DNA from: Colwellia sp.
GTDB taxonomy: Bacteria; Pseudomonadota; Gammaproteobacteria; Enterobacterales; Alteromonadaceae
Direction: 5' to 3'
NCBI GenBank assembly: GCA_002733765.1
Contig: NVWU01000015.1
Coordinates: 48,919-112,918 of the forward strand
DNA length: 64,000 bases
In this document: piece by piece, positions 1-64,000 of the stretch
Layout: each line of letters starts with the position of its first letter
How positions within the stretch are numbered: position 1 is the first letter of the stretch
Position numbers and translations under genes: made by a program
The notes under the pieces: model-generated
Told to the model about the DNA's origin: nothing
The model's input: the letters and a program-made list of their open reading frames with translations, nothing else
Databases searched by the model: none

Positions 1-257
1 TCTGCATTATGCCAATCGATGAGCGAGTCTACTTGGCAAGCAAAACAACCAATTTTTATTTGTTCGTAATCGGTGTCTAATGGCTGAATATCGGAAAAAG
101 AAAGTACGCCATCGGCAGACTTGTATTGATAAACCAGTGATCTTTCTTGGCTATAACCTTGGTTGCAGTAAAAAATAAAAGTTAAAACTAAGTATAAAGG
201 TATGTTGTTGACTGTGATAATTGTCAAACTCTGGTAAGTTAGTGTGATGAATAACAT
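1..257 (-). CDS. Secreted DUF4124-like protein, N-terminal fragment (cut by window edge)
   Basis: This reading frame is missing from the ORF track because it runs off the left edge. On the minus strand an ATG at 257 opens about 85 codons without a stop. The N-terminus has a hydrophobic stretch (IPLYLVLTFIFYC) that looks like a signal peptide. The segment VYQYKSADGVLSFSDIQP follows, matching the DUF4124 pattern (Y-x-W/Y-x-D/S-x-G-V-x-x-F/Y-S-D-x-P) of many secreted gammaproteobacterial proteins. A CFAC cysteine pair comes later. No convincing Shine-Dalgarno precedes the ATG, so the exact start is uncertain. DUF4124 is often an N-terminal module of a longer periplasmic protein, so function cannot be given from this fragment. 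It is divergent from cysJ. Confidence 0.6.
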   Translation of the reverse strand, partial: MLFITLTYQSLTIITVNNIPLYLVLTFIFYCNQGYSQERSLVYQYKSADGVLSFSDIQPLDTDYEQIKIGCFACQVDSLIDWHNA

Positions 258-405
258 AGCTGTTAAGTGCTTTTTTGTCTAAGATTTTTTATTACTGTCG
301 TATTCTTATATTCCTTTTTGGTATAAAAAATCGTTATCTATTCTTTTTAGTTTTACATATTATTGTTTATCCTTCACTCATAAATCGTTATAGGTGAATA
401 TTCTT
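258..405 (+). promoter_or_regulatory. Divergent intergenic region upstream of cysJIH
   Basis: This 148-base AT-rich gap separates the divergent partial gene from cysJ and must hold the cysJIH promoter. A segment near 305-340 (TTCTTATATTCCTTTTTGGTATAAAA) loosely resembles the AT-rich sites bound by CysB in enterobacteria, but CysB sites are degenerate and I do not claim a match. The only firm element is AGGTG at 392-396, nine bases before the ATG at 406, which serves as the ribosome binding site of cysJ. Confidence 0.35.
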
Positions 406-2235
406 ATGCCACAAGAGCAGCTATCTTTACAGCAAAACTTAAACTCCACATCAAGTGCACTTGATGTGAATCAGCTTACATTACTACAACAAGCCACATC
501 AAGTTACTCATCATTACAACTTGCTTGGGCAAGTGGTTATCTTGCCGCGAAAAGCGAATCAGGACAGAATGTTAAGTTGTCTCCTGCGCCAGTAGCTGTT
601 GCGGCAAAAATATTAACTATTTTATATGCTTCACAAACAGGTAATGCTAAAGGTGTTGCTAGCAAACTTGCTGCAAGCGCAAAAGCCGCAGGTATTAGTG
701 TTGTGTTGAAAAACACTGCAGACTATAAAGCAAAATCAATAAAAAATGAAACCCATTTATTAATTGTAGCGAGTACCAATGGCGAGGGTGAAGCACCTGA
801 CGATGCGATTGAATTTCATGAGTTTTTATTAGGTAAAAAAGCCCCTAAATTACCTAACCTAAGCTATAGCATATTAGCATTAGGTGACAGCAGTTATGAA
901 TTTTTCTGCCAAACAGGTAAAGACTTTGACGAGCGCTTAAAAGCGTTAGGCGCTAAACAGGTAACACCTCGCATAGATTGTGATGTTGATTACGATAGCG
1001 ACAGTGAAAGTTGGATGTTAAACATTGTTGAAACGTTAAAAGAAGAGCTTACTCAAACTGATGTACCTTTAGCCGCTGTTGTTGATTTACCAACAGCAGG
1101 CGCTACCAGTCAATACAATAAACAAAACCCTTATGCGGCAGAATTTACTTTAAGCCAAAAAATTACCGGTCGAGATTCTGCTAAAGACGTTCGTCACATT
1201 GAAATTGATTTAGGCGAGTCTGGCTTAACCTACCAAGTAGGTGATGCGTTAGGTGTTTGGTTTGAAAATGATGCTAACTTAGTGGCCGAATTAGTTGCGA
1301 CGTTAACGCTAACAGGTGAAGAAAACGTTAAGTTAAAAATTAATGGTGCCAATCAAGTATTTACACTTACTGATGCCTTAACTACACAGTTAGAAATTAC
1401 ACAAACAGCACCCGCATTTGTTGAGTTTTGGGCAAAGATTTCCGGCAATAAAGAACTTACTGCGATTGCTTCAGATAAAAATACCGCAAGAGAATACGCA
1501 GGTAAGCACCAAATTATCGATGTGGTAAGGGCGGCTAAAACTGAAATTGATCCACAATTTTTTGTTGAGGCCTTACGTAAAATTACGCCACGTTTATACT
1601 CTATTGCATCGAGTCAAGCTGAAGTAGAGGAAGAGGTTCATTTAACTGTTGGTTTAGTTAGTTTTGATGCTAACGGTGAACCTCGTACAGGTGGCGCTTC
1701 TAGTTTCTTAGCAAACCGTTTAGAAGAAGGCCAAAAGGTACGTGTTTTTGTTGAACACAATGATAACTTCCGCCTACCACAATCAGACGACACGCCTGTT
1801 ATCATGATTGGTCCAGGTACCGGTGTTGCGCCATTTAGAGCATTCATGCAAGAGCGTGAAGCACGTGATGCAAGCGGTGACAATTGGATGTTCTTTGGTG
1901 ACCAGACCTTTACTCAAGATTTCTTATACCAAGTTGAATGGCAGAATTACCTAAAATCGGGTTTATTAACACGTATGGATGTTGCTTTTTCTCGTGACCA
2001 AGCAGAAAAAATTTACGTACAAGACCGATTAAAAGAACAAGCCAGTGAAGTTTTCGCCTGGTTAGAACGCGGCGCACATTTATATATTTGTGGCGATGCT
2101 AACCGTATGGCAAAAGATGTTCACCAAACCTTGGTGGAAATCATTGCAGAGCACGGAAAGTTAACCGTCGAGCAAGCAGAAGATTATTTAAAATCACTTA
2201 GATCTAATAAGCGTTACCAGAAGGATGTTTACTAA
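406..2235 (+). CDS. cysJ: Sulfite reductase [NADPH] flavoprotein alpha subunit
   Basis: CysJ carries electrons from NADPH through FAD and FMN to the CysI hemoprotein, which reduces sulfite to sulfide in the cytoplasm. The N-terminal flavodoxin domain (about residues 65-210) has the FMN loop [10 protein letters not shown]. An FAD-binding reductase domain follows, with RLYSIASS (FAD) and GGASSFL. The NADPH-binding part has [12 protein letters not shown] and [13 protein letters not shown], and the protein ends in YQKDVY as CysJ proteins do. The length of about 609 residues is normal. The ORF track starts at a GTG at 394, but that GTG lies inside the AGGTG ribosome binding site, so I place the start at ATG 406. 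The stop TAA overlaps the cysI start by one base (TAATG), implying translational coupling. Confidence 0.95.
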
Positions 2236-4004
2236 TGAGCAACGATTTAACAAAAGTTGAAAACCCTGTATTAATTGTTGAAGGTAAACAGGCCGATAAC
2301 GAACGCTTAAAAGCGGATAGCGATTACCTTCGTGGCACGATACTAGAAGACCTGCAAGATAGAATGACAGGTGGCTTTACTAGTGATAATTTCCAGTTGA
2401 TACGTACTCATGGTATGTACCAACAAGATGATCGCGATATTCGTGCGGAACGTCAAAAACAAAAACTTGAACCTTTACACAATGTAATGCTTAGAGCACG
2501 TTTACCAGGTGGAGTTATTACGCCTACTCAATGGTTAGCCATTGATAAATTTGCTGATGACTATACGTCATACGGCAGCATTCGGTTAACTACCCGTCAA
2601 ACTTTTCAGTTTCACGGTGTATTAAAGCCAAATATTAAATTGATGCACCAAACACTTAATAGTGTTGGTCTTGATTCAATTGCAACGGCTGGTGATGTTA
2701 ACCGTAACGTACTTTGTACTTCTAACCCGGTTGAATCTGAGTTACATCAAGAAGCTTATGAATGGGCAACGAAGATAAGTGAACATTTACTTCCTAAAAC
2801 TCGTGCTTATGCTGAAATTTGGTTAGATGAAGAACGTGTTGAAACAACTGAAGGTGAAGAAGTTGAGCCAATTCTAGGTAGCAACTACTTACCACGTAAG
2901 TTCAAAACAACCGTTGTTATTCCACCAAATAATGATATTGACCTTCATGCCAACGACTTAAACTTTGTTGCCATTAGTGAAGGTGGTAAATTAATTGGTT
3001 TTAACGTGCTTGTGGGTGGTGGTTTGGCCATGACACATGGCGACAAAGCAACTTATCCTCGTTGCGCTGATGATTTTGGTTTTATTTCAAAAGAAGATAC
3101 CTTAGCCATTGCTACTGCCGTAGTAACTACACAGCGTGATTGGGGTAACCGCGTTAACCGTAAAAATGCAAAAACCAAATATACACTTGATCGTGTTGGT
3201 GCTGATGCATTCAGAGCTGAAGTCGAAGCAAGAGCAGGTGTTGAATTTGCAGACTCACGTCCATATGAATTTACCCACCGTGGCGATAGCTTTGGTTGGG
3301 TAAATGGTATTGACGGCAAAGAACACCTGACTTTATTCATTGAAAACGGTCGCATACTTGATTTCGAAAAAGCTAATTTAGACGATGCTAATTCTGGAAG
3401 TAAAGCATTAAAAACAGGTATGCTTGAAATTGCTAAAATACACAAAGGTGATTTCCGCTTAACAGCAAATCAAAACCTTATTGTTGCTGGTGTTGATCCA
3501 AAAGACAAAATAGCTATTGAAAAGCTTGCTCGTGATCATGGTTTAATTAATGACGGTGTATCTAATCAACGTAAGAGCTCAATGGCTTGCGTTGCCTTTC
3601 CTACCTGTCCGTTAGCGATGGCGGAAGCTGAACGTTATTTACCAGGTTTAGTTGATGATGTTGAAACTATTTTGGCTAAAAATGACTTAAAAGATGAAAG
3701 CATTATCTTACGTGTAACCGGCTGTCCAAACGGTTGTGGTCGCGCGATGCTTGCTGAAATCGGCTTAGTAGGTAAAGGTCCAGGTAAATACAATATGTAT
3801 TTAGGCAGTGACTTAGCTGGCTCACGAGTGCCTAAGCTTTATAAAGAAAATGTTGATGAAGCAGGCGTATTAACTGAAATTGATGGGTTGACTGCTCGTT
3901 GGTCTGCAGAACGAAACAATGCTGAAGCCTTTGGTGACTTTGTTGTACGTGTTGGTATTGTTGACGAAGTTAAAATAAGTGTTAGGGATTTTTATGATGA
4001 CTAA
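2235..4004 (+). CDS. cysI: Sulfite reductase [NADPH] hemoprotein beta subunit
   Basis: CysI is the siroheme and 4Fe-4S subunit that performs the six-electron reduction of sulfite to sulfide with electrons from CysJ. The four cluster/siroheme cysteines are visible as CVAFPTC (near residue 455) and TGCPNGC (near residue 500). The N-terminal part has the substrate-site arginine motif [14 protein letters not shown] typical of nitrite/sulfite reductases. Length (589 residues) is close to the usual 570. It overlaps cysJ by one base and cysH by about ten bases, so the three genes almost certainly form one transcript. Nothing looks broken. Confidence 0.96.
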
Positions 4005-4794
4005 TTTACTCGTACCTACTAAAGCTATTGCGATAGTAAATAATGAGCCCATTATAACAAAGGCTCCTATAAGTAATCGTTTCCCTGCCTCTTTACCTAA
4101 ACCTTGGTTGGCGCAGTGGAATGAAGATTTAGAGACGAAAACGCCACTTGCCCGTATTGAATGGACAATGGAAAACCTCCCAAGCCAGTTTGTATTGTCT
4201 TCTAGCTTTGGTATTCAATCGGCCGTTATGTTGCATATGATGACGCAAGTTGATCCTAACATTCCGGTATTAATCACGGATACAGGACATTTGTTTCCAG
4301 AGACATATCGTTTTATTGAAGAGCTTACGGAACGATTAAATCTGAATTTACATGTGTACAGTGCGGTTGAAAGTGCTGCTTGGCAATTAGCAAAATATGG
4401 CGAGCAATGGGCACAAGATGATGAAGCATTAAAGCAGTACAACAGAAAAAACAAAGTCGAACCGTTAGAACGTGGTTTATCTGAGTTAAATTGTGGTACT
4501 TGGTTTTCTGGCGTTCGTCGTCAGCAATCTGAACATAGGCAAGGTTTGTCAGTGGTTAGTATATTGCGTGGCCGTTTCAAGGTGCATCCAATTATTGATT
4601 GGCATAACAGAGACGTTCACCAGTATCTAACTAAGCATAATTTACCTTACCATCCTTTATGGGATGAAGGTTATGTTTCAGTGGGTGATGTTCACAGTAC
4701 TAAACCATTAACCTTAGGTATGGATGAAAGTGAAACTCGCTTTGGCCCAGGACAACGAGAATGTGGTTTGCATACCGATGGTGATGGGATTTAA
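3994..4794 (+). CDS. cysH: Phosphoadenosine phosphosulfate (PAPS) reductase
   Basis: CysH reduces PAPS to sulfite with thioredoxin as reductant, the step before CysJI. The PP-loop type nucleotide-binding region includes [14 protein letters not shown] and [13 protein letters not shown]. The C-terminus has the catalytic motif [11 protein letters not shown], whose cysteine forms the thiosulfonate intermediate. There is no second CC pair of the kind that carries the 4Fe-4S cluster in APS-type reductases, so PAPS is the likelier substrate. The track start is GTG 3979, but AGGG at 3984-3987 sits six to nine bases before ATG 3994/3997, so the start is one of these two. The gene overlaps the cysI end. 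The sulfate activation genes cysDNC are not in the window. Confidence 0.94.
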
Positions 4795-4872
4795 GCGACG
4801 GGTTAATATACCCAAATGACGTGTTGCTAGTCGCTAAATCCCTTCGTAACTCGAAACATTTCTTACTAATGT

Positions 4873-5769
4873 CTAAATTTCTTCGTTTATTTCAAAATGA
4901 TGATTGAGTTGCTGTTTTAACACAGTAAAAAAATCATCGTTAGGCTTATCATTGATCAAGTGCGCTAACTCGGCGCCTATTGGGGTAAACTTATAAAACT
5001 GCAAAGCAATATTCGGCTTTTTACTGGTCAATTTTAGTGGTAAACCATTGTAGTTAAAGTTGAGTGTTTCGCCACTCGCCATCATACTCGATTCACTTTC
5101 TTGTTGATAAAGTAAATGATTGTCAGCTAAAGATAATATGTCGGCATAATTCAAACCAAAGTGACTTAAATTAATGTACCTTTGTCTATCTTTATTTAAA
5201 AAATTTAATAGACCCGGTTGTTGGTAGCTACCTGAAATAATACGTATATTTTTTTTACTTTGATCTTTTACTGCTAAAGAGCATGCCTTAGCCAGTAATT
5301 TTGCATCTACAACACTCATATCACGAAATACTTTTAATGCTTTGAGTGAATAGGAGCCAGAGCGAAATAATTCTCCCGCTAATATTTTAGCCCATAAATC
5401 TTGCATGGTTTTATTACTGACATTCTCAGCCAGAGTAATATAACGATTAAACCAATCTAAATCTGTTCTTTTATCAATTGATTTATTCGCACAAAAAGCG
5501 AAAGTTTTTTCCATAATACTTTCAATGTTTTTTTGTTTACGCAAGTTTGCCAATCGTTCCCGCTTTGCACTGCGATCTTCTATGGGCATTTGTTTTTCAA
5601 TTGGCAGTACCGCTGCTTCAAGACCAAATTGTTGAGTTATTTTGAAAAACTGGTCATGAGCTAATGAGTCGGTTGATTTTTTTTTAGGAGCACTACTGTC
5701 GATAGGAAGGTTACTATTGTTTTCACTTTGTTCGTCAACAACAGTAACTGAAGTTTTATTTGTTTTCAT
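4873..5769 (-). CDS. TIGR03899/DUF2806-like protein of unknown function
   Basis: This soluble protein of 298 residues has a low-complexity polar N-terminus (to about residue 40) and a basic segment RSAKRERLANLRKQKN. A core with TMQDLWAKILAGE and GSYSLKALKVFRDMS follows. That core resembles the TIGR03899 family of Vibrio, Shewanella and relatives, which has no assigned role, and the DUF2806-like pattern in which a 'W-A-x-L-L-A-G-E' helix is followed by 'S-x-R-T-L-x-x-L'. Family assignment is from memory of these motifs. The gene converges on cysH with a 78-base gap and has no co-directional close neighbour, so it is probably monocistronic. There is no signal peptide or membrane segment. Confidence 0.6.
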   Translation of the reverse strand: MKTNKTSVTVVDEQSENNSNLPIDSSAPKKKSTDSLAHDQFFKITQQFGLEAAVLPIEKQMPIEDRSAKRERLANLRKQKNIESIMEKTFAFCANKSIDKRTDLDWFNRYITLAENVSNKTMQDLWAKILAGELFRSGSYSLKALKVFRDMSVVDAKLLAKACSLAVKDQSKKNIRIISGSYQQPGLLNFLNKDRQRYINLSHFGLNYADILSLADNHLLYQQESESSMMASGETLNFNYNGLPLKLTSKKPNIALQFYKFTPIGAELAHLINDKPNDDFFTVLKQQLNHHFEINEEI

Positions 5770-6161
5770 TTTTCATCCCTAATACCTGAGAACTTGACAT
5801 GATTTTAAATTTATAAAAAGTAAATGTTCATTATGTTATTCGTACTTTATTACCACCCAAATTCAGGGGTTAAAAACAGAGGCCGAAATTCAAGTAACCT
5901 CATGACTTTAAATGGGTTAATACCTATTTTTGATAAGACGCTTGTTATCAATACAAGGTAAGAAACAATAAAAGGTATGAAATTAATCTTGCCACAAAGC
6001 CATTAACTTTACCATCATTAACCGTAAATTTACTTAGTCGAATAAAGCTTAGAATTGATAAAAAATTTAGCGTCACGTAGACGTATTAAGTTGAAATAGT
6101 AATCCAAGTAGGTAACTTTAGTATTGGTTATTTGTTTCTATTTCCCCCAAAAACCTTAAGG
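5770..6161. other. Intergenic region, about 390 bases
   Basis: This AT-rich region lies between the TIGR03899-like gene (it holds that gene's 5' side) and the 3' end of the filament cluster. I see only a short palindrome ACCTTAAGGT near 6151, too small to call a terminator. There is no ORF with coding character, no tRNA and no repeat I recognise. Confidence 0.4.
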
Positions 6162-7376
6162 TCAAAAGCTATATACAAACCCCACATTAGCCCCTAAAGA
6201 GTACCAATTGACGCCGTTATATTGTGTGGTTAATACTGTATCATCAGCTAAAAATGTTGTATCAACTCCTTGCTTATGTGCTTGCCAATCTTGATACTTT
6301 ATTGAGAGGATGAAAGCGAGTTGTGCGCTTAATTGATACTCGCCTTTAACATCACCAATTAAGCCATAACCGACAGCTTTTTGAGTAAAACTTTTTGGAT
6401 GTGAAAAATCATTTCTTAAATTCCAGTTTGCTGTTGAATCATACTTTGCATAGTGATATTCAAGGCTTGCACTGAGTGAGAATGATTCGGTGAAGTTCAA
6501 TCTACTTTTTAATCCAACCCAAGGGCCAAACCATGTTGCATCATAGCTACTGTGTAAACCGGGAAATGGGCCAGTAGATGGGAGGGTAATATCAAGTGCA
6601 GGAATAGGAATAGATACTGTCTGATTGCCATCTGTTACTTTTAAATTTTGCGAATAATAACTTAACCCTATTTGAGGTCTAAAGTCGATATTCGGGTAGG
6701 TTGATTGTTCATTTAAAGGAACGGTCCAGTTATAGCCAGTTGAAGCTGATATGTCTAATACGGAGCCTTTATCGCCACTATTATTTGAACGTGAAAATTC
6801 AAAGGTTCGATTATCACCGAGGTAATCCGAATCCTGATTTTTACCGTTATAAATACTGCCAAAGAGAAGGTTTACATTGATCAGCCAATTTGATTCAAAC
6901 AACAGGGTTGTGCCGGCACTAATGGTGGCTATTTCAATGTCTTTCCAGGTTAATTCAGACAATATATTAGGCGTTCCATCTGGTCCGGCAATTGACCAAT
7001 CTAGATCATCCCGTCGATAACCCATGGCGATGTAACTTTCAGCTTTTATATAGGACAACGCGAGTTCTTCCTGTTCGTGAGGCTTTGCTCTGGTATAACG
7101 TTCAGCTAAAACCGCATTATTCTGCATTGTTGGTGAGTTATCAAATAAATGCACTTTAAGCAGGGGGGCTTGAGCGATGTGATTAACAACTTCTTTTTTC
7201 TTGCTCTGTTTAAATAAATGCATTTCAAGTAGGGGAGGTTGAGCAACTTGATTGATGCTTTCCTTTTGATCTTTTTTGTCAAAAATATGCATTGTTAACG
7301 GTGGTGCAGACCAAGTTACAGGGCTTAATACAAGCAGCGAAACGCCAATAATCCCATGAATATTTTTATTGGCCAT
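6162..7376 (-). CDS. Outer-membrane beta-barrel protein with N-terminal triple repeat, last gene of the filament cluster
   Basis: The protein has about 404 residues. A signal peptide (IIGVSLLVLSPVTWSA) is followed by three near-identical units of about 23 residues: PPLTMHIFDKKDQKESINQVAQ, PPLLEMHLF... and APLLKVHLF.... The rest has alternating aromatic/polar strands and ends in the terminal phenylalanine (GFVYSF) expected for BAM-inserted barrels. The strand pattern (LSELTWK, DYLGDNRTFEFSRS, STGYNW) recalls omptin-fold proteins such as the chlamydial Pom family, but I could not locate the omptin catalytic residues with confidence. The track start is a TTG; ATG 7376 with GAAGAG upstream is preferred, overlapping the secretin gene by 11 bases. 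The overlap places it in the filament operon, perhaps as a surface partner or substrate of the machine. Confidence 0.65.
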   Translation of the reverse strand: MANKNIHGIIGVSLLVLSPVTWSAPPLTMHIFDKKDQKESINQVAQPPLLEMHLFKQSKKKEVVNHIAQAPLLKVHLFDNSPTMQNNAVLAERYTRAKPHEQEELALSYIKAESYIAMGYRRDDLDWSIAGPDGTPNILSELTWKDIEIATISAGTTLLFESNWLINVNLLFGSIYNGKNQDSDYLGDNRTFEFSRSNNSGDKGSVLDISASTGYNWTVPLNEQSTYPNIDFRPQIGLSYYSQNLKVTDGNQTVSIPIPALDITLPSTGPFPGLHSSYDATWFGPWVGLKSRLNFTESFSLSASLEYHYAKYDSTANWNLRNDFSHPKSFTQKAVGYGLIGDVKGEYQLSAQLAFILSIKYQDWQAHKQGVDTTFLADDTVLTTQYNGVNWYSLGANVGFVYSF

Positions 7377-9450
7377 TAGCAAGTGACTCTTCAAACGACA
7401 AGGTTGATATTAAATACATATAGGTTCTATCATTTGTGTTGCCTTTGGGCGCTAAGTTACTATTCTCTATTGAAGATGCCAACCAGCGCCCTGCTATATG
7501 TTGATAATCTACTGTGACAGATTTTTCTGCTGTATTAATGACTTCAACAACAGTGACAAACATACCGTCACGTTCCCAACTAGCAACCGCTTTAGTATTG
7601 AAATTAGCGTTATTAAATAGTGTATTTATATCTGCATTACTAAACCTGACTGGTTGATAGTTCTTACTTCTTATTCGTTCAATATTAGGTATACGTATCA
7701 TATCAGCTGCATATTGACTCATGTTCATGTATAACTGCTGTTTATTAACTTGAGGTGGCAACTTTGTTATAGGTGCTTTTTTACCAATAAATTTATTTTC
7801 GAACGGTACAGTATCAGGATGGCCACGATTTAGATCTTGATAAAAACGATTGTCAGTTTTTCTTATTCGTTCACTTTCACTTGATCGGACAAGAATTCTT
7901 GGTGTTATCAGTAATACGATTTCTGTCTCTTGTTCACTTTCAACCGTGCTTTTAAATATATTACCTAAAATCGGTATTTCAGATAAAATAGGAACCTTCT
8001 GAATATTGCTGCTTTTTTTATGTCTAATTAAACCCCCTACCGCTACCGTTAAATTATTTTTTGCCACAACGGTGCCAGTTAATCTTGAGGAATTAACGGT
8101 GTCGACGGGTAAATTTAAAATACCACCGGCACCATCACTAATAGGTAAACTAGCACCGCCAGGGTTAATTTCTGAGCTTTCTTGTTCAAGTGCCAATGCC
8201 ACTGTGTTATCAGCATTGATTCTTGGCACAATACGTAAGGTAATACCTATTTCTTGTAATTCTGTTTCAGTCTCAATAAAACTAGGTGAAATGACAATAC
8301 CATTGTCAATGGTCGCAGGGTTAAAAGTAAAACCACGTACAAGTAAACTCTCTTCACCAATAAACAACTCTGTTTGGCGATGATTAGATGCTAGCACCAT
8401 TGGGTTGGACAGCACTTTGATACGTTTGTTCTTTTCTAAAAATTCAATGTTGGCACGTAAACGCGTATTTAAAAACTCATAAATAATAGAGCCTGAATTA
8501 GGGAGGGCATTATTACCGAGTTTTATTGGGCGGATAGACTGATTATTGCCACTAGGCTGTAATTCAAAATTAAATATTGAGGTAAAGTCATCGCCTAGTG
8601 TAATACTGATTATTTTCATTTCTAGCATCACTTGTGGTACGGCGATATCTGTTTTCTTCACTAAATACTTGATTGCCTTGAGCACAGTTTTATCATCAGT
8701 TCGCACAATAATCATACTGTGTTCATTGTTAACCGTAATGTAAATGGGCTGAACTTGGGCACTAACCTGTTCTAATACCTGAGCATTAAGTGTGGTGGCG
8801 CCTGTCATTTTCTGCGATAGCAGTTCAAATTGATCAATTGTTAATTCACTGGTATCGAAAGATTTATTGGTTGAATTACTTGTTGAGTTATTATCAGAGC
8901 GCGATGAACGATTATTATTCGTTGAGCGCGAGTTTCTAACATTGTTTGATGAACGGTTTGAATTACTATTGGTACTATTACGCGATGAGCTATTTGAGCC
9001 GCCTTCTATCTGCTCACCTAGCGATAAAATAACGCGACTGCCGTATAAGTCTTCAATAGATTGCGCAATAATTCTGACATTGGCATTTCTTACCTTAAAT
9101 ATTTCAATATGTTCGCTTTCACGTATCACCAAGTCTTTCGCATATTCTTCGCGTGTCATTAAACGATAGGTATTGGTGTCATCATCAAAGCGAAACCATA
9201 AATCAGTAATACGACTTATCGACTTTAAGGCATTTTTAACCGTGATGTTTTTCAAATGAATAGTGACTTTTTTCTTAGTTGCTGCTGGCGTGGCAATAAT
9301 ATTACTGTTTGATAACTCAGACAGTATTCGCACCACATCAATCAAGTTGGTATTATTAAACTCTATTTCTTTCACTTTAGCCGCAGCGATAACTGACTGA
9401 GAAAGTAGTAATAAACATATAATTTGAACGATTAAAATAAGCTGTTTCAT
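7366..9450 (-). CDS. Secretin (GspD/PilQ/MshL-like outer-membrane channel)
   Basis: Secretins form the outer-membrane ring through which type II substrates or pili pass. After a signal peptide (LIVQIICLLLLSQSVIAAA) comes a secretin/TonB short N-terminal (STN, N0) domain (about 25-95, 'NLIDVVRILSELSNSNII'). Next are N1-type repeats, and the C-terminal secretin domain (about 270-520) has VPQVMLEMKIISI, RIKVLSNPMVLASN and VAVGGLIRHKKSS...VPILSEIPILGNIFK. About 160 further residues follow with no family I recognise. A Ser/Asn/Arg-rich run (about residues 150-200) interrupts the N-domain region, which is unusual. At 694 residues it is nearer GspD/PilQ in size than MshL. No pilotin gene is adjacent. 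It lies between the PilP-like gene and the barrel gene. Confidence 0.88.
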   Translation of the reverse strand: MKQLILIVQIICLLLLSQSVIAAAKVKEIEFNNTNLIDVVRILSELSNSNIIATPAATKKKVTIHLKNITVKNALKSISRITDLWFRFDDDTNTYRLMTREEYAKDLVIRESEHIEIFKVRNANVRIIAQSIEDLYGSRVILSLGEQIEGGSNSSSRNSTNSNSNRSSNNVRNSRSTNNNRSSRSDNNSTSNSTNKSFDTSELTIDQFELLSQKMTGATTLNAQVLEQVSAQVQPIYITVNNEHSMIIVRTDDKTVLKAIKYLVKKTDIAVPQVMLEMKIISITLGDDFTSIFNFELQPSGNNQSIRPIKLGNNALPNSGSIIYEFLNTRLRANIEFLEKNKRIKVLSNPMVLASNHRQTELFIGEESLLVRGFTFNPATIDNGIVISPSFIETETELQEIGITLRIVPRINADNTVALALEQESSEINPGGASLPISDGAGGILNLPVDTVNSSRLTGTVVAKNNLTVAVGGLIRHKKSSNIQKVPILSEIPILGNIFKSTVESEQETEIVLLITPRILVRSSESERIRKTDNRFYQDLNRGHPDTVPFENKFIGKKAPITKLPPQVNKQQLYMNMSQYAADMIRIPNIERIRSKNYQPVRFSNADINTLFNNANFNTKAVASWERDGMFVTVVEVINTAEKSVTVDYQHIAGRWLASSIENSNLAPKGNTNDRTYMYLISTLSFEESLANGQ

Positions 9451-9459
9451 CTGATGTAA

Positions 9460-9954
9460 TTACCTTTGAACCCTAATTGAACCGAGCATGCCGGCTTCTA
9501 CGGTGACACTAAAACGCGTGATCTTGGTAATACGAATGGCACTATTAGGGGTAGCAGGATCAATATTTATTTCATCACCTTCGTGAATTAAATAGGTACG
9601 ATTATCATCAACTTCTAGTAAGGCGACAGGCTTATTATCTTTATTTGTATAGCCACGCAGGCGCATTTTGGGCAAGTTAGTCTTCGAAGGTGAACGCATA
9701 AACCCATAGCCCGCAGCACCAAGTGCACTTCCTTTGATTAACATCGCATCAAACATTAATGAGCTGGGCGTAAATGGATCTCGTATCGCTCGAATGGCTT
9801 CATATTGCTGTTGTGCATTCATGACATTATTTGTTGGTAATGAATTTGTTGGTAGTAGGTTGGTTTGCACTGCATTTATTGTTAATGGCACTAAGCTCGT
9901 ACTGACAATAATGAATAGTCTACAAAGTGATTTTTTATCTAATTTAATGTGCAT
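9460..9954 (-). CDS. PilP/GspC-like periplasmic link protein
   Basis: This 164-residue exported protein (hydrophobic segment LFIIVSTSLVPLTINA) has the size and pattern of PilP/MshK or the HR region of GspC. The sequence DPFTPSSLMF is followed by a small beta domain with LPKMRLRGYTNKDNKPVALLEV, YLIHEGDEI and a C-terminal SVTVEAGMLGSIRVQR. PilP-type proteins connect the inner-membrane PilN/PilO complex to the secretin. The position directly between the GspF-like and secretin genes supports that role. The gene is 2 bases from the GspF-like gene and 9 bases from the secretin gene. It lacks the lipobox of classical PilP and would instead be anchored or released by signal peptidase I. Confidence 0.75.
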   Translation of the reverse strand: MHIKLDKKSLCRLFIIVSTSLVPLTINAVQTNLLPTNSLPTNNVMNAQQQYEAIRAIRDPFTPSSLMFDAMLIKGSALGAAGYGFMRSPSKTNLPKMRLRGYTNKDNKPVALLEVDDNRTYLIHEGDEINIDPATPNSAIRITKITRFSVTVEAGMLGSIRVQR

Positions 9955-9956
9955 TA

Positions 9957-11177
9957 TTATCCGCCTACTAATGAAAATAAAGCTTGAAAAAAAGCGTAGT
10001 AAACGAAGCCCACCATCGCGCCAATAACTAAAATCATCACTGGTTCGATTAGCGCAGTCATACGTTTAATCGCAATATCAAGACGTTGCTCATAATAAAT
10101 GCCCATTTCTTGTAAAATTTTATCGAGACTACCAGTGCGTTCACCAACGGCAATCATTTGCGTCACCAGCACAGGAATTCTAGGATGCTGAAGGCTACTT
10201 GCCATATCTTTACCCGTTAACACTTTCTTAGCAGCATGTTGCATTTTGTCTGAAAATACGCGGTTAGTTAATAATTTCCCTGTGATTTTTAATGATTGAT
10301 ATACAGTGACACCACTGGCTAACAAGGTTGATAAAGCCCAGGTGACTTGCCCCATAGAGGCGGTGGTTAGCATGGGGCCAATCACAGGAATGCGTAGCGA
10401 AAGATAATCAATGATTAACCGGCCACGTTTGGTTTGATAAGTGAGTAGTAGCAGTACAATGAATACAATTACTACTGTAATGATCCAAATGCCATTTTGT
10501 TGAATATAATCAGAAGTATTAATCAATGCCTGAGTTGATGGCGGCAATTTTTTTCCTTGCCCAAGCAGGAAATCAGCAAACTTAGGTATAATTTTTAGCA
10601 TCATAAAAGCCGCAACACCAAGGGCGGCAATAACCACAATAACGGGGTAAATCATGGCATTAATCATTTGTGCACGCAGCGCAGATTTTTTTTCTAAATG
10701 GGTGGCTAACCGTTCCATAATTACGTCTAAATCACCAGTGTTTTCACCGGCGACCATCAGGTTAACTGCCATGTCAGGAAAGACACTAGGGTATGTTTTC
10801 ATGGCCGCAGATAATGTTTGGCCTGATTCGATATCTTTTAACATTAGCTTTGAGGTTAACCTCAAGCGAGCACTCGATATTTGGGTGTTGGTTAATGTTA
10901 AAGATTCGGTTACGGCTAAACCTGCTCGTAACATAAAGGCCATTTGTCTAAAAAAGAAAATGAGCGCAGACGGTGATACAGAACGTTGTGAAGCGAGCCA
11001 GTCAGAAAAATTCTCTTGGCCGCCAAAGCCGTCTTGCCCTCGGGCTGGTTTTATTGCTAATACGCGTAAACTGCGCTCTCGTAGCGCTTGTGTCGCAGCA
11101 TTAATATCAGCGGCTTGTTGTTTGCCCGTTAATTCATTGCCAGCGGCAGTTAATACCGTATAAGAAAATAATGGCAT
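9957..11177 (-). CDS. GspF/PilC-family inner-membrane platform protein
   Basis: This 406-residue protein has two T2SSF domains (about 70-195 and 270-395). Each ends in long hydrophobic helices (VIYPVIVVIAALGVAAFMMLKIIP; IEPVMILVIGAMVGFVYYAFFQALF). Family hallmarks include FFRQMAFMLRAGLAV, MAVNLMVAGENTGDLD and MIAVGERTGSLDKILQEMG. GspF/PilC proteins sit under the pseudopilus and transmit movement of the ATPase to the growing fibre. The N-terminus MPLFSYTVLTAAGNELTG is the usual start of this family. It is 2 bases from the ATPase gene on one side and 2 bases from the PilP-like gene on the other, so the operon assignment is secure. Confidence 0.93.
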   Translation of the reverse strand: MPLFSYTVLTAAGNELTGKQQAADINAATQALRERSLRVLAIKPARGQDGFGGQENFSDWLASQRSVSPSALIFFFRQMAFMLRAGLAVTESLTLTNTQISSARLRLTSKLMLKDIESGQTLSAAMKTYPSVFPDMAVNLMVAGENTGDLDVIMERLATHLEKKSALRAQMINAMIYPVIVVIAALGVAAFMMLKIIPKFADFLLGQGKKLPPSTQALINTSDYIQQNGIWIITVVIVFIVLLLLTYQTKRGRLIIDYLSLRIPVIGPMLTTASMGQVTWALSTLLASGVTVYQSLKITGKLLTNRVFSDKMQHAAKKVLTGKDMASSLQHPRIPVLVTQMIAVGERTGSLDKILQEMGIYYEQRLDIAIKRMTALIEPVMILVIGAMVGFVYYAFFQALFSLVGG

Positions 11178-11179
11178 GG

Positions 11180-12823
11180 TTACTCTCCTATCGCCTGACG
11201 CGTTTTAACAATCGTTACACCGCGCACTTCAGCAAGCGTGGTCATACCTTTTAGTACCTTTTGACAGCCATCTTCCCACATAAAGGTTAAGTTATGTCCT
11301 GCCGCTTGCTCTAGTGCTTCTTCGCTGCAGCCTTGTGAAACTAATCGCGCTAAACTTTCGTCAAACCACAATGTTTCAAATAAAGCTAAGCGACCTTTAA
11401 AGCCAGTGCCTTGGCAATTTGCACAGCCAATTGAGTCGAATAACGTCAGGGTTTTATCATTACAATCCAATTCGCTTAATTCATCATCCGTTGCCGGCCT
11501 TACTTGTTTGCAGTTGTTGCATAAGCGTCTTATTAGCCGTTGCGCAATTACCGCGGTCATGGTTGAGCCAATCAAAAAAGCTTCACAGCCAATATCAATC
11601 AATCGTGTTACTGCGCTCACAGCATTATTGGTATGTAAGGTTGAAAACACTAAGTGCCCAGTCATTGCCGCTTTTACTGAGACATCAGCGGTTTCATAAT
11701 CGCGAATTTCTCCTACCATTAACACATCGGGATCATGTCTAAGCAATGAGCGTAATGCTTGGGCAAAGCTAATTTTTAAACCAGTTTGTAGTTGTGATAC
11801 ACCGGGTATAACATATTCAATGGGGTTCTCAACCGTCATAATATTAATATCAGGTTTATTGATTTCTTGTAAGGCAGCGCACAAGGTGGTCGACTTACCA
11901 CTACCTGTGGGGCCGGTCAGTAAAATCATGCCATAAGGTTTTTGAATGGCTTGCCTGAACCGCTTAAGATCAGCGGCTAACATGCCTAAAGCAGTTAAGG
12001 TCATGCCGCCAGATTGTTGGCCCAATAAGCGTAAGGTAATTCGTTCACCTAATCGCGTTGGTGCCGTGGCAACACGAATATTAAATTCGCTATTGATGGG
12101 CGCAGCCAGTTTATAACTGCAGCCACCATCTTGTGGCTGACGTTGCTCGGCAATGTCTAAGTTGGCTAGCACTTTTATACGAGACACTAAGCCTGCCGCT
12201 ATGGTAGCATCGGCTTCTATTGGGTAATCACGTAACTTACCATCAATGCGTAACCTGACTCTTAGGCCTTCTTCTTCAGTAACAAAATGTATATCTGAAG
12301 CTTTGTTTAAAAATGCTTCTTTGATGATTTCATCGAGTAAATTAACCAGATCAATTTCATCGGTTGCACTGGCATCTGCTGCTTGGTTGGCATTGTGGTT
12401 AAACTGTCGTTTAATCAGCAAACTTAGGTAGTTAATATCAGTCATTGCCAGTGGCAGTAGCTGACCTAATAAGCGTTGAATAGTATCTATAGCGGTGCGA
12501 TCGGTGGGATCTGCAACCACCAAAAATGCCTTGTCGTTTTGCTTGACTGGTAGGATTAACTTACGCTTAACCAAGCTTACAGGTAACTTTTTAATTAAGC
12601 TCTCATCAATAGAAAGTGCCACGGGTTCTAAATATGACAAGCTGTTTTTCTCTGCCACTGCGCGATGTAAGCTGCTGATTGGCAAACGATAATGTGCAAG
12701 TGTCAGTTCAATAACAGAACAGCGTTTACGGCGTGCTTCAGCCTTTAGTTTATCTATTGTTGCTATGTCAATAAGCCCTGAATGAAGACCGGCCTCAAGT
12801 AATTTTTCGTCAGTTAACGGCAT
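11180..12823 (-). CDS. GspE/PilB-family assembly ATPase
   Basis: This cytoplasmic AAA+-like secretion ATPase powers pseudopilin assembly. The N-terminal T2SSE_N-type domain (about 1-150) contains 'LLEAGLHSGLIDIATIDKL' and 'FLVVADPTD'. The ATPase core has GPTGSGKST (Walker A, about residue 305), ENPIEY (Asp box), RSLLRHDPDVLMVGEIRD (Walker B) and STLHTNNA (His box). A C-terminal zinc module, CNNC ... CANC, is present as in GspE, MshE and PilB. No PilT-like retraction ATPase is in the window. Length (547) fits GspE/PilB. AIAQRLIRRLC marks the family's arginine-rich segment. It lies 2 bases from the platform-protein gene. Confidence 0.93.
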   Translation of the reverse strand: MPLTDEKLLEAGLHSGLIDIATIDKLKAEARRKRCSVIELTLAHYRLPISSLHRAVAEKNSLSYLEPVALSIDESLIKKLPVSLVKRKLILPVKQNDKAFLVVADPTDRTAIDTIQRLLGQLLPLAMTDINYLSLLIKRQFNHNANQAADASATDEIDLVNLLDEIIKEAFLNKASDIHFVTEEEGLRVRLRIDGKLRDYPIEADATIAAGLVSRIKVLANLDIAEQRQPQDGGCSYKLAAPINSEFNIRVATAPTRLGERITLRLLGQQSGGMTLTALGMLAADLKRFRQAIQKPYGMILLTGPTGSGKSTTLCAALQEINKPDINIMTVENPIEYVIPGVSQLQTGLKISFAQALRSLLRHDPDVLMVGEIRDYETADVSVKAAMTGHLVFSTLHTNNAVSAVTRLIDIGCEAFLIGSTMTAVIAQRLIRRLCNNCKQVRPATDDELSELDCNDKTLTLFDSIGCANCQGTGFKGRLALFETLWFDESLARLVSQGCSEEALEQAAGHNLTFMWEDGCQKVLKGMTTLAEVRGVTIVKTRQAIGE

Positions 12824-12832
12824 ATCATCATC

Positions 12833-13525
12833 CTATAACGCCAACACTAATTCAGTTTTTAAGGCTTGAGCATAACCACGTAATGGCGTGATGGCTTGTT
12901 GCTCTATTTTTAATCTGACCACAGTAACTTGCCAAGGTAAATTGTCTAATTCTTGAATAAAGGCGCGTATACTTCGGTATTGTCCAACGAGTTCAATGCG
13001 CTGTAACGGCCGGTAATAGAGTGTGCTAGGCGCCATTCTATCGAGCCAGCTATAAGAGGCAGGTAATGCGATATCTTTAGTGCTTTCAATTTTCGTGGTT
13101 GATTTTTTCTTCCTCTTTTTCTGAGCAATAACCTTTACCGCAGGTGCCTTACCTTCAATGCGTTCGTTAGCGGTAATGCGCACTTTAAGATCGCGTGCTA
13201 GTTGAGAAACCAATACTCTGAGTTCTTGGGAATCTATCGGTGCTAGACGTTGTTGCACACTAGTCGCCATATTACTAATGAGTGTCATGGCTTGTTCTTG
13301 ATCATCTAACTGAGAAATAAGTTGTTGAACATCTTGATCAGGTTCATTAGGAATTCTGGCCTTCAACAGCTTGCGTGCTGTTGTTTCAGCGCTGCGCTCT
13401 AGTGAAGTGATATCTTGATATTTAGGAATAAATCGCAATAGGCTATAAGCACCAAAAATAATGACAAGTACAGTGATCGCAATTAAAATTTGCTCACTTG
13501 TGGTTAACTTTGCCAACTTGTTCAT
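12833..13525 (-). CDS. PilO/GspM-like inner-membrane assembly protein
   Basis: This bitopic protein of 230 residues has one N-terminal membrane helix (about 12-30, ILIAITVLVIIFGAYSLL). A helical coiled-coil stretch and a C-terminal small alpha/beta domain follow (YRPLQRIELVGQYRSIRAFIQELDNLPWQV). That domain closely follows the PilO pattern 'L-P-L-x-x-I-x-I-x-G-x-Y-x-x-I-x-x-F-L-x-x-L-x-x-L-P-x'. PilO pairs with PilN in the periplasm to form the alignment complex. The gene starts inside the end of the PilM/N-like gene (ATGA overlap, 13522-13525) and ends 9 bases before the ATPase gene. A lysine-rich linker, KKRKKKS, lies in the middle. Confidence 0.78.
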   Translation of the reverse strand: MNKLAKLTTSEQILIAITVLVIIFGAYSLLRFIPKYQDITSLERSAETTARKLLKARIPNEPDQDVQQLISQLDDQEQAMTLISNMATSVQQRLAPIDSQELRVLVSQLARDLKVRITANERIEGKAPAVKVIAQKKRKKKSTTKIESTKDIALPASYSWLDRMAPSTLYYRPLQRIELVGQYRSIRAFIQELDNLPWQVTVVRLKIEQQAITPLRGYAQALKTELVLAL

Positions 13526-15291
13526 AATAGCGGCGTCCTATTTGATAAAGACTCAGCACTTACTAACTTTACAATGCGTAAGGTCACGGTAAAACCCTCT
13601 AAATTTAACGGGCCAGTTCGTCCTGCAACATTACTATCTAATATTTCAAGACCCCATGGCTCTGCTGCCTTCTTCAAGGTTTGGATAAATTGCTGGCCAG
13701 CCGTTTCTGATAATGCCCATGCTTGCAGGTTAAAGCTTTCAATTTCTATCCGATTATCTTTTTTTCGTCTTAGGCTGCGCAGCATAAAATTAGCTCGTTT
13801 ATCATATTCATCTATTGAATTAATGATAATGTGTTCACTAACGGCTCCTTGTAAAATACCAAGAATTACCTGTACCAACGCACTACGCTCTGGTAACTCT
13901 TCACCAAAAAAAGTAAAGCGCTGTTGTTCCCGTTGCTTATCTGACTTTCGGTCTTTTAACTCTTTTTTTCGCTGTTTTACTTGCTTAATATCACCGTTAA
14001 TTCGCTTCATGGCTGAATCAATAATTTGCCATCGGGTATCTATTTCATTTTTATGAGATTCGACAATACTACCCCGCACTAATAAGAACGCTTCAGCAAA
14101 TAGTATCAATAGCAAAATCACACTAAATAGTATGCCGCCTCTTATATTTGGTCGGTGTAATAGGGTAGGTAATGGCCCGCCTAAACGTACATGACTAAGC
14201 CAATTACTTTTTCCCATGCCTAAATAATGTAAACCTGCTCCCATCATGCCAGGGCTAGATTTTTCAGTGATAGCGTTATTTTCAATAGTAATAACGTCAC
14301 GATCTAAGGCGCTGGCTAAGTCGTGAATTGTAGTGTGATCGTTGGCAGACCAGTTGGCTAAATAGATATTGGCGTCATTAGCAACAGTCAAGGTATGAAA
14401 GCCTTCTAAACAGCGCTCAAATGTTTTTTTTGATGCGTCTAAATATAAATGTTGCTCGACAATATGATTGTCTTTGGTACGCATGGTAAATGACATGCTG
14501 CCATGTGATTCGATTAATACTTGTTCTTCAGCGGTATCCGTTAATAAACTTGCACTTGAGCCAGCCAGTGGATACATTGCTTGTAGTTTAACCCCTTGCA
14601 TCTGAAATACTGTGGTCCAACGCTGAAGTAGTGATTTAGTCACTGCGCTCACTTGCCATAAATACGTACCGGGAATATCACTGACTTCACCTTGAGCAGA
14701 CCAGCCACAGTCAATTAACTCATCATCTGATTTTAACCACTCTTGTCCTGCTAAACAGGCATTGAGTTGGCTACGCTTTATATAACCTAGTTCTTCAGCT
14801 AAATCACCAAAACGGCGTAATGAAAACTTTTCCATCAGTTCTAGCCCGCCGGCAGGGTTGGCTCTGCCTTGTTGCAAATCCATTACCGCATCGGCCTGCT
14901 CTTTGGTCATATAACCTCGAGCAATAAGTAAGTTGCCAACAGAGCATTGTGTCGCATGCTGAACTAATAACGGCTCTGCCTCCCAACGGATCAATTCATT
15001 CATTTGTGCTAATGGACGCGGTTTTTTAGGGTCTATTTGTAATTCAAGTAGGGTTGATAATACGGTCGGCGATAATAAAACAGCATCACCTCCTTCCCAG
15101 CCATCGTCTTTAAGACTTTTTATTACGTCGGCAACTGCATCAGCCATATCGGCTTGCTGCGATTCTGCTGTTTGCAATACCGCTAATTCATTACCAGCAC
15201 GGGTAAGCACGGCCGCACGCAGTAAAAAGCCATCGGTTTCGCACACTAAAATTGATTTAGCTTTACCGAATTTAAAAAGTGATTTAAGCAT
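13522..15291 (-). CDS. GspL-like PilM-PilN fusion with an inserted MshEN/T2SSE_N-like segment
   Basis: The N-terminal half is a PilM-like actin-fold region (starts SILVCETDGFLLRAAVL; contains LIRWEAEPLL). One membrane helix (about 385-410, GGILFSVILLLILFAEAFLLVRG), a charged coiled coil and a periplasmic PilN-type domain follow. In GspL the PilM- and PilN-like parts are fused in the same way. Unusually, residues about 120-185 carry two copies of a motif known from the N-domains of secretion ATPases: NLLIARGYMTKEQADAVMDLQQ and RRFGDLAEELGYIKRSQLNACLAGQ. In MshE-type ATPases this motif can bind c-di-GMP. The track start (15306) is less likely than the ATG at 15291, which overlaps the stop of the upstream pilin gene as TAATG. 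At 589 residues it is longer than ordinary GspL (about 400). Confidence 0.8.
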   Translation of the reverse strand: MLKSLFKFGKAKSILVCETDGFLLRAAVLTRAGNELAVLQTAESQQADMADAVADVIKSLKDDGWEGGDAVLLSPTVLSTLLELQIDPKKPRPLAQMNELIRWEAEPLLVQHATQCSVGNLLIARGYMTKEQADAVMDLQQGRANPAGGLELMEKFSLRRFGDLAEELGYIKRSQLNACLAGQEWLKSDDELIDCGWSAQGEVSDIPGTYLWQVSAVTKSLLQRWTTVFQMQGVKLQAMYPLAGSSASLLTDTAEEQVLIESHGSMSFTMRTKDNHIVEQHLYLDASKKTFERCLEGFHTLTVANDANIYLANWSANDHTTIHDLASALDRDVITIENNAITEKSSPGMMGAGLHYLGMGKSNWLSHVRLGGPLPTLLHRPNIRGGILFSVILLLILFAEAFLLVRGSIVESHKNEIDTRWQIIDSAMKRINGDIKQVKQRKKELKDRKSDKQREQQRFTFFGEELPERSALVQVILGILQGAVSEHIIINSIDEYDKRANFMLRSLRRKKDNRIEIESFNLQAWALSETAGQQFIQTLKKAAEPWGLEILDSNVAGRTGPLNLEGFTVTLRIVKLVSAESLSNRTPLL

Positions 15292-16898
15292 TATTGAATC
15301 GCCCATGTTAGTACTGAGTTATTCACTGGTAAGGTACTTCTTGGTATCAAACTTATACTCTTGGGGTTGTCGGTATTATTTATAGTGCCGTCATCACAAT
15401 GACCATCAAATAATTTCCCTTGTTCAACCCCTACTTCACAAACAATTGTGAAGGATTTTTCACCGCCACTAAAAGTGGATGAGGCAGGGATTGTTAAGGT
15501 ATTTCCGACCGCTGCAGGGGTATTGCTTGGAATGGTAAAGGTATCACCGGAAGCTATAGTGATAGTGTTGCCAGTTCGGATGAACGCTTGTGATACGGTA
15601 ATTAAGGGCTCTTGAAAAAAAACTGTTGTGTCAATAAGCTGCGGAGCCGTGCCGGTAAAAGTAATCGTTGCGCCATTAGGCAAGCTGACAGTATTAGTTG
15701 ATAAACCACTACCAATAGGGAGAATGATGGCAGGCTTGGTAAAGTTTTTGGCTGAGAGTATTGCTGGCGCAATGTAATGGTTGTTAATGGTTAAAGTTGT
15801 TGTGCCGCTGAAAGTGAGTGTATCAACAGGATCTCCGTTATTGCTTGTTAAGCTGCCATTTTCAGCTGTGTAGCTACTTGCTTGTATAGTTAATTTACAA
15901 TCTGGTACGCAGTGACTACCAATAATAAACTGACTAGATACACTAGCACTAGCACTAGCACTATCGGTATAGGTAATGACAGTACCTGAAGTAAGGGTGA
16001 CACTGTCGTTAGGGGAGCCAGTTGTTAATGTGGCACCAGAAACAAATTCGAGTGTGTCGTTATTCTCAACTTCCATTGTGCCGTATTTAGAGAGTAGCAA
16101 GGTGTTTTCACTGGGGAAGCTATTGCTAAGTTGAGCGGAGCTATCGCGTTCTGCAGTCGTATCTAGTTCACTGTTTGTATAACTTAAAATAATCCCCTCT
16201 GACGGTGAACTTAGTCGAAGGCGTAGTTCATCTTGCTCAATAACAATATGGGTGGCTTGTTCATTTGTGAAAGTAACATCAATATTTTGCCAATCAGCGC
16301 CGAGTGTTACTTGGTAATCAGCAGTATTAACAATATTATCTACGCTGATATCGTCAATAGCATCAGCTATATTGAAACCCTTACTTGTTATTGTTATTGC
16401 CCCAACAGTTGTTGTGAAATCTAAATTCCAACCAGAATTTTGCCAATCATCACTGCCTTTACCTGAACCATCGCCAGAGTTACCATAACCATCACGAAAA
16501 TGTACTTCACCGCTTAGCTCACTATTTCCCATTAAATAAGGGCCACGCCAGCCGGCCCACACTTGTGAGTAAACATCTTGCTTCCACGGAGGCAGGGGTT
16601 CTGTATTAAAGCAATCTATTCGGCTAAGTAATTCACGTAAGCACTTAGGCAAGCGTCCCATATCTGCGGCAAAACCACTGATTTCAGGGCGACCGTTAAT
16701 GGTTCTGCTAGTATCACCAATAATGGCGGTGCGAATCATTTTAAGACGCTGTTTGGTTGCATCATATTTTGCCTGATCTTCAACGCCTTGTGTTAAAAAT
16801 AGTGTTGACGATGCCATTAAAGCCAATAGAAATAGTACTAGCACTATTTCTAATAAGGTGAAGCCTTGCTGGCGAGATAAGCTTAATTTAATAGACAT
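15291..16898 (-). CDS. Oversized prepilin-like protein with beta-rich repeat region (candidate tip or minor pilin)
   Basis: A class III prepilin signal is clear: MSIKLSLSRQQG followed by FTLLEIVLVLFLLALMASSTLF, so prepilin peptidase should cut after a 12-residue leader. The region to about residue 150 resembles the other pilin genes (YDATKQRLKMIRTAI; WAGWRGPYL). The remaining 380 residues are Thr/Ser/Asn-rich and repetitive, for example SVTLTSGTVITYTDS and GNTITIASGDTFTIPSNTP, suggesting a beta-solenoid or stacked-strand domain. Two late Cys-containing segments (HCVPDCKL; DGHCDDG) could form disulfides. Minor pseudopilins are normally 150-330 residues, so 535 is exceptional. A large C-terminal domain on a pilin-like stem is typical of tip-located adhesins, but that role is an inference. 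It overlaps the preceding pilin gene by 16 bases. Confidence 0.8.
   Translation of the reverse strand: MSIKLSLSRQQGFTLLEIVLVLFLLALMASSTLFLTQGVEDQAKYDATKQRLKMIRTAIIGDTSRTINGRPEISGFAADMGRLPKCLRELLSRIDCFNTEPLPPWKQDVYSQVWAGWRGPYLMGNSELSGEVHFRDGYGNSGDGSGKGSDDWQNSGWNLDFTTTVGAITITSKGFNIADAIDDISVDNIVNTADYQVTLGADWQNIDVTFTNEQATHIVIEQDELRLRLSSPSEGIILSYTNSELDTTAERDSSAQLSNSFPSENTLLLSKYGTMEVENNDTLEFVSGATLTTGSPNDSVTLTSGTVITYTDSASASASVSSQFIIGSHCVPDCKLTIQASSYTAENGSLTSNNGDPVDTLTFSGTTTLTINNHYIAPAILSAKNFTKPAIILPIGSGLSTNTVSLPNGATITFTGTAPQLIDTTVFFQEPLITVSQAFIRTGNTITIASGDTFTIPSNTPAAVGNTLTIPASSTFSGGEKSFTIVCEVGVEQGKLFDGHCDDGTINNTDNPKSISLIPRSTLPVNNSVLTWAIQ
15941..15963 (-). repeat. Hexanucleotide tandem repeat inside the large pilin gene
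   Basis: The unit CACTAG/ACTAGC is repeated nearly four times (cactagcactagcactagca) and encodes the SASASVS segment. Because the unit is six bases, copy-number change would lengthen or shorten the protein by two residues without shifting the frame. Confidence 0.7.
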
Positions 16899-17677
16899 AA
16901 CACTTGATCCAAGGCTTGGCCATTTATATCTACTGGTGTATTGCAGATATCATCACTAGGCTCATCATGATCTTCAAATACACCATCTTCACCTGCACTG
17001 ATAAGGCGCGGTTGATAGACCGTTGGCGTATTGGTGATATCAACTAATAACACGTAAGGCGTTCCGGCTTTGTTAAGTACGTTACTCGTAGTTTGAATTG
17101 ACCATTCAACGCCGGAGTTTGTTTGATCGGCAGTATAGGGATCAGCAATCGCCCAGACAGGGTTAGTAATATCAGCTAGGTTTACGGTATTAGCGCTAAG
17201 CGTTAAATAGCCATTTTTTCGTTGTAGATAGGGGCCCTGCCAACCGCGTTTGGTATCTGGGTTCCAACCATTGTCTAGGGGGTCTTCAAATAACATCCAA
17301 AAATTTGCCGGGTGTTGGCACCACGCTATTATTGCTGCCGTGGTTACGCCGGCTTCAGCAGGAAAATTAAACTCACTATTAGGTTGGGTGATAGAGCCAC
17401 CATTTACGTCATCAGTACAATCATAGCGGCCTTGCGTGGGAAAGCTCTTAGTGCCACTGTCTTTACGAAACTGGATTAACGCTTTATGTATTTGAGTCAT
17501 TTCAAACTTAGCGACATCATAACGGCTTTGGTCTTGCACACCGTCATAGCTTGTTATTGCTACGGTTGCGGTAATGGCCATTAAGGAAATTACCGTTAAT
17601 AATTCCATTAAGGTAAAGCCACTTTGGCTACTATGCTGTTTGAAATTTTGTAAAAGAAAAAACAATAAACACCCCAT
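16883..17677 (-). CDS. Prepilin-like protein, GspG/GspH-type minor pseudopilin
   Basis: The prepilin cleavage site is visible as HSSQSG followed by FTLMELLTVISLMAITATVAI. The mature stem continues into a globular domain with RYDVAKFEMTQIHKALIQFRKD, then KRGWQGPYLQRKNG and a loop LISAGEDGVFEDHDEPSDD. That acidic loop sits where GspG proteins bind calcium, so a Ca site is plausible. Four or more cysteines (YDC, WC, DDIC, VLC) may form disulfides. The leader is 20 residues and oddly hydrophobic (CLLFFLL); the true start could be one of the in-frame TTG codons just downstream, since no Shine-Dalgarno precedes the ATG. It is separated from the leading pilin gene by a 180-base gap with a terminator-like structure and overlaps the next gene. 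Confidence 0.8.
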   Translation of the reverse strand: MGCLLFFLLQNFKQHSSQSGFTLMELLTVISLMAITATVAITSYDGVQDQSRYDVAKFEMTQIHKALIQFRKDSGTKSFPTQGRYDCTDDVNGGSITQPNSEFNFPAEAGVTTAAIIAWCQHPANFWMLFEDPLDNGWNPDTKRGWQGPYLQRKNGYLTLSANTVNLADITNPVWAIADPYTADQTNSGVEWSIQTTSNVLNKAGTPYVLLVDITNTPTVYQPRLISAGEDGVFEDHDEPSDDICNTPVDINGQALDQVLCLLN

Positions 17678-17739
17678 TTACTTGTTTTTATATTAAAGTT
17701 AAATATTGTTTAACAGCATGAAAAAATTAAAAAGATAAA

Positions 17740-17768
17740 GCGGGATAAGACAATGAAACTTATCCCGC
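17740..17768 (-). terminator. Strong intrinsic terminator/attenuator after the leading pilin gene
   Basis: GCGGGATAAG / CTTATCCCGC form a perfect ten-base stem with a nine-base loop. On the minus strand the stem is followed by TTTATCTTTTTAATTTTTT. It lies between the leading pilin gene (upstream) and the rest of the filament operon. A partial terminator here would let the first pilin be made in excess of the machine. Confidence 0.8.
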
Positions 17769-17774
17769 AGTATC

Positions 17775-17862
17775 GAATGATGGATACCCGATAAACCATC
17801 ATTCATCACAGCAGAAGCATTCACAACGCTCTGATTAATAGTCCGACTAGTAACTATTAATC
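17775..17862 (-). other. Two further hairpins in the 3' region of the leading pilin gene
   Basis: GAATGATGG (17775-17783) pairs with CCATCATTC (17796-17804). GATTAATAGT (17833-17842) pairs with ACTATTAATC (17853-17862), and that second arm includes the pilin stop codon. Together with the terminator at 17740-17768 this gives three stacked stem-loops within about 120 bases. Such structures often protect the 3' end of an abundant upstream message from exonucleases, which is an inference here. Confidence 0.65.
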
Positions 17863-18948
17863 ATCATTCGTTGAAGCAGTTGCATCAGCAGCGATTTGGT
17901 CAATAGTACGACCTTCAGGGCCAACAACAGCGATTAAACGCGCTCTTCCTAATATTTCATCTGCCGTAATAGTGCCATCATCATCAGCATCATGACCTAC
18001 TTGAAATAAAGCAATGGCACGAGCGTAATTATCTCTCGGGTTAATATTATTAGTACCCACGGTAGGCACTTGTGCAATTTCAACCGCATTACCTAAGGTT
18101 GCACCAGGAACTTCTTTACCTATACCTAAAGCCACGACTAAATCACAGCCTTCAGAGTCAAGGCCATCACTGATAAGATTTAAAACGGCATTATCAGAAG
18201 TTGAATTACCATTAAAGTCATCTGTTATGTCAACAGCGGTAGCAAAGTTTACTTCGCAACCATCAGTACCGTTACCTCCTGATGGCACGATAGAAATGGC
18301 CGCACCAGCGGTGCCTATAGCAGCATCATCAAACTCCATTGCACCGGTGTCGGTAAATTCAATTTCAGAGCCTGGGTTAGCACTCACTTCAGGGTAACTT
18401 TCATTCATTGCTAGATTAGGTACGAAACCGTCATTCCAAGTAGTTGTACTTTGTACTGACTGTAGCTCTTCTAAGCCAGCTTCTCTTAATGAGCTAAAAA
18501 TTGCAGCAGCGGTCGTAGATGCAGTAGCAGTAACTGTCTCTGCTTGCGCAAAAGTTAATTGACCAAAGAAATCTCTTGTTTCAGTAGACATCAATTGCAT
18601 AGCACCTGCACCGGCAGTTAATACACCATCAACATTTGCTAAGTTATCAAACTGCTCTGGATACTCTCCAACAATAGAGCGGTAATTACGTAATGAGCCT
18701 TCTAAGGTATTTACTGCCGTTGCTGCTGAGGCGTCACGGGCATTTTCACCAGCACCATCATAAGCAACCAGTGCAGCGGTTGATAAGGTAGCTAATAAGG
18801 TGATTACTACTAATAACTCTAGTAAGGTGAAACCTTTTTGTTTCGCTTGTAATTTTTGTGCTTTAGCACGCATAGCATCATCTTTAAGTATTGATACATT
18901 GGCATTTTTGAACTTGGCAATCGCTATTTTTAGTTGATGAACATTCAT
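17857..18948 (-). CDS. Leading prepilin-like protein with an EF-hand calcium loop (probable major pseudopilin)
   Basis: The cleavage site is QKG followed by FTLLELLVVITLLATLSTAALVAY, an archetypal type IV prepilin N-terminus. The globular region is acidic and Ala-rich. Near the C-terminus it contains DADDDGTITADE, a perfect match to the EF-hand loop DxDxDGxIxxxE. Start choice matters. The track start (19008) gives a 59-residue leader without ribosome binding site. ATG 18948, behind GAGAGA, gives 39 residues and is my choice. ATG 18873 would give a typical 14-residue leader (MRAKAQKLQAKQKG) but has only a weak site. First position in the operon and the downstream terminator-like hairpins suggest that this is the abundant subunit. 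At over 300 mature residues it is large for a major pseudopilin. Confidence 0.82.
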   Translation of the reverse strand: MNVHQLKIAIAKFKNANVSILKDDAMRAKAQKLQAKQKGFTLLELLVVITLLATLSTAALVAYDGAGENARDASAATAVNTLEGSLRNYRSIVGEYPEQFDNLANVDGVLTAGAGAMQLMSTETRDFFGQLTFAQAETVTATASTTAAAIFSSLREAGLEELQSVQSTTTWNDGFVPNLAMNESYPEVSANPGSEIEFTDTGAMEFDDAAIGTAGAAISIVPSGGNGTDGCEVNFATAVDITDDFNGNSTSDNAVLNLISDGLDSEGCDLVVALGIGKEVPGATLGNAVEIAQVPTVGTNNINPRDNYARAIALFQVGHDADDDGTITADEILGRARLIAVVGPEGRTIDQIAADATASTNDD

Positions 18949-19066
18949 CTTATTATCTCTCTTTTGGGGGCATGCCTCATCTGTCTCGTACAGACTATTG
19001 GTCATCAATTTTTGTTGTTTTTGTCAGATGTAAACCCACTTCACACTCTGTTTCTTATCTACGATT

Positions 19067-19252
19067 TTATGGTGCATCCACCACAAACCGGTATTGCTTA
19101 CCACAGTGAATGATGACTTCTTTTTGTTTCCGTTTTAGGATATTGACCTCAACTCTAATCTCGCCAAAACCATCGTGCGCTATAATTTCATCTAATAACG
19201 TTAATAGTTTTTCTTTTGCTAAATTGTTGCTGTTTTTTATCGTTGTAGTCAT
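19067..19252 (-). CDS. Small DUF2292-like protein at the head of the filament cluster
   Basis: This gene encodes 61 residues. The C-terminal two-thirds, GFGEIRVEVNILKRKQKEVIIHCGKQYRF, follows the DUF2292 pattern: 'yG-x-I-x-I-x-V-x-x-g-x-x-x-x-I-x-x-x-x-x-x-R'. Proteins of this family are about 55-65 residues and have no known function. A weak AGAGTG lies before the ATG. It reads in the same direction as the pilin cluster, about 120 bases upstream of the likely start of the first pilin gene. It could therefore share the promoter and act in regulation, but nothing in the sequence proves this. It is too short for strong statements; the family match is by eye. Confidence 0.6.
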   Translation of the reverse strand: MTTTIKNSNNLAKEKLLTLLDEIIAHDGFGEIRVEVNILKRKQKEVIIHCGKQYRFVVDAP

Positions 19253-19800
19253 CCAACACTCTTCAAGTTACTGTGCTTTCTTGGAGTGAAATAGTAGCTG
19301 TACAGTCAATAATGACGTTATAGGAAAAATTCCTTTTAGTGACGCAAGGGCAGAGGTTTTAGGATGAAAGCCAATGATTAACGTGGCTTTAATTTGACTA
19401 AAATACTTATATAACAATGTGTTACAAAAATGTTTTTTTGTGCCGTTTAGCTAGTTAATTAGGTTGCTTATCTGCGGATTTAGTTAGTTTTTTTATGAAA
19501 AAATATTGGCTTAATTTCTTGTGTAGTTCAAAAGTATGATGAATATTAATCAAAGGTATAGTGCATAAGAAAAAAGTTGATGCGTATGATTAATTTTATC
19601 AAATAGGTTTGCTGACGAAATTTGCGACAAGTGTTGCACTTTCTTTGCCTGTCTTTATTTGTTTTTAGCAAGTGATTGTTATTTATAGCTATTATTATTT
19701 GGTCTAAATGTTGCTTAGTCGTTGTACTAGTAACGATAGTTGCCATGCTTGTTTGTTGCCTTTGTTTTATCTCGCTCACGTTTTGATTGGAATTTTGTAA
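19253..19800. promoter_or_regulatory. Divergent control region between filament cluster and two-component system (548 bases)
   Basis: This long AT-rich gap must contain promoters for the minus-strand filament cluster and the plus-strand kinase/regulator operon. TTGGAA, a few bases before ATG 19801, is a reasonable ribosome binding site for the kinase gene. The 77-codon minus ORF in the track (19546-19779) has a Lys/Gln/Thr-rich sequence without domain character and I do not accept it as a gene. I could not find a sigma-54 GG-N10-GC element or a clear inverted operator by eye. Confidence 0.5.
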
Positions 19801-21114
19801 ATGAGTATACGCGCACTTATCAATCTTAGAATTATTGCCTCGGTGATATTAATTTTAATATTCAGTGCCCTTATTGCTATTTGGCAGGCGAGAAACTCAG
19901 TAGAAAAAGAGGTACATTCCTCAATTAATTTAGCCGTGCAAATGATTGAGTTTGGCTTTAATCAACTGCCTTCCTCAAGAGTAGAAAATGATGCCTGGTT
20001 ACAAAAAATAGCCACTATGCAGCCAGTAAGGCATTTGCATATTTCTATTGCAGATAATAATAGCGAGCGAAAAAATAATCTTCAGGCTCTTTATCTAGAT
20101 GATGAGACAAATACCACACCATACTGGTTTATTAAGGCTGTTACGGTGGATTTTTTTACTCATAATTATGATATTAAAAGTGCCGATGGTTCAATAAAAA
20201 CCATTTTTATTACTGCCAACCCGATGGATGAAATTAGTGAGGCATGGGGAGAAACTAAAGCTTTTTTTTGGTCTATTGTGCTAATGCTTTTAATTATGTT
20301 TTTTACCGTTAACCTTGTTTTTAATTCTATGTTGCAGGCTGTGAAAGCTATTTTGTCTGGTCTTCGTCAAGTTGAAACCGGTCATTTTGATCATGTGTTG
20401 CCTCACTTTAAAATCAGTGAGTTTGATGCGATTGCGAGAGAAATTAATGGCATGTCGCTAGCATTAAAAACAGCGCAACAAAATAACCAAGCTTTGGCTC
20501 GCCATACTATGCAAATTCAAGAAACAGAAAGACAAAATATGTCTCGTGAATTACATGATGAAATGGGGCAATCGTTAACGGCAATTAAGGCGATGGCAGT
20601 AACATGCCAGCAAGTCGATACTGATGTTAAAGCAGTGACAAGCTCTATTGTTGATATTTGTGATCATTTATCAGTGATTGTCCGCTCAATGATGAGAACA
20701 TTGCATCCACTTAGTTTAACTGAGCTTGGTTTAGGGGCAACACTGTCTGAGCTGGTGAGAGAATGGCAGCGATGTAGCACAGATCTCCAGTTCGACTTAA
20801 ATTATGATGACGAGTTAGAAAAACTGAGTCATGATATTACCATTCATGTCTATCGAATTGTTCAGGAGTGTTTAACCAATGTTGTTCGACATGCAAATGC
20901 TTCTGAGGTAGCTATTTTAGTGGTTAAACGTGGTTATCAAGTATGGATTACCGTATCGGACAATGGCCAAGGAAAGCAATTAAATTCTCCCGGTTTTGGT
21001 TTGTTAGGAATGCGCGAAAGAGCAGAAAATTTAGGGGGCACATTTGAATTTGAGTCGGTCCTAAATGATGGTGTTAATGTTGTTGTACAATTACCTTACT
21101 GGGAAGATAACTAA
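19801..21114 (+). CDS. NarX/UhpB-type sensor histidine kinase (HisKA_3)
   Basis: This 437-residue membrane kinase has TM1 at about 8-28 (LRIIASVILILIFSALIAIW) and a periplasmic sensor of about 120 residues. TM2 lies at about 150-172 (SIVLMLLIMFFTVNLVF), followed by a HAMP linker and the HisKA_3 dimerisation box with the phosphorylated histidine in MSRELHDEMGQSLT. The C-terminal HATPase_c domain has the N-box IVQECLTNVVRHANA and the G-boxes DNGQG and GFGLLGMRERAENLGG. Its partner regulator starts in the stop codon of this gene. The short periplasmic domain has no family I recognise, so the signal is unknown. Divergence from the filament cluster suggests, but does not prove, that it controls that cluster. 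Confidence 0.88.
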   Translation: MSIRALINLRIIASVILILIFSALIAIWQARNSVEKEVHSSINLAVQMIEFGFNQLPSSRVENDAWLQKIATMQPVRHLHISIADNNSERKNNLQALYLDDETNTTPYWFIKAVTVDFFTHNYDIKSADGSIKTIFITANPMDEISEAWGETKAFFWSIVLMLLIMFFTVNLVFNSMLQAVKAILSGLRQVETGHFDHVLPHFKISEFDAIAREINGMSLALKTAQQNNQALARHTMQIQETERQNMSRELHDEMGQSLTAIKAMAVTCQQVDTDVKAVTSSIVDICDHLSVIVRSMMRTLHPLSLTELGLGATLSELVREWQRCSTDLQFDLNYDDELEKLSHDITIHVYRIVQECLTNVVRHANASEVAILVVKRGYQVWITVSDNGQGKQLNSPGFGLLGMRERAENLGGTFEFESVLNDGVNVVVQLPYWEDN

Positions 21115-21761
21115 TGAAAACAGACAAAATAAAAGTCTTATTAGTTGATGATCACGCGGTTGTTAGAGCTGGTTTTAGAATGTTATTAGCTTCTCAAGAT
21201 TTTATTGGTGATATTGTTGATATTGAGCGAGGTGAACTTGCCACCAAAGAATATCAACGCTTTCAGCCAGACGTGGTAGTGATGGATTTATCTATGCCTG
21301 GCATTGGTGGCTTAGAAACTATTCGTCGTCTTTATAAATATGATGCCAAGATACTTATTTTAGTTTACAGCATTCATGATGAAACAATTTATGTTGAACG
21401 TGCTTTAGAGGCGGGCGCAAAAGGCTATGTTAGTAAAAATAGTGCTGCAGAAGTACTAGCGACAGCTGTTGCAGTTATCGCGAGTGGTAAGCGTTATATT
21501 GAACAAGGTTTATTACCTGAATTAAATGATGTACGCTTCAGCGAAACTAACAACTCGGACCATACGCTCAATGTATTATCACCCCGAGAATTTGATGTGT
21601 TTCGCTTATTATCAAAGGGTCTAAACGCGCATAATATTGCTAATGAGCTTAGCCTTAGTTATAAAACAATTTGCAATTATAATACTCAAATTAAAAATAA
21701 ATTAAATGCCAATACATCAGCTGATCTTGCTCATATTGCTATGGTACATAACATTATTTAA
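21114..21761 (+). CDS. NarL/FixJ-family response regulator
   Basis: The receiver domain (1-120) has the acidic pair in VDDHAVVR, the phosphorylated Asp in VVMDLSMPG and the conserved Lys in GYVSKNSA. After a linker, the LuxR-type helix-turn-helix (about 152-210) reads LSPREFDVFRLLSKG then NIANELSLSYKTICNY. The size (215 residues) and architecture are those of UvrY/UhpA-type regulators. The ATG overlaps the TAA of the kinase gene by one base, so the two are translationally coupled. It probably binds the divergent region upstream of the kinase and the filament genes. The Thr/Ser switch position is occupied by Ser (LVYSIHD), which is tolerated. Confidence 0.9.
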   Translation: MKTDKIKVLLVDDHAVVRAGFRMLLASQDFIGDIVDIERGELATKEYQRFQPDVVVMDLSMPGIGGLETIRRLYKYDAKILILVYSIHDETIYVERALEAGAKGYVSKNSAAEVLATAVAVIASGKRYIEQGLLPELNDVRFSETNNSDHTLNVLSPREFDVFRLLSKGLNAHNIANELSLSYKTICNYNTQIKNKLNANTSADLAHIAMVHNII

Positions 21762-21830
21762 TGGCAAGTAAACTAAAGGCTCTATTTGCCTAGCTTTCAA
21801 TTAGCTTTTTAGTTAGTAGTTATGAAGTAG

Positions 21831-23015
21831 CTAGCTACTTGCTACGCGTGTTTCCATCCCTATCCTTGGCTTATCAGGGATAAGCATTGCCAATGATAAA
21901 GAGCACAATGCAAACCCAGCACCGATGTAAAATACCCATGTAGGTTTGATAATCCATAACATTCCTAACAATGCTGGAATAATAACAGCCGCAATATGAT
22001 TAATTGAAAAGCTTACGCCGGCACTGGCAGCAATGTCTTCAGGCTGTGCAATTTTTTGAAAATAGGTTTTAATTGCGATAGCTAAAGCAAAGAATAAATG
22101 ATCGATAACGTATAATGCTGCCGCCATTGTTGAGTTTTCTACCAAACCATAGCTGATAAAAATGATCACTAAGCCAATATACTCAAATCGTAATACTGTT
22201 CGTTCACCGACTTTTCCTATTAAGAGGCCTATTTTTGCAGCAAATAACCAGTTAAACAGATAGTTAATCAAAAATAATGCGCTAATATCAGCAACACTAT
22301 AATGAAATTTTTCAACCATTAAAAAACCAGCAAATACGACAAATATTTGCCGGCGCGCACCACTAAAAAAGGTTAGCGCATAAAATAGCCAATATTGTTT
22401 TTTTAAAATTAGTTTCTTTGTTTGCGGTGTTTTTTCGGGGAAATGTTTAAATGACAGTGCCAACACTAAGGTGAATACTAAGCCGATAATACCAAACAGT
22501 GCGTAAGTAGCTTGATAGCCCCATGAAAACTGCGTCATTAAAACCCATATACTCGAAAATGCTAATAGAGAGGCTATTGCTTTTATTGATAACATTCGAC
22601 CCATAAAGTGTGCGGTTTTATCTTTATCAATCCACTGTAATGTTAACGACTGGCTTAATGTTTCAAAGTAATGGAAACCGACTGACATTAGCATTGTGGT
22701 TAAGTATAAACCGATTACGCTGGGGAAAAACCCGGTAAGGAAAACACCTACACTAGTAATAGCGAGAGAAATTAGTGCAAGACGTTGTTCTTTTATAAAC
22801 AACAACGCATAGATAACGGTAAAAGCTAAAAAGCCGGGGATTTCTCGTAAGCTTTGTAATATGCCAATTTCTATACCAGTAAAACTGGCTTTTTCAATAA
22901 CAAAATTATTGAGTAATACCATCCACACTGAGAAAACTAATGGCATAGTGAAAGCCATAGCCAATAATAAATGTTCGGGTTGGTTGTAGCGTTTTAAAAA
23001 TTGCTTAATGAACAT
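21831..23015 (-). CDS. Major facilitator superfamily transporter
   Basis: This protein of 394 residues has about twelve hydrophobic segments, for example LLLAMAFTMPLVFSVWMVLL, GLYLTTMLMSVGFHYF and FYIGAGFALCSLSLAMLI. There is a charged cytoplasmic loop in the middle (KHFPEKTPQTKKLILKKQ), the twelve-helix plan of MFS carriers. No substrate-specific motif is evident, so the cargo is unknown. It converges on the response regulator gene with a 69-base gap and is followed upstream by nhaD in the same direction at 131 bases, so it may have its own promoter. The C-terminus is short and polar. Confidence 0.8.
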   Translation of the reverse strand: MFIKQFLKRYNQPEHLLLAMAFTMPLVFSVWMVLLNNFVIEKASFTGIEIGILQSLREIPGFLAFTVIYALLFIKEQRLALISLAITSVGVFLTGFFPSVIGLYLTTMLMSVGFHYFETLSQSLTLQWIDKDKTAHFMGRMLSIKAIASLLAFSSIWVLMTQFSWGYQATYALFGIIGLVFTLVLALSFKHFPEKTPQTKKLILKKQYWLFYALTFFSGARRQIFVVFAGFLMVEKFHYSVADISALFLINYLFNWLFAAKIGLLIGKVGERTVLRFEYIGLVIIFISYGLVENSTMAAALYVIDHLFFALAIAIKTYFQKIAQPEDIAASAGVSFSINHIAAVIIPALLGMLWIIKPTWVFYIGAGFALCSLSLAMLIPDKPRIGMETRVASS

Positions 23016-23146
23016 AAAAAGAACTTATTTAAAGTAGTTTACGTGGATGTAAGTAGTGAAAAAATTTTATATATTTTAACATTAATTACAGTAAAATCGC
23101 CCCACTTTTTATCGCGGGGAAATAATTTTAATTACTTTTAATGACC

Positions 23147-24391
23147 TTAGCCAAGGTACCAGTTAGCAGAAAAATATACGCCAAGGTAACCGACAGTGTA
23201 TGCGATGGTCAAATAACCTATATTGCGTAAATAACTGATAAAATTTAATTCATTAATTTTACTCATGGCGATGATACCTGCAGCTGAGCCAATAACTAAA
23301 ATAGAGCCACCAACACCAGTGGCATAAGTGAGCATTAGCCATTCAGTAACTTTCATTTCTACATCCGCTTTTAATAAGGCCGCGGTTAATGGCACATTAT
23401 CAATAATCGAAGACATAAAGCCAACGATATAGTTTACTTGCATTGGTGGTAAATACTGGTAAAGCTCAGTAAAACCACTTAATACGCCAATTTCTTTTAA
23501 AATACCGACTAGCAACAGCACACCTAAAAAGAATAATAAAGCATCATATTCAACTTCTCTGATATAATTTAAAACGTCTTTATTGTTTTTATTTGGCAAT
23601 ATATGGGCGACTAAAAACATTACCGACAGGCCGAATAAAAAGCTCAATACAGGGGGGATTTGAAACATTACATTGGCTAATAAAGTCCCTGATATTGTCA
23701 TCACAAAAATTAGGGCAATGATAATGTCAGCGCTCTCTATTTTAAAACGCGTTTGCGTTAGTTGTACTGTGCCTGAAAGTTTAATAGATAATAAACTTGC
23801 TAGAGTTAATACCCCTAAAAATGATGGAACTACTAGAATTAGCAAGTTGCTTATAGTGACCTTACCCTCGAGAAAAATCATTAAGGTGGTGACATCACCG
23901 GTAATTAATGACACGCCACCACTGTTTACCGCAAAAATAATAAGTGTTGCATATTTGAGTCGTTTTTTTATTTCAATCTGCAAATTCATTATTACAGTTA
24001 TCGATACTAATGTTGCGGTGACATTGTCGGCAAAAGAAGAAAAAATAAAGGCAAAAATGGCAATAACAAACATTAAACCGCGCTCAGATATTTTTTCAGG
24101 CAATATCCGTTGCACTAAGGCCGATATAAAACCTTTGCTATTTAAATAGGCGACAAAGGTCATTGCTGACATTAAAAATAGCCATAGCGTCGCAATTTCG
24201 AGTAAGTTTTCGTTTAATTGATGATTAGTTTCTATCGCACTGTTGTGATTAATAGGGAAAATAAAAGCTAATATCCAGCAAAGCGTTCCAAAAAACAAGG
24301 TGGTTTTTGCTTTGTTGATATGAATTAAATCTTCAGTGATTATCATAATAAAACTGATAACCACCAATAGTAAAATAATGTTATTGATCAT
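23147..24391 (-). CDS. nhaD: NhaD-family sodium:proton antiporter
   Basis: NhaD exchanges cytoplasmic Na+ (or Li+) for protons and is common in marine and alkaliphilic gammaproteobacteria. The 414-residue protein has about twelve helices and the family's landmark segments: SSFADNVTATLVSITVIMN, VNSGGVSLITGDVTTLMI and SSIIDNVPLTAAL. The paired aspartate-asparagine (DN) motifs are thought to form the ion site in this ArsB/NhaD superfamily. The length is typical. It reads away from the fad region. No regulator is adjacent. Symbol given from these motifs; the broader ion-transporter superfamily is certain, the NhaD subfamily likely. Confidence 0.83.
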   Translation of the reverse strand: MINNIILLLVVISFIMIITEDLIHINKAKTTLFFGTLCWILAFIFPINHNSAIETNHQLNENLLEIATLWLFLMSAMTFVAYLNSKGFISALVQRILPEKISERGLMFVIAIFAFIFSSFADNVTATLVSITVIMNLQIEIKKRLKYATLIIFAVNSGGVSLITGDVTTLMIFLEGKVTISNLLILVVPSFLGVLTLASLLSIKLSGTVQLTQTRFKIESADIIIALIFVMTISGTLLANVMFQIPPVLSFLFGLSVMFLVAHILPNKNNKDVLNYIREVEYDALLFFLGVLLLVGILKEIGVLSGFTELYQYLPPMQVNYIVGFMSSIIDNVPLTAALLKADVEMKVTEWLMLTYATGVGGSILVIGSAAGIIAMSKINELNFISYLRNIGYLTIAYTVGYLGVYFSANWYLG

Positions 24392-24548
24392 AATAAATAC
24401 TGTTTAGTTAAGGTGTTTAAAAAGGAGATGGGGAGTTTTTCTGTACAATATTTAACATACGCAGCTGAAAAGACGCGTACAACTACACCCAATGTTTGCA
24501 CAATTAGATTGAGCTTAGTGAAGAGTAGCTAAGATAATGATACAGAAA

Positions 24549-24860
24549 CTAACAAGTGGAAAATAAGGGTGGATCTCTATTAGATAACGACTTTCGGGTG
24601 ATTTTTTGTTGAAAGTGTTCACTATTTTCTCTGGGGATATAAACTTGAATGCTCGCTAAAAATGGCGGGGCATTCTCAATAGTAGACGGGCTGTGAGAGT
24701 CATCAGTTAAGTTTAGTTCACAATTATAGTCATTAACTAAAGAGTTATTATGAGCGTAAGCAATAGTCACTGAAGTACTATAGATGCAAAAAAATAATAG
24801 CAAAGAATATAGTATTCCTTGGGCTAACTTTTGTTTTTCTTGCAATCTGGTTAAGCGCAT
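24549..24860 (-). CDS. Small secreted hypothetical protein
   Basis: The ORF encodes 103 residues with a convincing signal peptide (ILYSLLLFFCIYSTSVTIAYA, cut before HNNS). A short acidic/polar mature part ending in RDPPLFSTC follows. Small exported proteins with a PP-containing tail are often found near transport genes in this group, but I do not recognise a family. No clear Shine-Dalgarno precedes the ATG, so expression is uncertain. The gene lies between nhaD (same strand, 157-base gap) and the fadB upstream region. It contains two cysteines in the mature part that could pair. Confidence 0.5.
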   Translation of the reverse strand: MRLTRLQEKQKLAQGILYSLLLFFCIYSTSVTIAYAHNNSLVNDYNCELNLTDDSHSPSTIENAPPFLASIQVYIPRENSEHFQQKITRKSLSNRDPPLFSTC

Positions 24861-25261
24861 ATGATTAAAGGACTATTTTGTAGGTAAAATAAATTTTATC
24901 GCTTGTTTTGCTCTTAATCGCTAAACAATAATCAAGATAATTATAAACGTAAGTAAACTGATTGTCTTGGCTTGTGCAGATATAATTACTTATTTTCATT
25001 ATGCACTTTCAGAATGAAAATTAATTTTAAGCCAATTTAAAACTGCCAACTCCGGATTAATACAGTCAATTTAAACGGCTGTTTTAAAAGTTATTGCAAT
25101 TCCCTTTTTTTCAAGGCACACTCAGTCGCCTATTGCTTAATAGTTTAAGATAAGTAATATGAGAACACTCTATTATTCAGATAGCACTTTAATCTATTTG
25201 GCTATATAAAAATTAAATCATCAATATATCAACACCACATTTTAGGTGAAGGAGACAACGT
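24861..25261. promoter_or_regulatory. Upstream region of fadBA (about 400 bases)
   Basis: This AT-rich region is between divergent genes and contains the fadBA promoter. GGTGAAGGAG just before ATG 25262 is a strong ribosome binding site. Fatty-acid responsive repressors (FadR or PsrA) control fad operons in related bacteria, but I could not find an operator that I would defend by eye. No ORF or RNA gene is visible. Confidence 0.4.
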
Positions 25262-28605
<3,344 letters not shown>

Positions 28606-28733
28606 TCTTTTTGCTGAAATTCTTTATTAACATCGTTGAAAGTACTCATTGACTAACGTCAACTCCGTGCTTTCGTCTTGTTACTAAAGTTTTCATCGGC
28701 AATATTAAAACTCTTTTATCAGCAGTTTAATAA

Positions 28734-28761
28734 TAAAAAACCAGCATTTGCTGGTTTTTTT
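28734..28761. terminator. Bidirectional intrinsic terminator between fadA and ppaC
   Basis: AAAAAACCAGCA-TT-TGCTGGTTTTTTT is a near-perfect hairpin with an A-run on the left and a T-run on the right. It can therefore stop transcription of fadA (plus) and of ppaC (minus), whose 3' ends face each other here. Confidence 0.88.
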
Positions 28762-28787
28762 GTAACTGTAATAACTACAATGAGTGA

Positions 28788-29708
28788 TTAAGCAAAAACG
28801 CCTTGTAAAGGTGGTACAACTTGTTTCTTACGGCTAAGAACACCATCAAGCCATACTTTACCGTCGGTAGTTGCTTTACCAAAAGCCTCCAGTGATAGGT
28901 TGTCATTGTCACTTACTACGAGAAGTTCAGAGCCTTCTTTCATAATATCAGTTAATAACAATAAGACTGTGTGGCGTTCACCTTCCACTTTTAATTTTGC
29001 AATATCAGCTTCTAAATCAGCTTTCATCTCATCAAAAATAGCTAAATCGATGACTTCTAATTGGCCTATGCCAACAAGATTGCCGTTCATGTTGAAATCT
29101 TTAAAATCACGCAAGACTAAATCACGTACAGGTGTGCCTTCAACGGCTGATTTTACTTTGAACATATCCATGCCCAACTCAGCAGGGTTTTCAATGCCAG
29201 CAATTTCAGCTAGCGCTTCAACACATTTGATATCGGCAGTAGTACAAGTTGGTGATTTAAAAATAACAGTGTCGCTTAAAATAGCGCACATCATGGCACC
29301 AGCGATGTTTTTAGGAATTTCAACATTATGAAAGTCATACATCATTTTAATAATAGTATTAGTACAGCCGACAGGGCGCACCCATATTTCTAGGGGAGTA
29401 GACGTGGTGATATCGCCTAATTTATGGTGATCTATAATGCCTAGAATAGTCGCGTCGTCAATATCGTCTGGGCCTTGAGTACGCTCAGAGTGATCAACAA
29501 TATAAAGACTTTCGCCGGCGTAGCTAGTTTTCAACTCAGGTTGCTCAAAACCAAACTTGTCTAAAATAAATAAAGTTTCAGGGGTCAACTCACCTAAACG
29601 CGCAGGAACAGTTTCCTCGCCTAAAGTAGTTTTTAAATATGATAATGCAATAGCTGAACAGATAGAGTCTGAATCTGGAATTTTGTGACCAACAACATAA
29701 TTTGGCAT
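28788..29708 (-). CDS. ppaC: Manganese-dependent inorganic pyrophosphatase (family II, DHH superfamily)
   Basis: This enzyme hydrolyses pyrophosphate to phosphate in the cytoplasm, with Mn2+ as preferred metal. The DHH signature residues are seen in VGHKIPDSDSICSAIA (His and two Asp ligands), YIVDHSERTQ and GIIDHHKLGDI. The C-terminal DHHA2 domain ends with VWLDGVLSRKKQVVPPL, where the SRKKQ motif contacts the substrate. Length (306) is right for family II. AGGAGAG precedes the start codon closely. It stands alone, converging on fadA. Such enzymes are frequent in marine Vibrionales and Alteromonadales. Confidence 0.95.
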   Translation of the reverse strand: MPNYVVGHKIPDSDSICSAIALSYLKTTLGEETVPARLGELTPETLFILDKFGFEQPELKTSYAGESLYIVDHSERTQGPDDIDDATILGIIDHHKLGDITTSTPLEIWVRPVGCTNTIIKMMYDFHNVEIPKNIAGAMMCAILSDTVIFKSPTCTTADIKCVEALAEIAGIENPAELGMDMFKVKSAVEGTPVRDLVLRDFKDFNMNGNLVGIGQLEVIDLAIFDEMKADLEADIAKLKVEGERHTVLLLLTDIMKEGSELLVVSDNDNLSLEAFGKATTDGKVWLDGVLSRKKQVVPPLQGVFA

Positions 29709-29985
29709 AAGTAGTACTCTCCTTTAATTTATTACTATTCTACCAAACTCTTTATAGCTTGGGTATATAGCAAAAAGTCTAGTTAATACCGTTATTTAGT
29801 TGAAATAAGTTTAATGGAAGCTAACTGCTTGTTAGCTAATAAGAAAGCGTTAATGTTTTAAGTAAATAGAAATAAAACGTTGTTTTTAAATTATGAGAAA
29901 ATCATTTTTTTGCACTAGGATTAAAGGTGTGCAAGTGATTTCTAGTTTCAATTTAATCCTGAGATATAAAATAGGAGAAAATGAT

Positions 29986-32154
29986 GTGAAGAAACTACTT
30001 CGTTATTTTATTCTGGTAATATTTACCGTTATTATAGCAAAATTTAGTCTGCATTTTTTCATGCCAGCAGAGTCTTATGCGTTTCGACAAGTAAAAAAAA
30101 TAGCGCCACAGATTAACAACCCATTATTGCTTATCAATAAACATATTAGTTTAATCGATAGACCAATAGACTTATTTAACTTTCCAATCAAAATAGGCCA
30201 ACACGGTCCGGTTAAAAGCCTCTACTCAGGTGACAGCCAATATCCATTTTATTGCATGACGGTCGATTCAGGCTTAGGGCAGCCTTTAGTCGATAATCAG
30301 TCGGCTTATGGTGTACCTGTTTACGTTGACTTTTTACGGCCGAAAAAAATTATCGGTTATTCTAAAGATTGCAGCCTAGCAAGCAATATTCGATATTTTT
30401 CTTTAGATCACAGTGGAGAAATAATTGCATTAACCCCGTCTGATTTAACTGCTTACAGTCAAAACAAGAATAACGATAAAATTTTATTAAGAGTAGAACA
30501 AGGAACAATTAACCGATTTATTTATACGGTAGTAATGCCCATTAGTGTGGATGAAATAGATCAGCGCTTAGCACAATCAAAATGGAATAAACGTTTAGTT
30601 TATCAATTTAATGGTGGCTCAGGCATTGGTTACCGCCAAGGAAAACAAAGAGCTAAGCGGGTGATTGATCGACAAAGAGAACAACTACTTGATGGTTACG
30701 CCGTTATTAGCTCTAGTGGTAATAAAACCAGTTATACCTACAATATGTTGTTAGCTGAAGATACCGCACGCCGGGTAAAAAAACATTTCGTTAGTTTGTA
30801 TGGTGAACCTTTATATACCGTTGGTATAGGAGGATCAGGAGGTGGTTTAGCCCAGTATTTAATTGCTCAAAACAGTACAGGAATACTTGATGGTTTGATT
30901 CCACTTTATTCTTATCCAGATATGATAACCCAAACAACTTACGCACTCGATTGTGATTTACTGAATAATTATTTCACTTTTCGGGCGCAAGATAGCACCC
31001 CGTGGCTCGATTGGCATAAAAGGCAAGCAGTGGAGGGCATGAATGCCCTAAATAACTTTCCTCAACGTGCCGGTTACTTACAACCCGTTAATCAGATTAT
31101 GTCTGGGTTTGTGCCATCATTACCCAGTGGTAATAGCGAATGTATTAATGGCTACTTTGGTTTATCAAGTTTTATTAATAATCCAAGACAAGGTTTTTTA
31201 AGAGATTTGTTTCATCCTGATGTGGTTAAACAAGTGAAATGGAGTTTTTGGCAAGATTTAGTCAGTGTACTAGGGCAGGATCAGCAAGGTTTTGGCTTGT
31301 CTACTTGGGATAATGTGGGGGTTCAATATGGCCTGTTAGCTTTACAGGAAAATACGATAACGGTTGATGAGTTTTTTGATCTCAATCGTAAAATCGGCAG
31401 TTGGAAGCCACAAATTGAAATGAAAGCAGAGTCTATTTGGCTACCTTTAGGAAGAAAAATACCGCTATGGTTATCATTATGGGGTAGTCAAAATATTACG
31501 CCAATAATTGAAGGCATTGCTAATCGACATGAAGGTTCAATTAATGCCATGCAGGCTGCATATAGAGCAGGGCAGGTGTTTATTGGCCAAGTTACGTTAC
31601 CGGTAATTGATGTACGCCATTATTTAGAAGAAGACTTAGATATGCACCATGTCTCCGCTTCATTCTTTTCTCGATTAAGGATAATAGAACAACACGGACA
31701 CAGTGATAATCATGTTATTTGGATTTCGGATAAAGATTATAATCCGGCCGTGCTCGCTTTTAAGTTGATGGATGAATGGTTATTAACATTAAGGAACAGC
31801 CCTAGTATTTCAGTGGTAGCAGCGAAACCTAAGAGCTTGTCTGATCAATGCTTTTCAGCCAAGGGGGAAGTGCTTTTTCAAGGGAAAGGTACTTGGGATG
31901 GCCAATGGAATAATAAAAGCGAAGGGGAGTGTCAAAAAATATACCCAATGTTTAGTACTAGTCGTATTCAGGCAGGCAGCACTTGGTCTGGCGATATGTT
32001 TAAATGTCAGTTAATGTCAGTAAACCAAGCGATACAACAAGGCTTGTATGGCTCTATAGATATGGATCTTTATCAACAACAACTAGAAAAAACATTTCCA
32101 GATGGTGTATGTGATTACAACCAAGTGGATCAAGGACGTCCAAGTGATTTATAG
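29986..32154 (+). CDS. Large secreted alpha/beta-hydrolase-like protein (DUF6351/tannase-like)
   Basis: The start is the GTG at 29986 preceded by AGGAG; the track's ATG at 29893 has no ribosome binding site. This gives about 722 residues with an N-terminal hydrophobic segment (YFILVIFTVIIAKFSL) for export or membrane anchoring. The central part has YQFNGGSGIGYRQGKQRAK, then VGIGGSGGGLAQYLIAQ, a nucleophile-elbow-like serine. Near the C-terminus RIIEQHGHSDNHVIWISD could supply the catalytic histidine. The pattern, including the Cys-rich segments, resembles the DUF6351/tannase-feruloyl esterase type of proteins. I am not certain of the family and the substrate is unknown. It appears monocistronic between divergent ppaC and the convergent NPD gene. 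Confidence 0.65.
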   Translation: MKKLLRYFILVIFTVIIAKFSLHFFMPAESYAFRQVKKIAPQINNPLLLINKHISLIDRPIDLFNFPIKIGQHGPVKSLYSGDSQYPFYCMTVDSGLGQPLVDNQSAYGVPVYVDFLRPKKIIGYSKDCSLASNIRYFSLDHSGEIIALTPSDLTAYSQNKNNDKILLRVEQGTINRFIYTVVMPISVDEIDQRLAQSKWNKRLVYQFNGGSGIGYRQGKQRAKRVIDRQREQLLDGYAVISSSGNKTSYTYNMLLAEDTARRVKKHFVSLYGEPLYTVGIGGSGGGLAQYLIAQNSTGILDGLIPLYSYPDMITQTTYALDCDLLNNYFTFRAQDSTPWLDWHKRQAVEGMNALNNFPQRAGYLQPVNQIMSGFVPSLPSGNSECINGYFGLSSFINNPRQGFLRDLFHPDVVKQVKWSFWQDLVSVLGQDQQGFGLSTWDNVGVQYGLLALQENTITVDEFFDLNRKIGSWKPQIEMKAESIWLPLGRKIPLWLSLWGSQNITPIIEGIANRHEGSINAMQAAYRAGQVFIGQVTLPVIDVRHYLEEDLDMHHVSASFFSRLRIIEQHGHSDNHVIWISDKDYNPAVLAFKLMDEWLLTLRNSPSISVVAAKPKSLSDQCFSAKGEVLFQGKGTWDGQWNNKSEGECQKIYPMFSTSRIQAGSTWSGDMFKCQLMSVNQAIQQGLYGSIDMDLYQQQLEKTFPDGVCDYNQVDQGRPSDL

Positions 32155-32213
32155 AAAAATAGAGACGATGATGAGTATATAGCGTTGACTATTTTCCTGA
32201 CCCTGTAGGTTTA

Positions 32214-33248
32214 TTAAATGTCGTTATCCCATAACTCATTAGTTAATTTTGCAGCAGAAATCTCTTTACAACCGCTTCGATCAGTTCCTGACCAGAGTGG
32301 AGAAAAATCTGACTTATTTTGGGATTCTGCTTTTGTCCTTAAAGGAGCAATAGCGATTGAGGCATAAGGGAACTCAGGTGCATTATCAGCGATAAAATTA
32401 AGATCTGTCATTACTTTATTCGTAATTCCTCTGGCCAGCCGACCTGAGAATATATTGGTTAGAGCCGTTGTACTGTTTTTTGATTTTATCGCTTTCCTAT
32501 GAATAACACTCGTTTTCGCTTCATCACATAGTAAGTAAGAAGTTCCTACTTGAACTCCTGATGCACCTAGCCCGATTACTTCTTTGATGTCTGTGTTTGT
32601 AGCTATTCCGCCTGCAGCAATAACTGGTACAGATAGTACCTGTTTTAAGCACTCAACAAGCTCAAAAGTAGGAAGCTGTGTTGATGGATCAGAAGTCATG
32701 AACATACCTCTATGACCCCCAGCCTCAGAACCTTGTGCAATAACAATATCAGCACCGTTATTCTGGAGCCATATTCCTTCTTCCTTGGTTGTTGCTGAAG
32801 AAATAACTACCGTTCTCCATGATTTTATTCTTGCTACCAGCTCAGGGGATGGTAGCCCGAAGTGAAAGCTAATTATTGGCGGTTTATAAGGCTCTAAAGC
32901 ATCAGCAAGGCTTACATCAAAAGGCTTTCTCAAGCCAGAGATTTCTTTTGGAGGCTTGATTGAAAAAGATTCGTAGTATGGTAAAAGTTGCTCCTCCCAT
33001 ACTTTAAGTGCTTGGTGATTTATAGCAGGCATTTTATGGCAGAAAAAGTTTAAGTTGTAATTCTTATTTGAGTTTTTTCTAAAACTGGTAATCTCAGCTA
33101 AGATTTGATCTTTGGTCAGCATCCCGCAAGGAATAGAGCCAAGCCCACCTGAATTTGATACAGCAACAGCCAATTCCCAGTTTTGCACTCCTGCCATTGG
33201 AGCTTGAATTATTGGTTTTTCAACTCCAAGAATACTGCATAGGTTCAT
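32214..33248 (-). CDS. Nitronate monooxygenase (NPD)-family flavoprotein
   Basis: This FMN-dependent TIM-barrel enzyme of about 344 residues is related to nitronate monooxygenases and to the FabK enoyl-ACP reductases. Motifs include PIIQAPMAGVQNWELAVAVSNSGGLGS at the N-terminus, AQGSEAGGHRG (the FMN phosphate and catalytic His region) and PVIAAGGIATNTDIKEVIGLGASGVQVGT. NPD enzymes oxidise alkyl nitronates such as propionate-3-nitronate. The HRG segment fits this family. AGGAAG lies seven bases before the ATG at 33248, so this is preferred over the upstream ATG at 33254. It is followed at 52 bases upstream by an unrelated membrane-anchored protein on the same strand. The true substrate cannot be read from the sequence. 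Confidence 0.85.
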   Translation of the reverse strand: MNLCSILGVEKPIIQAPMAGVQNWELAVAVSNSGGLGSIPCGMLTKDQILAEITSFRKNSNKNYNLNFFCHKMPAINHQALKVWEEQLLPYYESFSIKPPKEISGLRKPFDVSLADALEPYKPPIISFHFGLPSPELVARIKSWRTVVISSATTKEEGIWLQNNGADIVIAQGSEAGGHRGMFMTSDPSTQLPTFELVECLKQVLSVPVIAAGGIATNTDIKEVIGLGASGVQVGTSYLLCDEAKTSVIHRKAIKSKNSTTALTNIFSGRLARGITNKVMTDLNFIADNAPEFPYASIAIAPLRTKAESQNKSDFSPLWSGTDRSGCKEISAAKLTNELWDNDI

Positions 33249-33305
33249 TATCATTCTTCCTGAATACGTGATAGTTGATTTAGGTATTTAACGCCTTGTA
33301 GAGCA

Positions 33306-34316
33306 CTACATCTCCAAGCCAAAGCTACTCATAACTTCTTTTACTTTTGAAAATAACTCTGACCCTTTGTCAGCATATTTTAATATTCCAGAAGCTTTAT
33401 TAAGCCATTTACCAACATTACTTTTATCTGGATCGCCTTCTTCCGTTAATTCTTCTTTAGCATTTTCCAAGTGTCGTAAAGCTTTATCTTTTTGTTCAAT
33501 ATTCACATTTTTTAATAACTCAATGAGTTCATTTAAATCTTGAATTTTTTCACTTTTTTCGGAGAAGGTAGAGCCTATATTAATACGGTTACCTTCTACA
33601 AGGTTTGAGTGGTTATCGCCCTGCATAACATTTGCTGAATTATTTGCTATGTATTTTCTTTGGTCCATTTCATGATTTCCATTATATATGTGAATAGGTT
33701 GAGCGTGGTTTACACTTTGAGTAGGAAGCTGCGCAAAGAATGATTTATAATATTCATTGATATTTGACTGAACTTCATATTGGCTCTGGAGCATACTAAT
33801 TCTGTTTTTCAACGCCATGAGTAAGCCTGAATGTTCTACATCTCCAGCAACTCCCTCTAGATCATCAAGTGATTCTCCTTTTTGAATTTTACTAATAAAT
33901 TCATTTAAATCTTTCTTTATAGTATCTCGACTTCCTACGACTCCAAAGTCATTAACTACTATTTTAAATGATATTTTTCCATTCAAAGAAGAGTCTATAG
34001 AAACGTTAACCTTATAACCTTTGAGTGCAGCATAATCTTCAAAACCCTTTAGTAAATCATGAAACAGTGACTTCCGATCTTCGGGCATATCAAGAGTTAT
34101 ATATCCGCCTAAATCGGTTTCTGAATCATGAGAGTTTTTTATATTAATTGTACTCTTTGCTGTTTCAGTTTGACGAAAATGAAGTTCTTCTTTTCTGAAC
34201 ATATAATCCCTATCTCGGGATTTCCTCCATTCTCTAAAAAATATAAGAGCAAGAATTACAACAACTGTAATACCTATCGTTGGCGTAATAAAAGTAATTA
34301 ACTCTATTTGGTTCAT
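33306..34316 (-). CDS. Membrane-anchored coiled-coil protein of unknown function (possible accessory/defence gene)
   Basis: I do not recognise this 336-residue protein. It has one N-terminal transmembrane helix (about 9-28, TIGITVVVILALIFF) followed by a basic RxWRKSRDRD stretch, so the bulk is cytoplasmic. Residues 65-175 form an alpha/beta-like region. A low-complexity polar linker with IHIYNGN and NNSANVMQGDNHSN comes next. The C-terminus (about 255-336) is a helical module (LIELLKNVN, ALRHLENAKEELTEEGDPDKSN, WLNKASGILKYADKGSELFSKVKEVM). A polar 'NVxGNxN' linker followed by such a helical tail is something I associate with accessory genes next to bacterial immune proteins. That is inference only. 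It sits between housekeeping genes as a likely insertion. Confidence 0.7.
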   Translation of the reverse strand: MNQIELITFITPTIGITVVVILALIFFREWRKSRDRDYMFRKEELHFRQTETAKSTINIKNSHDSETDLGGYITLDMPEDRKSLFHDLLKGFEDYAALKGYKVNVSIDSSLNGKISFKIVVNDFGVVGSRDTIKKDLNEFISKIQKGESLDDLEGVAGDVEHSGLLMALKNRISMLQSQYEVQSNINEYYKSFFAQLPTQSVNHAQPIHIYNGNHEMDQRKYIANNSANVMQGDNHSNLVEGNRINIGSTFSEKSEKIQDLNELIELLKNVNIEQKDKALRHLENAKEELTEEGDPDKSNVGKWLNKASGILKYADKGSELFSKVKEVMSSFGLEM

Positions 34317-34659
34317 ATTTTTCTACCAGAAAATTTTAACCCTATTTATTTTCTATATTATTAGCAAAGACTTACAGCCTTTACCAGTTCTTTATTTAGG
34401 CAGGTTTCTATTTATGCTTCCTGACAGGAGATAGGGGAACTTTCCTAATTTCGTGACTTGGGGGGAAAGCCAGCAATATGATACAAATAAATAGCAATAT
34501 GGATTATGTAAAATAAAAACATATATAATTTTTTTGACAACTAATTTCTGCTTAGCGCATTTTTTTATCTTTATAATATTAATTATTAGTACAGTTATTA
34601 CATCACTCAAATAAAAAAGCCTTACCAAAGGTAAGGCTTTTTTCAGAAAAGAATGCTGT
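34317..34659. other. Intergenic region upstream of the coiled-coil gene and downstream of fbp (about 340 bases)
   Basis: The region is very AT-rich and includes the probable promoter of the coiled-coil protein gene on the minus strand and the fbp terminator (listed separately). The 78-codon minus ORF at 34392-34628 overlaps that terminator and has no domain character, so it is not accepted as a gene. Confidence 0.45.
34613..34643 (-). terminator. Intrinsic terminator downstream of fbp
   Basis: AAAAAAGCCTTACC-AAA-GGTAAGGCTTTTTT is a perfect eight-base GC-containing stem flanked by A and T runs, 17 bases after the fbp stop codon on the minus strand. It could also work on the plus strand. Confidence 0.9.
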
Positions 34660-35628
34660 TTATTTATAATAACTTAAACAAGCTTCTACTTCGTTTTTCG
34701 AGCCCATAATAACTTCAACTCTTTGATGAATACTGCTTGGCTCTATGTCCATAATACGGCCTTCGCTAGTCATGGCTAAGCCACCTGCTTGTTCTATCAA
34801 AAATGACATTGGGTTAGCTTCATACATTAAACGTAATTTGTATGGTTGTTCCGCTTTTTTGCTGTCGGCAGGGTAGGTAAAAATGCCACCACGACATAAA
34901 ACACGGTGAATATCACCAACCATGGCAGCAATCCAGCGCATATTGAAGTTTTTACCGCGCGGGCCAGTATCGCCAGCAAGCAAGTCATTAATATAGTTTT
35001 GCATTGGTGCTTGCCAAAAGCGTTGGTTTGACATGTTAACAGCAAACTCTTGCGTATCAACCGGTACTTGTACGTTGCGTTCAACTAATAAATAACCACC
35101 GTGTGTTCTATCTAGTACGTAAAAGTGCGTGCCGCTACCTGTGGTCATAACCAACATGGTTGCAGGGCCGTATAAAACATAACCGGCACATATTTGTTTG
35201 TTGCCTGATTGTTTGAACATATCCGAGTCATCAGCAGCCATATCTTTTGGCGCTTCATGGATAGAAAAAATAGTACCAATAAGTGAGTTGATATCGATAT
35301 TTGAGCTGCCATCTAATGGATCAAATGAAACAATAAACTTACCATCATCATTCCCTGCTACTGAGGTATCTTCTTCTTCAGATGAAATGGCTTTAACAAA
35401 GCCGGATTCAAGTAAAATATCTTTAAATAATTCGTTAGCGACCACGTCTAATTCTTTTTGTATCTCACCTTGAATATTTTCATCTAAGGTTGACCCCATT
35501 AAGCCACCTAAATGTGCTTGGCTAACGCGAAAAGAAATTTCTTTGGTTGCCGCTAAAATGGTTTTGATTAATGAAATAAGGTCTAGTGGTACATTGTCTT
35601 GACGTAAAGCGGGAGCTAATCGTTGCAT
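34660..35628 (-). CDS. fbp: Class I fructose-1,6-bisphosphatase
   Basis: FBPase removes the 1-phosphate from fructose 1,6-bisphosphate, the committed step of gluconeogenesis. Class I signatures are present: the metal-binding [18 protein letters not shown], the acidic SSEEEDTS loop, [11 protein letters not shown] and the C-terminal [15 protein letters not shown]. The length (322) is standard for bacterial class I enzymes. The gene is single, with its own terminator directly downstream and a 377-base upstream gap that should contain its promoter. This fits growth on fatty acids and organic acids, in keeping with fadBA in the same window. Confidence 0.96.
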
Positions 35629-36005
35629 TGGGTTACCTAATTTGCTTTAAAGTGAGTGGTATACTTTATAATATAAGTTAATGAGTGCTATTAATGAGAA
35701 TGTGTAGTTACTAATAGCGCTTTATTGCCTGAAACTGAAAGCATTAAATCATTATTTGTGCTGTGATTTTTCTACCTTCAGTTTAATTATAACAAGTTTA
35801 CCTCACCTTTCAGAAGCTTTAATCTGATAAATTTAGTTAAATTAATGGGAATAAGGTTTTTTTGTCTACTGTTCGCTATTCAATCGGTTTTGTTTTGCTT
35901 TATATCGTAAGCCTTATAGCTAAAAGTACATTTATTAGCACACTTTATATTGTAATACGCAGAGCATTCCTCTGTTAAAATAGAGGGAAGCGCTGAATAG
36001 TCAGA
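35629..36005. other. Intergenic region upstream of fbp (about 375 bases)
   Basis: This AT-rich non-coding gap holds the fbp promoter and the 3' flank of the DMT exporter gene. A weak imperfect hairpin (TTCCTCT...AGAGGGAA) lies around 35967-35989 without a T-run on the relevant strand. I see no RNA gene or recognisable repeat. Confidence 0.4.
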
Positions 36006-36923
36006 TTACCTACCGCGTGCGGATATTTTATTCGCAAATAATCGAGGTATAAACCTAACTTTGGTTAGTACAACTAAATTGCCTAATAAGATAAAAATTA
36101 AACCAATAACGGTGTATTCACTCCAATGAAAACCTTCAACTACCGTAGAAATTAATACGGCAATGGCAGGGAAAAGAATATTAGCATACGAGGTTTTGTG
36201 CGCGCCTATACGTGTCATTAACGTTAAGTAACAACCAAAGGCGATTACTGAGCCAAATAATGATAAATAAATTAATGAACTTACATAAGCTACTTCAAAA
36301 GAAAAACTAAACTGCTTCCCTTGAATAATAACCGTTAAACCAGTGAACATTGCGCCATACAACATTCCCCACGCATTGGCTGCCACTATAGGTATATTGT
36401 TTTTTTGATTGTTAATCGATAGCATATTACCTATTGAGGCTAAAAATGTGCCGAGCAAGCACAACCCTAATCCTAATAATGTGGCGGCACCCAGTGTTAT
36501 GTCAGTTAATTGCGGCCAAAAAAGCGTCACGATACCGAACAAGCCAAAAGCGCCACCAACATACACTTGCTTGGTTATTTTAGTGTTATAAAAAATGCGC
36601 GCATTGACTATGTTCATTATCATCAAGGTTGAAAATGCAATACAGGCTAGTGCTGAATTAATGTGTTGTTGTGCTGAATACAGTAATAAGTAGTTTAGTC
36701 CAAATAAACAAATACCAAACGCAACAAACAAAACATGTTGTTTTAGTGAAAAACGTAGTGGTAATTGCGTTACTTTAGCAAACAAGAACAGAATAAAAGC
36801 GGCAAGTGCAAAACGATAAGTGATAGATGCTTCTAGAGCAACATCACCTAGTTGGTAATTAATGGCAATCCAGGTTGACCCCCAAATCATAACGGTCATC
36901 AGATATAATAAGTGATTGTTCAT
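36006..36923 (-). CDS. EamA/DMT-family exporter
   Basis: This transporter of 305 residues has ten predicted helices arranged as two EamA repeats of five (first starting LYLMTVMIWGSTWIAINYQLG, second around NAWGMLYGAMFTGLTVII). The N-terminal WGSTW box is characteristic of the drug/metabolite transporter superfamily. Such proteins export amino acids or metabolites, but the substrate here is unknown. A MocR-type regulator is transcribed divergently across a 177-base gap. MocR regulators commonly control a transporter gene in exactly this arrangement, so this exporter is the likely target. Confidence 0.88.
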   Translation of the reverse strand: MNNHLLYLMTVMIWGSTWIAINYQLGDVALEASITYRFALAAFILFLFAKVTQLPLRFSLKQHVLFVAFGICLFGLNYLLLYSAQQHINSALACIAFSTLMIMNIVNARIFYNTKITKQVYVGGAFGLFGIVTLFWPQLTDITLGAATLLGLGLCLLGTFLASIGNMLSINNQKNNIPIVAANAWGMLYGAMFTGLTVIIQGKQFSFSFEVAYVSSLIYLSLFGSVIAFGCYLTLMTRIGAHKTSYANILFPAIAVLISTVVEGFHWSEYTVIGLIFILLGNLVVLTKVRFIPRLFANKISARGR

Positions 36924-37100
36924 AAACCCTGCTGCTCCTTTATATTCGCTTTTGCTGAATCATATATATTCAAGTGAAACGAGTAGATTGCTAAATATCA
37001 AAAGATGAGATGACAGTGTAACGATAATTTGATTTAATAACATATACAGAATAATGAAAATGTAACCTATACAGTTTATGTTGAGAATGTAAAGTTAATT

Positions 37101-38585
37101 ATGCGCTTATTGGACAAAACATCTTCTGCTTTTTTATATCAACAAGTCATTGATTTTATCGAAGAGCAACAACAAAAAGGCGTTTTATTACCGGGTGATA
37201 AACTGCCTAGTTTACGAAAGTTGAGTGCACAATTTGAAATTAGTGTCCCCACAGTAAAACAAGCTTATATTGAATTAGAACGACAAGGCCGTGTTTGTGC
37301 AAGGCCGCAATCTGGTTATTTTCTAACAGCATTACAGGCGCGAACCTTAAAACCTAGGCCAGCAAAATGGTCACATTGCGCTCCTGCCACAGTGCAATGT
37401 CGTAGTATTATTGAACAAGTGCATGAGGCAGTGCATTTACCTAATACGGTACCATTAGGCATATCTAATCCTATTTTAGCTAATCCACCCGATAAAACCT
37501 TAGCGAGATTGATGCGCTCAGTTATCTCAAAAGTAGCTGAAAAAGTGGTCAGTTATGGCCCACCTACTGGCGATCCAAAATTGCGTATGCAGTTAGCATT
37601 TCGCTATCAAGACCAAGGCGTTGCTGTAAATCCGGATGATATTTTAATTACTAATGGCGCGCAAGAAGCACTGTCTATTGCATTGCAATGTGTCGCGCAA
37701 CGAGGTGATGTTATTGCGGTAGAGTCACCGTGTTTTTTTGGTATGATTGAGTTGATTGAAACTTTAGGCATGAAAACGTTAGAGGTTTATACCTGCACGG
37801 AAGATGGCGTGTGCTTAAGTGAATTAACCAAAGCGTTAAAACAACATCCAATTAAAGCATGTTTATTCTCTACTGCTATTAATAACCCGCTTGGTTCTAT
37901 GAAAACCGACGTACAACGACAAGCGATGGTTAGTTTACTTGAGCAACATGATATTCCTTTGATTGAAGATGATGTTTATAGCGAACTATATTTTAGTGAA
38001 CACAAACCTAAACCTGCCCAGTTATATTCAGAAAAAGGTTTGGTGATGACGTGTTCGTCATTTTCAAAAACCGCAGCGCCCGGTTATAGAACGGGTTGGC
38101 TATTACCGGGGAAATATGAAGAGCAGGCCAAGCGTATTAAGCGCGCGCAGTCATGTTCAACACCGATGTTACAACAGTGGACTTTAAATGAATATATGCA
38201 AAGTGGTGATTATGATCGTCACTTATGTGTGCTGCGCAAAAAATTAATTTATAACTGTGAACGCATGCGCGCGTTAATAGCAGAGCACTTTCCTAGTGAA
38301 GTCTGTATTTCTAAACCGCAAGGCGGCGGTGTGTTATGGGTAAGATGCCAGTCACACGTCAATACTAGTGAATTTTTTCAACAAGCACTAACGCAGGGGG
38401 TTAGTTTTGCCCCCGGCATTATTTTTTCTCCATCAGGGAAATATGCTAATTACATGCGTATTAGTTACGGCGTACAGTGGAATGAGCAAGTCGAAGCAGC
38501 AATAAAAACACTGGGTGAATTAGTGTTTTATTATTCAGTTAAAAACCGATGCCATGAGAAAAACAACAAGCAAGAAGAGCAATAA
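37101..38585 (+). CDS. MocR-type (GntR HTH plus aminotransferase domain) transcription regulator
   Basis: This 494-residue fusion has an N-terminal winged helix (about 8-75, GDKLPSLRKLSAQFEISVPTVKQAYIELERQGRV) joined to a fold-type I aminotransferase-like domain. The PLP-binding region is recognisable: NGAQEALSIALQ, EDDVYSELYF and the lysine in SSFSKTAAPGYRTGW. MocR proteins sense PLP or PLP-amino acid adducts (GabR, PdxR types). The neighbours give no GABA or PLP pathway, so the ligand is open. It is divergent from the EamA exporter and followed immediately (4 bases) by an MFS drug exporter, so it heads a four-gene plus-strand run. Confidence 0.92.
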   Translation: MRLLDKTSSAFLYQQVIDFIEEQQQKGVLLPGDKLPSLRKLSAQFEISVPTVKQAYIELERQGRVCARPQSGYFLTALQARTLKPRPAKWSHCAPATVQCRSIIEQVHEAVHLPNTVPLGISNPILANPPDKTLARLMRSVISKVAEKVVSYGPPTGDPKLRMQLAFRYQDQGVAVNPDDILITNGAQEALSIALQCVAQRGDVIAVESPCFFGMIELIETLGMKTLEVYTCTEDGVCLSELTKALKQHPIKACLFSTAINNPLGSMKTDVQRQAMVSLLEQHDIPLIEDDVYSELYFSEHKPKPAQLYSEKGLVMTCSSFSKTAAPGYRTGWLLPGKYEEQAKRIKRAQSCSTPMLQQWTLNEYMQSGDYDRHLCVLRKKLIYNCERMRALIAEHFPSEVCISKPQGGGVLWVRCQSHVNTSEFFQQALTQGVSFAPGIIFSPSGKYANYMRISYGVQWNEQVEAAIKTLGELVFYYSVKNRCHEKNNKQEEQ

Positions 38586-38589
38586 TAAA

Positions 38590-39807
38590 ATGACACATCC
38601 CCTGAATACCCTCAATAGCGTTTCATTAAAATTATTATTGCCTTTGTTAGCGTCAATAATGGCGTTGTCACCGTTAGCCATTGATATGTATTTGCCGGCA
38701 ATGCCTATTTTGGCTGAGTATTTAGCCACCGACATGCCTATGGTTCAAAACAGTTTAAGTATTTATTTATTTGGTTACGCTTTAGGCTTGGTGTTATTTG
38801 GCCCAATGGCGGATATATATTCCCGTCGAAAAATGGTATTACTTGGCGTCAGTGGTTTTCTATTGGCAAGCTTGTTACTGCCTTTTGTTAGTAATATTGA
38901 GCAATTTTTATCACTACGTTTTGGTCAAGCATTTATTAGCAGTGCTGCAACCGTGGTGGTGCCTAGTGCTATTCGAGAATATTATCAAAAAAATACGGCG
39001 AAAGGACTATCGTATGTCTCTATGATCATGATGTTAGCACCAATGATCGCTCCTAGTATTGGGAGTTTGCTATTAATTGCTCACAGCTGGCAGATGATTT
39101 TTTATGTGTTGTCATTTTATAGCGTGGTGCTATTGGTGCTAGTGGTAAAATACTTACCTGAAGTGATTAGAGATACCACGGCACAAGGTAAACAGATTAG
39201 TTTTTTAGCTCGTTATAAAATTGTTTTTTCAAATAATGAAGCACGATTAGATATTATTAGTTCTATGACAATATCACTGGCTTTTTTTGCTTATCTCACA
39301 GCAATTCCTTTTGTCTATTTAACCGTTTTTCAAGTGTCAGAATTTAGCTTTAGTGTGCTGTTTGGTATTACGGTGTTGGCATTAATGAGCGCGCACTTTA
39401 TTAATACGCGCTTAGTCGTGCGTAAGGGCTCAAGAAAAATGTTGGGCTACGGCTTAATGTGTGCACTGATTGCTTCGATAATATTATTAGCCGTCAATTA
39501 CTTTTCATTGCCGCTTGCTTATACTGTGCTGTCGATATTACCTTTAATGGGGGGGATTTCTATGGTAGCGGTTAACTCAGATGCTTTGGTTATTACTAAA
39601 TTTCCAGAACATGCAGGTACGGCAACCGCCGTGATAGGTACGTTACGATTTGGCATTGGCGCTATGGCTGGGCCTATATTAGCTTACTTTTATGACGGCA
39701 GTGCCTTTCCGTTTGCAGTATTAATGTTCTCTGCTGTATTGGTGGTGCTATTATGTCAGATTATCATTAATCGTAATAAAAAATTAAGTTCAATGAGAAC
39801 AAACTAA
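38590..39807 (+). CDS. Bcr/CflA-type MFS drug exporter
   Basis: About 405 residues form twelve helices. The N-terminal helix carries ALSPLAIDMYLPAMP, a strong Bcr/CflA subfamily mark, and SIYLFGYALGLVLFGPMADIYSRRK is the MFS motif A. Bcr/CflA proteins export bicyclomycin, chloramphenicol, sulfonamides or small peptides. The track start (38554) lies inside the regulator gene and has no ribosome binding site. ATG 38590 (MTHPLNTLN), 4 bases after the regulator stop with AGAAGAG upstream, is preferred. Co-transcription with the MocR-like regulator suggests that both it and the divergent EamA exporter respond to the same compound. Confidence 0.88.
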   Translation: MTHPLNTLNSVSLKLLLPLLASIMALSPLAIDMYLPAMPILAEYLATDMPMVQNSLSIYLFGYALGLVLFGPMADIYSRRKMVLLGVSGFLLASLLLPFVSNIEQFLSLRFGQAFISSAATVVVPSAIREYYQKNTAKGLSYVSMIMMLAPMIAPSIGSLLLIAHSWQMIFYVLSFYSVVLLVLVVKYLPEVIRDTTAQGKQISFLARYKIVFSNNEARLDIISSMTISLAFFAYLTAIPFVYLTVFQVSEFSFSVLFGITVLALMSAHFINTRLVVRKGSRKMLGYGLMCALIASIILLAVNYFSLPLAYTVLSILPLMGGISMVAVNSDALVITKFPEHAGTATAVIGTLRFGIGAMAGPILAYFYDGSAFPFAVLMFSAVLVVLLCQIIINRNKKLSSMRTN

Positions 39808-39822
39808 CCTAAAGGGATTAAT

Positions 39823-40479
39823 ATGAAAAAAGTAGCGGTAATTTTAAGTGGCTGTGGTGTTTATGATGGCAGCGAAATTCATGAGGCGGTATTAACGCTG
39901 TTGGCCATAGAGCAACAGGGTGCAAGTTATGGTTGTTTTGCTCCTAATATTACTCAACATCATGTTATCAATCATTTAACCGGTGAAGTTAGCGAAAATG
40001 AAACGCGCAATGTATTGGTTGAGTCTGCTCGAATTACCCGTGGTGATGTTGAAGATTTAGGCGAGTTACGTGAACAAGACTTTGATGCGTTGATAGTACC
40101 GGGCGGCTTTGGTGCAGCGAAAAATTTATGTAATTTTGCACTGGATAGTGAAAACTATCAAGTGAATGAGCAAGTATTAACTGCTTGTCAGGCCTTTGCC
40201 AAAGTTGATAAACCCGCCGGTTATATGTGTATTGCGCCGACAATGTTACCATTTATTTATCCTAAAGGTGTGCAAGGAACAATTGGCACAGATTCAGATA
40301 CGGCGGCATTAATCGAAGCAAAAGGGTTAGTACATAATAATTGCAGTGTTGGCGATGTCGTTATTGATCAAGCCCATAAAGTTGTCTCTACGCCTGCTTA
40401 CATGTTGGCAACATCGTTAACTGAAGCAGCATCGGGTATTAATAAGTTGGTTAAAAATGTGTTGGCATTGGTTGAATGA
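39823..40479 (+). CDS. elbB: ElbB family DJ-1/PfpI-like glyoxalase
   Basis: ElbB is a class I glutamine amidotransferase-like protein related to DJ-1; the E. coli homologue has glyoxalase activity and was once linked to isoprenoid synthesis. The 218-residue protein begins KKVAVILSGCGVYDGSEIHEA, the ElbB signature. It has IVPGGFGAAKNLCNFA near residue 90 and PAGYMCIAPTM, where the cysteine is the nucleophile-type residue. Length matches E. coli ElbB (217). The gene is 15 bases after the MFS exporter and overlaps the GH3 gene by four bases (ATGA). Confidence 0.93.
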   Translation: MKKVAVILSGCGVYDGSEIHEAVLTLLAIEQQGASYGCFAPNITQHHVINHLTGEVSENETRNVLVESARITRGDVEDLGELREQDFDALIVPGGFGAAKNLCNFALDSENYQVNEQVLTACQAFAKVDKPAGYMCIAPTMLPFIYPKGVQGTIGTDSDTAALIEAKGLVHNNCSVGDVVIDQAHKVVSTPAYMLATSLTEAASGINKLVKNVLALVE

Positions 40480-42536
40480 CCGTGAGTTTGATAAAAGGTA
40501 GTCACTTTCTCTTTGTTAGTTTTTATCTTTCTACTTTATTTTTTTTAACCTTAAGCACTTGTTACGCATTGCCTACTAAAGAGGTATCTAAGAATGTCTC
40601 TAATGAACATGTATTGAATAACGTTATGACTGAAAAAACTAAATCACTAAGACAACTTTCTGACTTTGAAAGGTTAGTTGCGACAAAAATGGCGTTGGAT
40701 ATTCGTTATTTCTGCCCAGAAGCCTCGCCTACTAAATCAGAATCAACTAAACCCGAATATACAAAGCAATCAGGGGCAACTGAGCCATGTTTACAGCCGG
40801 TAACCAAACTGCCACAAGTATTAGCAGAGATGGTTACTGTCACCGGTCTTGGTAGTGTTGTGCTTTTTGCTGAGAATTTAATAACGACCGAGCAAATAAT
40901 TCAGCTAACTTATGATTTACAGCAGGCAGCAGTACAATCACCGTCAGGACAGCCGTTAATTATTTCTATCGATCAAGAAGGCGGTCGGGTAGTGCGTTTA
41001 CCTCATGCTACTTCGTTTGCCGGTAATATGGCAATAGGTGCGACTTATGCAGATCATGGTGTTAAGTTTGCTACACAAACAAGCACGGTTATCGCCAAAG
41101 AACTTACTGCCTTAGGGATTAATAATAACTACGCACCTGTGGTTGATGTGAATACAAATGCAGCTAACCCCGTAATAAATACCCGCTCTTTTGGTGAAAA
41201 TCCGCAGCAAGTCGCCGAGTTAGGTGTTGCTGCCGTCAATGGCTTTCAACAAAACGGCGTTATGGCAACCTTAAAGCATTTTCCTGGACACGGTGATACC
41301 CATGTTGATAGCCATTTAGGTTTACCGCTCGTTGCTCATGATCTTGCCACCATAGAAAAACAAGACCTAGCGCCTTTTCAATGGGCGATTAATCACAGCG
41401 AACCGGCGATGATTATGACCGCCCATATTCAATATCCAGCCTTAGATAATTCAACAGTAGTGAATAACGCAGGCGAAAAAATTATTCGACCCGCTACTAT
41501 GTCACGTAAAATATTAACGGACTTGTTAAGAGAAAAGATGGGCTATGATGGCATTATTGCCACCGATGCGCTTGATATGGCGGGTATTGCTCATTATTTT
41601 GATGAAGTTACCGCCGTAGTTGAAACCTTTGTTGCTGGCGCTGACTTAGCGGTAATGCCATTTAAAATAAGAAAGACTGAAGACATTGAACTTTTTTATC
41701 AATTTATCAAAGATGTTGCGCAAAGCTTACAACAAAAAATTCATCATAATGCATTGTTATCTACAGAATTAATGCAGTCTATCGCGCGAATTAATCGTTA
41801 TAAAGCACAATATTGCCAACCTCCTGAAATTTCAGTTGCCAAGCAGATCTTGTTAGCTGAACAGTTAATCGCGCAACCAGAGCATTTAGCGCTTGAGCAA
41901 ACATTAGCAAATAATGCTGTGGCTCAGTTAAGGGCTAAACAAAATAGTCTCCCTGTTAACGTTGCCGATATTAATCGCATTCATTTGTTTGTGTTAAATT
42001 GGCAAGAATTTGGTGCGTTAAAACACGCTATTATCAATCAATGGCAACGTGGGGGTAAAGCGGCTCCAGCAGTAAGTGCAACGGTTGTGGCACAAGGTGA
42101 TACACAAGCACAGTTACAAAATGGTGACAAACTTGCAAAGGCCGATTTAGTTATCGCCACGGTTGACACTAAAATAGCCAGTGCGGTAACGAGCGTTGTA
42201 GACACGGGAGGCGCAGAAGATTTGTTAACGCAAATCACGTCTATGAAAAATGAACAACATGAAGTGGGTTATAGCTTGCTACTCAGTTATCAGTTACAAC
42301 AAGCGCAAAAACAAAAAATACCCAGTGTGTTAATCGCCAAAGGCTCTCCGTATTTACTGCACCCTTATATTGACTTAGCCAGTACGATTTTGGTCAATTT
42401 TGATGATCATATTTATCAAAAAAAAGATGAACAATCAGGTAACGAACAAGCGTATAGTTCAGGCTATATTACTAGCATGGCGATTATTTTTGGTCAGCAA
42501 AAAGTACGAGGAAAATTGCCGGTTAGTTTACAATAA
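40476..42536 (+). CDS. Secreted glycoside hydrolase family 3 (NagZ-like beta-N-acetylhexosaminidase)
   Basis: GH3 hydrolases of the NagZ group remove terminal N-acetylglucosamine. The TIM-barrel domain (about 105-430) has SIDQEGGRVVRL, NNYAPVVDVN, TRSFGENP and the NagZ-type catalytic dyad KHFPGHGDTHVDSH, with the nucleophile in IATDALDMAGI. Unlike cytosolic NagZ (about 340 residues), this protein has an N-terminal export signal (FYLSTLFFLTLSTCYA) and a second alpha/beta domain (about 480-686). It should therefore act in the periplasm or outside the cell, on chitin-derived or murein sugars. It overlaps elbB. The anhydromuramic kinase and M23 peptidase genes lie a few kilobases away, all consistent with wall or amino-sugar use. 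Confidence 0.88.
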   Translation: MTVSLIKGSHFLFVSFYLSTLFFLTLSTCYALPTKEVSKNVSNEHVLNNVMTEKTKSLRQLSDFERLVATKMALDIRYFCPEASPTKSESTKPEYTKQSGATEPCLQPVTKLPQVLAEMVTVTGLGSVVLFAENLITTEQIIQLTYDLQQAAVQSPSGQPLIISIDQEGGRVVRLPHATSFAGNMAIGATYADHGVKFATQTSTVIAKELTALGINNNYAPVVDVNTNAANPVINTRSFGENPQQVAELGVAAVNGFQQNGVMATLKHFPGHGDTHVDSHLGLPLVAHDLATIEKQDLAPFQWAINHSEPAMIMTAHIQYPALDNSTVVNNAGEKIIRPATMSRKILTDLLREKMGYDGIIATDALDMAGIAHYFDEVTAVVETFVAGADLAVMPFKIRKTEDIELFYQFIKDVAQSLQQKIHHNALLSTELMQSIARINRYKAQYCQPPEISVAKQILLAEQLIAQPEHLALEQTLANNAVAQLRAKQNSLPVNVADINRIHLFVLNWQEFGALKHAIINQWQRGGKAAPAVSATVVAQGDTQAQLQNGDKLAKADLVIATVDTKIASAVTSVVDTGGAEDLLTQITSMKNEQHEVGYSLLLSYQLQQAQKQKIPSVLIAKGSPYLLHPYIDLASTILVNFDDHIYQKKDEQSGNEQAYSSGYITSMAIIFGQQKVRGKLPVSLQ

Positions 42537-42576
42537 TGGTAATAGCAATAAGCTATTTCAGATAAGTGAAAAGGTA

Positions 42577-42602
42577 TGAATAAGGGGGAAGACCCTTATT
42601 CA
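42577..42602. other. Hairpin downstream of the GH3 gene
   Basis: TGAATAAGGG (42577-42586) pairs perfectly with CCCTTATTCA (42593-42602) around a six-base loop. It has no T-run on the plus strand, so it is at most a weak terminator for the GH3 gene. It directly precedes the repeat element at 42606. Confidence 0.55.
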
Positions 42603-42605
42603 TTC

Positions 42606-42779
42606 ACAAGTCTATTATACCAATGGTACTAATAGACTTGTCCATCTTCAAATGGTCTAAATCTACAATTCCTGCGTTGAGATCAATCCACATAAGCCAG
42701 CTATTGCTCAATCACGCGTCTTGAACTTGAAAATTTATCTTCATTGAATTTTGATCACTAAATTAATCCAAATGGTATT
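42606..42779. repeat. MITE-like non-coding repeat with a 36-base near-palindrome at its left end
   Basis: The left end ACAAGTCTATTATACC-AAT-GGTACTAATAGACTTGT (42606-42641) is almost perfectly self-complementary. The right end (TTAATCCAAATGGTATTA) is an inverted version of the inner left end (TATACCAATGGTACTAA). The middle has AGCCAGCTATT, shared with the repeat at 57762-57920, and both end in a similar TTGA/ATCA...TAATTAA...TGGYAT tail. I take the two as diverged copies of one family. The right edge runs into the stop codon of the aminotransferase gene (42778-42780). Confidence 0.6.
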
Positions 42780-44100
42780 ATACGTTAATTGCTTCAGCCA
42801 TTGATTGCTCTGCAACTTGCTCTAACCAATGTAGATCGACGGTTTGATGGGCCTCACAAATAAACCAAGGCTCACGAGAGTCAGGCTCTAACATAACACC
42901 ATTGTTGATTAAATTAAGGGCGAATTTAGTATAAAGATCGCTATTGGTTTGCTTCCAGTCACGATAGTTTTGTGGCACTTTATTACCAAAATGCACACCA
43001 AACATAGCATTAGGACCGGCAAAGCAATGTTCAATATCAAATTTAGTAAAAACACGCGAAAGTAATGCTTGAATTTTTTGACCGACACTTGCAATGGTTG
43101 CCAGTGCATCGGTTTCTTTTAGCACGGTTAAAGTGGCTTTGGCCGCACTTAACGCAACCATATTTGCGGTATAAGTACCGCCATGAGTTACACCATCTTT
43201 AGCAAAAGAAATAGTATCCATCACATTAGCTCGTCCACCAAAAGCAGCGATAGGGTAACCGTTACCAATAGCTTTTGCATAAGTGGTTAAATCGGCGTAA
43301 ATGCCATACAATTCTTGTACACCACCTTTGGCCACACGAAAACCAGTTTTCACCTCATCCATAATTAACAATGAACCGTTGGTATCACACACGCTACGCA
43401 ATTTTTGCATATAGGCTTGCGTTGAGGCAATAGAGCCACAGTTACCCATAATAGGTTCAATTAAAATAGCGGCAATATCGCCACCATGCTCTGCAAAAAC
43501 TGCGTCGATAGCATCAAAGTCGTTCAAGGGTACACTCACTTGGTGCTCACGCGTACTTTGTGGAATACCGCCACCAAAGGGAATAATTGTTGGAGATTCT
43601 TCAGTATTAATGTCCCAGTTATCAATATCAGATTTCCACATAACTTCATCGTGTAGCCCATGAAAACCGCCTTCAACTACCACAATTTTATTGCGTTTAG
43701 TAAAACCACGTGCAGTACGTACTGCACCAATAACGGCCTCAGTACCTGAGTTAGCAAAACGCATTTTATCAATATTAGGACAAAGTGATTTCACGAGTTC
43801 AACCACATCAGAATCAAGGCCAGTAGAAAAACCTGAAATAGTACCCACATTAGTAATGGCATTGATCACTTCATTATCAATGCGTTCATCACGATAACCA
43901 AGAATAATTGGGCCATAAGCTAAGCGAAAATCAATAAAGGTCTGCTCATCACAGTCAGTAATCGTGCAACCTTTCATACTGCTTAGGAACACCGTATTGT
44001 CTTCACCCCAATAACGATAACTATCAGCCACGCCTAACGGCATATTACCAATGGCTCTTTTAAATAGTGCCTTGCTATTGGGTTTATGTTTCTTCGTCAT
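42778..44100 (-). CDS. Class III PLP-dependent aminotransferase, glutamate-1-semialdehyde aminomutase-like
   Basis: The fold-type I enzyme of 440 residues has the class III signature LLIMDEVKTGFRVAKGGVQELYGIYADLTTYAKAIGNGYP, with the PLP lysine in YAKAIG. GTEAVIGAVRTARG (PLP phosphate site) and GTYTANMVALSAAKA are also visible. It resembles HemL, but genuine HemL has MDEVMTGFR and a gene context for haem synthesis. Here VADSYRYWGEDN at the N-terminus points to a paralogous group whose substrate I cannot name. The gene is monocistronic, with a 411-base upstream gap. Its last codon and stop touch the repeat described at 42606-42779. Confidence 0.85.
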   Translation of the reverse strand: MTKKHKPNSKALFKRAIGNMPLGVADSYRYWGEDNTVFLSSMKGCTITDCDEQTFIDFRLAYGPIILGYRDERIDNEVINAITNVGTISGFSTGLDSDVVELVKSLCPNIDKMRFANSGTEAVIGAVRTARGFTKRNKIVVVEGGFHGLHDEVMWKSDIDNWDINTEESPTIIPFGGGIPQSTREHQVSVPLNDFDAIDAVFAEHGGDIAAILIEPIMGNCGSIASTQAYMQKLRSVCDTNGSLLIMDEVKTGFRVAKGGVQELYGIYADLTTYAKAIGNGYPIAAFGGRANVMDTISFAKDGVTHGGTYTANMVALSAAKATLTVLKETDALATIASVGQKIQALLSRVFTKFDIEHCFAGPNAMFGVHFGNKVPQNYRDWKQTNSDLYTKFALNLINNGVMLEPDSREPWFICEAHQTVDLHWLEQVAEQSMAEAINV

Positions 44101-44511
44101 CGAGACTCTCCACTTAATAAATTATTTTCAATATTGGCTGTAAAGTTAATAGCGGGGATAATACAGTGCTAGTGCAATGACAGAAAGCGCTATGCGTATT
44201 TTTTGCAGGATAAATAGCTAAAAATAGCTAATTAGAGATGAGTAAGAACGAAAAACTCACTGTTAACGTTTAATTTATAACAAACGAAAATAAGTATTAC
44301 TGCTTTTCTTGAGTCTGTCCAACCATCAGTACAGGAACAGTGATAAGTGGCTTGGATATATAAATAAGAGGATTGGTGAGATTAGCGACAAGTTAGCAGT
44401 AAAAGTGTAAGTGTTATGGTATTTTAAATAATGTGGGTTTTTGGATAAAGAAAACCCCGTAAAATAGCTATTTACGGGGCTTAAAATATTAAACACATTG
44501 AGGCAATTATC
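44101..44511. other. Intergenic region upstream of the aminotransferase gene (about 410 bases)
   Basis: This gap contains the aminotransferase promoter region on the minus strand and the terminator of the small gene that follows. A short direct repeat (ATAGCTAAAAATAGCTAA) lies near 44213. No coding ORF is seen. Confidence 0.4.
44455..44479 (-). terminator. Intrinsic terminator of the small gene at 44512
   Basis: CCCCGTAAA / TTTACGGGG is a perfect nine-base stem around a seven-base loop. On the minus strand it is followed by TTTTCTTT. It lies about 33 bases after the stop codon of the 63-residue gene, which supports that ORF as a real transcription unit. Confidence 0.85.
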
Positions 44512-44703
44512 CTAATAAAAAGTATCTTCTCTGTTATGTGCTTGAGGGTCATCGATGATTTCGTCAAATTCTACTTCAAAATTATTATTGTTACAGGTGT
44601 CTGCTAAATAGATTGTTCGAGTTGATCCATCGATCCACGTTACGGTACCACTACCTTTTTTACTACCACATTTCATACCAATATGAATATCATTAAACTC
44701 CAT
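44512..44703 (-). CDS. Small conserved-looking protein of unknown function with perfect Shine-Dalgarno
   Basis: The 63-residue acidic protein begins MEFNDIHIGMKCGSKKGSGTV and ends EFDEIIDDPQAHNREDTFY. AGGAGG lies five bases before the ATG and a strong terminator follows, so expression is well supported even though I do not know the family. The alternating pattern GSGTVTWIDGSTRTIYLAD suggests a small beta-barrel (SH3-like) fold. Two cysteines (KCG and DTCN) are present. No membrane segment or signal peptide is seen. It stands alone between the aminotransferase and anmK, all on the minus strand. Confidence 0.7.
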   Translation of the reverse strand: MEFNDIHIGMKCGSKKGSGTVTWIDGSTRTIYLADTCNNNNFEVEFDEIIDDPQAHNREDTFY

Positions 44704-44840
44704 AGTTCCTCCTTACATTATCAATACTAGACGCAATAACTTAGAGTGGTGATTGTTAGGATAGTTCATTTTTTGTTCAAAAGTTCATTGATACGGTGGA
44801 AAAACTAAGTTTTGCCGTTATTATATTTTTCGCGTGGTAT

Positions 44841-46082
44841 TTACGGAAAGTATGCAGTGCCAAGCGTACAGCTTTTGCTCGCTCCGGTAACGGCTGGCAT
44901 ACTACTTAATAGCTTGTTGTCATAAGCAAATGCTAGCCAAGAAAAAGCGACGGCTTCTAATTGGTCGCCATCGATACCTTTTTGGTTAGTTAATAAGAGC
45001 TCGTACTTATTACTTGTTGATTCTGACTCTGATTTTAATTGTTGATTTATTTGGTTTTTCAAAGTGTTGTTATGAGCGCCACCACCACAAAGGTAAACCT
45101 TAGTAGTGTTTGTAGTCTTAGCGCTATGCTGTTTAATGGCATTGACTATAGTTATTGCCGTAAATGCTGTGAGTGTTGCTTGCACATCTTGATTTGTGAT
45201 TGGCTTAAGGTGGTTGAGTTGCTTTTTTAACCATGACAAATGAAAGTATTCTCGGCCTGTACTTTTAGGTGGTGCAAGCTGAAAAAAATCATCAGACAAT
45301 AATTGCCTTAATAAATCATCGTTTACTTTCCCTTTTGCAGCCCAATCGCCATTTTTATCAAAATGAGTATTGCTATTGGGGTTGTGTAATTGGAACCAAT
45401 CATCCATTAAGGCATTACCTGTTCCTGTATCATAGCCAATGACAGGTAACTTATTTGTTGCAGGAAGAAAAGTGAGGTTGGCAATACCGCCAATGTTAAT
45501 CACAAAAACATCACTGCCATTTGCTAGTGTGCTTTTATCACTAGTATTTTCATTAATGAAATTTTCACTAAATATAGTTTGATGAAAGGCTGGTACTAAG
45601 GGAGCACCCTGACCACCAAGCGCCATATCTTTACGTCTAAACTGACCAATAACACGAATATTAGTTAATGTGGCTAATGTTTGACAGCAACCAATTTGTA
45701 AAGTGAAAGGGAATTCTGCTCGTGGTCTATGACGAATAGTTTGGCCGTGGCTACCAATGGCAATAATATCATCACTGACTAGTTGCTCTTGGACTAAAAA
45801 AGCATTAATGGCATTAGCAAAGCGTTGTGCTAGTTCTACATCTAATTCAAAAGCACGATCTATTTCATTATTATTAGAGTTGTTATTTTCAGCGCGGTAC
45901 AAGGCGATAATTTTAGCGGTGGTTTGCTTACTATAGGCTTGATAATAACTAGCATGATGGTTAAGTTTATTATCTTTATCAAAAGTAACTAAAGCTAAAT
46001 CTAACCCATCGGCACTAGTGCCAGACATTAAACCAATATAATAGTTTTGTTTCTTTGACGAATGTATCTGCATATTACTCAT
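44841..46082 (-). CDS. anmK: Anhydro-N-acetylmuramic acid kinase
   Basis: AnmK phosphorylates and opens 1,6-anhydro-MurNAc from recycled murein to give MurNAc-6-phosphate. Signatures include YIGLMSGTSADGLDLALV at the N-terminus (ATP site), GSHGQTIRHRP, NIGGIANLTFLP, GYDTGTGNALMDDW and the C-terminal LCGGGAHN. The protein length of about 413 is somewhat above the usual 370 owing to Asn/Ser-rich insertions. The track start is a GTG directly followed by ATG 46082, which I prefer. The M23 peptidase gene lies 16 bases upstream on the same strand, a pairing found in related genomes and consistent with joint murein turnover. Confidence 0.94.
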   Translation of the reverse strand: MSNMQIHSSKKQNYYIGLMSGTSADGLDLALVTFDKDNKLNHHASYYQAYSKQTTAKIIALYRAENNNSNNNEIDRAFELDVELAQRFANAINAFLVQEQLVSDDIIAIGSHGQTIRHRPRAEFPFTLQIGCCQTLATLTNIRVIGQFRRKDMALGGQGAPLVPAFHQTIFSENFINENTSDKSTLANGSDVFVINIGGIANLTFLPATNKLPVIGYDTGTGNALMDDWFQLHNPNSNTHFDKNGDWAAKGKVNDDLLRQLLSDDFFQLAPPKSTGREYFHLSWLKKQLNHLKPITNQDVQATLTAFTAITIVNAIKQHSAKTTNTTKVYLCGGGAHNNTLKNQINQQLKSESESTSNKYELLLTNQKGIDGDQLEAVAFSWLAFAYDNKLLSSMPAVTGASKSCTLGTAYFP

Positions 46083-46098
46083 CACTTTGTTGTGTGTT

Positions 46099-47568
46099 TT
46101 ATTCTTTCGTTATGATAGAAAACAGGGTGTTTTTAGCGGCTGACAATGCTTGTATACGTTTTTTAGCAAGTGCAGTAAACTTCGTTTTATATTTTTTTGC
46201 TATCGGTTTAGCATCAGGAAGTTTTACTGTTCTGGGGTTACGGTGTACGCCATTTAGTAGAAATTCATAATGTAAGTGGGGACCTGCGGCTAAGCCTGTT
46301 GCGCCTACTTTACCAATGAGTTGCCCTTGTTTTACTCGTTGACCTTTTTTAACTGCACGTTTTGAAAAATGTAAATATTTAGTCACTATGCCATTGCCAT
46401 GTTGAATAAAAACATAATGACCATTGTATTTATTATAGGCTGAGTGGGTGACTTTACCATTACCAGCAGCAACTACAGGAGTCCCTGTTTTAGCGGCGTA
46501 ATCAACACCTCTATGGGCCTTCCAGCGCTTTTGTACCGGATGAAAACGTTTACGTTTAAAGTTTGAGCTAATGTATTTAAAACTAACGGGCGCACGTAAA
46601 AACGTTTTGCGCATGCTTTTGCCATCGGGAGTATAATATTCATCATCAGTAAAGCGTACCGCTTGAAAAAGCTCGTTTTGATTAACAAACTCCGCGGCAA
46701 GAATATTACCTGTGCCTATATATTCTCCTTCAATATATTTTTTCTCATAAATCATATGAAAACTATCTCCGGTGCGAAGATCTAAAGCAAAATCAATGTC
46801 CCAACCAAAAATATTAGCAAAATTGATAATTTGCGCGTCAGTTAAACCAGCAATAGTACCAGCGTTCCAAAAGCTTGAACTGATGGTGCCATGAGCGAAA
46901 GCTTGACGAATTTCAACGGTTTTAGATTCTTTATGTGATTGAAATTTATCGCCAACAAGGTTGATATATAAGGTATCTTTTTTTGATAGTGGATATTCTA
47001 ATGCGATGACTTTATTTTTGTCATTACTCGCTATGCGCAACGTATCACCGACATTAATTTTCATTAGTAATTTACTGTCTTTGCCTTGAGCTGTACTGAC
47101 CGCGTAAGTTTCTTGTGCGCTAAAACCCAAACGTTTAAATATTCTTGCTATTGAATCGCCACTGCGCACTTTTGCCGTTTGCCAAGACATATTATTTTTT
47201 TGCTGTGAATTAACCGTACTCACTATCGTGTTAGTAGGTGACTCATCAGGCTTGACTGTTTCTTTGAGCGATGGAATTTTTATTATGCTATCAGTGATTG
47301 AACCACTGTTTTGTTGAGGCATAGCAACTTGGTAGCGTTTTCCTAATGCAAAACTCTGGCTACTAGCATTTTGTGTTGTTAGCTCTTGCTCGGTTGGTAA
47401 CATTATCAAGAGCAATAAAAATGCACTGATGGATATAATAAACAAGCGATGCTTTTTGGGTAGGCGCAGAAACATGGCGCGCAAACTAAGAAGTATTTCC
47501 TGCAAATTTTTTAATTGACGTTGTATGATTTGTTGTTTATTCACGGAGGTATTTATTCTTGAATTCAA
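46099..47568 (-). CDS. M23-family murein DD-endopeptidase (MepM-like)
   Basis: This protein cuts peptidoglycan cross-links at the cell surface. It has one N-terminal membrane helix (about 42-58, LFIISISAFLLLLIMLP) and an OapA/LysM-like part (about 130-210, AKVRSGDSIARIFKRLGF). The C-terminal M23 lysostaphin-type domain has zinc ligands visible in HRGVDYAAKTGTPV and GPHLHYEFLLNG. The length (489) matches the MepM/YebA group. No ATG is available at the 5' end; the track uses TTG 47568, and a GTG at residue 9 is the alternative, neither with a clear ribosome site. It is divergent from tyrS and closely followed by anmK. Confidence 0.9.
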   Translation of the reverse strand: MNSRINTSVNKQQIIQRQLKNLQEILLSLRAMFLRLPKKHRLFIISISAFLLLLIMLPTEQELTTQNASSQSFALGKRYQVAMPQQNSGSITDSIIKIPSLKETVKPDESPTNTIVSTVNSQQKNNMSWQTAKVRSGDSIARIFKRLGFSAQETYAVSTAQGKDSKLLMKINVGDTLRIASNDKNKVIALEYPLSKKDTLYINLVGDKFQSHKESKTVEIRQAFAHGTISSSFWNAGTIAGLTDAQIINFANIFGWDIDFALDLRTGDSFHMIYEKKYIEGEYIGTGNILAAEFVNQNELFQAVRFTDDEYYTPDGKSMRKTFLRAPVSFKYISSNFKRKRFHPVQKRWKAHRGVDYAAKTGTPVVAAGNGKVTHSAYNKYNGHYVFIQHGNGIVTKYLHFSKRAVKKGQRVKQGQLIGKVGATGLAAGPHLHYEFLLNGVHRNPRTVKLPDAKPIAKKYKTKFTALAKKRIQALSAAKNTLFSIITKE

Positions 47569-47748
47569 ATATGTAAGTGGTAACTGAAATACGATAACTG
47601 TCGTTAATTGCTCTGCACTATATCAAAGTTTTTATAAAAGTATTTATAAAAATAAGGCCTCGATTGTTTTTATTCTTTTATGTAGCCGATAAAGTGAGTA
47701 GAATTCGCTTATTGAAATGAATATAGACCTAGCCAGTGGAGCTAAAAA

Positions 47749-48948
47749 ATGACCGATGTTAGTCAAGCATTTGCAGAATTAAAACGCGGTGCGGAAGAAA
47801 TCTTAGTAGAAGATGAGCTTTTAGCGAAGTTAAAAACAGGTAAACCATTAAAAATTAAGGCAGGTTTCGACCCAACAGCGCCTGATTTACACCTTGGTCA
47901 TACAGTATTAATTAACAAGTTACGCCAATTTCAATTACAAGGTCATGAAGTTATTTTCTTGATTGGCGACTTTACTGGCATGATTGGCGATCCAACCGGT
48001 AAAAATGTTACTCGCAAGGCACTTACTAAAGAAGATGTTTTAGCCAATGCTGAAACATATAAAGAGCAAGTGTTTAAAATTTTAGATCCGGCAAAAACAA
48101 CTGTGGCGTTTAATTCAACTTGGATGGACAAATTAGGTGCCGCAGGTATGTTGAAATTGGCCTCGCGACAAACTGTTGCTCGTATGATGGAACGTGATGA
48201 CTTTAAAAAACGTTACGCTAACGGTCAGGCTATTGCTATTCATGAATTTATGTATCCGTTAGTACAAGGTTGGGATTCTGTTGCGCTTGAAGCTGATGTG
48301 GAGTTAGGTGGCACCGATCAAAAGTTTAATTTATTAATGGGCCGTGAATTACAAAAAAGTGAAGGTCAACGTCCGCAAACCGTACTAATGATGCCATTAC
48401 TTGAAGGTTTGGATGGTGTACAGAAAATGTCAAAATCCTTAGGTAACTATATTGGTATTACGGATAGCCCTTCAGAGATGTTTGGTAAAATCATGTCGAT
48501 TTCTGATGTATTAATGTGGCGTTATTACGAACTACTTAGTTTTAAACCATTGGCAGAAATTGAAGGCTATAAAACCGCGATCGAAAACGGTAAAAATCCA
48601 CGTGATGTAAAAATTGATTTAGCGAAGGAGCTTATTGCGCGTTTTCATGATGAAAGTGCTGCAGAGGCTGCACATCAAGAATTTATTAATCGCTTTCAAA
48701 AAGGCGCTATGCCGGATGAAATGCCTGAATTTGAGCTTAGCCCTGAAAGGGGGGAAATTGCCATTGCAAATTTACTAAAAGAAGCCGGCTTGGTTAGTAG
48801 CACCTCAGATGCTTATCGTATGATTAAGCAAGGCGCGGCCAAAATTGATGGTAAAAAAATCACCGATAAAGGCTTAACACTCATCAGTGGCAGTAAAGCC
48901 GTATACCAAGTGGGTAAACGTAAATTTGCTCGCGTTAGTGTGAATTAA
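47749..48948 (+). CDS. tyrS: Tyrosyl-tRNA synthetase
   Basis: This enzyme charges tRNA-Tyr. The class I motifs are DLHLGHT (HIGH-like, in [15 protein letters not shown]) and KMSKSLGN. The KMSKS form and the 399-residue length mark the TyrZ-like subgroup found in many gammaproteobacteria rather than the E. coli KFGKT form. A C-terminal S4 RNA-binding domain (about 335-399, [25 protein letters not shown]) is present. GTGGAG precedes the ATG at a normal distance. The gene is divergent from the M23 peptidase and followed by a terminator-like structure before the nos region. Confidence 0.96.
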
Positions 48949-49030
48949 TAGCTAATGTCCATTGAAATAACTTGAAGAAACTCAGTCCATTAATCAATGC
49001 GACTTTCGTTAAGGTATTGAACACTCTTTA

Positions 49031-49067
49031 AATAAGGTTACAGCGGTTGTTGTAGCCTATTTTTTTG
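49031..49067 (+). terminator. Probable intrinsic terminator after tyrS
   Basis: GGTTACA pairs with TGTAGCC (one G-T wobble), extended by AATA/TATT, and is followed by ATTTTTTTG. It lies about 85 bases after the tyrS stop codon. Confidence 0.6.
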
Positions 49068-49386
49068 CCTGTTTGTCTAACAGCACAAAAAAAACTATCA
49101 TCCGTACGAATATCACTATAAATAACAGAGCAAACCCGTTACAACTCTGCATCTTCAGGTGGCACGGGTATATAGGTCTTTTAAGTACGCCCTACAGGGA
49201 ATACCGAGTAAATCATGCTTATTGTGCATTTATTTTTAAGGGAATAATCTTAATAAAAAGATGCGCCTTGAATAATCATTTATCTGTAGTTCTGATACTC
49301 ATTTCTTGGGGTGGTATGGATATATATCCGCATGAAAAATAGGGTTATATCGTTATGTTCCTATTCTCATTTTTCATTATTGTTTT
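49068..49386. other. Non-coding region between tyrS and the nos promoter
   Basis: The 89-codon plus-strand ORF in the track (49073-49342) has no ribosome site or domain character, and a repeat (49149-49176) lies inside it, so I do not call it a gene. Otherwise the region shows nothing beyond that repeat. Confidence 0.45.
49149..49176. repeat. Copy of a short dispersed repeat (GCATCTTCAGGTGGCACGGGTATATAGG)
   Basis: This segment closely matches GCATCTTGAAGTGGCGTGAATATAGG at 58510-58535, with a few transitions. The partner at 58.5 kb is paired with an inverted copy of its outer end. The two appear to be members of a second repeat family, separate from the 42.6/57.8 kb family. Confidence 0.5.
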
Positions 49387-49400
49387 TTGATCTATATCAT
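49387..49400 (+). promoter_or_regulatory. FNR/ANR-like box upstream of nosR
   Basis: TTGATCTATATCAT matches the FNR/CRP-family consensus TTGAT-N4-ATCAA at nine of ten positions. It lies about 100 bases before the likely nosR start. This fits induction under oxygen limitation by FNR, or by a DNR/NnrR-type nitric-oxide sensor that reads the same site. Confidence 0.7.
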
Positions 49401-49492
49401 GTTGGCTACATATCAACAGCGTACACTGTGACATATTGTCGCAGTGGGTAATTAGTTTTATTCACTATTTTATATTAAGAAGTGGATGCTTG

Positions 49493-51661
49493 ATGTTTAC
49501 CTTTCCCGTTAAAAATGTATTAAAAAAGGTGCTTAGTTTGTTAGGCCCTATTTGCATGTTATTTTTTACCATGACCTTTCCCGCTCAAGCTTTGTTTGTT
49601 AGTCCACCTAAAGATCCTATGCCACTAATAAAGGAGATTTTTCCAAGTCATACGCTTATTTCTGAAAAAGTATCAGCCAAAGAAGGAGAACCTCTACTTT
49701 GGACTATTTATGGTGAACAAGAGAATCAAGATAAAAAAATATTAGGTTATGCTTTTGAAACTAATGATTTAGCTAGAATTCCAGCTTATTCAGGTGAGCC
49801 AGTAAATATGCTAGTGGCTATTGACACCAATGGCGTTTATTTAGGGGCTAAAGTATTAGAGCATCATGAGCCTATTATTTTAGCTGGTATTCCAGAATCA
49901 AAACTGCATGCCTTTACTGCTCAATATGACGGCTTAAATGTTAGAGATCGTTTAAAAGTAGGCGGTAAAGTAACTGATGGTGTAGTGCATATTGATGGTT
50001 TATCAGGTGCGACAGTGACGGTTATGGTAATGAATGTTGGTATTGTCAAAGCGGCTACTATTGCGGCGCGATCATTAGGTATTATTAGCGCTAGTCAAGA
50101 AGTTATTCAACCTATGTCAACTATTTATCCGGATGTTTTTGAAAAATATAATTGGCAAACTTTAGTAGGCGATGGCTCAATTCGCAAATTGTATTTAAAT
50201 AGAGCTACTGTCGATGAAGCCTTTGTTACTACGGATGCTGAACATATTGATGAAGCAAAACCGAGTGAAAAACAAGACATGTTTGCAGAGGTTTATTTTG
50301 CACAAGCTGATATTCCTACCGTGGGTCGAAATTTATTAGGTGATAGTGAATATGAATGGCTAATGAGCAGCTTAAAAGAAAATGAACAGGCCATTATTAT
50401 GCTAGGCAATGGTTATTCTTTTAAAGGTTCTGGTTATGTGCGTGGTGGTATTTTTGACAGAATTCAAATTCTACAAAATGACGAGGCTTTTGCCTTTAGA
50501 GATCTAGATCATACACGTGTAACAGATATCTATATTGACAATGCGCCTAGCTTTAAAGAAATGGCACTGTTTATTGTACGAGAGCACCATGAATTCAACC
50601 CTGGTGTTGATTGGCAAGTAGAGCTATTAGTTCGTCGTCAAACAGGCCCAGTAGATAGTGTTTTTACTAGCTTTAAAGGTGATTACCATACGCTAGATAA
50701 ATATGTAGATCGTCCGGCATTAATTTACCCAGCGCCGGAACTGTCATTAACACAGCAAGTTTGGCAAGAGAAAAATGTTGAAGTTATTGTGCTGATTATT
50801 TTATTAGTTATCGTGGTAATGAGTCTGTTTTTTCAAGATATCTTGGTTCGCCATCCTACTTTTATGCACAATTTTCGTCACCTGTTTTTAATTATCACTG
50901 TGGTATTTATTGGTTGGTCATGGGGGGGGCAACTTTCAGTTGTTAATGTATTTACCTTCTTACAAGCCTTTATGTCTGATTTTTCGTGGGATTTATTCTT
51001 ACTTGACCCGGTAATTTTTATTCTGTGGGGCGCAGCAGCGGTAACCATGATTTTATGGGGACGTGCCGTTTATTGCGGTTGGTTATGTCCGTTTGGCGCG
51101 CTGCAAGAGCTAATGAATATATTTGCTCGTTATATCAAAATTCCACAATTTGAATTGCCTTGGGCTGTACATGAACGTTTATGGGCAATTAAGTATTTAA
51201 TATTATTAGCTTTATTTGCATTGTCGATGGAGTCATTAGCACTTGCTGAGCAGTTTGCTGAAATTGAGCCCTTTAAAACAACGTTCTTACTGAAATTCGA
51301 TCGTGAATGGCCGTTTGTTTTATATGCATCTATATTGCTGATTATTAATATTTTTAATCGCAAGTTCTTCTGTCGTTATTTATGCCCATTAGGCGCGGCA
51401 TTATCTACCAGTAATAGTGTTCGTTTATTTAGCTGGTTACGTCGTCGTCCAGAATGTGGACAGCCTTGTAAAACGTGTGCGAAAGAATGTGAAATTCAAG
51501 CAATAGATCCAGATGGTGTTATTAATATGCGTGAATGTCATTACTGTCTTGATTGCCAAGTAACCTATTTTAATGACGAAAAATGTCCACCATTGAAAAA
51601 ATTAGCACGTAAAAAAGCTAAGTATAAAGAAGCAGCAATTAACGTAAAAGAAGTAGCGTAG
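49493..51661 (+). CDS. nosR: NosR, membrane iron-sulfur/FMN protein of N2O reduction
   Basis: NosR is a membrane flavoprotein needed to deliver electrons from the quinol pool to NosZ and for nos expression. After a signal sequence (LLGPICMLFFTMTFPAQA) comes the periplasmic FMN-binding domain with DGLSGATVTVMVMN, where the SGAT threonine carries the covalent FMN. Several membrane helices follow, with the NosR/NapH-type CGWLCPFGALQELMN and FFCRYLCPLGAALS. Two ferredoxin-like cysteine clusters (CGQPCKTCAKEC; CHYCLDCQ) finish the protein. The track starts at TTG 49436; ATG 49493 (MFTFPVKN) with AGTGGA upstream is preferred, giving about 722 residues. It is 94 bases upstream of nosZ. Confidence 0.94.
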   Translation: MFTFPVKNVLKKVLSLLGPICMLFFTMTFPAQALFVSPPKDPMPLIKEIFPSHTLISEKVSAKEGEPLLWTIYGEQENQDKKILGYAFETNDLARIPAYSGEPVNMLVAIDTNGVYLGAKVLEHHEPIILAGIPESKLHAFTAQYDGLNVRDRLKVGGKVTDGVVHIDGLSGATVTVMVMNVGIVKAATIAARSLGIISASQEVIQPMSTIYPDVFEKYNWQTLVGDGSIRKLYLNRATVDEAFVTTDAEHIDEAKPSEKQDMFAEVYFAQADIPTVGRNLLGDSEYEWLMSSLKENEQAIIMLGNGYSFKGSGYVRGGIFDRIQILQNDEAFAFRDLDHTRVTDIYIDNAPSFKEMALFIVREHHEFNPGVDWQVELLVRRQTGPVDSVFTSFKGDYHTLDKYVDRPALIYPAPELSLTQQVWQEKNVEVIVLIILLVIVVMSLFFQDILVRHPTFMHNFRHLFLIITVVFIGWSWGGQLSVVNVFTFLQAFMSDFSWDLFLLDPVIFILWGAAAVTMILWGRAVYCGWLCPFGALQELMNIFARYIKIPQFELPWAVHERLWAIKYLILLALFALSMESLALAEQFAEIEPFKTTFLLKFDREWPFVLYASILLIINIFNRKFFCRYLCPLGAALSTSNSVRLFSWLRRRPECGQPCKTCAKECEIQAIDPDGVINMRECHYCLDCQVTYFNDEKCPPLKKLARKKAKYKEAAINVKEVA

Positions 51662-51755
51662 TAAGTCGTCATTAATTAATAAAAATGTAGGTCAGCTTAT
51701 CAGCAGTAAAGTTTGACAGTTAAATAAACTAATTTATAAAAAGTGGAGAATACCA

Positions 51756-53648
51756 ATGAGTAATGAAGAACAAAAAAATGATGAGGTCACCATAGAAAAT
51801 GCTGATCGCCGTAAATTTTTCGGTAAAACAGCGCTAATTGGTGCTGGTGTTGTAGCAGCTCCTATGACTGCCGCTATGTTTGCTTCGCAAGCTAGCGCTA
51901 ATGCTAAAAAGGCAGCCATGAGCCCAGTAGTTCATCCGGGTGAATTAGACGAATATTATGGTTTTTGGTCTGGTGGTCAATCAGGTGAAGTACGCGTTAT
52001 GGGTGTTCCATCAATGCGTGAATTGATGCGTATTCCAGTATTTAACATCGATAGCGCCACGGGTTGGGGAATTACTAACGAATCTAAAGCTATCAAAGGC
52101 GATAGTGTTGATATTATGGTTGGTGATACACATCATCCGCACATGAGTATGCAAGATGGTCGTTACGATGGTAAATACGTATTTATCAATGATAAATCAA
52201 ATACTCGTGTTGCCCGTATTCGTTGTGACGTAATGAAAACGGATAAAATGCTAACGGTGCCAAATGCTCATGCTATTCATGGTTTGCGCGTACAAAAAGT
52301 GCCTTATACTAAGTATATTTTTTGTAATGGTGAATTTGAAATTCCATTGAATAATAATGGTAAAGAAACCTTAGAAGATGTTAGTACATACCGTTCGATA
52401 TTTAATGTCATTGATGCAGAAACGATGGAAATGGCATTCCAAGTTATTGTTGATGGTAACTTAGATAATACTGATGCTGATTACGATGGTAAATATTTTG
52501 CGTCAACGAGCTATAACTCAGAAATGGGGATGAACTTAGGTGAAATGATTGCCTCTGAACGTGACCATGTAGTGGTATTTAACTTAGCACGTTGTGAAGC
52601 GGCAGTAAAAGCGGGTAAATTTAAAAACTATAATGGTAACAATGTACCAGTATTAGATGGTCGTAAAGGCTCTGATTTAACGCGTTATATTCCAATTCCT
52701 AAATCACCGCATGGTATTAATACTTCACCAAATGGTAAGTATTTCATGATAAATGGTAAGTTATCACCGACTGTTTCTATTATTCAAATTGATAAATTAG
52801 ATGATTTATTTGCGGATAAAATTAAAGCACGTGATACCATTGTAGGTGAGCCAGAACTTGGTTTAGGTCCACTACATACCGCATTCGATAACAAAGGTAA
52901 TGCTTACACTACCTTATTTCTAGATAGCCAAATAGCTAAATGGAATGTTGAAGATGCTATTAAAGCCTATAATGGTGAGAAAGTTAATTACATACGAGAA
53001 AAATTAGACGTTCATTATCAACCAGGTCATAACCATACCACTATGGGTGAAACTCGTGATGCAGATGGTAAATGGTTAATGGTGTTATGTAAGTTCTCTA
53101 AAGATAGATTCTTACCAGTTGGTCCTTTACGTCCTGAAAATGATCAATTAATTGATATTACCGGCGATAAAATGAAAATAGTTCATGATGGACCAGCATT
53201 TGCTGAACCACATGATTGTATTATGGTGCATCGTAGTAAAATTAAAACCAAAAAACTTTGGAGCCGTGATGATCCTATGTTCGCAGGCACTGTGGCGATG
53301 GCAAAGGCTGATGGCGTTGACTTAATGAGCGCTAACAAAGTGATCCGTAAAGGTAAAAACAAAGTAACGGTTTACATGACTTCGGTAGCTCCTACATACG
53401 GGTTAAATGAATTTAAAGTGAAACTAGGTGATGAAGTTACCGTGGTAGTAACCAACCTTGATATGGTTGAAGATGTAACCCATGGTTTCTGTATGACTAA
53501 CCACGGTGTGCAAATGGAAATTGGTCCACAAGCAACAGCGTCAATCACTTTTAAAGCAGATAAACCAGGCGTTCAATGGTATTACTGTAACTGGTTCTGT
53601 CATGCTTTACATATGGAAATGCGTGGAAGAATGTTGGTAGAAGCTTAG
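51756..53648 (+). CDS. nosZ: Nitrous-oxide reductase, clade I (Tat-exported)
   Basis: NosZ reduces N2O to N2 in the periplasm with CuA and tetranuclear CuZ centres. The N-terminal twin-arginine signal [17 protein letters not shown] marks the clade I (Tat) type as opposed to the Sec-exported clade II. CuZ histidines appear in GDTHHPHMS, in NAHAIHG and in the HNHTTMGE and EPHD segments. The C-terminal cupredoxin domain has the CuA motif [18 protein letters not shown]. The 630-residue length is normal. GTGGAG precedes the ATG. An intrinsic terminator follows, separating nosZ from nosDFYL. Confidence 0.98.
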
Positions 53649-53704
53649 ATTTTATTTATTTAGAGTCGATTTTTAATACCATAAAGCGGTATTAACGTTA
53701 AAAA

Positions 53705-53733
53705 CTCAATATCGTAAGATATTGGGTTTTTTT
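53705..53733 (+). terminator. Intrinsic terminator between nosZ and nosD
   Basis: CTCAATATC-GTAA-GATATTGGG forms a nine-base stem (one T-G pair) followed by seven T residues, about 55 bases after the nosZ stop. It should limit read-through from nosRZ into the maturation genes. Confidence 0.85.
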
Positions 53734-53825
53734 ATTATTAGCCGCTTTTATTTATTTGAGATCAACAGCGTAATAATTAAAAGTGCTATGCTGTTATCAT
53801 CTTTAATATCAGTGATGAATTTTCT

Positions 53826-55241
53826 TTGTTAGTTCTCAAAAAATTATTTTATTTTCTCTCATTACTTCTGTTGTTATTAGTCAACTGTGCCCAGATAGTG
53901 AGTGCGCAAGAGTTTATTCTTAATGCTAGTGATAACTTACAAAAAACACTTGATAACAGCAGTGATGGTGACATCATTACGTTAACTGAAGGGCAATATT
54001 TTGGCCACTTTGTTATCAATAAACAAATCACCTTACGTGGCGCTGATTCTAATAATAAAGCGATCATTGACGCCCAAGGTAGTGGCCATGCGCTCACCTT
54101 AAAAAACTCTTATATTACTATAGCGAACCTAAATATAATTAATTGGGGTGATGATCTTACCGAGCAAGATTCAGGTATTTATTCTAATGAAAAAGTGGGC
54201 TTAAATTCAGATAAAAAAAGCGCTACTGGTTTAGTTATTGAAAATAATATTTTATCAGGCGATGGTTTTGGTATTTGGTTAAATCATGTCACCAAAGCTA
54301 AAATTTTCAATAATAAGGTTGAAGGAAATCTAACTTTACGCTCTGCTGATAGAGGCAATGGTATTCAAGTAGCGAACGTCACTCATAGCCATGTTTATCA
54401 AAATGAAACTTATAAAACCCGTGATGGAATTTATGTTATTTCTAGTCAAAATAACCTGATAGAAGCAAATACCATGCATAATTTACGCTATGGTATTCAC
54501 TACATGTACTCTTACGATAATACCGTGAAAGACAACATTGCTTATAACACACGGGCGGGTTATGCGTTAATGAGTTCAAGACGTTTAACTATTACCGGTA
54601 ATAAAACTACCAACAGTGAAGATTATGGATTTTTATTAAACTTTATTACCCAGTCAACCTTTACCAATAATCATATTAAACAGGTTTGGACTAAACCGGA
54701 AAATAAGGTGTTAGGTCGCGATGGTAAAGGCCTATTTGTTTATAACTCTGGTTATAATACCTTAGAAAATAATATAATTGATACTGCTGAAATAGGTATT
54801 CACTTAACTGCGGGTTCTGAAAATATTAAAATTTATGGCAATAGCTTTATTAATAATCCCACGCAAGTGAAGTATGTTTCTAATAAAAAGCAAGAATGGA
54901 GTAAAGATGGTCGCGGTAATTATTGGAGTAATTATTTAGGCTGGGATATGAATAATGATGGTATTGGTGATGCTATTTTTGAACCGAATGACGGTATTGA
55001 TAAATTAGTGTGGCAGTACCCTGAAATGAAAATGATCATGGATAGCCCAGCTATATTAATTTTACGTTGGGTACAAAAACAGTTTCCGGTGTTAAAGCCA
55101 CCAGGCGTGAAGGATAGCTACCCATTGATGCAATCTCCTCATATTAATGATTTGTCTACGGTAATCAAAACCCTAGAGGATAAAAATCATTCAAAAAATA
55201 TACTCGTCAATAATGTTAGTGCAAAGGAAATAACACGATGA
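53826..55241 (+). CDS. nosD: NosD, periplasmic copper-site maturation protein
   Basis: NosD is a periplasmic right-handed beta-helix protein that works with NosF and NosY in assembling the CuZ centre. The 471-residue protein has a signal peptide (YFLSLLLLLLVNCAQIVSA). CASH/PbH1 repeats follow, seen as recurring N-x-I/F turns (ENNILSGDGFGIWLNHV, RDGIYVISSQNNLIEAN, YGIHYMYSYDNTVKDN). No ATG is available in frame: the only usual start codon before the signal peptide is TTG 53826, with a weak GTGATG upstream. The stop overlaps the nosF start by four bases. It lies beyond the nosZ terminator. Confidence 0.92.
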   Translation: MLVLKKLFYFLSLLLLLLVNCAQIVSAQEFILNASDNLQKTLDNSSDGDIITLTEGQYFGHFVINKQITLRGADSNNKAIIDAQGSGHALTLKNSYITIANLNIINWGDDLTEQDSGIYSNEKVGLNSDKKSATGLVIENNILSGDGFGIWLNHVTKAKIFNNKVEGNLTLRSADRGNGIQVANVTHSHVYQNETYKTRDGIYVISSQNNLIEANTMHNLRYGIHYMYSYDNTVKDNIAYNTRAGYALMSSRRLTITGNKTTNSEDYGFLLNFITQSTFTNNHIKQVWTKPENKVLGRDGKGLFVYNSGYNTLENNIIDTAEIGIHLTAGSENIKIYGNSFINNPTQVKYVSNKKQEWSKDGRGNYWSNYLGWDMNNDGIGDAIFEPNDGIDKLVWQYPEMKMIMDSPAILILRWVQKQFPVLKPPGVKDSYPLMQSPHINDLSTVIKTLEDKNHSKNILVNNVSAKEITR

Positions 55242-56191
55242 ATACCCCGTTAGTCTCATTAGTGGAGGCAGGTATAAGTTATGGTCAATTAGATGCGTTG
55301 AAATCAATGACCATGTCACTTAATGAAGGTGAAGTTTTAGGATTGTTTGGTCATAATGGCGCGGGTAAAACCACCATGATGAAGCTTATTTTAGGGGTTA
55401 TCTCACCAACATCGGGTAAGGTTGAAGTGATGGGAATGGCACCTGATTCCAAGGAAGCGTGGCATTGCCGTAGTAAAGTTGGTTACTTACCGGAAAATGT
55501 CAGTTTTTATGATCAGCTAACGGGTTTAGAAGTACTTACTTACTTTACCAAGTTAAAAGGCTTTACTAATAAATACGCTAAAAAACAAGCAATGGACCTA
55601 CTTGAACAAGTCGGTATTACCCATGCGATGAAAAGACAAGTCAAAACCTATTCAAAAGGTATGCGTCAGCGCCTTGGATTAGCACAGGCATTTATTGGTG
55701 AGCCAAAATTATTATTACTTGATGAACCTACCGTTGGGTTAGATCCCATGGCGACACGTGATTTTTATAAAACTGTCGATCAACTCAAATCAAATGGCTC
55801 CAGTATTATTTTATGTTCCCACGTTTTACCGGGGGTAGAGCAACATATTGACCGTGCTATGATCTTATCTAGCGGGCAGCTTTTAGCCATGGGAACGTTA
55901 GCAGAATTAAGGCAACAAGCCGCTTTACCTGTAGTAATCAAACCTTCAGGTCTTAACGGTACTGTAGCCCAAGATACAAGATTAAAGGGCTTTTTAACAG
56001 ACGCATGCCAGCATACTTTACTCGTACCAGAGGAGGAAAAATTAACTGTATTAAAGCAATTACTTAGTTTGGATGGCTTAAATGATATTCATGTTGAATC
56101 AGCAAACTTAGAGCAAGTGTATCAGCATTTTCTTTCACAGCATGAGCTATTAACCAATGAGCTTTCGCCTCAACAAATTAAGGGAGGGTAA
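55238..56191 (+). CDS. nosF: NosF, ABC-type ATPase for NosZ maturation
   Basis: NosF powers the NosDFY complex that supplies sulfur/copper for CuZ assembly. The ABC ATPase has Walker A FGHNGAGKTTMMK, the Q-loop region LPENVSFYDQLTG, signature YSKGMRQRLGLAQA and Walker B LLLLDEPTVGLDP, followed by the switch histidine (CSHVLPGV). The 317 residues match NosF. The start codon overlaps the nosD stop (ATGA) and nosY follows after 5 bases, so DFY are translationally linked. Confidence 0.95.
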   Translation: MNTPLVSLVEAGISYGQLDALKSMTMSLNEGEVLGLFGHNGAGKTTMMKLILGVISPTSGKVEVMGMAPDSKEAWHCRSKVGYLPENVSFYDQLTGLEVLTYFTKLKGFTNKYAKKQAMDLLEQVGITHAMKRQVKTYSKGMRQRLGLAQAFIGEPKLLLLDEPTVGLDPMATRDFYKTVDQLKSNGSSIILCSHVLPGVEQHIDRAMILSSGQLLAMGTLAELRQQAALPVVIKPSGLNGTVAQDTRLKGFLTDACQHTLLVPEEEKLTVLKQLLSLDGLNDIHVESANLEQVYQHFLSQHELLTNELSPQQIKGG

Positions 56192-56196
56192 GACTA

Positions 56197-57015
56197 ATGA
56201 GACAAATTTTTACGGTTGCCAATAAAGAATTTCATGACGGATTAAGAAATCGCTGGCTAGTATCTATCACCCTTATTTTTGCGTTGTTATCTGTTGGTTT
56301 AACTTATTTTGGTGCGGCGGCATCTGGTGCGGTTGGTGTTACTTCACTGTCAACAACTGTCGCTAGTTTAGCCAGTTTAGCGGTATTTTTAATTCCATTA
56401 ATTGCTTTATTGCTCAGTTATGACAGTTTTGTTGGTGAGCAAGAAAGTGGTACTTTGCTATTATTGCTCACCTATCCCATCAGTAAAAGCCAATTATTAT
56501 TAGGAAAGTTTATTGGCCAAGGTAGCATTATTGCCCTAGCTACTTTACTTGGTTTTGGCGCATCTGCGATATTGTTATATTTCCAATTAGGCGATACTGA
56601 TATTTTTAGTGCTTTTGGTTTATTTATTGTCAGTGCGATATTATTGGGATTAAGCTTTACGGCAATTTCTTATTTGATCAGCCTTTCGGTAAGTGAAAAA
56701 TCTAAAGCGGCTGGCTTTGCCTTGATCACTTGGTTCTTGTTTGCTCTTGCATTTGATTTAGCATTACTCGCTTTATTAGTGGGTGTTGAAGATGGTGTAA
56801 CTCAGCAAGGTCTAACGCAGTTGATGATGCTTAATCCAACTGATATTTTCCGATTAGTGAATCTTTCAGGACTAGACAGTAGTGATGTAAATGGTGCCTT
56901 AGCTGTTGCCATTAATGCCAGTTTATCGCAATTTCAGTTGATTTCTGCCTTGATCGCTTGGGTAGTTTTACCATTAACTTTAGCCATTTTTATTTTTAAG
57001 AAAAAGACCCTTTAA
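56197..57015 (+). CDS. nosY: NosY, ABC-2 type membrane permease for NosZ maturation
   Basis: This 272-residue membrane protein has six helices, including SITLIFALLSVGLTYFG, LASLAVFLIPLIALLLSY and the last, LISALIAWVVLPLTLAIFIF. The loop ESGTLLLLLTYPISKSQLLLGKF is typical for NosY and related ABC-2 permeases. It forms the transmembrane part of the NosDFY complex. It starts MRQIFTVANKEFHDGLRNRW, the usual N-terminus of the family. It lies 5 bases after nosF and 36 bases before nosL. Confidence 0.94.
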   Translation: MRQIFTVANKEFHDGLRNRWLVSITLIFALLSVGLTYFGAAASGAVGVTSLSTTVASLASLAVFLIPLIALLLSYDSFVGEQESGTLLLLLTYPISKSQLLLGKFIGQGSIIALATLLGFGASAILLYFQLGDTDIFSAFGLFIVSAILLGLSFTAISYLISLSVSEKSKAAGFALITWFLFALAFDLALLALLVGVEDGVTQQGLTQLMMLNPTDIFRLVNLSGLDSSDVNGALAVAINASLSQFQLISALIAWVVLPLTLAIFIFKKKTL

Positions 57016-57051
57016 CCTATTTACCTATAAAAATTACCGAGAAAATTACCG

Positions 57052-57564
57052 ATGAAATTCTATAAATCTCTAGCCATCATTACTGCACTTACTATCGCTG
57101 TTACTTCGTTAATGTCGTGCTCTGATAAGACAGACCAACAGCAAATGTTACATAAAGCGGTTGCCATGGAGTCAGGCGATGAATGTCATTTATGTGGCAT
57201 GTTAATTACCCGTTTTGATGGTCCTAAAGGTGAAGTTTTTCGTAAAGAAACAGGAGAGCAGGTTTTTAAATTTTGCTCAACGCGTGATCTGTTTAGTTAC
57301 TATTTAGATCCGGAAAATAAGCGCAATGTTGCACAAATTTTCGTACATGATATGAGTAAAATGCCTTGGGGTAGTGACAGTATCGATGACAAATATTTTA
57401 TTGATGCTAAAACAGCGTGGTATGTTGTCGGCTCAGAAAAAACGGGTGCTATGGGAGATACCCTAGCCAGTTTCAGTCAACAAAGTGATGCACAAGCATT
57501 TGCCAAAGAGTTTGGTGGAAAAGTAATAAGCTTTGCAGATATTAATTATGATACTTTACTATAG
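57052..57564 (+). CDS. nosL: NosL, copper chaperone lipoprotein
   Basis: NosL binds Cu(I) and hands it to the NosDFY machine. The 170-residue precursor has a lipoprotein signal (IITALTIAVTSLMSC, lipidated Cys at about 23). The copper-binding motif CHLCGMLI is present, and FDGPKGEV, FKFCSTRDLFSYYLDP and MGDTLASFSQQSDAQAFAKEFGG follow in the order of the NosL family. It closes the nosRZDFYL run. An inverted repeat downstream may end the transcript. No apbE or nosX-like FMN transferase gene follows, although NosR needs one. Confidence 0.94.
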   Translation: MKFYKSLAIITALTIAVTSLMSCSDKTDQQQMLHKAVAMESGDECHLCGMLITRFDGPKGEVFRKETGEQVFKFCSTRDLFSYYLDPENKRNVAQIFVHDMSKMPWGSDSIDDKYFIDAKTAWYVVGSEKTGAMGDTLASFSQQSDAQAFAKEFGGKVISFADINYDTLL

Positions 57565-57587
57565 CTATCCTCTGCTTTATTGCTATT

Positions 57588-57618
57588 AAAGAGCTTGCTA
57601 GGCTAAGGTAAGCTCTTT
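57588..57618 (+). terminator. Probable terminator after nosL
   Basis: AAAGAGCTT (57588-57596) pairs with AAGCTCTTT (57610-57618) around a 13-base loop, 24 bases after the nosL stop. The following ACTTTATTATTA is only moderately T-rich, so termination strength is uncertain. Confidence 0.6.
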
Positions 57619-57761
57619 ACTTTATTATTACATTCCATATTTAAAGTCACTTCTATACCCTGATCCATTTTTTATTTATAACAAACTTCATGAAAGTGCT
57701 AGAAGTTAGTCAAAAAACTATTCAAGATGTTTTCTACTGTTTATAATACAAAGCTTAAATA

Positions 57762-57920
57762 ATACCAATTAAATTAACCAAGTGATTTTTTTAAAGGGCT
57801 TAAATATCAAATAATATCGTTACTTTCAATCTCAATAGCCAGCTATTACTTAAGTAAACGCCTTATTTTTGATACTTTATTCATGTTAAAATTTGAATCA
57901 TTAATTAATTTAATTGGCAT
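57762..57920. repeat. MITE-like element with terminal inverted repeats
   Basis: The left end ATACCAATTAAATTAA (57762-57777) and the right end TTAATTTAATTGGCAT (57905-57920) are inverted copies with one mismatch in 16. The 159-base element has no ORF. It shares AGCCAGCTATT and the end organisation with the element at 42606-42779. It ends 32 bases before the start codon of the rraB-like gene, so it probably contributes to that gene's leader. Confidence 0.65.
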
Positions 57921-57952
57921 AAATCATTAAATAAAGCCGAGAAAATACGTAT

Positions 57953-58276
57953 ATGAACTTTCCTTCAGATGAAACTGGCCAAGTGTTGGCAGAAATGCAG
58001 CAAGCAGGTATTGATCTTAGCATCTCGCATGATGTGGTTTTTTTTCATTTGTTTGAGCAGCAAACTCAAGCGCAAGCAATGGCTGATTTTGTGAAGCAAA
58101 ATATAGCAGATGTTCAAGTGAGTATGCATGCAGATGAAACACCCAATGTTTGGGATGTTGACTGTACCGTGAAAATGGTACCAAGCCATGAAGCGGTAGT
58201 GAAGAAAGAGGCTGATTTTGAGCAATTGGCAATCAAGTTTTCTGGCTATAGTGATGGTTGGGGAATAGAGGCTTAA
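57953..58276 (+). CDS. rraB: RraB-like regulator of ribonuclease E
   Basis: RraB binds RNase E and changes its action on a subset of mRNAs. The 107-residue acidic protein follows the family order: FPSDETGQVLAEMQQAGIDLS at the start, a VVFFHLFEQQTQAQAMADF strand-helix, WDVDCTVKMVPSHEAV in the middle and the tail GYSDGWGIEA. E. coli RraB is 138 residues and has a longer acidic C-terminus that is missing here. The gene is alone, with a repeat element in its upstream region. Symbol given from family resemblance; the interaction itself is not shown by the sequence. Confidence 0.82.
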   Translation: MNFPSDETGQVLAEMQQAGIDLSISHDVVFFHLFEQQTQAQAMADFVKQNIADVQVSMHADETPNVWDVDCTVKMVPSHEAVVKKEADFEQLAIKFSGYSDGWGIEA

Positions 58277-58475
58277 ACGATTTTTTTTCTAAAGGCACTC
58301 ATTCACTATCAGGTACCATTGAAAACTTTTAACTTGAACTTTTATTCAGTAGAACTCAGGTTATTTATCATGAATCAAAGCACATTGCCAAAGAGATATA
58401 TTACCAATGGCGTGTGTGAAATAGGGCTGGTATGAAAAATCCAGCAAGAGATGAAAACGGTTTTTGAACACTAAT

Positions 58476-58535
58476 TATACCCATACCACCTAAATTCTCG
58501 CTAAATATTGCATCTTGAAGTGGCGTGAATATAGG
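58476..58535. repeat. Short inverted-repeat element abutting the UPF0126 gene stop
   Basis: TATACCCATACCAC (58476-58489) is inverted, with some changes, as GTGGCGTGAATATA near 58520-58533. The right half GCATCTTGAAGTGGCGTGAATATAGG matches the copy at 49149. The element's right edge is one base from the stop codon of the minus-strand gene at 58537. TATACCCAAATGAC near 4807, after cysH, may be a remnant of the same family. Confidence 0.5.
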
Positions 58536-58536
58536 A

Positions 58537-59169
58537 CTATTTTTCTTTATTCTCTTTTTCAATAATATCAAATGCGGGCAGTGAAACTCGCCAATAAATA
58601 GCGGCTAATCTGAGTAATAAAGCACCTGAAATAGCCACTATAGTTGCTTCATTTTCTGGCCAACCCAGTAAATGAAATATCACAAATAAACCACCACCTA
58701 GCATAGCCGCTAAAGCATATATTTCTTTTTGTAAAATCATCGGAATAACATTACATAACACGTCACGAATCATTCCTCCTGCAACACCAGTAATCATTCC
58801 CATTATAATGGCGACAGGTAATGGCGAGCCAAGAGCTAATGATTTTTGTGTACCTAATACGGCAAATAACGCCAAACCTAATGCATCTGCAATAAGCAGA
58901 AAACGCTTAGGAATAAGTTTTGGCTGACGAACCAGTAATATTGTAAGTAGAGCGGTGGTTAAAATAACATAAAGGTAAATAGGTTGAACAACCCAAAAAA
59001 CTGGCGTTTGTAAAATAACATCGCGAATAGTGCCACCACCGACAGCGGTAACTGAAGCAAGCACTACAACACCAAACGGATCTAATTTATAGCGTCCAGC
59101 CATTAATGCCCCTGATAGGGAAAACACTATAATGCCAAAAATATCTAGCCAGTATAAAAGGTCATTCAT
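58537..59169 (-). CDS. UPF0126/TRIC-type glycine-rich membrane protein (YicG/YadS-like)
   Basis: This 210-residue protein has two repeats of about 90 residues, each with three to four helices and a glycine-rich kinked motif: ASVTAVGGGTIRDVIL and ITGVAGGMIRDVLCNVIP. These GGG..RD motifs define UPF0126, whose members share the trimeric TRIC channel fold. Substrate in bacteria is not settled (potassium- or glycine-related roles have been suggested for some). It starts right after the rhodanese gene (18-base gap, same strand), and the two may be co-transcribed. The C-terminus is short and charged. Confidence 0.88.
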   Translation of the reverse strand: MNDLLYWLDIFGIIVFSLSGALMAGRYKLDPFGVVVLASVTAVGGGTIRDVILQTPVFWVVQPIYLYVILTTALLTILLVRQPKLIPKRFLLIADALGLALFAVLGTQKSLALGSPLPVAIIMGMITGVAGGMIRDVLCNVIPMILQKEIYALAAMLGGGLFVIFHLLGWPENEATIVAISGALLLRLAAIYWRVSLPAFDIIEKENKEK

Positions 59170-59187
59170 TTTATTAAATTTTACCTA

Positions 59188-59592
59188 TTATTGAGCATGC
59201 TTGCCGGTAACAATGGGTAATTCTGCTTCAAGCCAACCATTCATATCACCTGTTAGATGACGCAAGTTTTTAAAACCATTTTCCGTTAAAATATTCTCAG
59301 CAAAACCGGCGCGACGACCAGAGCGACAATAAACTACCAGCGTACTGTTTTTATATTGTGATAATAGATTGAGCTTATCTGCAACCGTGTTGTGACTAAT
59401 GTTAATTGCATCTACAAGGTGACCATTCTCATACTCTTCTGCAGAGCGAACATCTAAGACAACGATATTATGGTTAGGGGCTTTAAGTGCTGTTAATAAC
59501 TCTTGTTGTGATATTTGCGGTATTTCGCTAGCAAATACCGCAGTAGTGAACAGACTCATGACTAGAATAAGAAGATTTTTAATGGCAAACAT
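59188..59592 (-). CDS. Periplasmic single-domain rhodanese
   Basis: The 134-residue protein has a signal peptide (LLILVMSLFTTAVFA, cut before SEIPQ). One rhodanese domain follows, with VVLDVRSAEEYENGHLVDAINI (CH2A-type Asp-Val-Arg-Ser) and the active-site loop VVYCRSGRRAGFA, whose cysteine would carry the persulfide. It ends with LTGDMNGWLEAELPIV. Exported rhodaneses are thought to move sulfane sulfur or to act in redox control; no substrate can be assigned. It lies upstream of the UPF0126 gene on the same strand. Confidence 0.92.
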   Translation of the reverse strand: MFAIKNLLILVMSLFTTAVFASEIPQISQQELLTALKAPNHNIVVLDVRSAEEYENGHLVDAINISHNTVADKLNLLSQYKNSTLVVYCRSGRRAGFAENILTENGFKNLRHLTGDMNGWLEAELPIVTGKHAQ

Positions 59593-59683
59593 AATTAATT
59601 TCCTAAAGGTAGATTTACGATGTGATTTTATAATACATTGCTATTTTATACTAAGAATATTGCGCTGAAAATAGTTTGTTGAA

Positions 59684-60667
59684 CTATATATTAGCAAAAA
59701 CTAATTCAAAGCTCAAAGCGATGAATATAATAAAAAACAAACTAATATAAATAATGCCTTTAATTTTATTACTCGCATGAATAATATCGGTCATTTGTGG
59801 TTGTCTGGCTAAATCATTAAAACTGACTTTACGAAGTTTCTGCTTGCCTTGATTTTGATCATTGTACAAAGCAACACCACCGAGTTTAACTTCTAAATTC
59901 AAGGCTAATAGTAATAAGGCCATATTATTATCTAGTTTGAAAAAGTGCGGTTTACTGAGTCGCCAAAAAAGTACGAAATTTTTTCCTATGCTAGTAAACA
60001 ATAATAATAAAGAAAAAATTCTCACCGGTAACCATTGCAGTAAATTAACCAAGTGTTTGCTATAAAGGCCAAAATATTTATAGCTGATGAGTTTGGTATT
60101 CCAACAATAGTGCATTTCTAGTAACAACCGGTAGCTTATCGCGGCTAAAGGGCCACCAATAAGAAAGACAATGGCAACCCCATAACCTTGTTGTAGGGTA
60201 CGTAATAGCTGCATCTCAATGCTACTTTTACTTAAGCCTACGCTTGATAGTGGTTCAGTTTCTCTTAGCACCCAAGGTTTGAGGGTTTGTTTAGCAAAAT
60301 AATTTTGTTTAGAGACCAACGCTTGAGCAATCGTTTTATTGATGTGCGCTAAGCCAAATGAGCCCATTGCGATATAAAGTAACAAGGCTTGCCATAAAAT
60401 ATTAACGGCAATGAAGGCTTCGAACAAATAGAGAATGATAACAATAGGTAACAAGGTAACTAAAATAGCAATTAATCCGGCAATAGTTTGTTGCTGTGGG
60501 CTATTTTGTGATTTGTTAACCTTATCACTCAATTTTTGACAATAAAACTGGAAAAACTGTAATGGCTCATGACGAATAAAGTGACTGATTGTCGCCTTAC
60601 CACTTATCACTACCAATAGTATTAATAATTGGTAGCTAAAAGAAGATAATGTGATGAAATCAGCCAT
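59684..60667 (-). CDS. Diverged CbiB/CobD-family membrane protein
   Basis: This polytopic protein of 327 residues aligns by eye to CbiB/CobD adenosylcobinamide-phosphate synthases. The family's middle region is recognisable as ETEPLSSVGLSKSSIEMQLLRTLQQGYGVAIVFLIGGPLAAISYRLLLEMHYCWN. The strongly conserved CbiB residues in the 'vaENtvDgv.aPlf' segment are replaced (RTLQQGYGVAIVFLIGG). The N-terminal 'DP..HPV' box is also missing. It is therefore probably not a working cobalamin enzyme. There are no other cobalamin genes in the window. It lies 35 bases downstream of mtnN on the same strand and probably shares its transcript. Confidence 0.7.
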   Translation of the reverse strand: MADFITLSSFSYQLLILLVVISGKATISHFIRHEPLQFFQFYCQKLSDKVNKSQNSPQQQTIAGLIAILVTLLPIVIILYLFEAFIAVNILWQALLLYIAMGSFGLAHINKTIAQALVSKQNYFAKQTLKPWVLRETEPLSSVGLSKSSIEMQLLRTLQQGYGVAIVFLIGGPLAAISYRLLLEMHYCWNTKLISYKYFGLYSKHLVNLLQWLPVRIFSLLLLFTSIGKNFVLFWRLSKPHFFKLDNNMALLLLALNLEVKLGGVALYNDQNQGKQKLRKVSFNDLARQPQMTDIIHASNKIKGIIYISLFFIIFIALSFELVFANI

Positions 60668-60702
60668 TATTTTATCCGTTAATCACTAAGTTAATGACGA
60701 AA

Positions 60703-61413
60703 CTAGTCAAGTGTTTTATCTTCTAAGGCCTTCAGCATATTGATCACCAACTGAGATGAATTAACTGATGCTGTTTCTAAGTATTCATCAAATGACGTAG
60801 GGGACTCTATTCCCGCAATATCTGATAAAGAGCGCACGATAACAAAGGGAACTTTGAATTGGAGGCAAGTCTGAGCAATAGCTGCGCCTTCCATTTCTAC
60901 TGCTGCCATCGTTGGAAAATTAGCACGCGCTTTAGCGATATCATTTTCTTTAGTCATGAAGGTATCACCTGTGGTAATCAGGCCAAGCATAGCGTTGATA
61001 TTGTTTAGTTTTTTTATAGCAATTTGTGCGGCACTAACTAAGGTAGGATGAGGGATAAATGCCGCAGGGTTTGCCGGTAATTGACCAATTTCGTAACCAA
61101 AAGCAGTGACATCAACATCGTGATATCTTACTTCGGAACTGACGACAATATCACCTACTTTAAGTGACGGATCGAAGCCACCAGCTGAACCAGTATTAAC
61201 GACATAATTAGGTTGAAATTTATCTATCAGTATTGCTGTTGCGAGTGCGGCAGCTACTTTGCCAATACCTGATTGGACAATGACTACATCGCTGTTATCA
61301 ATTTTACCTTGGTAGAAGCTATAGCCAGCATGAGTAATGGTTTTACAGTTTGAAAGTTTTGCTTTTAAAATAGCCACTTCGGGTTCCATGGCGCCAATAA
61401 TACCTGCTTTCAT
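60703..61413 (-). CDS. mtnN: 5'-methylthioadenosine/S-adenosylhomocysteine nucleosidase
   Basis: MtnN (Pfs) cleaves adenine from MTA and SAH, recycling by-products of methylation, polyamine and autoinducer synthesis. The 236 residues start MKAGIIGAMEPEVAILK and contain VNTGSAGGFDPSLKVGDIVVSSEVRYHDVD, AVEMEGAAIAQTC (substrate-binding Met-Glu) and VRSLSDIAG (catalytic Asp). All key residues appear present and the length is standard. The CbiB-like gene follows closely. Confidence 0.97.
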   Translation of the reverse strand: MKAGIIGAMEPEVAILKAKLSNCKTITHAGYSFYQGKIDNSDVVIVQSGIGKVAAALATAILIDKFQPNYVVNTGSAGGFDPSLKVGDIVVSSEVRYHDVDVTAFGYEIGQLPANPAAFIPHPTLVSAAQIAIKKLNNINAMLGLITTGDTFMTKENDIAKARANFPTMAAVEMEGAAIAQTCLQFKVPFVIVRSLSDIAGIESPTSFDEYLETASVNSSQLVINMLKALEDKTLD

Positions 61414-61505
61414 TTTGTTATCTTCTTTATTTTTTACTTAAATATGAAAGAATTATAACCTTACTTAAGTGGCTTTGGAATGAACTTTTTAGCTCTGCTA
61501 TAATT

Positions 61506-61535
61506 AAAAACCAGCAAGTTAACTGGTTTTTGTTT
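61506..61535 (-). terminator. Intrinsic terminator of the DUF2726 gene
   Basis: AAAAACCAG / CTGGTTTTT pair around an eight-base loop. On the minus strand the stem is followed by TTTTTAATTATA. It lies about 75 bases after the DUF2726 stop and before mtnN. Confidence 0.7.
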
Positions 61536-61605
61536 TACCGTATTAATTAATTTTATTATTCAAAATATACTCTAAAACAGGAATTTGATTGGTAACAGCT
61601 TATTG

Positions 61606-62244
61606 CTAATGAGGTAATGCGGTTAACGATTGACCTGGTAATTGCGGCGCCAACTGAGCTTGTGCTGCTGCAGGGGTTAAAACACCAGAGGTTCTTGAGC
61701 GAGCTTTTACCATAGGCGCAGGAATTACTTTTCCTTTGACCTTAGGTAAAGGTGCGCGGTTACCTAGTAGGCGAGAATTAATACAAGCGCGAATTTCATC
61801 CAATGTATAATTGGCTTTTACCTTAATACGAAGGTGTGGAATAGAGGCCGCTTCAAGTGCGCCACTCACAAACCAATCTTTTTTTACTTTGTAGCCTTTA
61901 CCTTGTGTATCAACTAAATCAATAGCACCAAGTAATTTCATCGTATTACGATCACAAATAACAAAATCTAAATATTTCCCTTCGGCATTATTGACTGCAC
62001 TTTGGCTTGCTCTATCAGAGACACCATTACGAATGGTTACTATATCTGCCAATTTTACGCGATTAATAACTCGATATTTAGTCCCCATTGCTTGCTCAAC
62101 TAAATTTTGAAAATTCTTTTCTGCAGGAGTAAAGACTGATTTTTTACTATCAAAAGGGAACGGAAAACTGTTGTCATTTAAACGACTTGCTAAAACACCA
62201 ACAATAACAATTAAACTGATTAAAGCAAATAATATAAGTTCCAT
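61606..62244 (-). CDS. DUF2726 protein with N-terminal membrane anchor
   Basis: This 212-residue protein has one N-terminal helix (LILFALISLIVIVGVLA). A DUF2726 domain (about 40-165) follows, with FTPAEKNFQNLVEQAMGTKYRVINRVKLADIV, the acidic YLDFVICDRNTMKLLGAIDL and AASIPHLRIKVKANYTLDEIR. DUF2726 has a restriction-endonuclease-like pattern (E...D...hDFvhcd...l...EL.D), but no nuclease has been shown that I know of. The C-terminus is Pro/Ala/Gln-rich and probably disordered. GGAG lies six bases before the second ATG, so the start is 62244 and not 62250. It is monocistronic with a terminator. Confidence 0.82.
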   Translation of the reverse strand: MELILFALISLIVIVGVLASRLNDNSFPFPFDSKKSVFTPAEKNFQNLVEQAMGTKYRVINRVKLADIVTIRNGVSDRASQSAVNNAEGKYLDFVICDRNTMKLLGAIDLVDTQGKGYKVKKDWFVSGALEAASIPHLRIKVKANYTLDEIRACINSRLLGNRAPLPKVKGKVIPAPMVKARSRTSGVLTPAAAQAQLAPQLPGQSLTALPH

Positions 62245-62272
62245 ACACATCTCCGGCTGTTCAAATTCTTGA

Positions 62273-62300
62273 CGCTTTACTCTTTATACCGAGTAAAGCG
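62273..62300. other. Perfect ten-base-stem hairpin
   Basis: CGCTTTACTC and GAGTAAAGCG pair perfectly around an eight-base loop in the gap upstream of the DUF2726 gene. There is no T-run on either side typical of a terminator. It is the first of three palindromes in this 203-base gap; the second is CTTAACT-AG-AGTTAAG (62306-62321). Confidence 0.6.
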
Positions 62301-62391
62301 CCTTACTTAACTAGAGTTAAGCAAAATTTGTGCCGGAAATTGATGGTGAGAGCTTTAGTTGAAAATAACTAGCTGTAGGTAAAGGACGCAA

Positions 62392-62412
62392 CGTTTACGT
62401 TTAACGTAAACG
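62392..62412. other. Palindrome with ten-base arms upstream of the DUF2726 gene and downstream of the dUTPase gene
   Basis: CGTTTACGTT-T-AACGTAAACG is perfectly symmetric around one base, suitable either as an operator for a dimeric regulator or as a hairpin. GTAAACGCCTTA at its right end recurs as GTAAAGCGCCTTA at 62294 and as GTAAACGCCTTA inside the 57.8-kb repeat element, so it may derive from the same repeat family. Confidence 0.55.
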
Positions 62413-62447
62413 CCTTATGCAGCAATGTGCAGCGTCATTACTCGCGA

Positions 62448-63095
62448 CTATTTGTTTGGGTATTTTTCTTTTAATGCGGCATATAATTGTTGTTGAAAAT
62501 CATCAGCACTGGCATCTAAACGGTTTACTAAATTGGCTAATACTTCATTGTCTTCTTTGCCATGCCAAATTTTAATGTAAGTACCTTCTTTATAGCCATG
62601 ATCTTGACGGAAAAAATTCAAGGTGTTTTTGCCAACATATTGACGGAACAATTCATTTAAATCCATATTCATTAATGACATACAATCAGCTAACGCTTTA
62701 GCATCAAAAGATTTATTGGTAACTGCAGCTGAAGCTAAATTTTCTAAGGCTATTTTAAAGTCATTTTCAGCAGTACCCTGATGTAATTCTTTCGCCAATT
62801 TGGCTGAAATGCTGTCGACAGAATCACCAGCCATTAAGCGTAAACTTAAACCAAAGTGAAATATATCAACTAATTCTAGCTGTACTTGAGCTATGTCAAT
62901 TTCTTGATGTTTCCACCATTTCCAACCATGGTGATCAAGCATTTCAGCACATTCTACCCAAATGGCGCGATACCATTCGTAACCATTATCACGCCATGTT
63001 TCACTTACACGGCTGTTCATGGCATCTTGCATGGTTAGCATTTGATTAATTTGCTGCTGGGCAACCGATAAGGCTGTAGATAATTGTTCGCTCAT
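62448..63095 (-). CDS. Dimeric (all-alpha) dUTP diphosphatase
   Basis: This enzyme hydrolyses dUTP to dUMP and keeps uracil out of DNA. The dUTPase_2 family motifs are visible: WVECAEMLDHHGWKWWK, the metal-binding QVQLELVDIFHF and the C-terminal NFFRQDHGYKEGTYIKIWHGKEDN. The 215-residue protein is all-helical and unrelated to the trimeric Dut; it belongs with the MazG-like NTP pyrophosphatases. Such genes are known from Campylobacter, trypanosomes, phages and marine gammaproteobacteria. It lies between the DUF2726 gene and rsmC, all on the minus strand. I leave the symbol empty because dut is normally used for the trimeric enzyme. Confidence 0.9.
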   Translation of the reverse strand: MSEQLSTALSVAQQQINQMLTMQDAMNSRVSETWRDNGYEWYRAIWVECAEMLDHHGWKWWKHQEIDIAQVQLELVDIFHFGLSLRLMAGDSVDSISAKLAKELHQGTAENDFKIALENLASAAVTNKSFDAKALADCMSLMNMDLNELFRQYVGKNTLNFFRQDHGYKEGTYIKIWHGKEDNEVLANLVNRLDASADDFQQQLYAALKEKYPNK

Positions 63096-63325
63096 TTTAT
63101 TCTCTGATAGTTTAATCTAGACTGCGTTATTTTGCCCTAAGCTCAACTGACAAGCAATAACAGCTTATCGAGAATTAAAAGACTTAAAGGCAGGCATATT
63201 TGAACTCGCTCCGTTTGCAACATATTTGCTCATTGATATGAGTGGAGTATCATTGCTTTGTCTTGTCTTAATACCCAATTAATTACGGTAAAAAAATCGC
63301 TAACGTTCTACAGAGCCTAATGTTT

Positions 63326-64000
63326 TTAGCTTTTTGTATGGGTGTAAATAGTAAAACCTTGTTTTCTTGCTATCGTTGCTGTTTTACCAATATGTTGTTG
63401 CATTATAGGTAAGTATTGTAAAAAGCTATTGGCTACTATGGTGATATCGCTTTTTTGTTGTTTAGTGGCCGAGAGGTGTTTTTTTATACCACGTAAAAAG
63501 TCTTCAGTAGCTTGATAACTGGTTTGTGTACCTTGATGAAATGGTGGATTTGATACGATATGTTGATAACTGTCATTTACTGTTGATAAGCTGTTTGAGG
63601 CAAAAACATTGCCAGTTAAACCATTTAAATGGAGTGTTTTCTTTGCTGAGGCGATGGCTAAAGCATTGACATCAAGTAATGATAACTCCGTTTCTGGAAA
63701 CTTCTTTCCAATAAAACAACTAATCACCCCCGCACCACAACCAAAATCGAGTACTTTACCTTGCATCTCTTTCGGTAAGTTATCTAATAACAATGCAGTA
63801 CCCACATCAAGTTTTTTCTGGCTAAATACACCCGGTAATGAGGTGATGGTTAACGAAATACCTGAAATATTAATTTGATAGCTTTTATACCAGTCTTCGA
63901 TAGTGAAAACTTCACTTTCACCTTCTTTGGCTTTATAAATTCCACCAAACAATAAGCAATGTCGGGCTGCATCTATTTTTTGACAGCTGGTTAAAAAATG
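63326..64000 (-). CDS. rsmC: Ribosomal RNA small subunit methyltransferase C (partial, start beyond window)
   Basis: RsmC methylates G1207 of 16S rRNA at N2. The track begins at a TTG (63952), but the frame stays open to the window edge. The extra codons (TSCQKIDAARHCLL before FGGIYKAKEGE) continue the N-terminal RsmC domain, so the gene runs off the right end. The C-terminal MTS domain has GKVLDFGCGAGVISCFIGKKFP (SAM motif I), LSLLDVNALAIASAKKTL and the catalytic NPPFHQG. It ends with ARKQGFTIYTHTKS. About 225 codons are present out of roughly 340 expected. Confidence 0.92.
   Translation of the reverse strand, partial: HFLTSCQKIDAARHCLLFGGIYKAKEGESEVFTIEDWYKSYQINISGISLTITSLPGVFSQKKLDVGTALLLDNLPKEMQGKVLDFGCGAGVISCFIGKKFPETELSLLDVNALAIASAKKTLHLNGLTGNVFASNSLSTVNDSYQHIVSNPPFHQGTQTSYQATEDFLRGIKKHLSATKQQKSDITIVANSFLQYLPIMQQHIGKTATIARKQGFTIYTHTKS

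Follow-up and report, generated by a model that had tools for sequence, protein, structure and literature searches.

MshEN domains have been reported from motor ATPases and from a number of signalling proteins. No PilM or GspL protein is named among the MshEN partners in the text of PMC5013675, and a literature search of partial coverage revealed no paper on such a domain in a protein of either type. In MshE, one half of c-di-GMP is held by Arg9, Gly11, Leu25, Leu29, Gln32 and Leu39, with Arg9 stacking the guanine, and the other half is served by Leu10, Leu54 and Leu58 (PMC5013675). Arg38, Gly40 and Gln61 are assigned to this second half by equivalence of the two MshE motifs, between which lies a spacer of 5 residues (PMC5013675). 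MshEN_N alone, in the absence of MshEN_C, is sufficient for binding of c-di-GMP at 0.35 µM (PMC5013675). The GSPII-A domain of Thermus thermophilus PilF, one motif of which is degenerate, does not bind c-di-GMP even after restoration of the motif residues and has been proposed to act as a landing pad; the MshEN motif as such tolerates some variation (PMC12002112). Complexes in which motor N-domains are docked on PilM/GspL proteins have been reviewed (PMC8389850).

The window, by which we mean the whole analysed stretch of 64,000 nucleotides, encodes a GspL/PilM-like platform protein within an operon made up of the following genes:

15291 to 16898, 16883 to 17677 and 17857 to 19008, minus strand: three prepilin-like proteins (N_methyl)
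13522 to 15306, minus strand: GspL/PilM-like platform protein of 594 amino acids (open reading frame, AlphaFold2 model and fold matches)
12833 to 13525, minus strand: PilO/GspM-like protein, directly downstream of the GspL-like gene (PF04350, E = 0.0012, below cut-off)
11180 to 12823, minus strand: GspE-type ATPase (PF05157 at residues 62 to 139), with neither the RLG nor the Gln ligand residues in its N-terminal region
9957 to 11177, minus strand: GspF/PilC-like inner-membrane protein (profile matches)
9460 to 9954, minus strand: PilP/GspC-like small protein (operon position; PF04351 weak, E = 0.025)
7366 to 9450, minus strand: GspD/MshL-like secretin which carries an additional DUF3438-type domain at its C-terminus (profile matches)

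The gene order of GspE, GspF, GspM/PilO-like protein, secretin and pseudopilins is found in this operon and in related clusters. Orthologs of the platform protein are present in a Colwellia MAG (L008), an Alteromonadales isolate (L009) and a Methylophaga MAG (L010). The additional domain of the secretin comprises residues 571 to 690 approximately and is of the DUF3438/TIGR03749 type, a family whose name refers to integrating conjugative elements. The secretin gene is adjoined by that of an outer-membrane-type protein (6162 to 7394, minus strand), to which proteins matching Pom (PF17251) correspond in L008 and L009. A divergent two-component pair is found at 19801 to 21761 on the plus strand, its histidine kinase having a periplasmic domain of the LapD/MoxY type and its response regulator being of the LuxR type; a similar pair is situated beside the clusters of L008, L009 and L096.

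The real start of the GspL/PilM-like protein may be Met6 (position 15291), at the equivalent of which the Methylophaga ortholog begins. An AlphaFold2 model of the full-length protein, calculated from an alignment of 11 sequences, has a mean pLDDT of 78.6 and reveals an actin-like cytoplasmic part of the PilM/FtsA type harbouring the insert described below, a long helix starting at residue 386 which includes a hydrophobic membrane segment, and a periplasmic alpha/beta domain. The best matches of the cytoplasmic part obtained with Foldseek and VIA-align are PilM, FtsA and EpsL/GspL (Foldseek with the full-length model: E = 1e-12 for PilM 5eoy and 5e-8 for GspL 4pht; VIA-align: Z = 17.9 for PilM 2ych and 13.6 for EpsL 1yf5). 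In a scan with Pfam and NCBIfam no GspL or PilM model matched any of the 11 family members; PilN (PF05137) matched two of them weakly.

A conspicuous feature of the model is a helical insert of about 70 residues within the actin fold. Four helices (residues 123 to 130, 135 to 145, 166 to 172 and 178 to 191) are placed between a helix formed by residues 99 to 121, which continues almost straight into the first of them, and a strand formed by residues 198 to 207. In the full-length model the region of these four helices mostly exhibits pLDDT values of 76 to 90, dropping to 54 in the spacer. Judged from the order of the elements, the insert appears to be located within the small extra subdomain of the PilM/FtsA fold. 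The preliminary description of this DNA had proposed an MshEN-like motif pair at 14737 to 14946, which on the minus strand correspond to residues 121 to 190 of the open reading frame, and the four helices expected of an MshEN/T2SSE_N fold are present in the predicted secondary structure. Residues 98 to 198 folded alone and without an alignment give a low-confidence model (pLDDT 54) which matches no PDB entry. The fold-match lists of the full-length model are filled by the actin fold and contain no MshEN chains, an absence which is not counter-evidence. Both peptides quoted in the preliminary description, N125 to Q146 and R164 to Q188, were found, and the insert is divided as follows:

14872 to 14943, minus strand: motif I, S122VGNLLIARGYMTKEQADAVMDLQ145, a degenerate MshEN motif (helices 123 to 130 and 135 to 145)
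14815 to 14871, minus strand: spacer of 19 residues, 146 to 164 (motif alignment)
14743 to 14814, minus strand: motif II, R165FGDLAEELGYIKRSQLNACLAGQ188, a near-complete MshEN motif (helices 166 to 172 and 178 to 191)

All 11 close family members that were recovered carry the insert, always at one and the same site, and the motifs occur in every close homologue found. Besides the orthologs mentioned above, the insert is kept in members from G247, G314, G354, G441, G977 and G984 and in a paralogue cluster (L006) situated on contig C15 of the genome of the window. Among 369 Gammaproteobacteria genomes, five contain insert-bearing matches and one (G415) contains a remoter relative, in two copies, which is devoid of the insert. 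When a query lacking the insert was used, all strong matches were still split at the insertion point, the remote G415 pair being the only one without an insert. The G415 protein (L016) aligns continuously across this point, and its fold is uninterrupted without the insert. Relatives of the GspL-like protein were not found in the plasmids and viral contigs searched. The genome of the window harbours a second, distant cluster (L022, contig C15, 24000 to 43900), in which a separate GspL-like protein with the insert is encoded along with three ATPases of the T2SSE type, one of them PilT-like. In one family member (L013, G441:C6:31285-33014) the GspL-like protein is encoded in two frames, owing either to a true split of the gene or to a sequence error.

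The relationship of the insert to MshEN_N becomes apparent from profile comparisons. Each of the 11 family members is hit by the NCBIfam model NF053729 (c-di-GMP_motif) with an E value of 0.1 or less, the best being 9.4e-5; in the window protein the model aligns to residues 124 to 146 with E = 6e-4 and 19.5 bits, which is under the curated cut-off of 38 bits. A profile-profile alignment with 24 canonical MshEN_N domains (hhalign) yields a probability of 97% and a P of 5e-11, the latter being that of a single pairwise comparison and not calibrated to a database search, with both motifs in register. Four other parts of the GspL-like protein reach about 0 (under 1%) in the same kind of comparison. 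Searched against all PDB sequences, the profile of nine family members matched only MshE and PilF GSPII entries, namely MshE 5htl over residues 121 to 188 including both motifs (E = 0.009) and PilF with E values from 0.055 to 0.54, and these matches vanish once the insert is cut from the profile. No match to PF05157, which represents the MshEN_C region, was obtained in the GspL-like protein of the window. The N-terminal region of the cluster's ATPase aligned with the insert at an hhalign probability of 0.7%; recent copying of that region therefore does not seem to be the origin of the insert. We regard residues 122 to 188 as a diverged MshEN_N domain (GSPII N-subdomain), a relationship which is well supported.

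With respect to the residues that contact c-di-GMP in MshE, the two motifs differ clearly. In motif I of the window protein Arg9 is replaced by Ser and Leu25 by Ala while Gln32 is kept. Throughout the family the Arg9 position is occupied by Ser, Leu, Thr, Cys or Asn and the Leu25 position by Ala, Arg or Val, so that both original residues are lost in all 11 members; Gln32 is retained in five, including the window protein, and replaced in six. Motif II of the window protein contains all five residues serving the second guanine (Arg38, Gly40, Leu54, Leu58 and Gln61). Arg38 and Gly40 are invariant in the family, Gln61 is present in ten and Leu54 in nine of the 11 members, and position 58 is Leu or Phe. 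The equivalents of Gly11 and Gly18 are retained in most members. The spacer, 11 to 19 residues in length across the family, is two to four times too long for a site of the MshE kind. Canonical two-motif binding of c-di-GMP has probably been lost in this insert, as far as can be judged from its sequence. Of what had been proposed initially, the location of the motif pair in the platform rather than in the ATPase stands, the GspE-type ATPase of the same cluster lacking the ligand residues; a c-di-GMP site of the MshE kind is not supported.

We consider it reasonably likely that the insert is a diverged MshEN_N-type docking or control module which resides on the platform instead of on the motor. 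As half of the signal-binding site is lost, such a pad is more plausible than a standard sensor. A domain type which in MshE-type systems sits on the motor ATPase would here provide a surface for docking or control at the cytoplasmic side of the platform. It is at this side that PilM/GspL proteins are known to receive the N-domains of motors, and the contact to a putative partner would be made through the well-kept motif II.

The preliminary description had gone further in suggesting that the platform, rather than the motor, might be the control point, the platform protein being a true c-di-GMP receptor by virtue of its insert. We consider this unlikely. It agrees with the homology to the MshEN_N c-di-GMP domain, with the near-invariance of Arg38, Gly40 and Gln61 and with the sufficiency of isolated MshEN_N for binding, as well as with the GspE-type ATPases of the ten clusters examined, which feature neither RLG nor Gln at the ligand places (30% against MshEN_N). 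The substitutions in motif I, the length of the spacer and the score of the window protein under the NF053729 cut-off, however, argue against it. PilF GSPII-A, which has undergone comparable losses, fails to bind (PMC12002112), and the helix of residues 99 to 121 running into the first motif helix is reminiscent of PilF-A, whose site is blocked by an elongated helix. Yet, since the ligand residues of motif II are under constraint, a partial or shared site is still conceivable, and binding in some form is possible given that motif II, Gly11 and Gly18 are kept in most members and that the motif tolerates variation. In such an arrangement, which we regard as improbable, two platform subunits of the GspL/PilM ring would hold one symmetric c-di-GMP molecule, each contributing a half-site for one guanine via motif II, and the nucleotide would then link up the platform and not act on the motor.

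That the segment belongs to the ordinary helices of the GspL/PilM fold and resembles MshEN motifs by convergence is very improbable. We built a position matrix for 24-mers from 21 canonical MshEN_N domains whose loci had been found with NF053729. Within the whole protein motif II is the best and motif I the second-best 24-mer. Motif I scores -1.5, a value reached by 6.3% of shuffles, and is by itself not significant; in addition, helical hairpins of the GYLTxEQ form are common. In contrast, motif II scores 18.3 bits, while 2000 shuffles average -8.4 and do not exceed 11.5, and the in-register pair scores 16.7 compared to a maximum of -5.5 in 1000 shuffles. Chance resemblance is ruled out for motif II and for the pair, although not for motif I alone. 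The tandem in-register profile match, the restriction of the PDB matches of the family profile to MshE and PilF, and the continuous fold of L016 are equally at variance with convergence. The tandem of RLGxx..G..xxxxLxxxLxxQ motifs with MshEN_N-type homology is thereby substantiated, as is the initial observation that motif I is the less complete one. A weak match to the Fumarase C C-terminus (PF10415, E = 0.022) at residues 117 to 145, seen in three of 11 members, falls below the cut-off and concerns motif I only; we take it as a shared helical-hairpin pattern, which would fit convergence as well.

Finally, the conservation of the insert bears on its being used at all. Averaged over all pairs of nine divergent members, the identity amounts to 0.40 in motif I, 0.49 in motif II and 0.18 in the spacer; most other parts of the protein range from 0.19 to 0.32 and only the ELIRWE helix (0.50) matches the level of the motifs. 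A codon comparison between the window protein and L008, L009 and L010 gives nonsynonymous/synonymous ratios, as raw counts uncorrected for site numbers, of 0.00, 0.10 and 0.19 in the motifs and 0.39, 0.69 and 1.53 outside the domain. The coding sequences thus indicate purifying selection on the insert. That it is a non-functional relic carried along, as the degenerate motif I might suggest, is hardly to be expected in view of these low ratios and of motifs kept between members whose overall identity is about 22%.

With its MshEN_N-type domain in the platform and motors devoid of the ligand residues, the family constitutes a natural experiment on MshEN roles beyond c-di-GMP binding, which bears on the docking surface between motor and platform and on whether half a site still senses. 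Compared to GspL (EpsL 1yf5, 4pht) and PilM (2ych, 5eou), the window protein shares the actin-like cytoplasmic fold, the GspL-like membrane topology and the gene order beside GspM/PilO-like protein and GspE, but differs by its insert and by matching no Pfam model of either family. With the MshEN_N domain of Vibrio cholerae MshE (PDB 5HTL; PMC5013675) it has in common two consecutive 24-residue motifs forming helix pairs, Gly11 and Gly18, most motif II residues and a profile match extending over both motifs. In contrast to MshE, the domain is inserted in the platform and not in the motor, its spacer is 11 to 19 instead of 5 residues long, Arg9 and Leu25 are absent and the platform protein has no PF05157 match. 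PilF GSPII-A of T. thermophilus (PMC12002112), for which the landing pad has been proposed, likewise is an MshEN-type domain with one degenerate motif and a helix continuing N-terminal to the first motif. It is, however, part of an ATPase and accompanied by a C-terminal subdomain, and the more degenerate motif is motif II in PilF but motif I in the platform insert.
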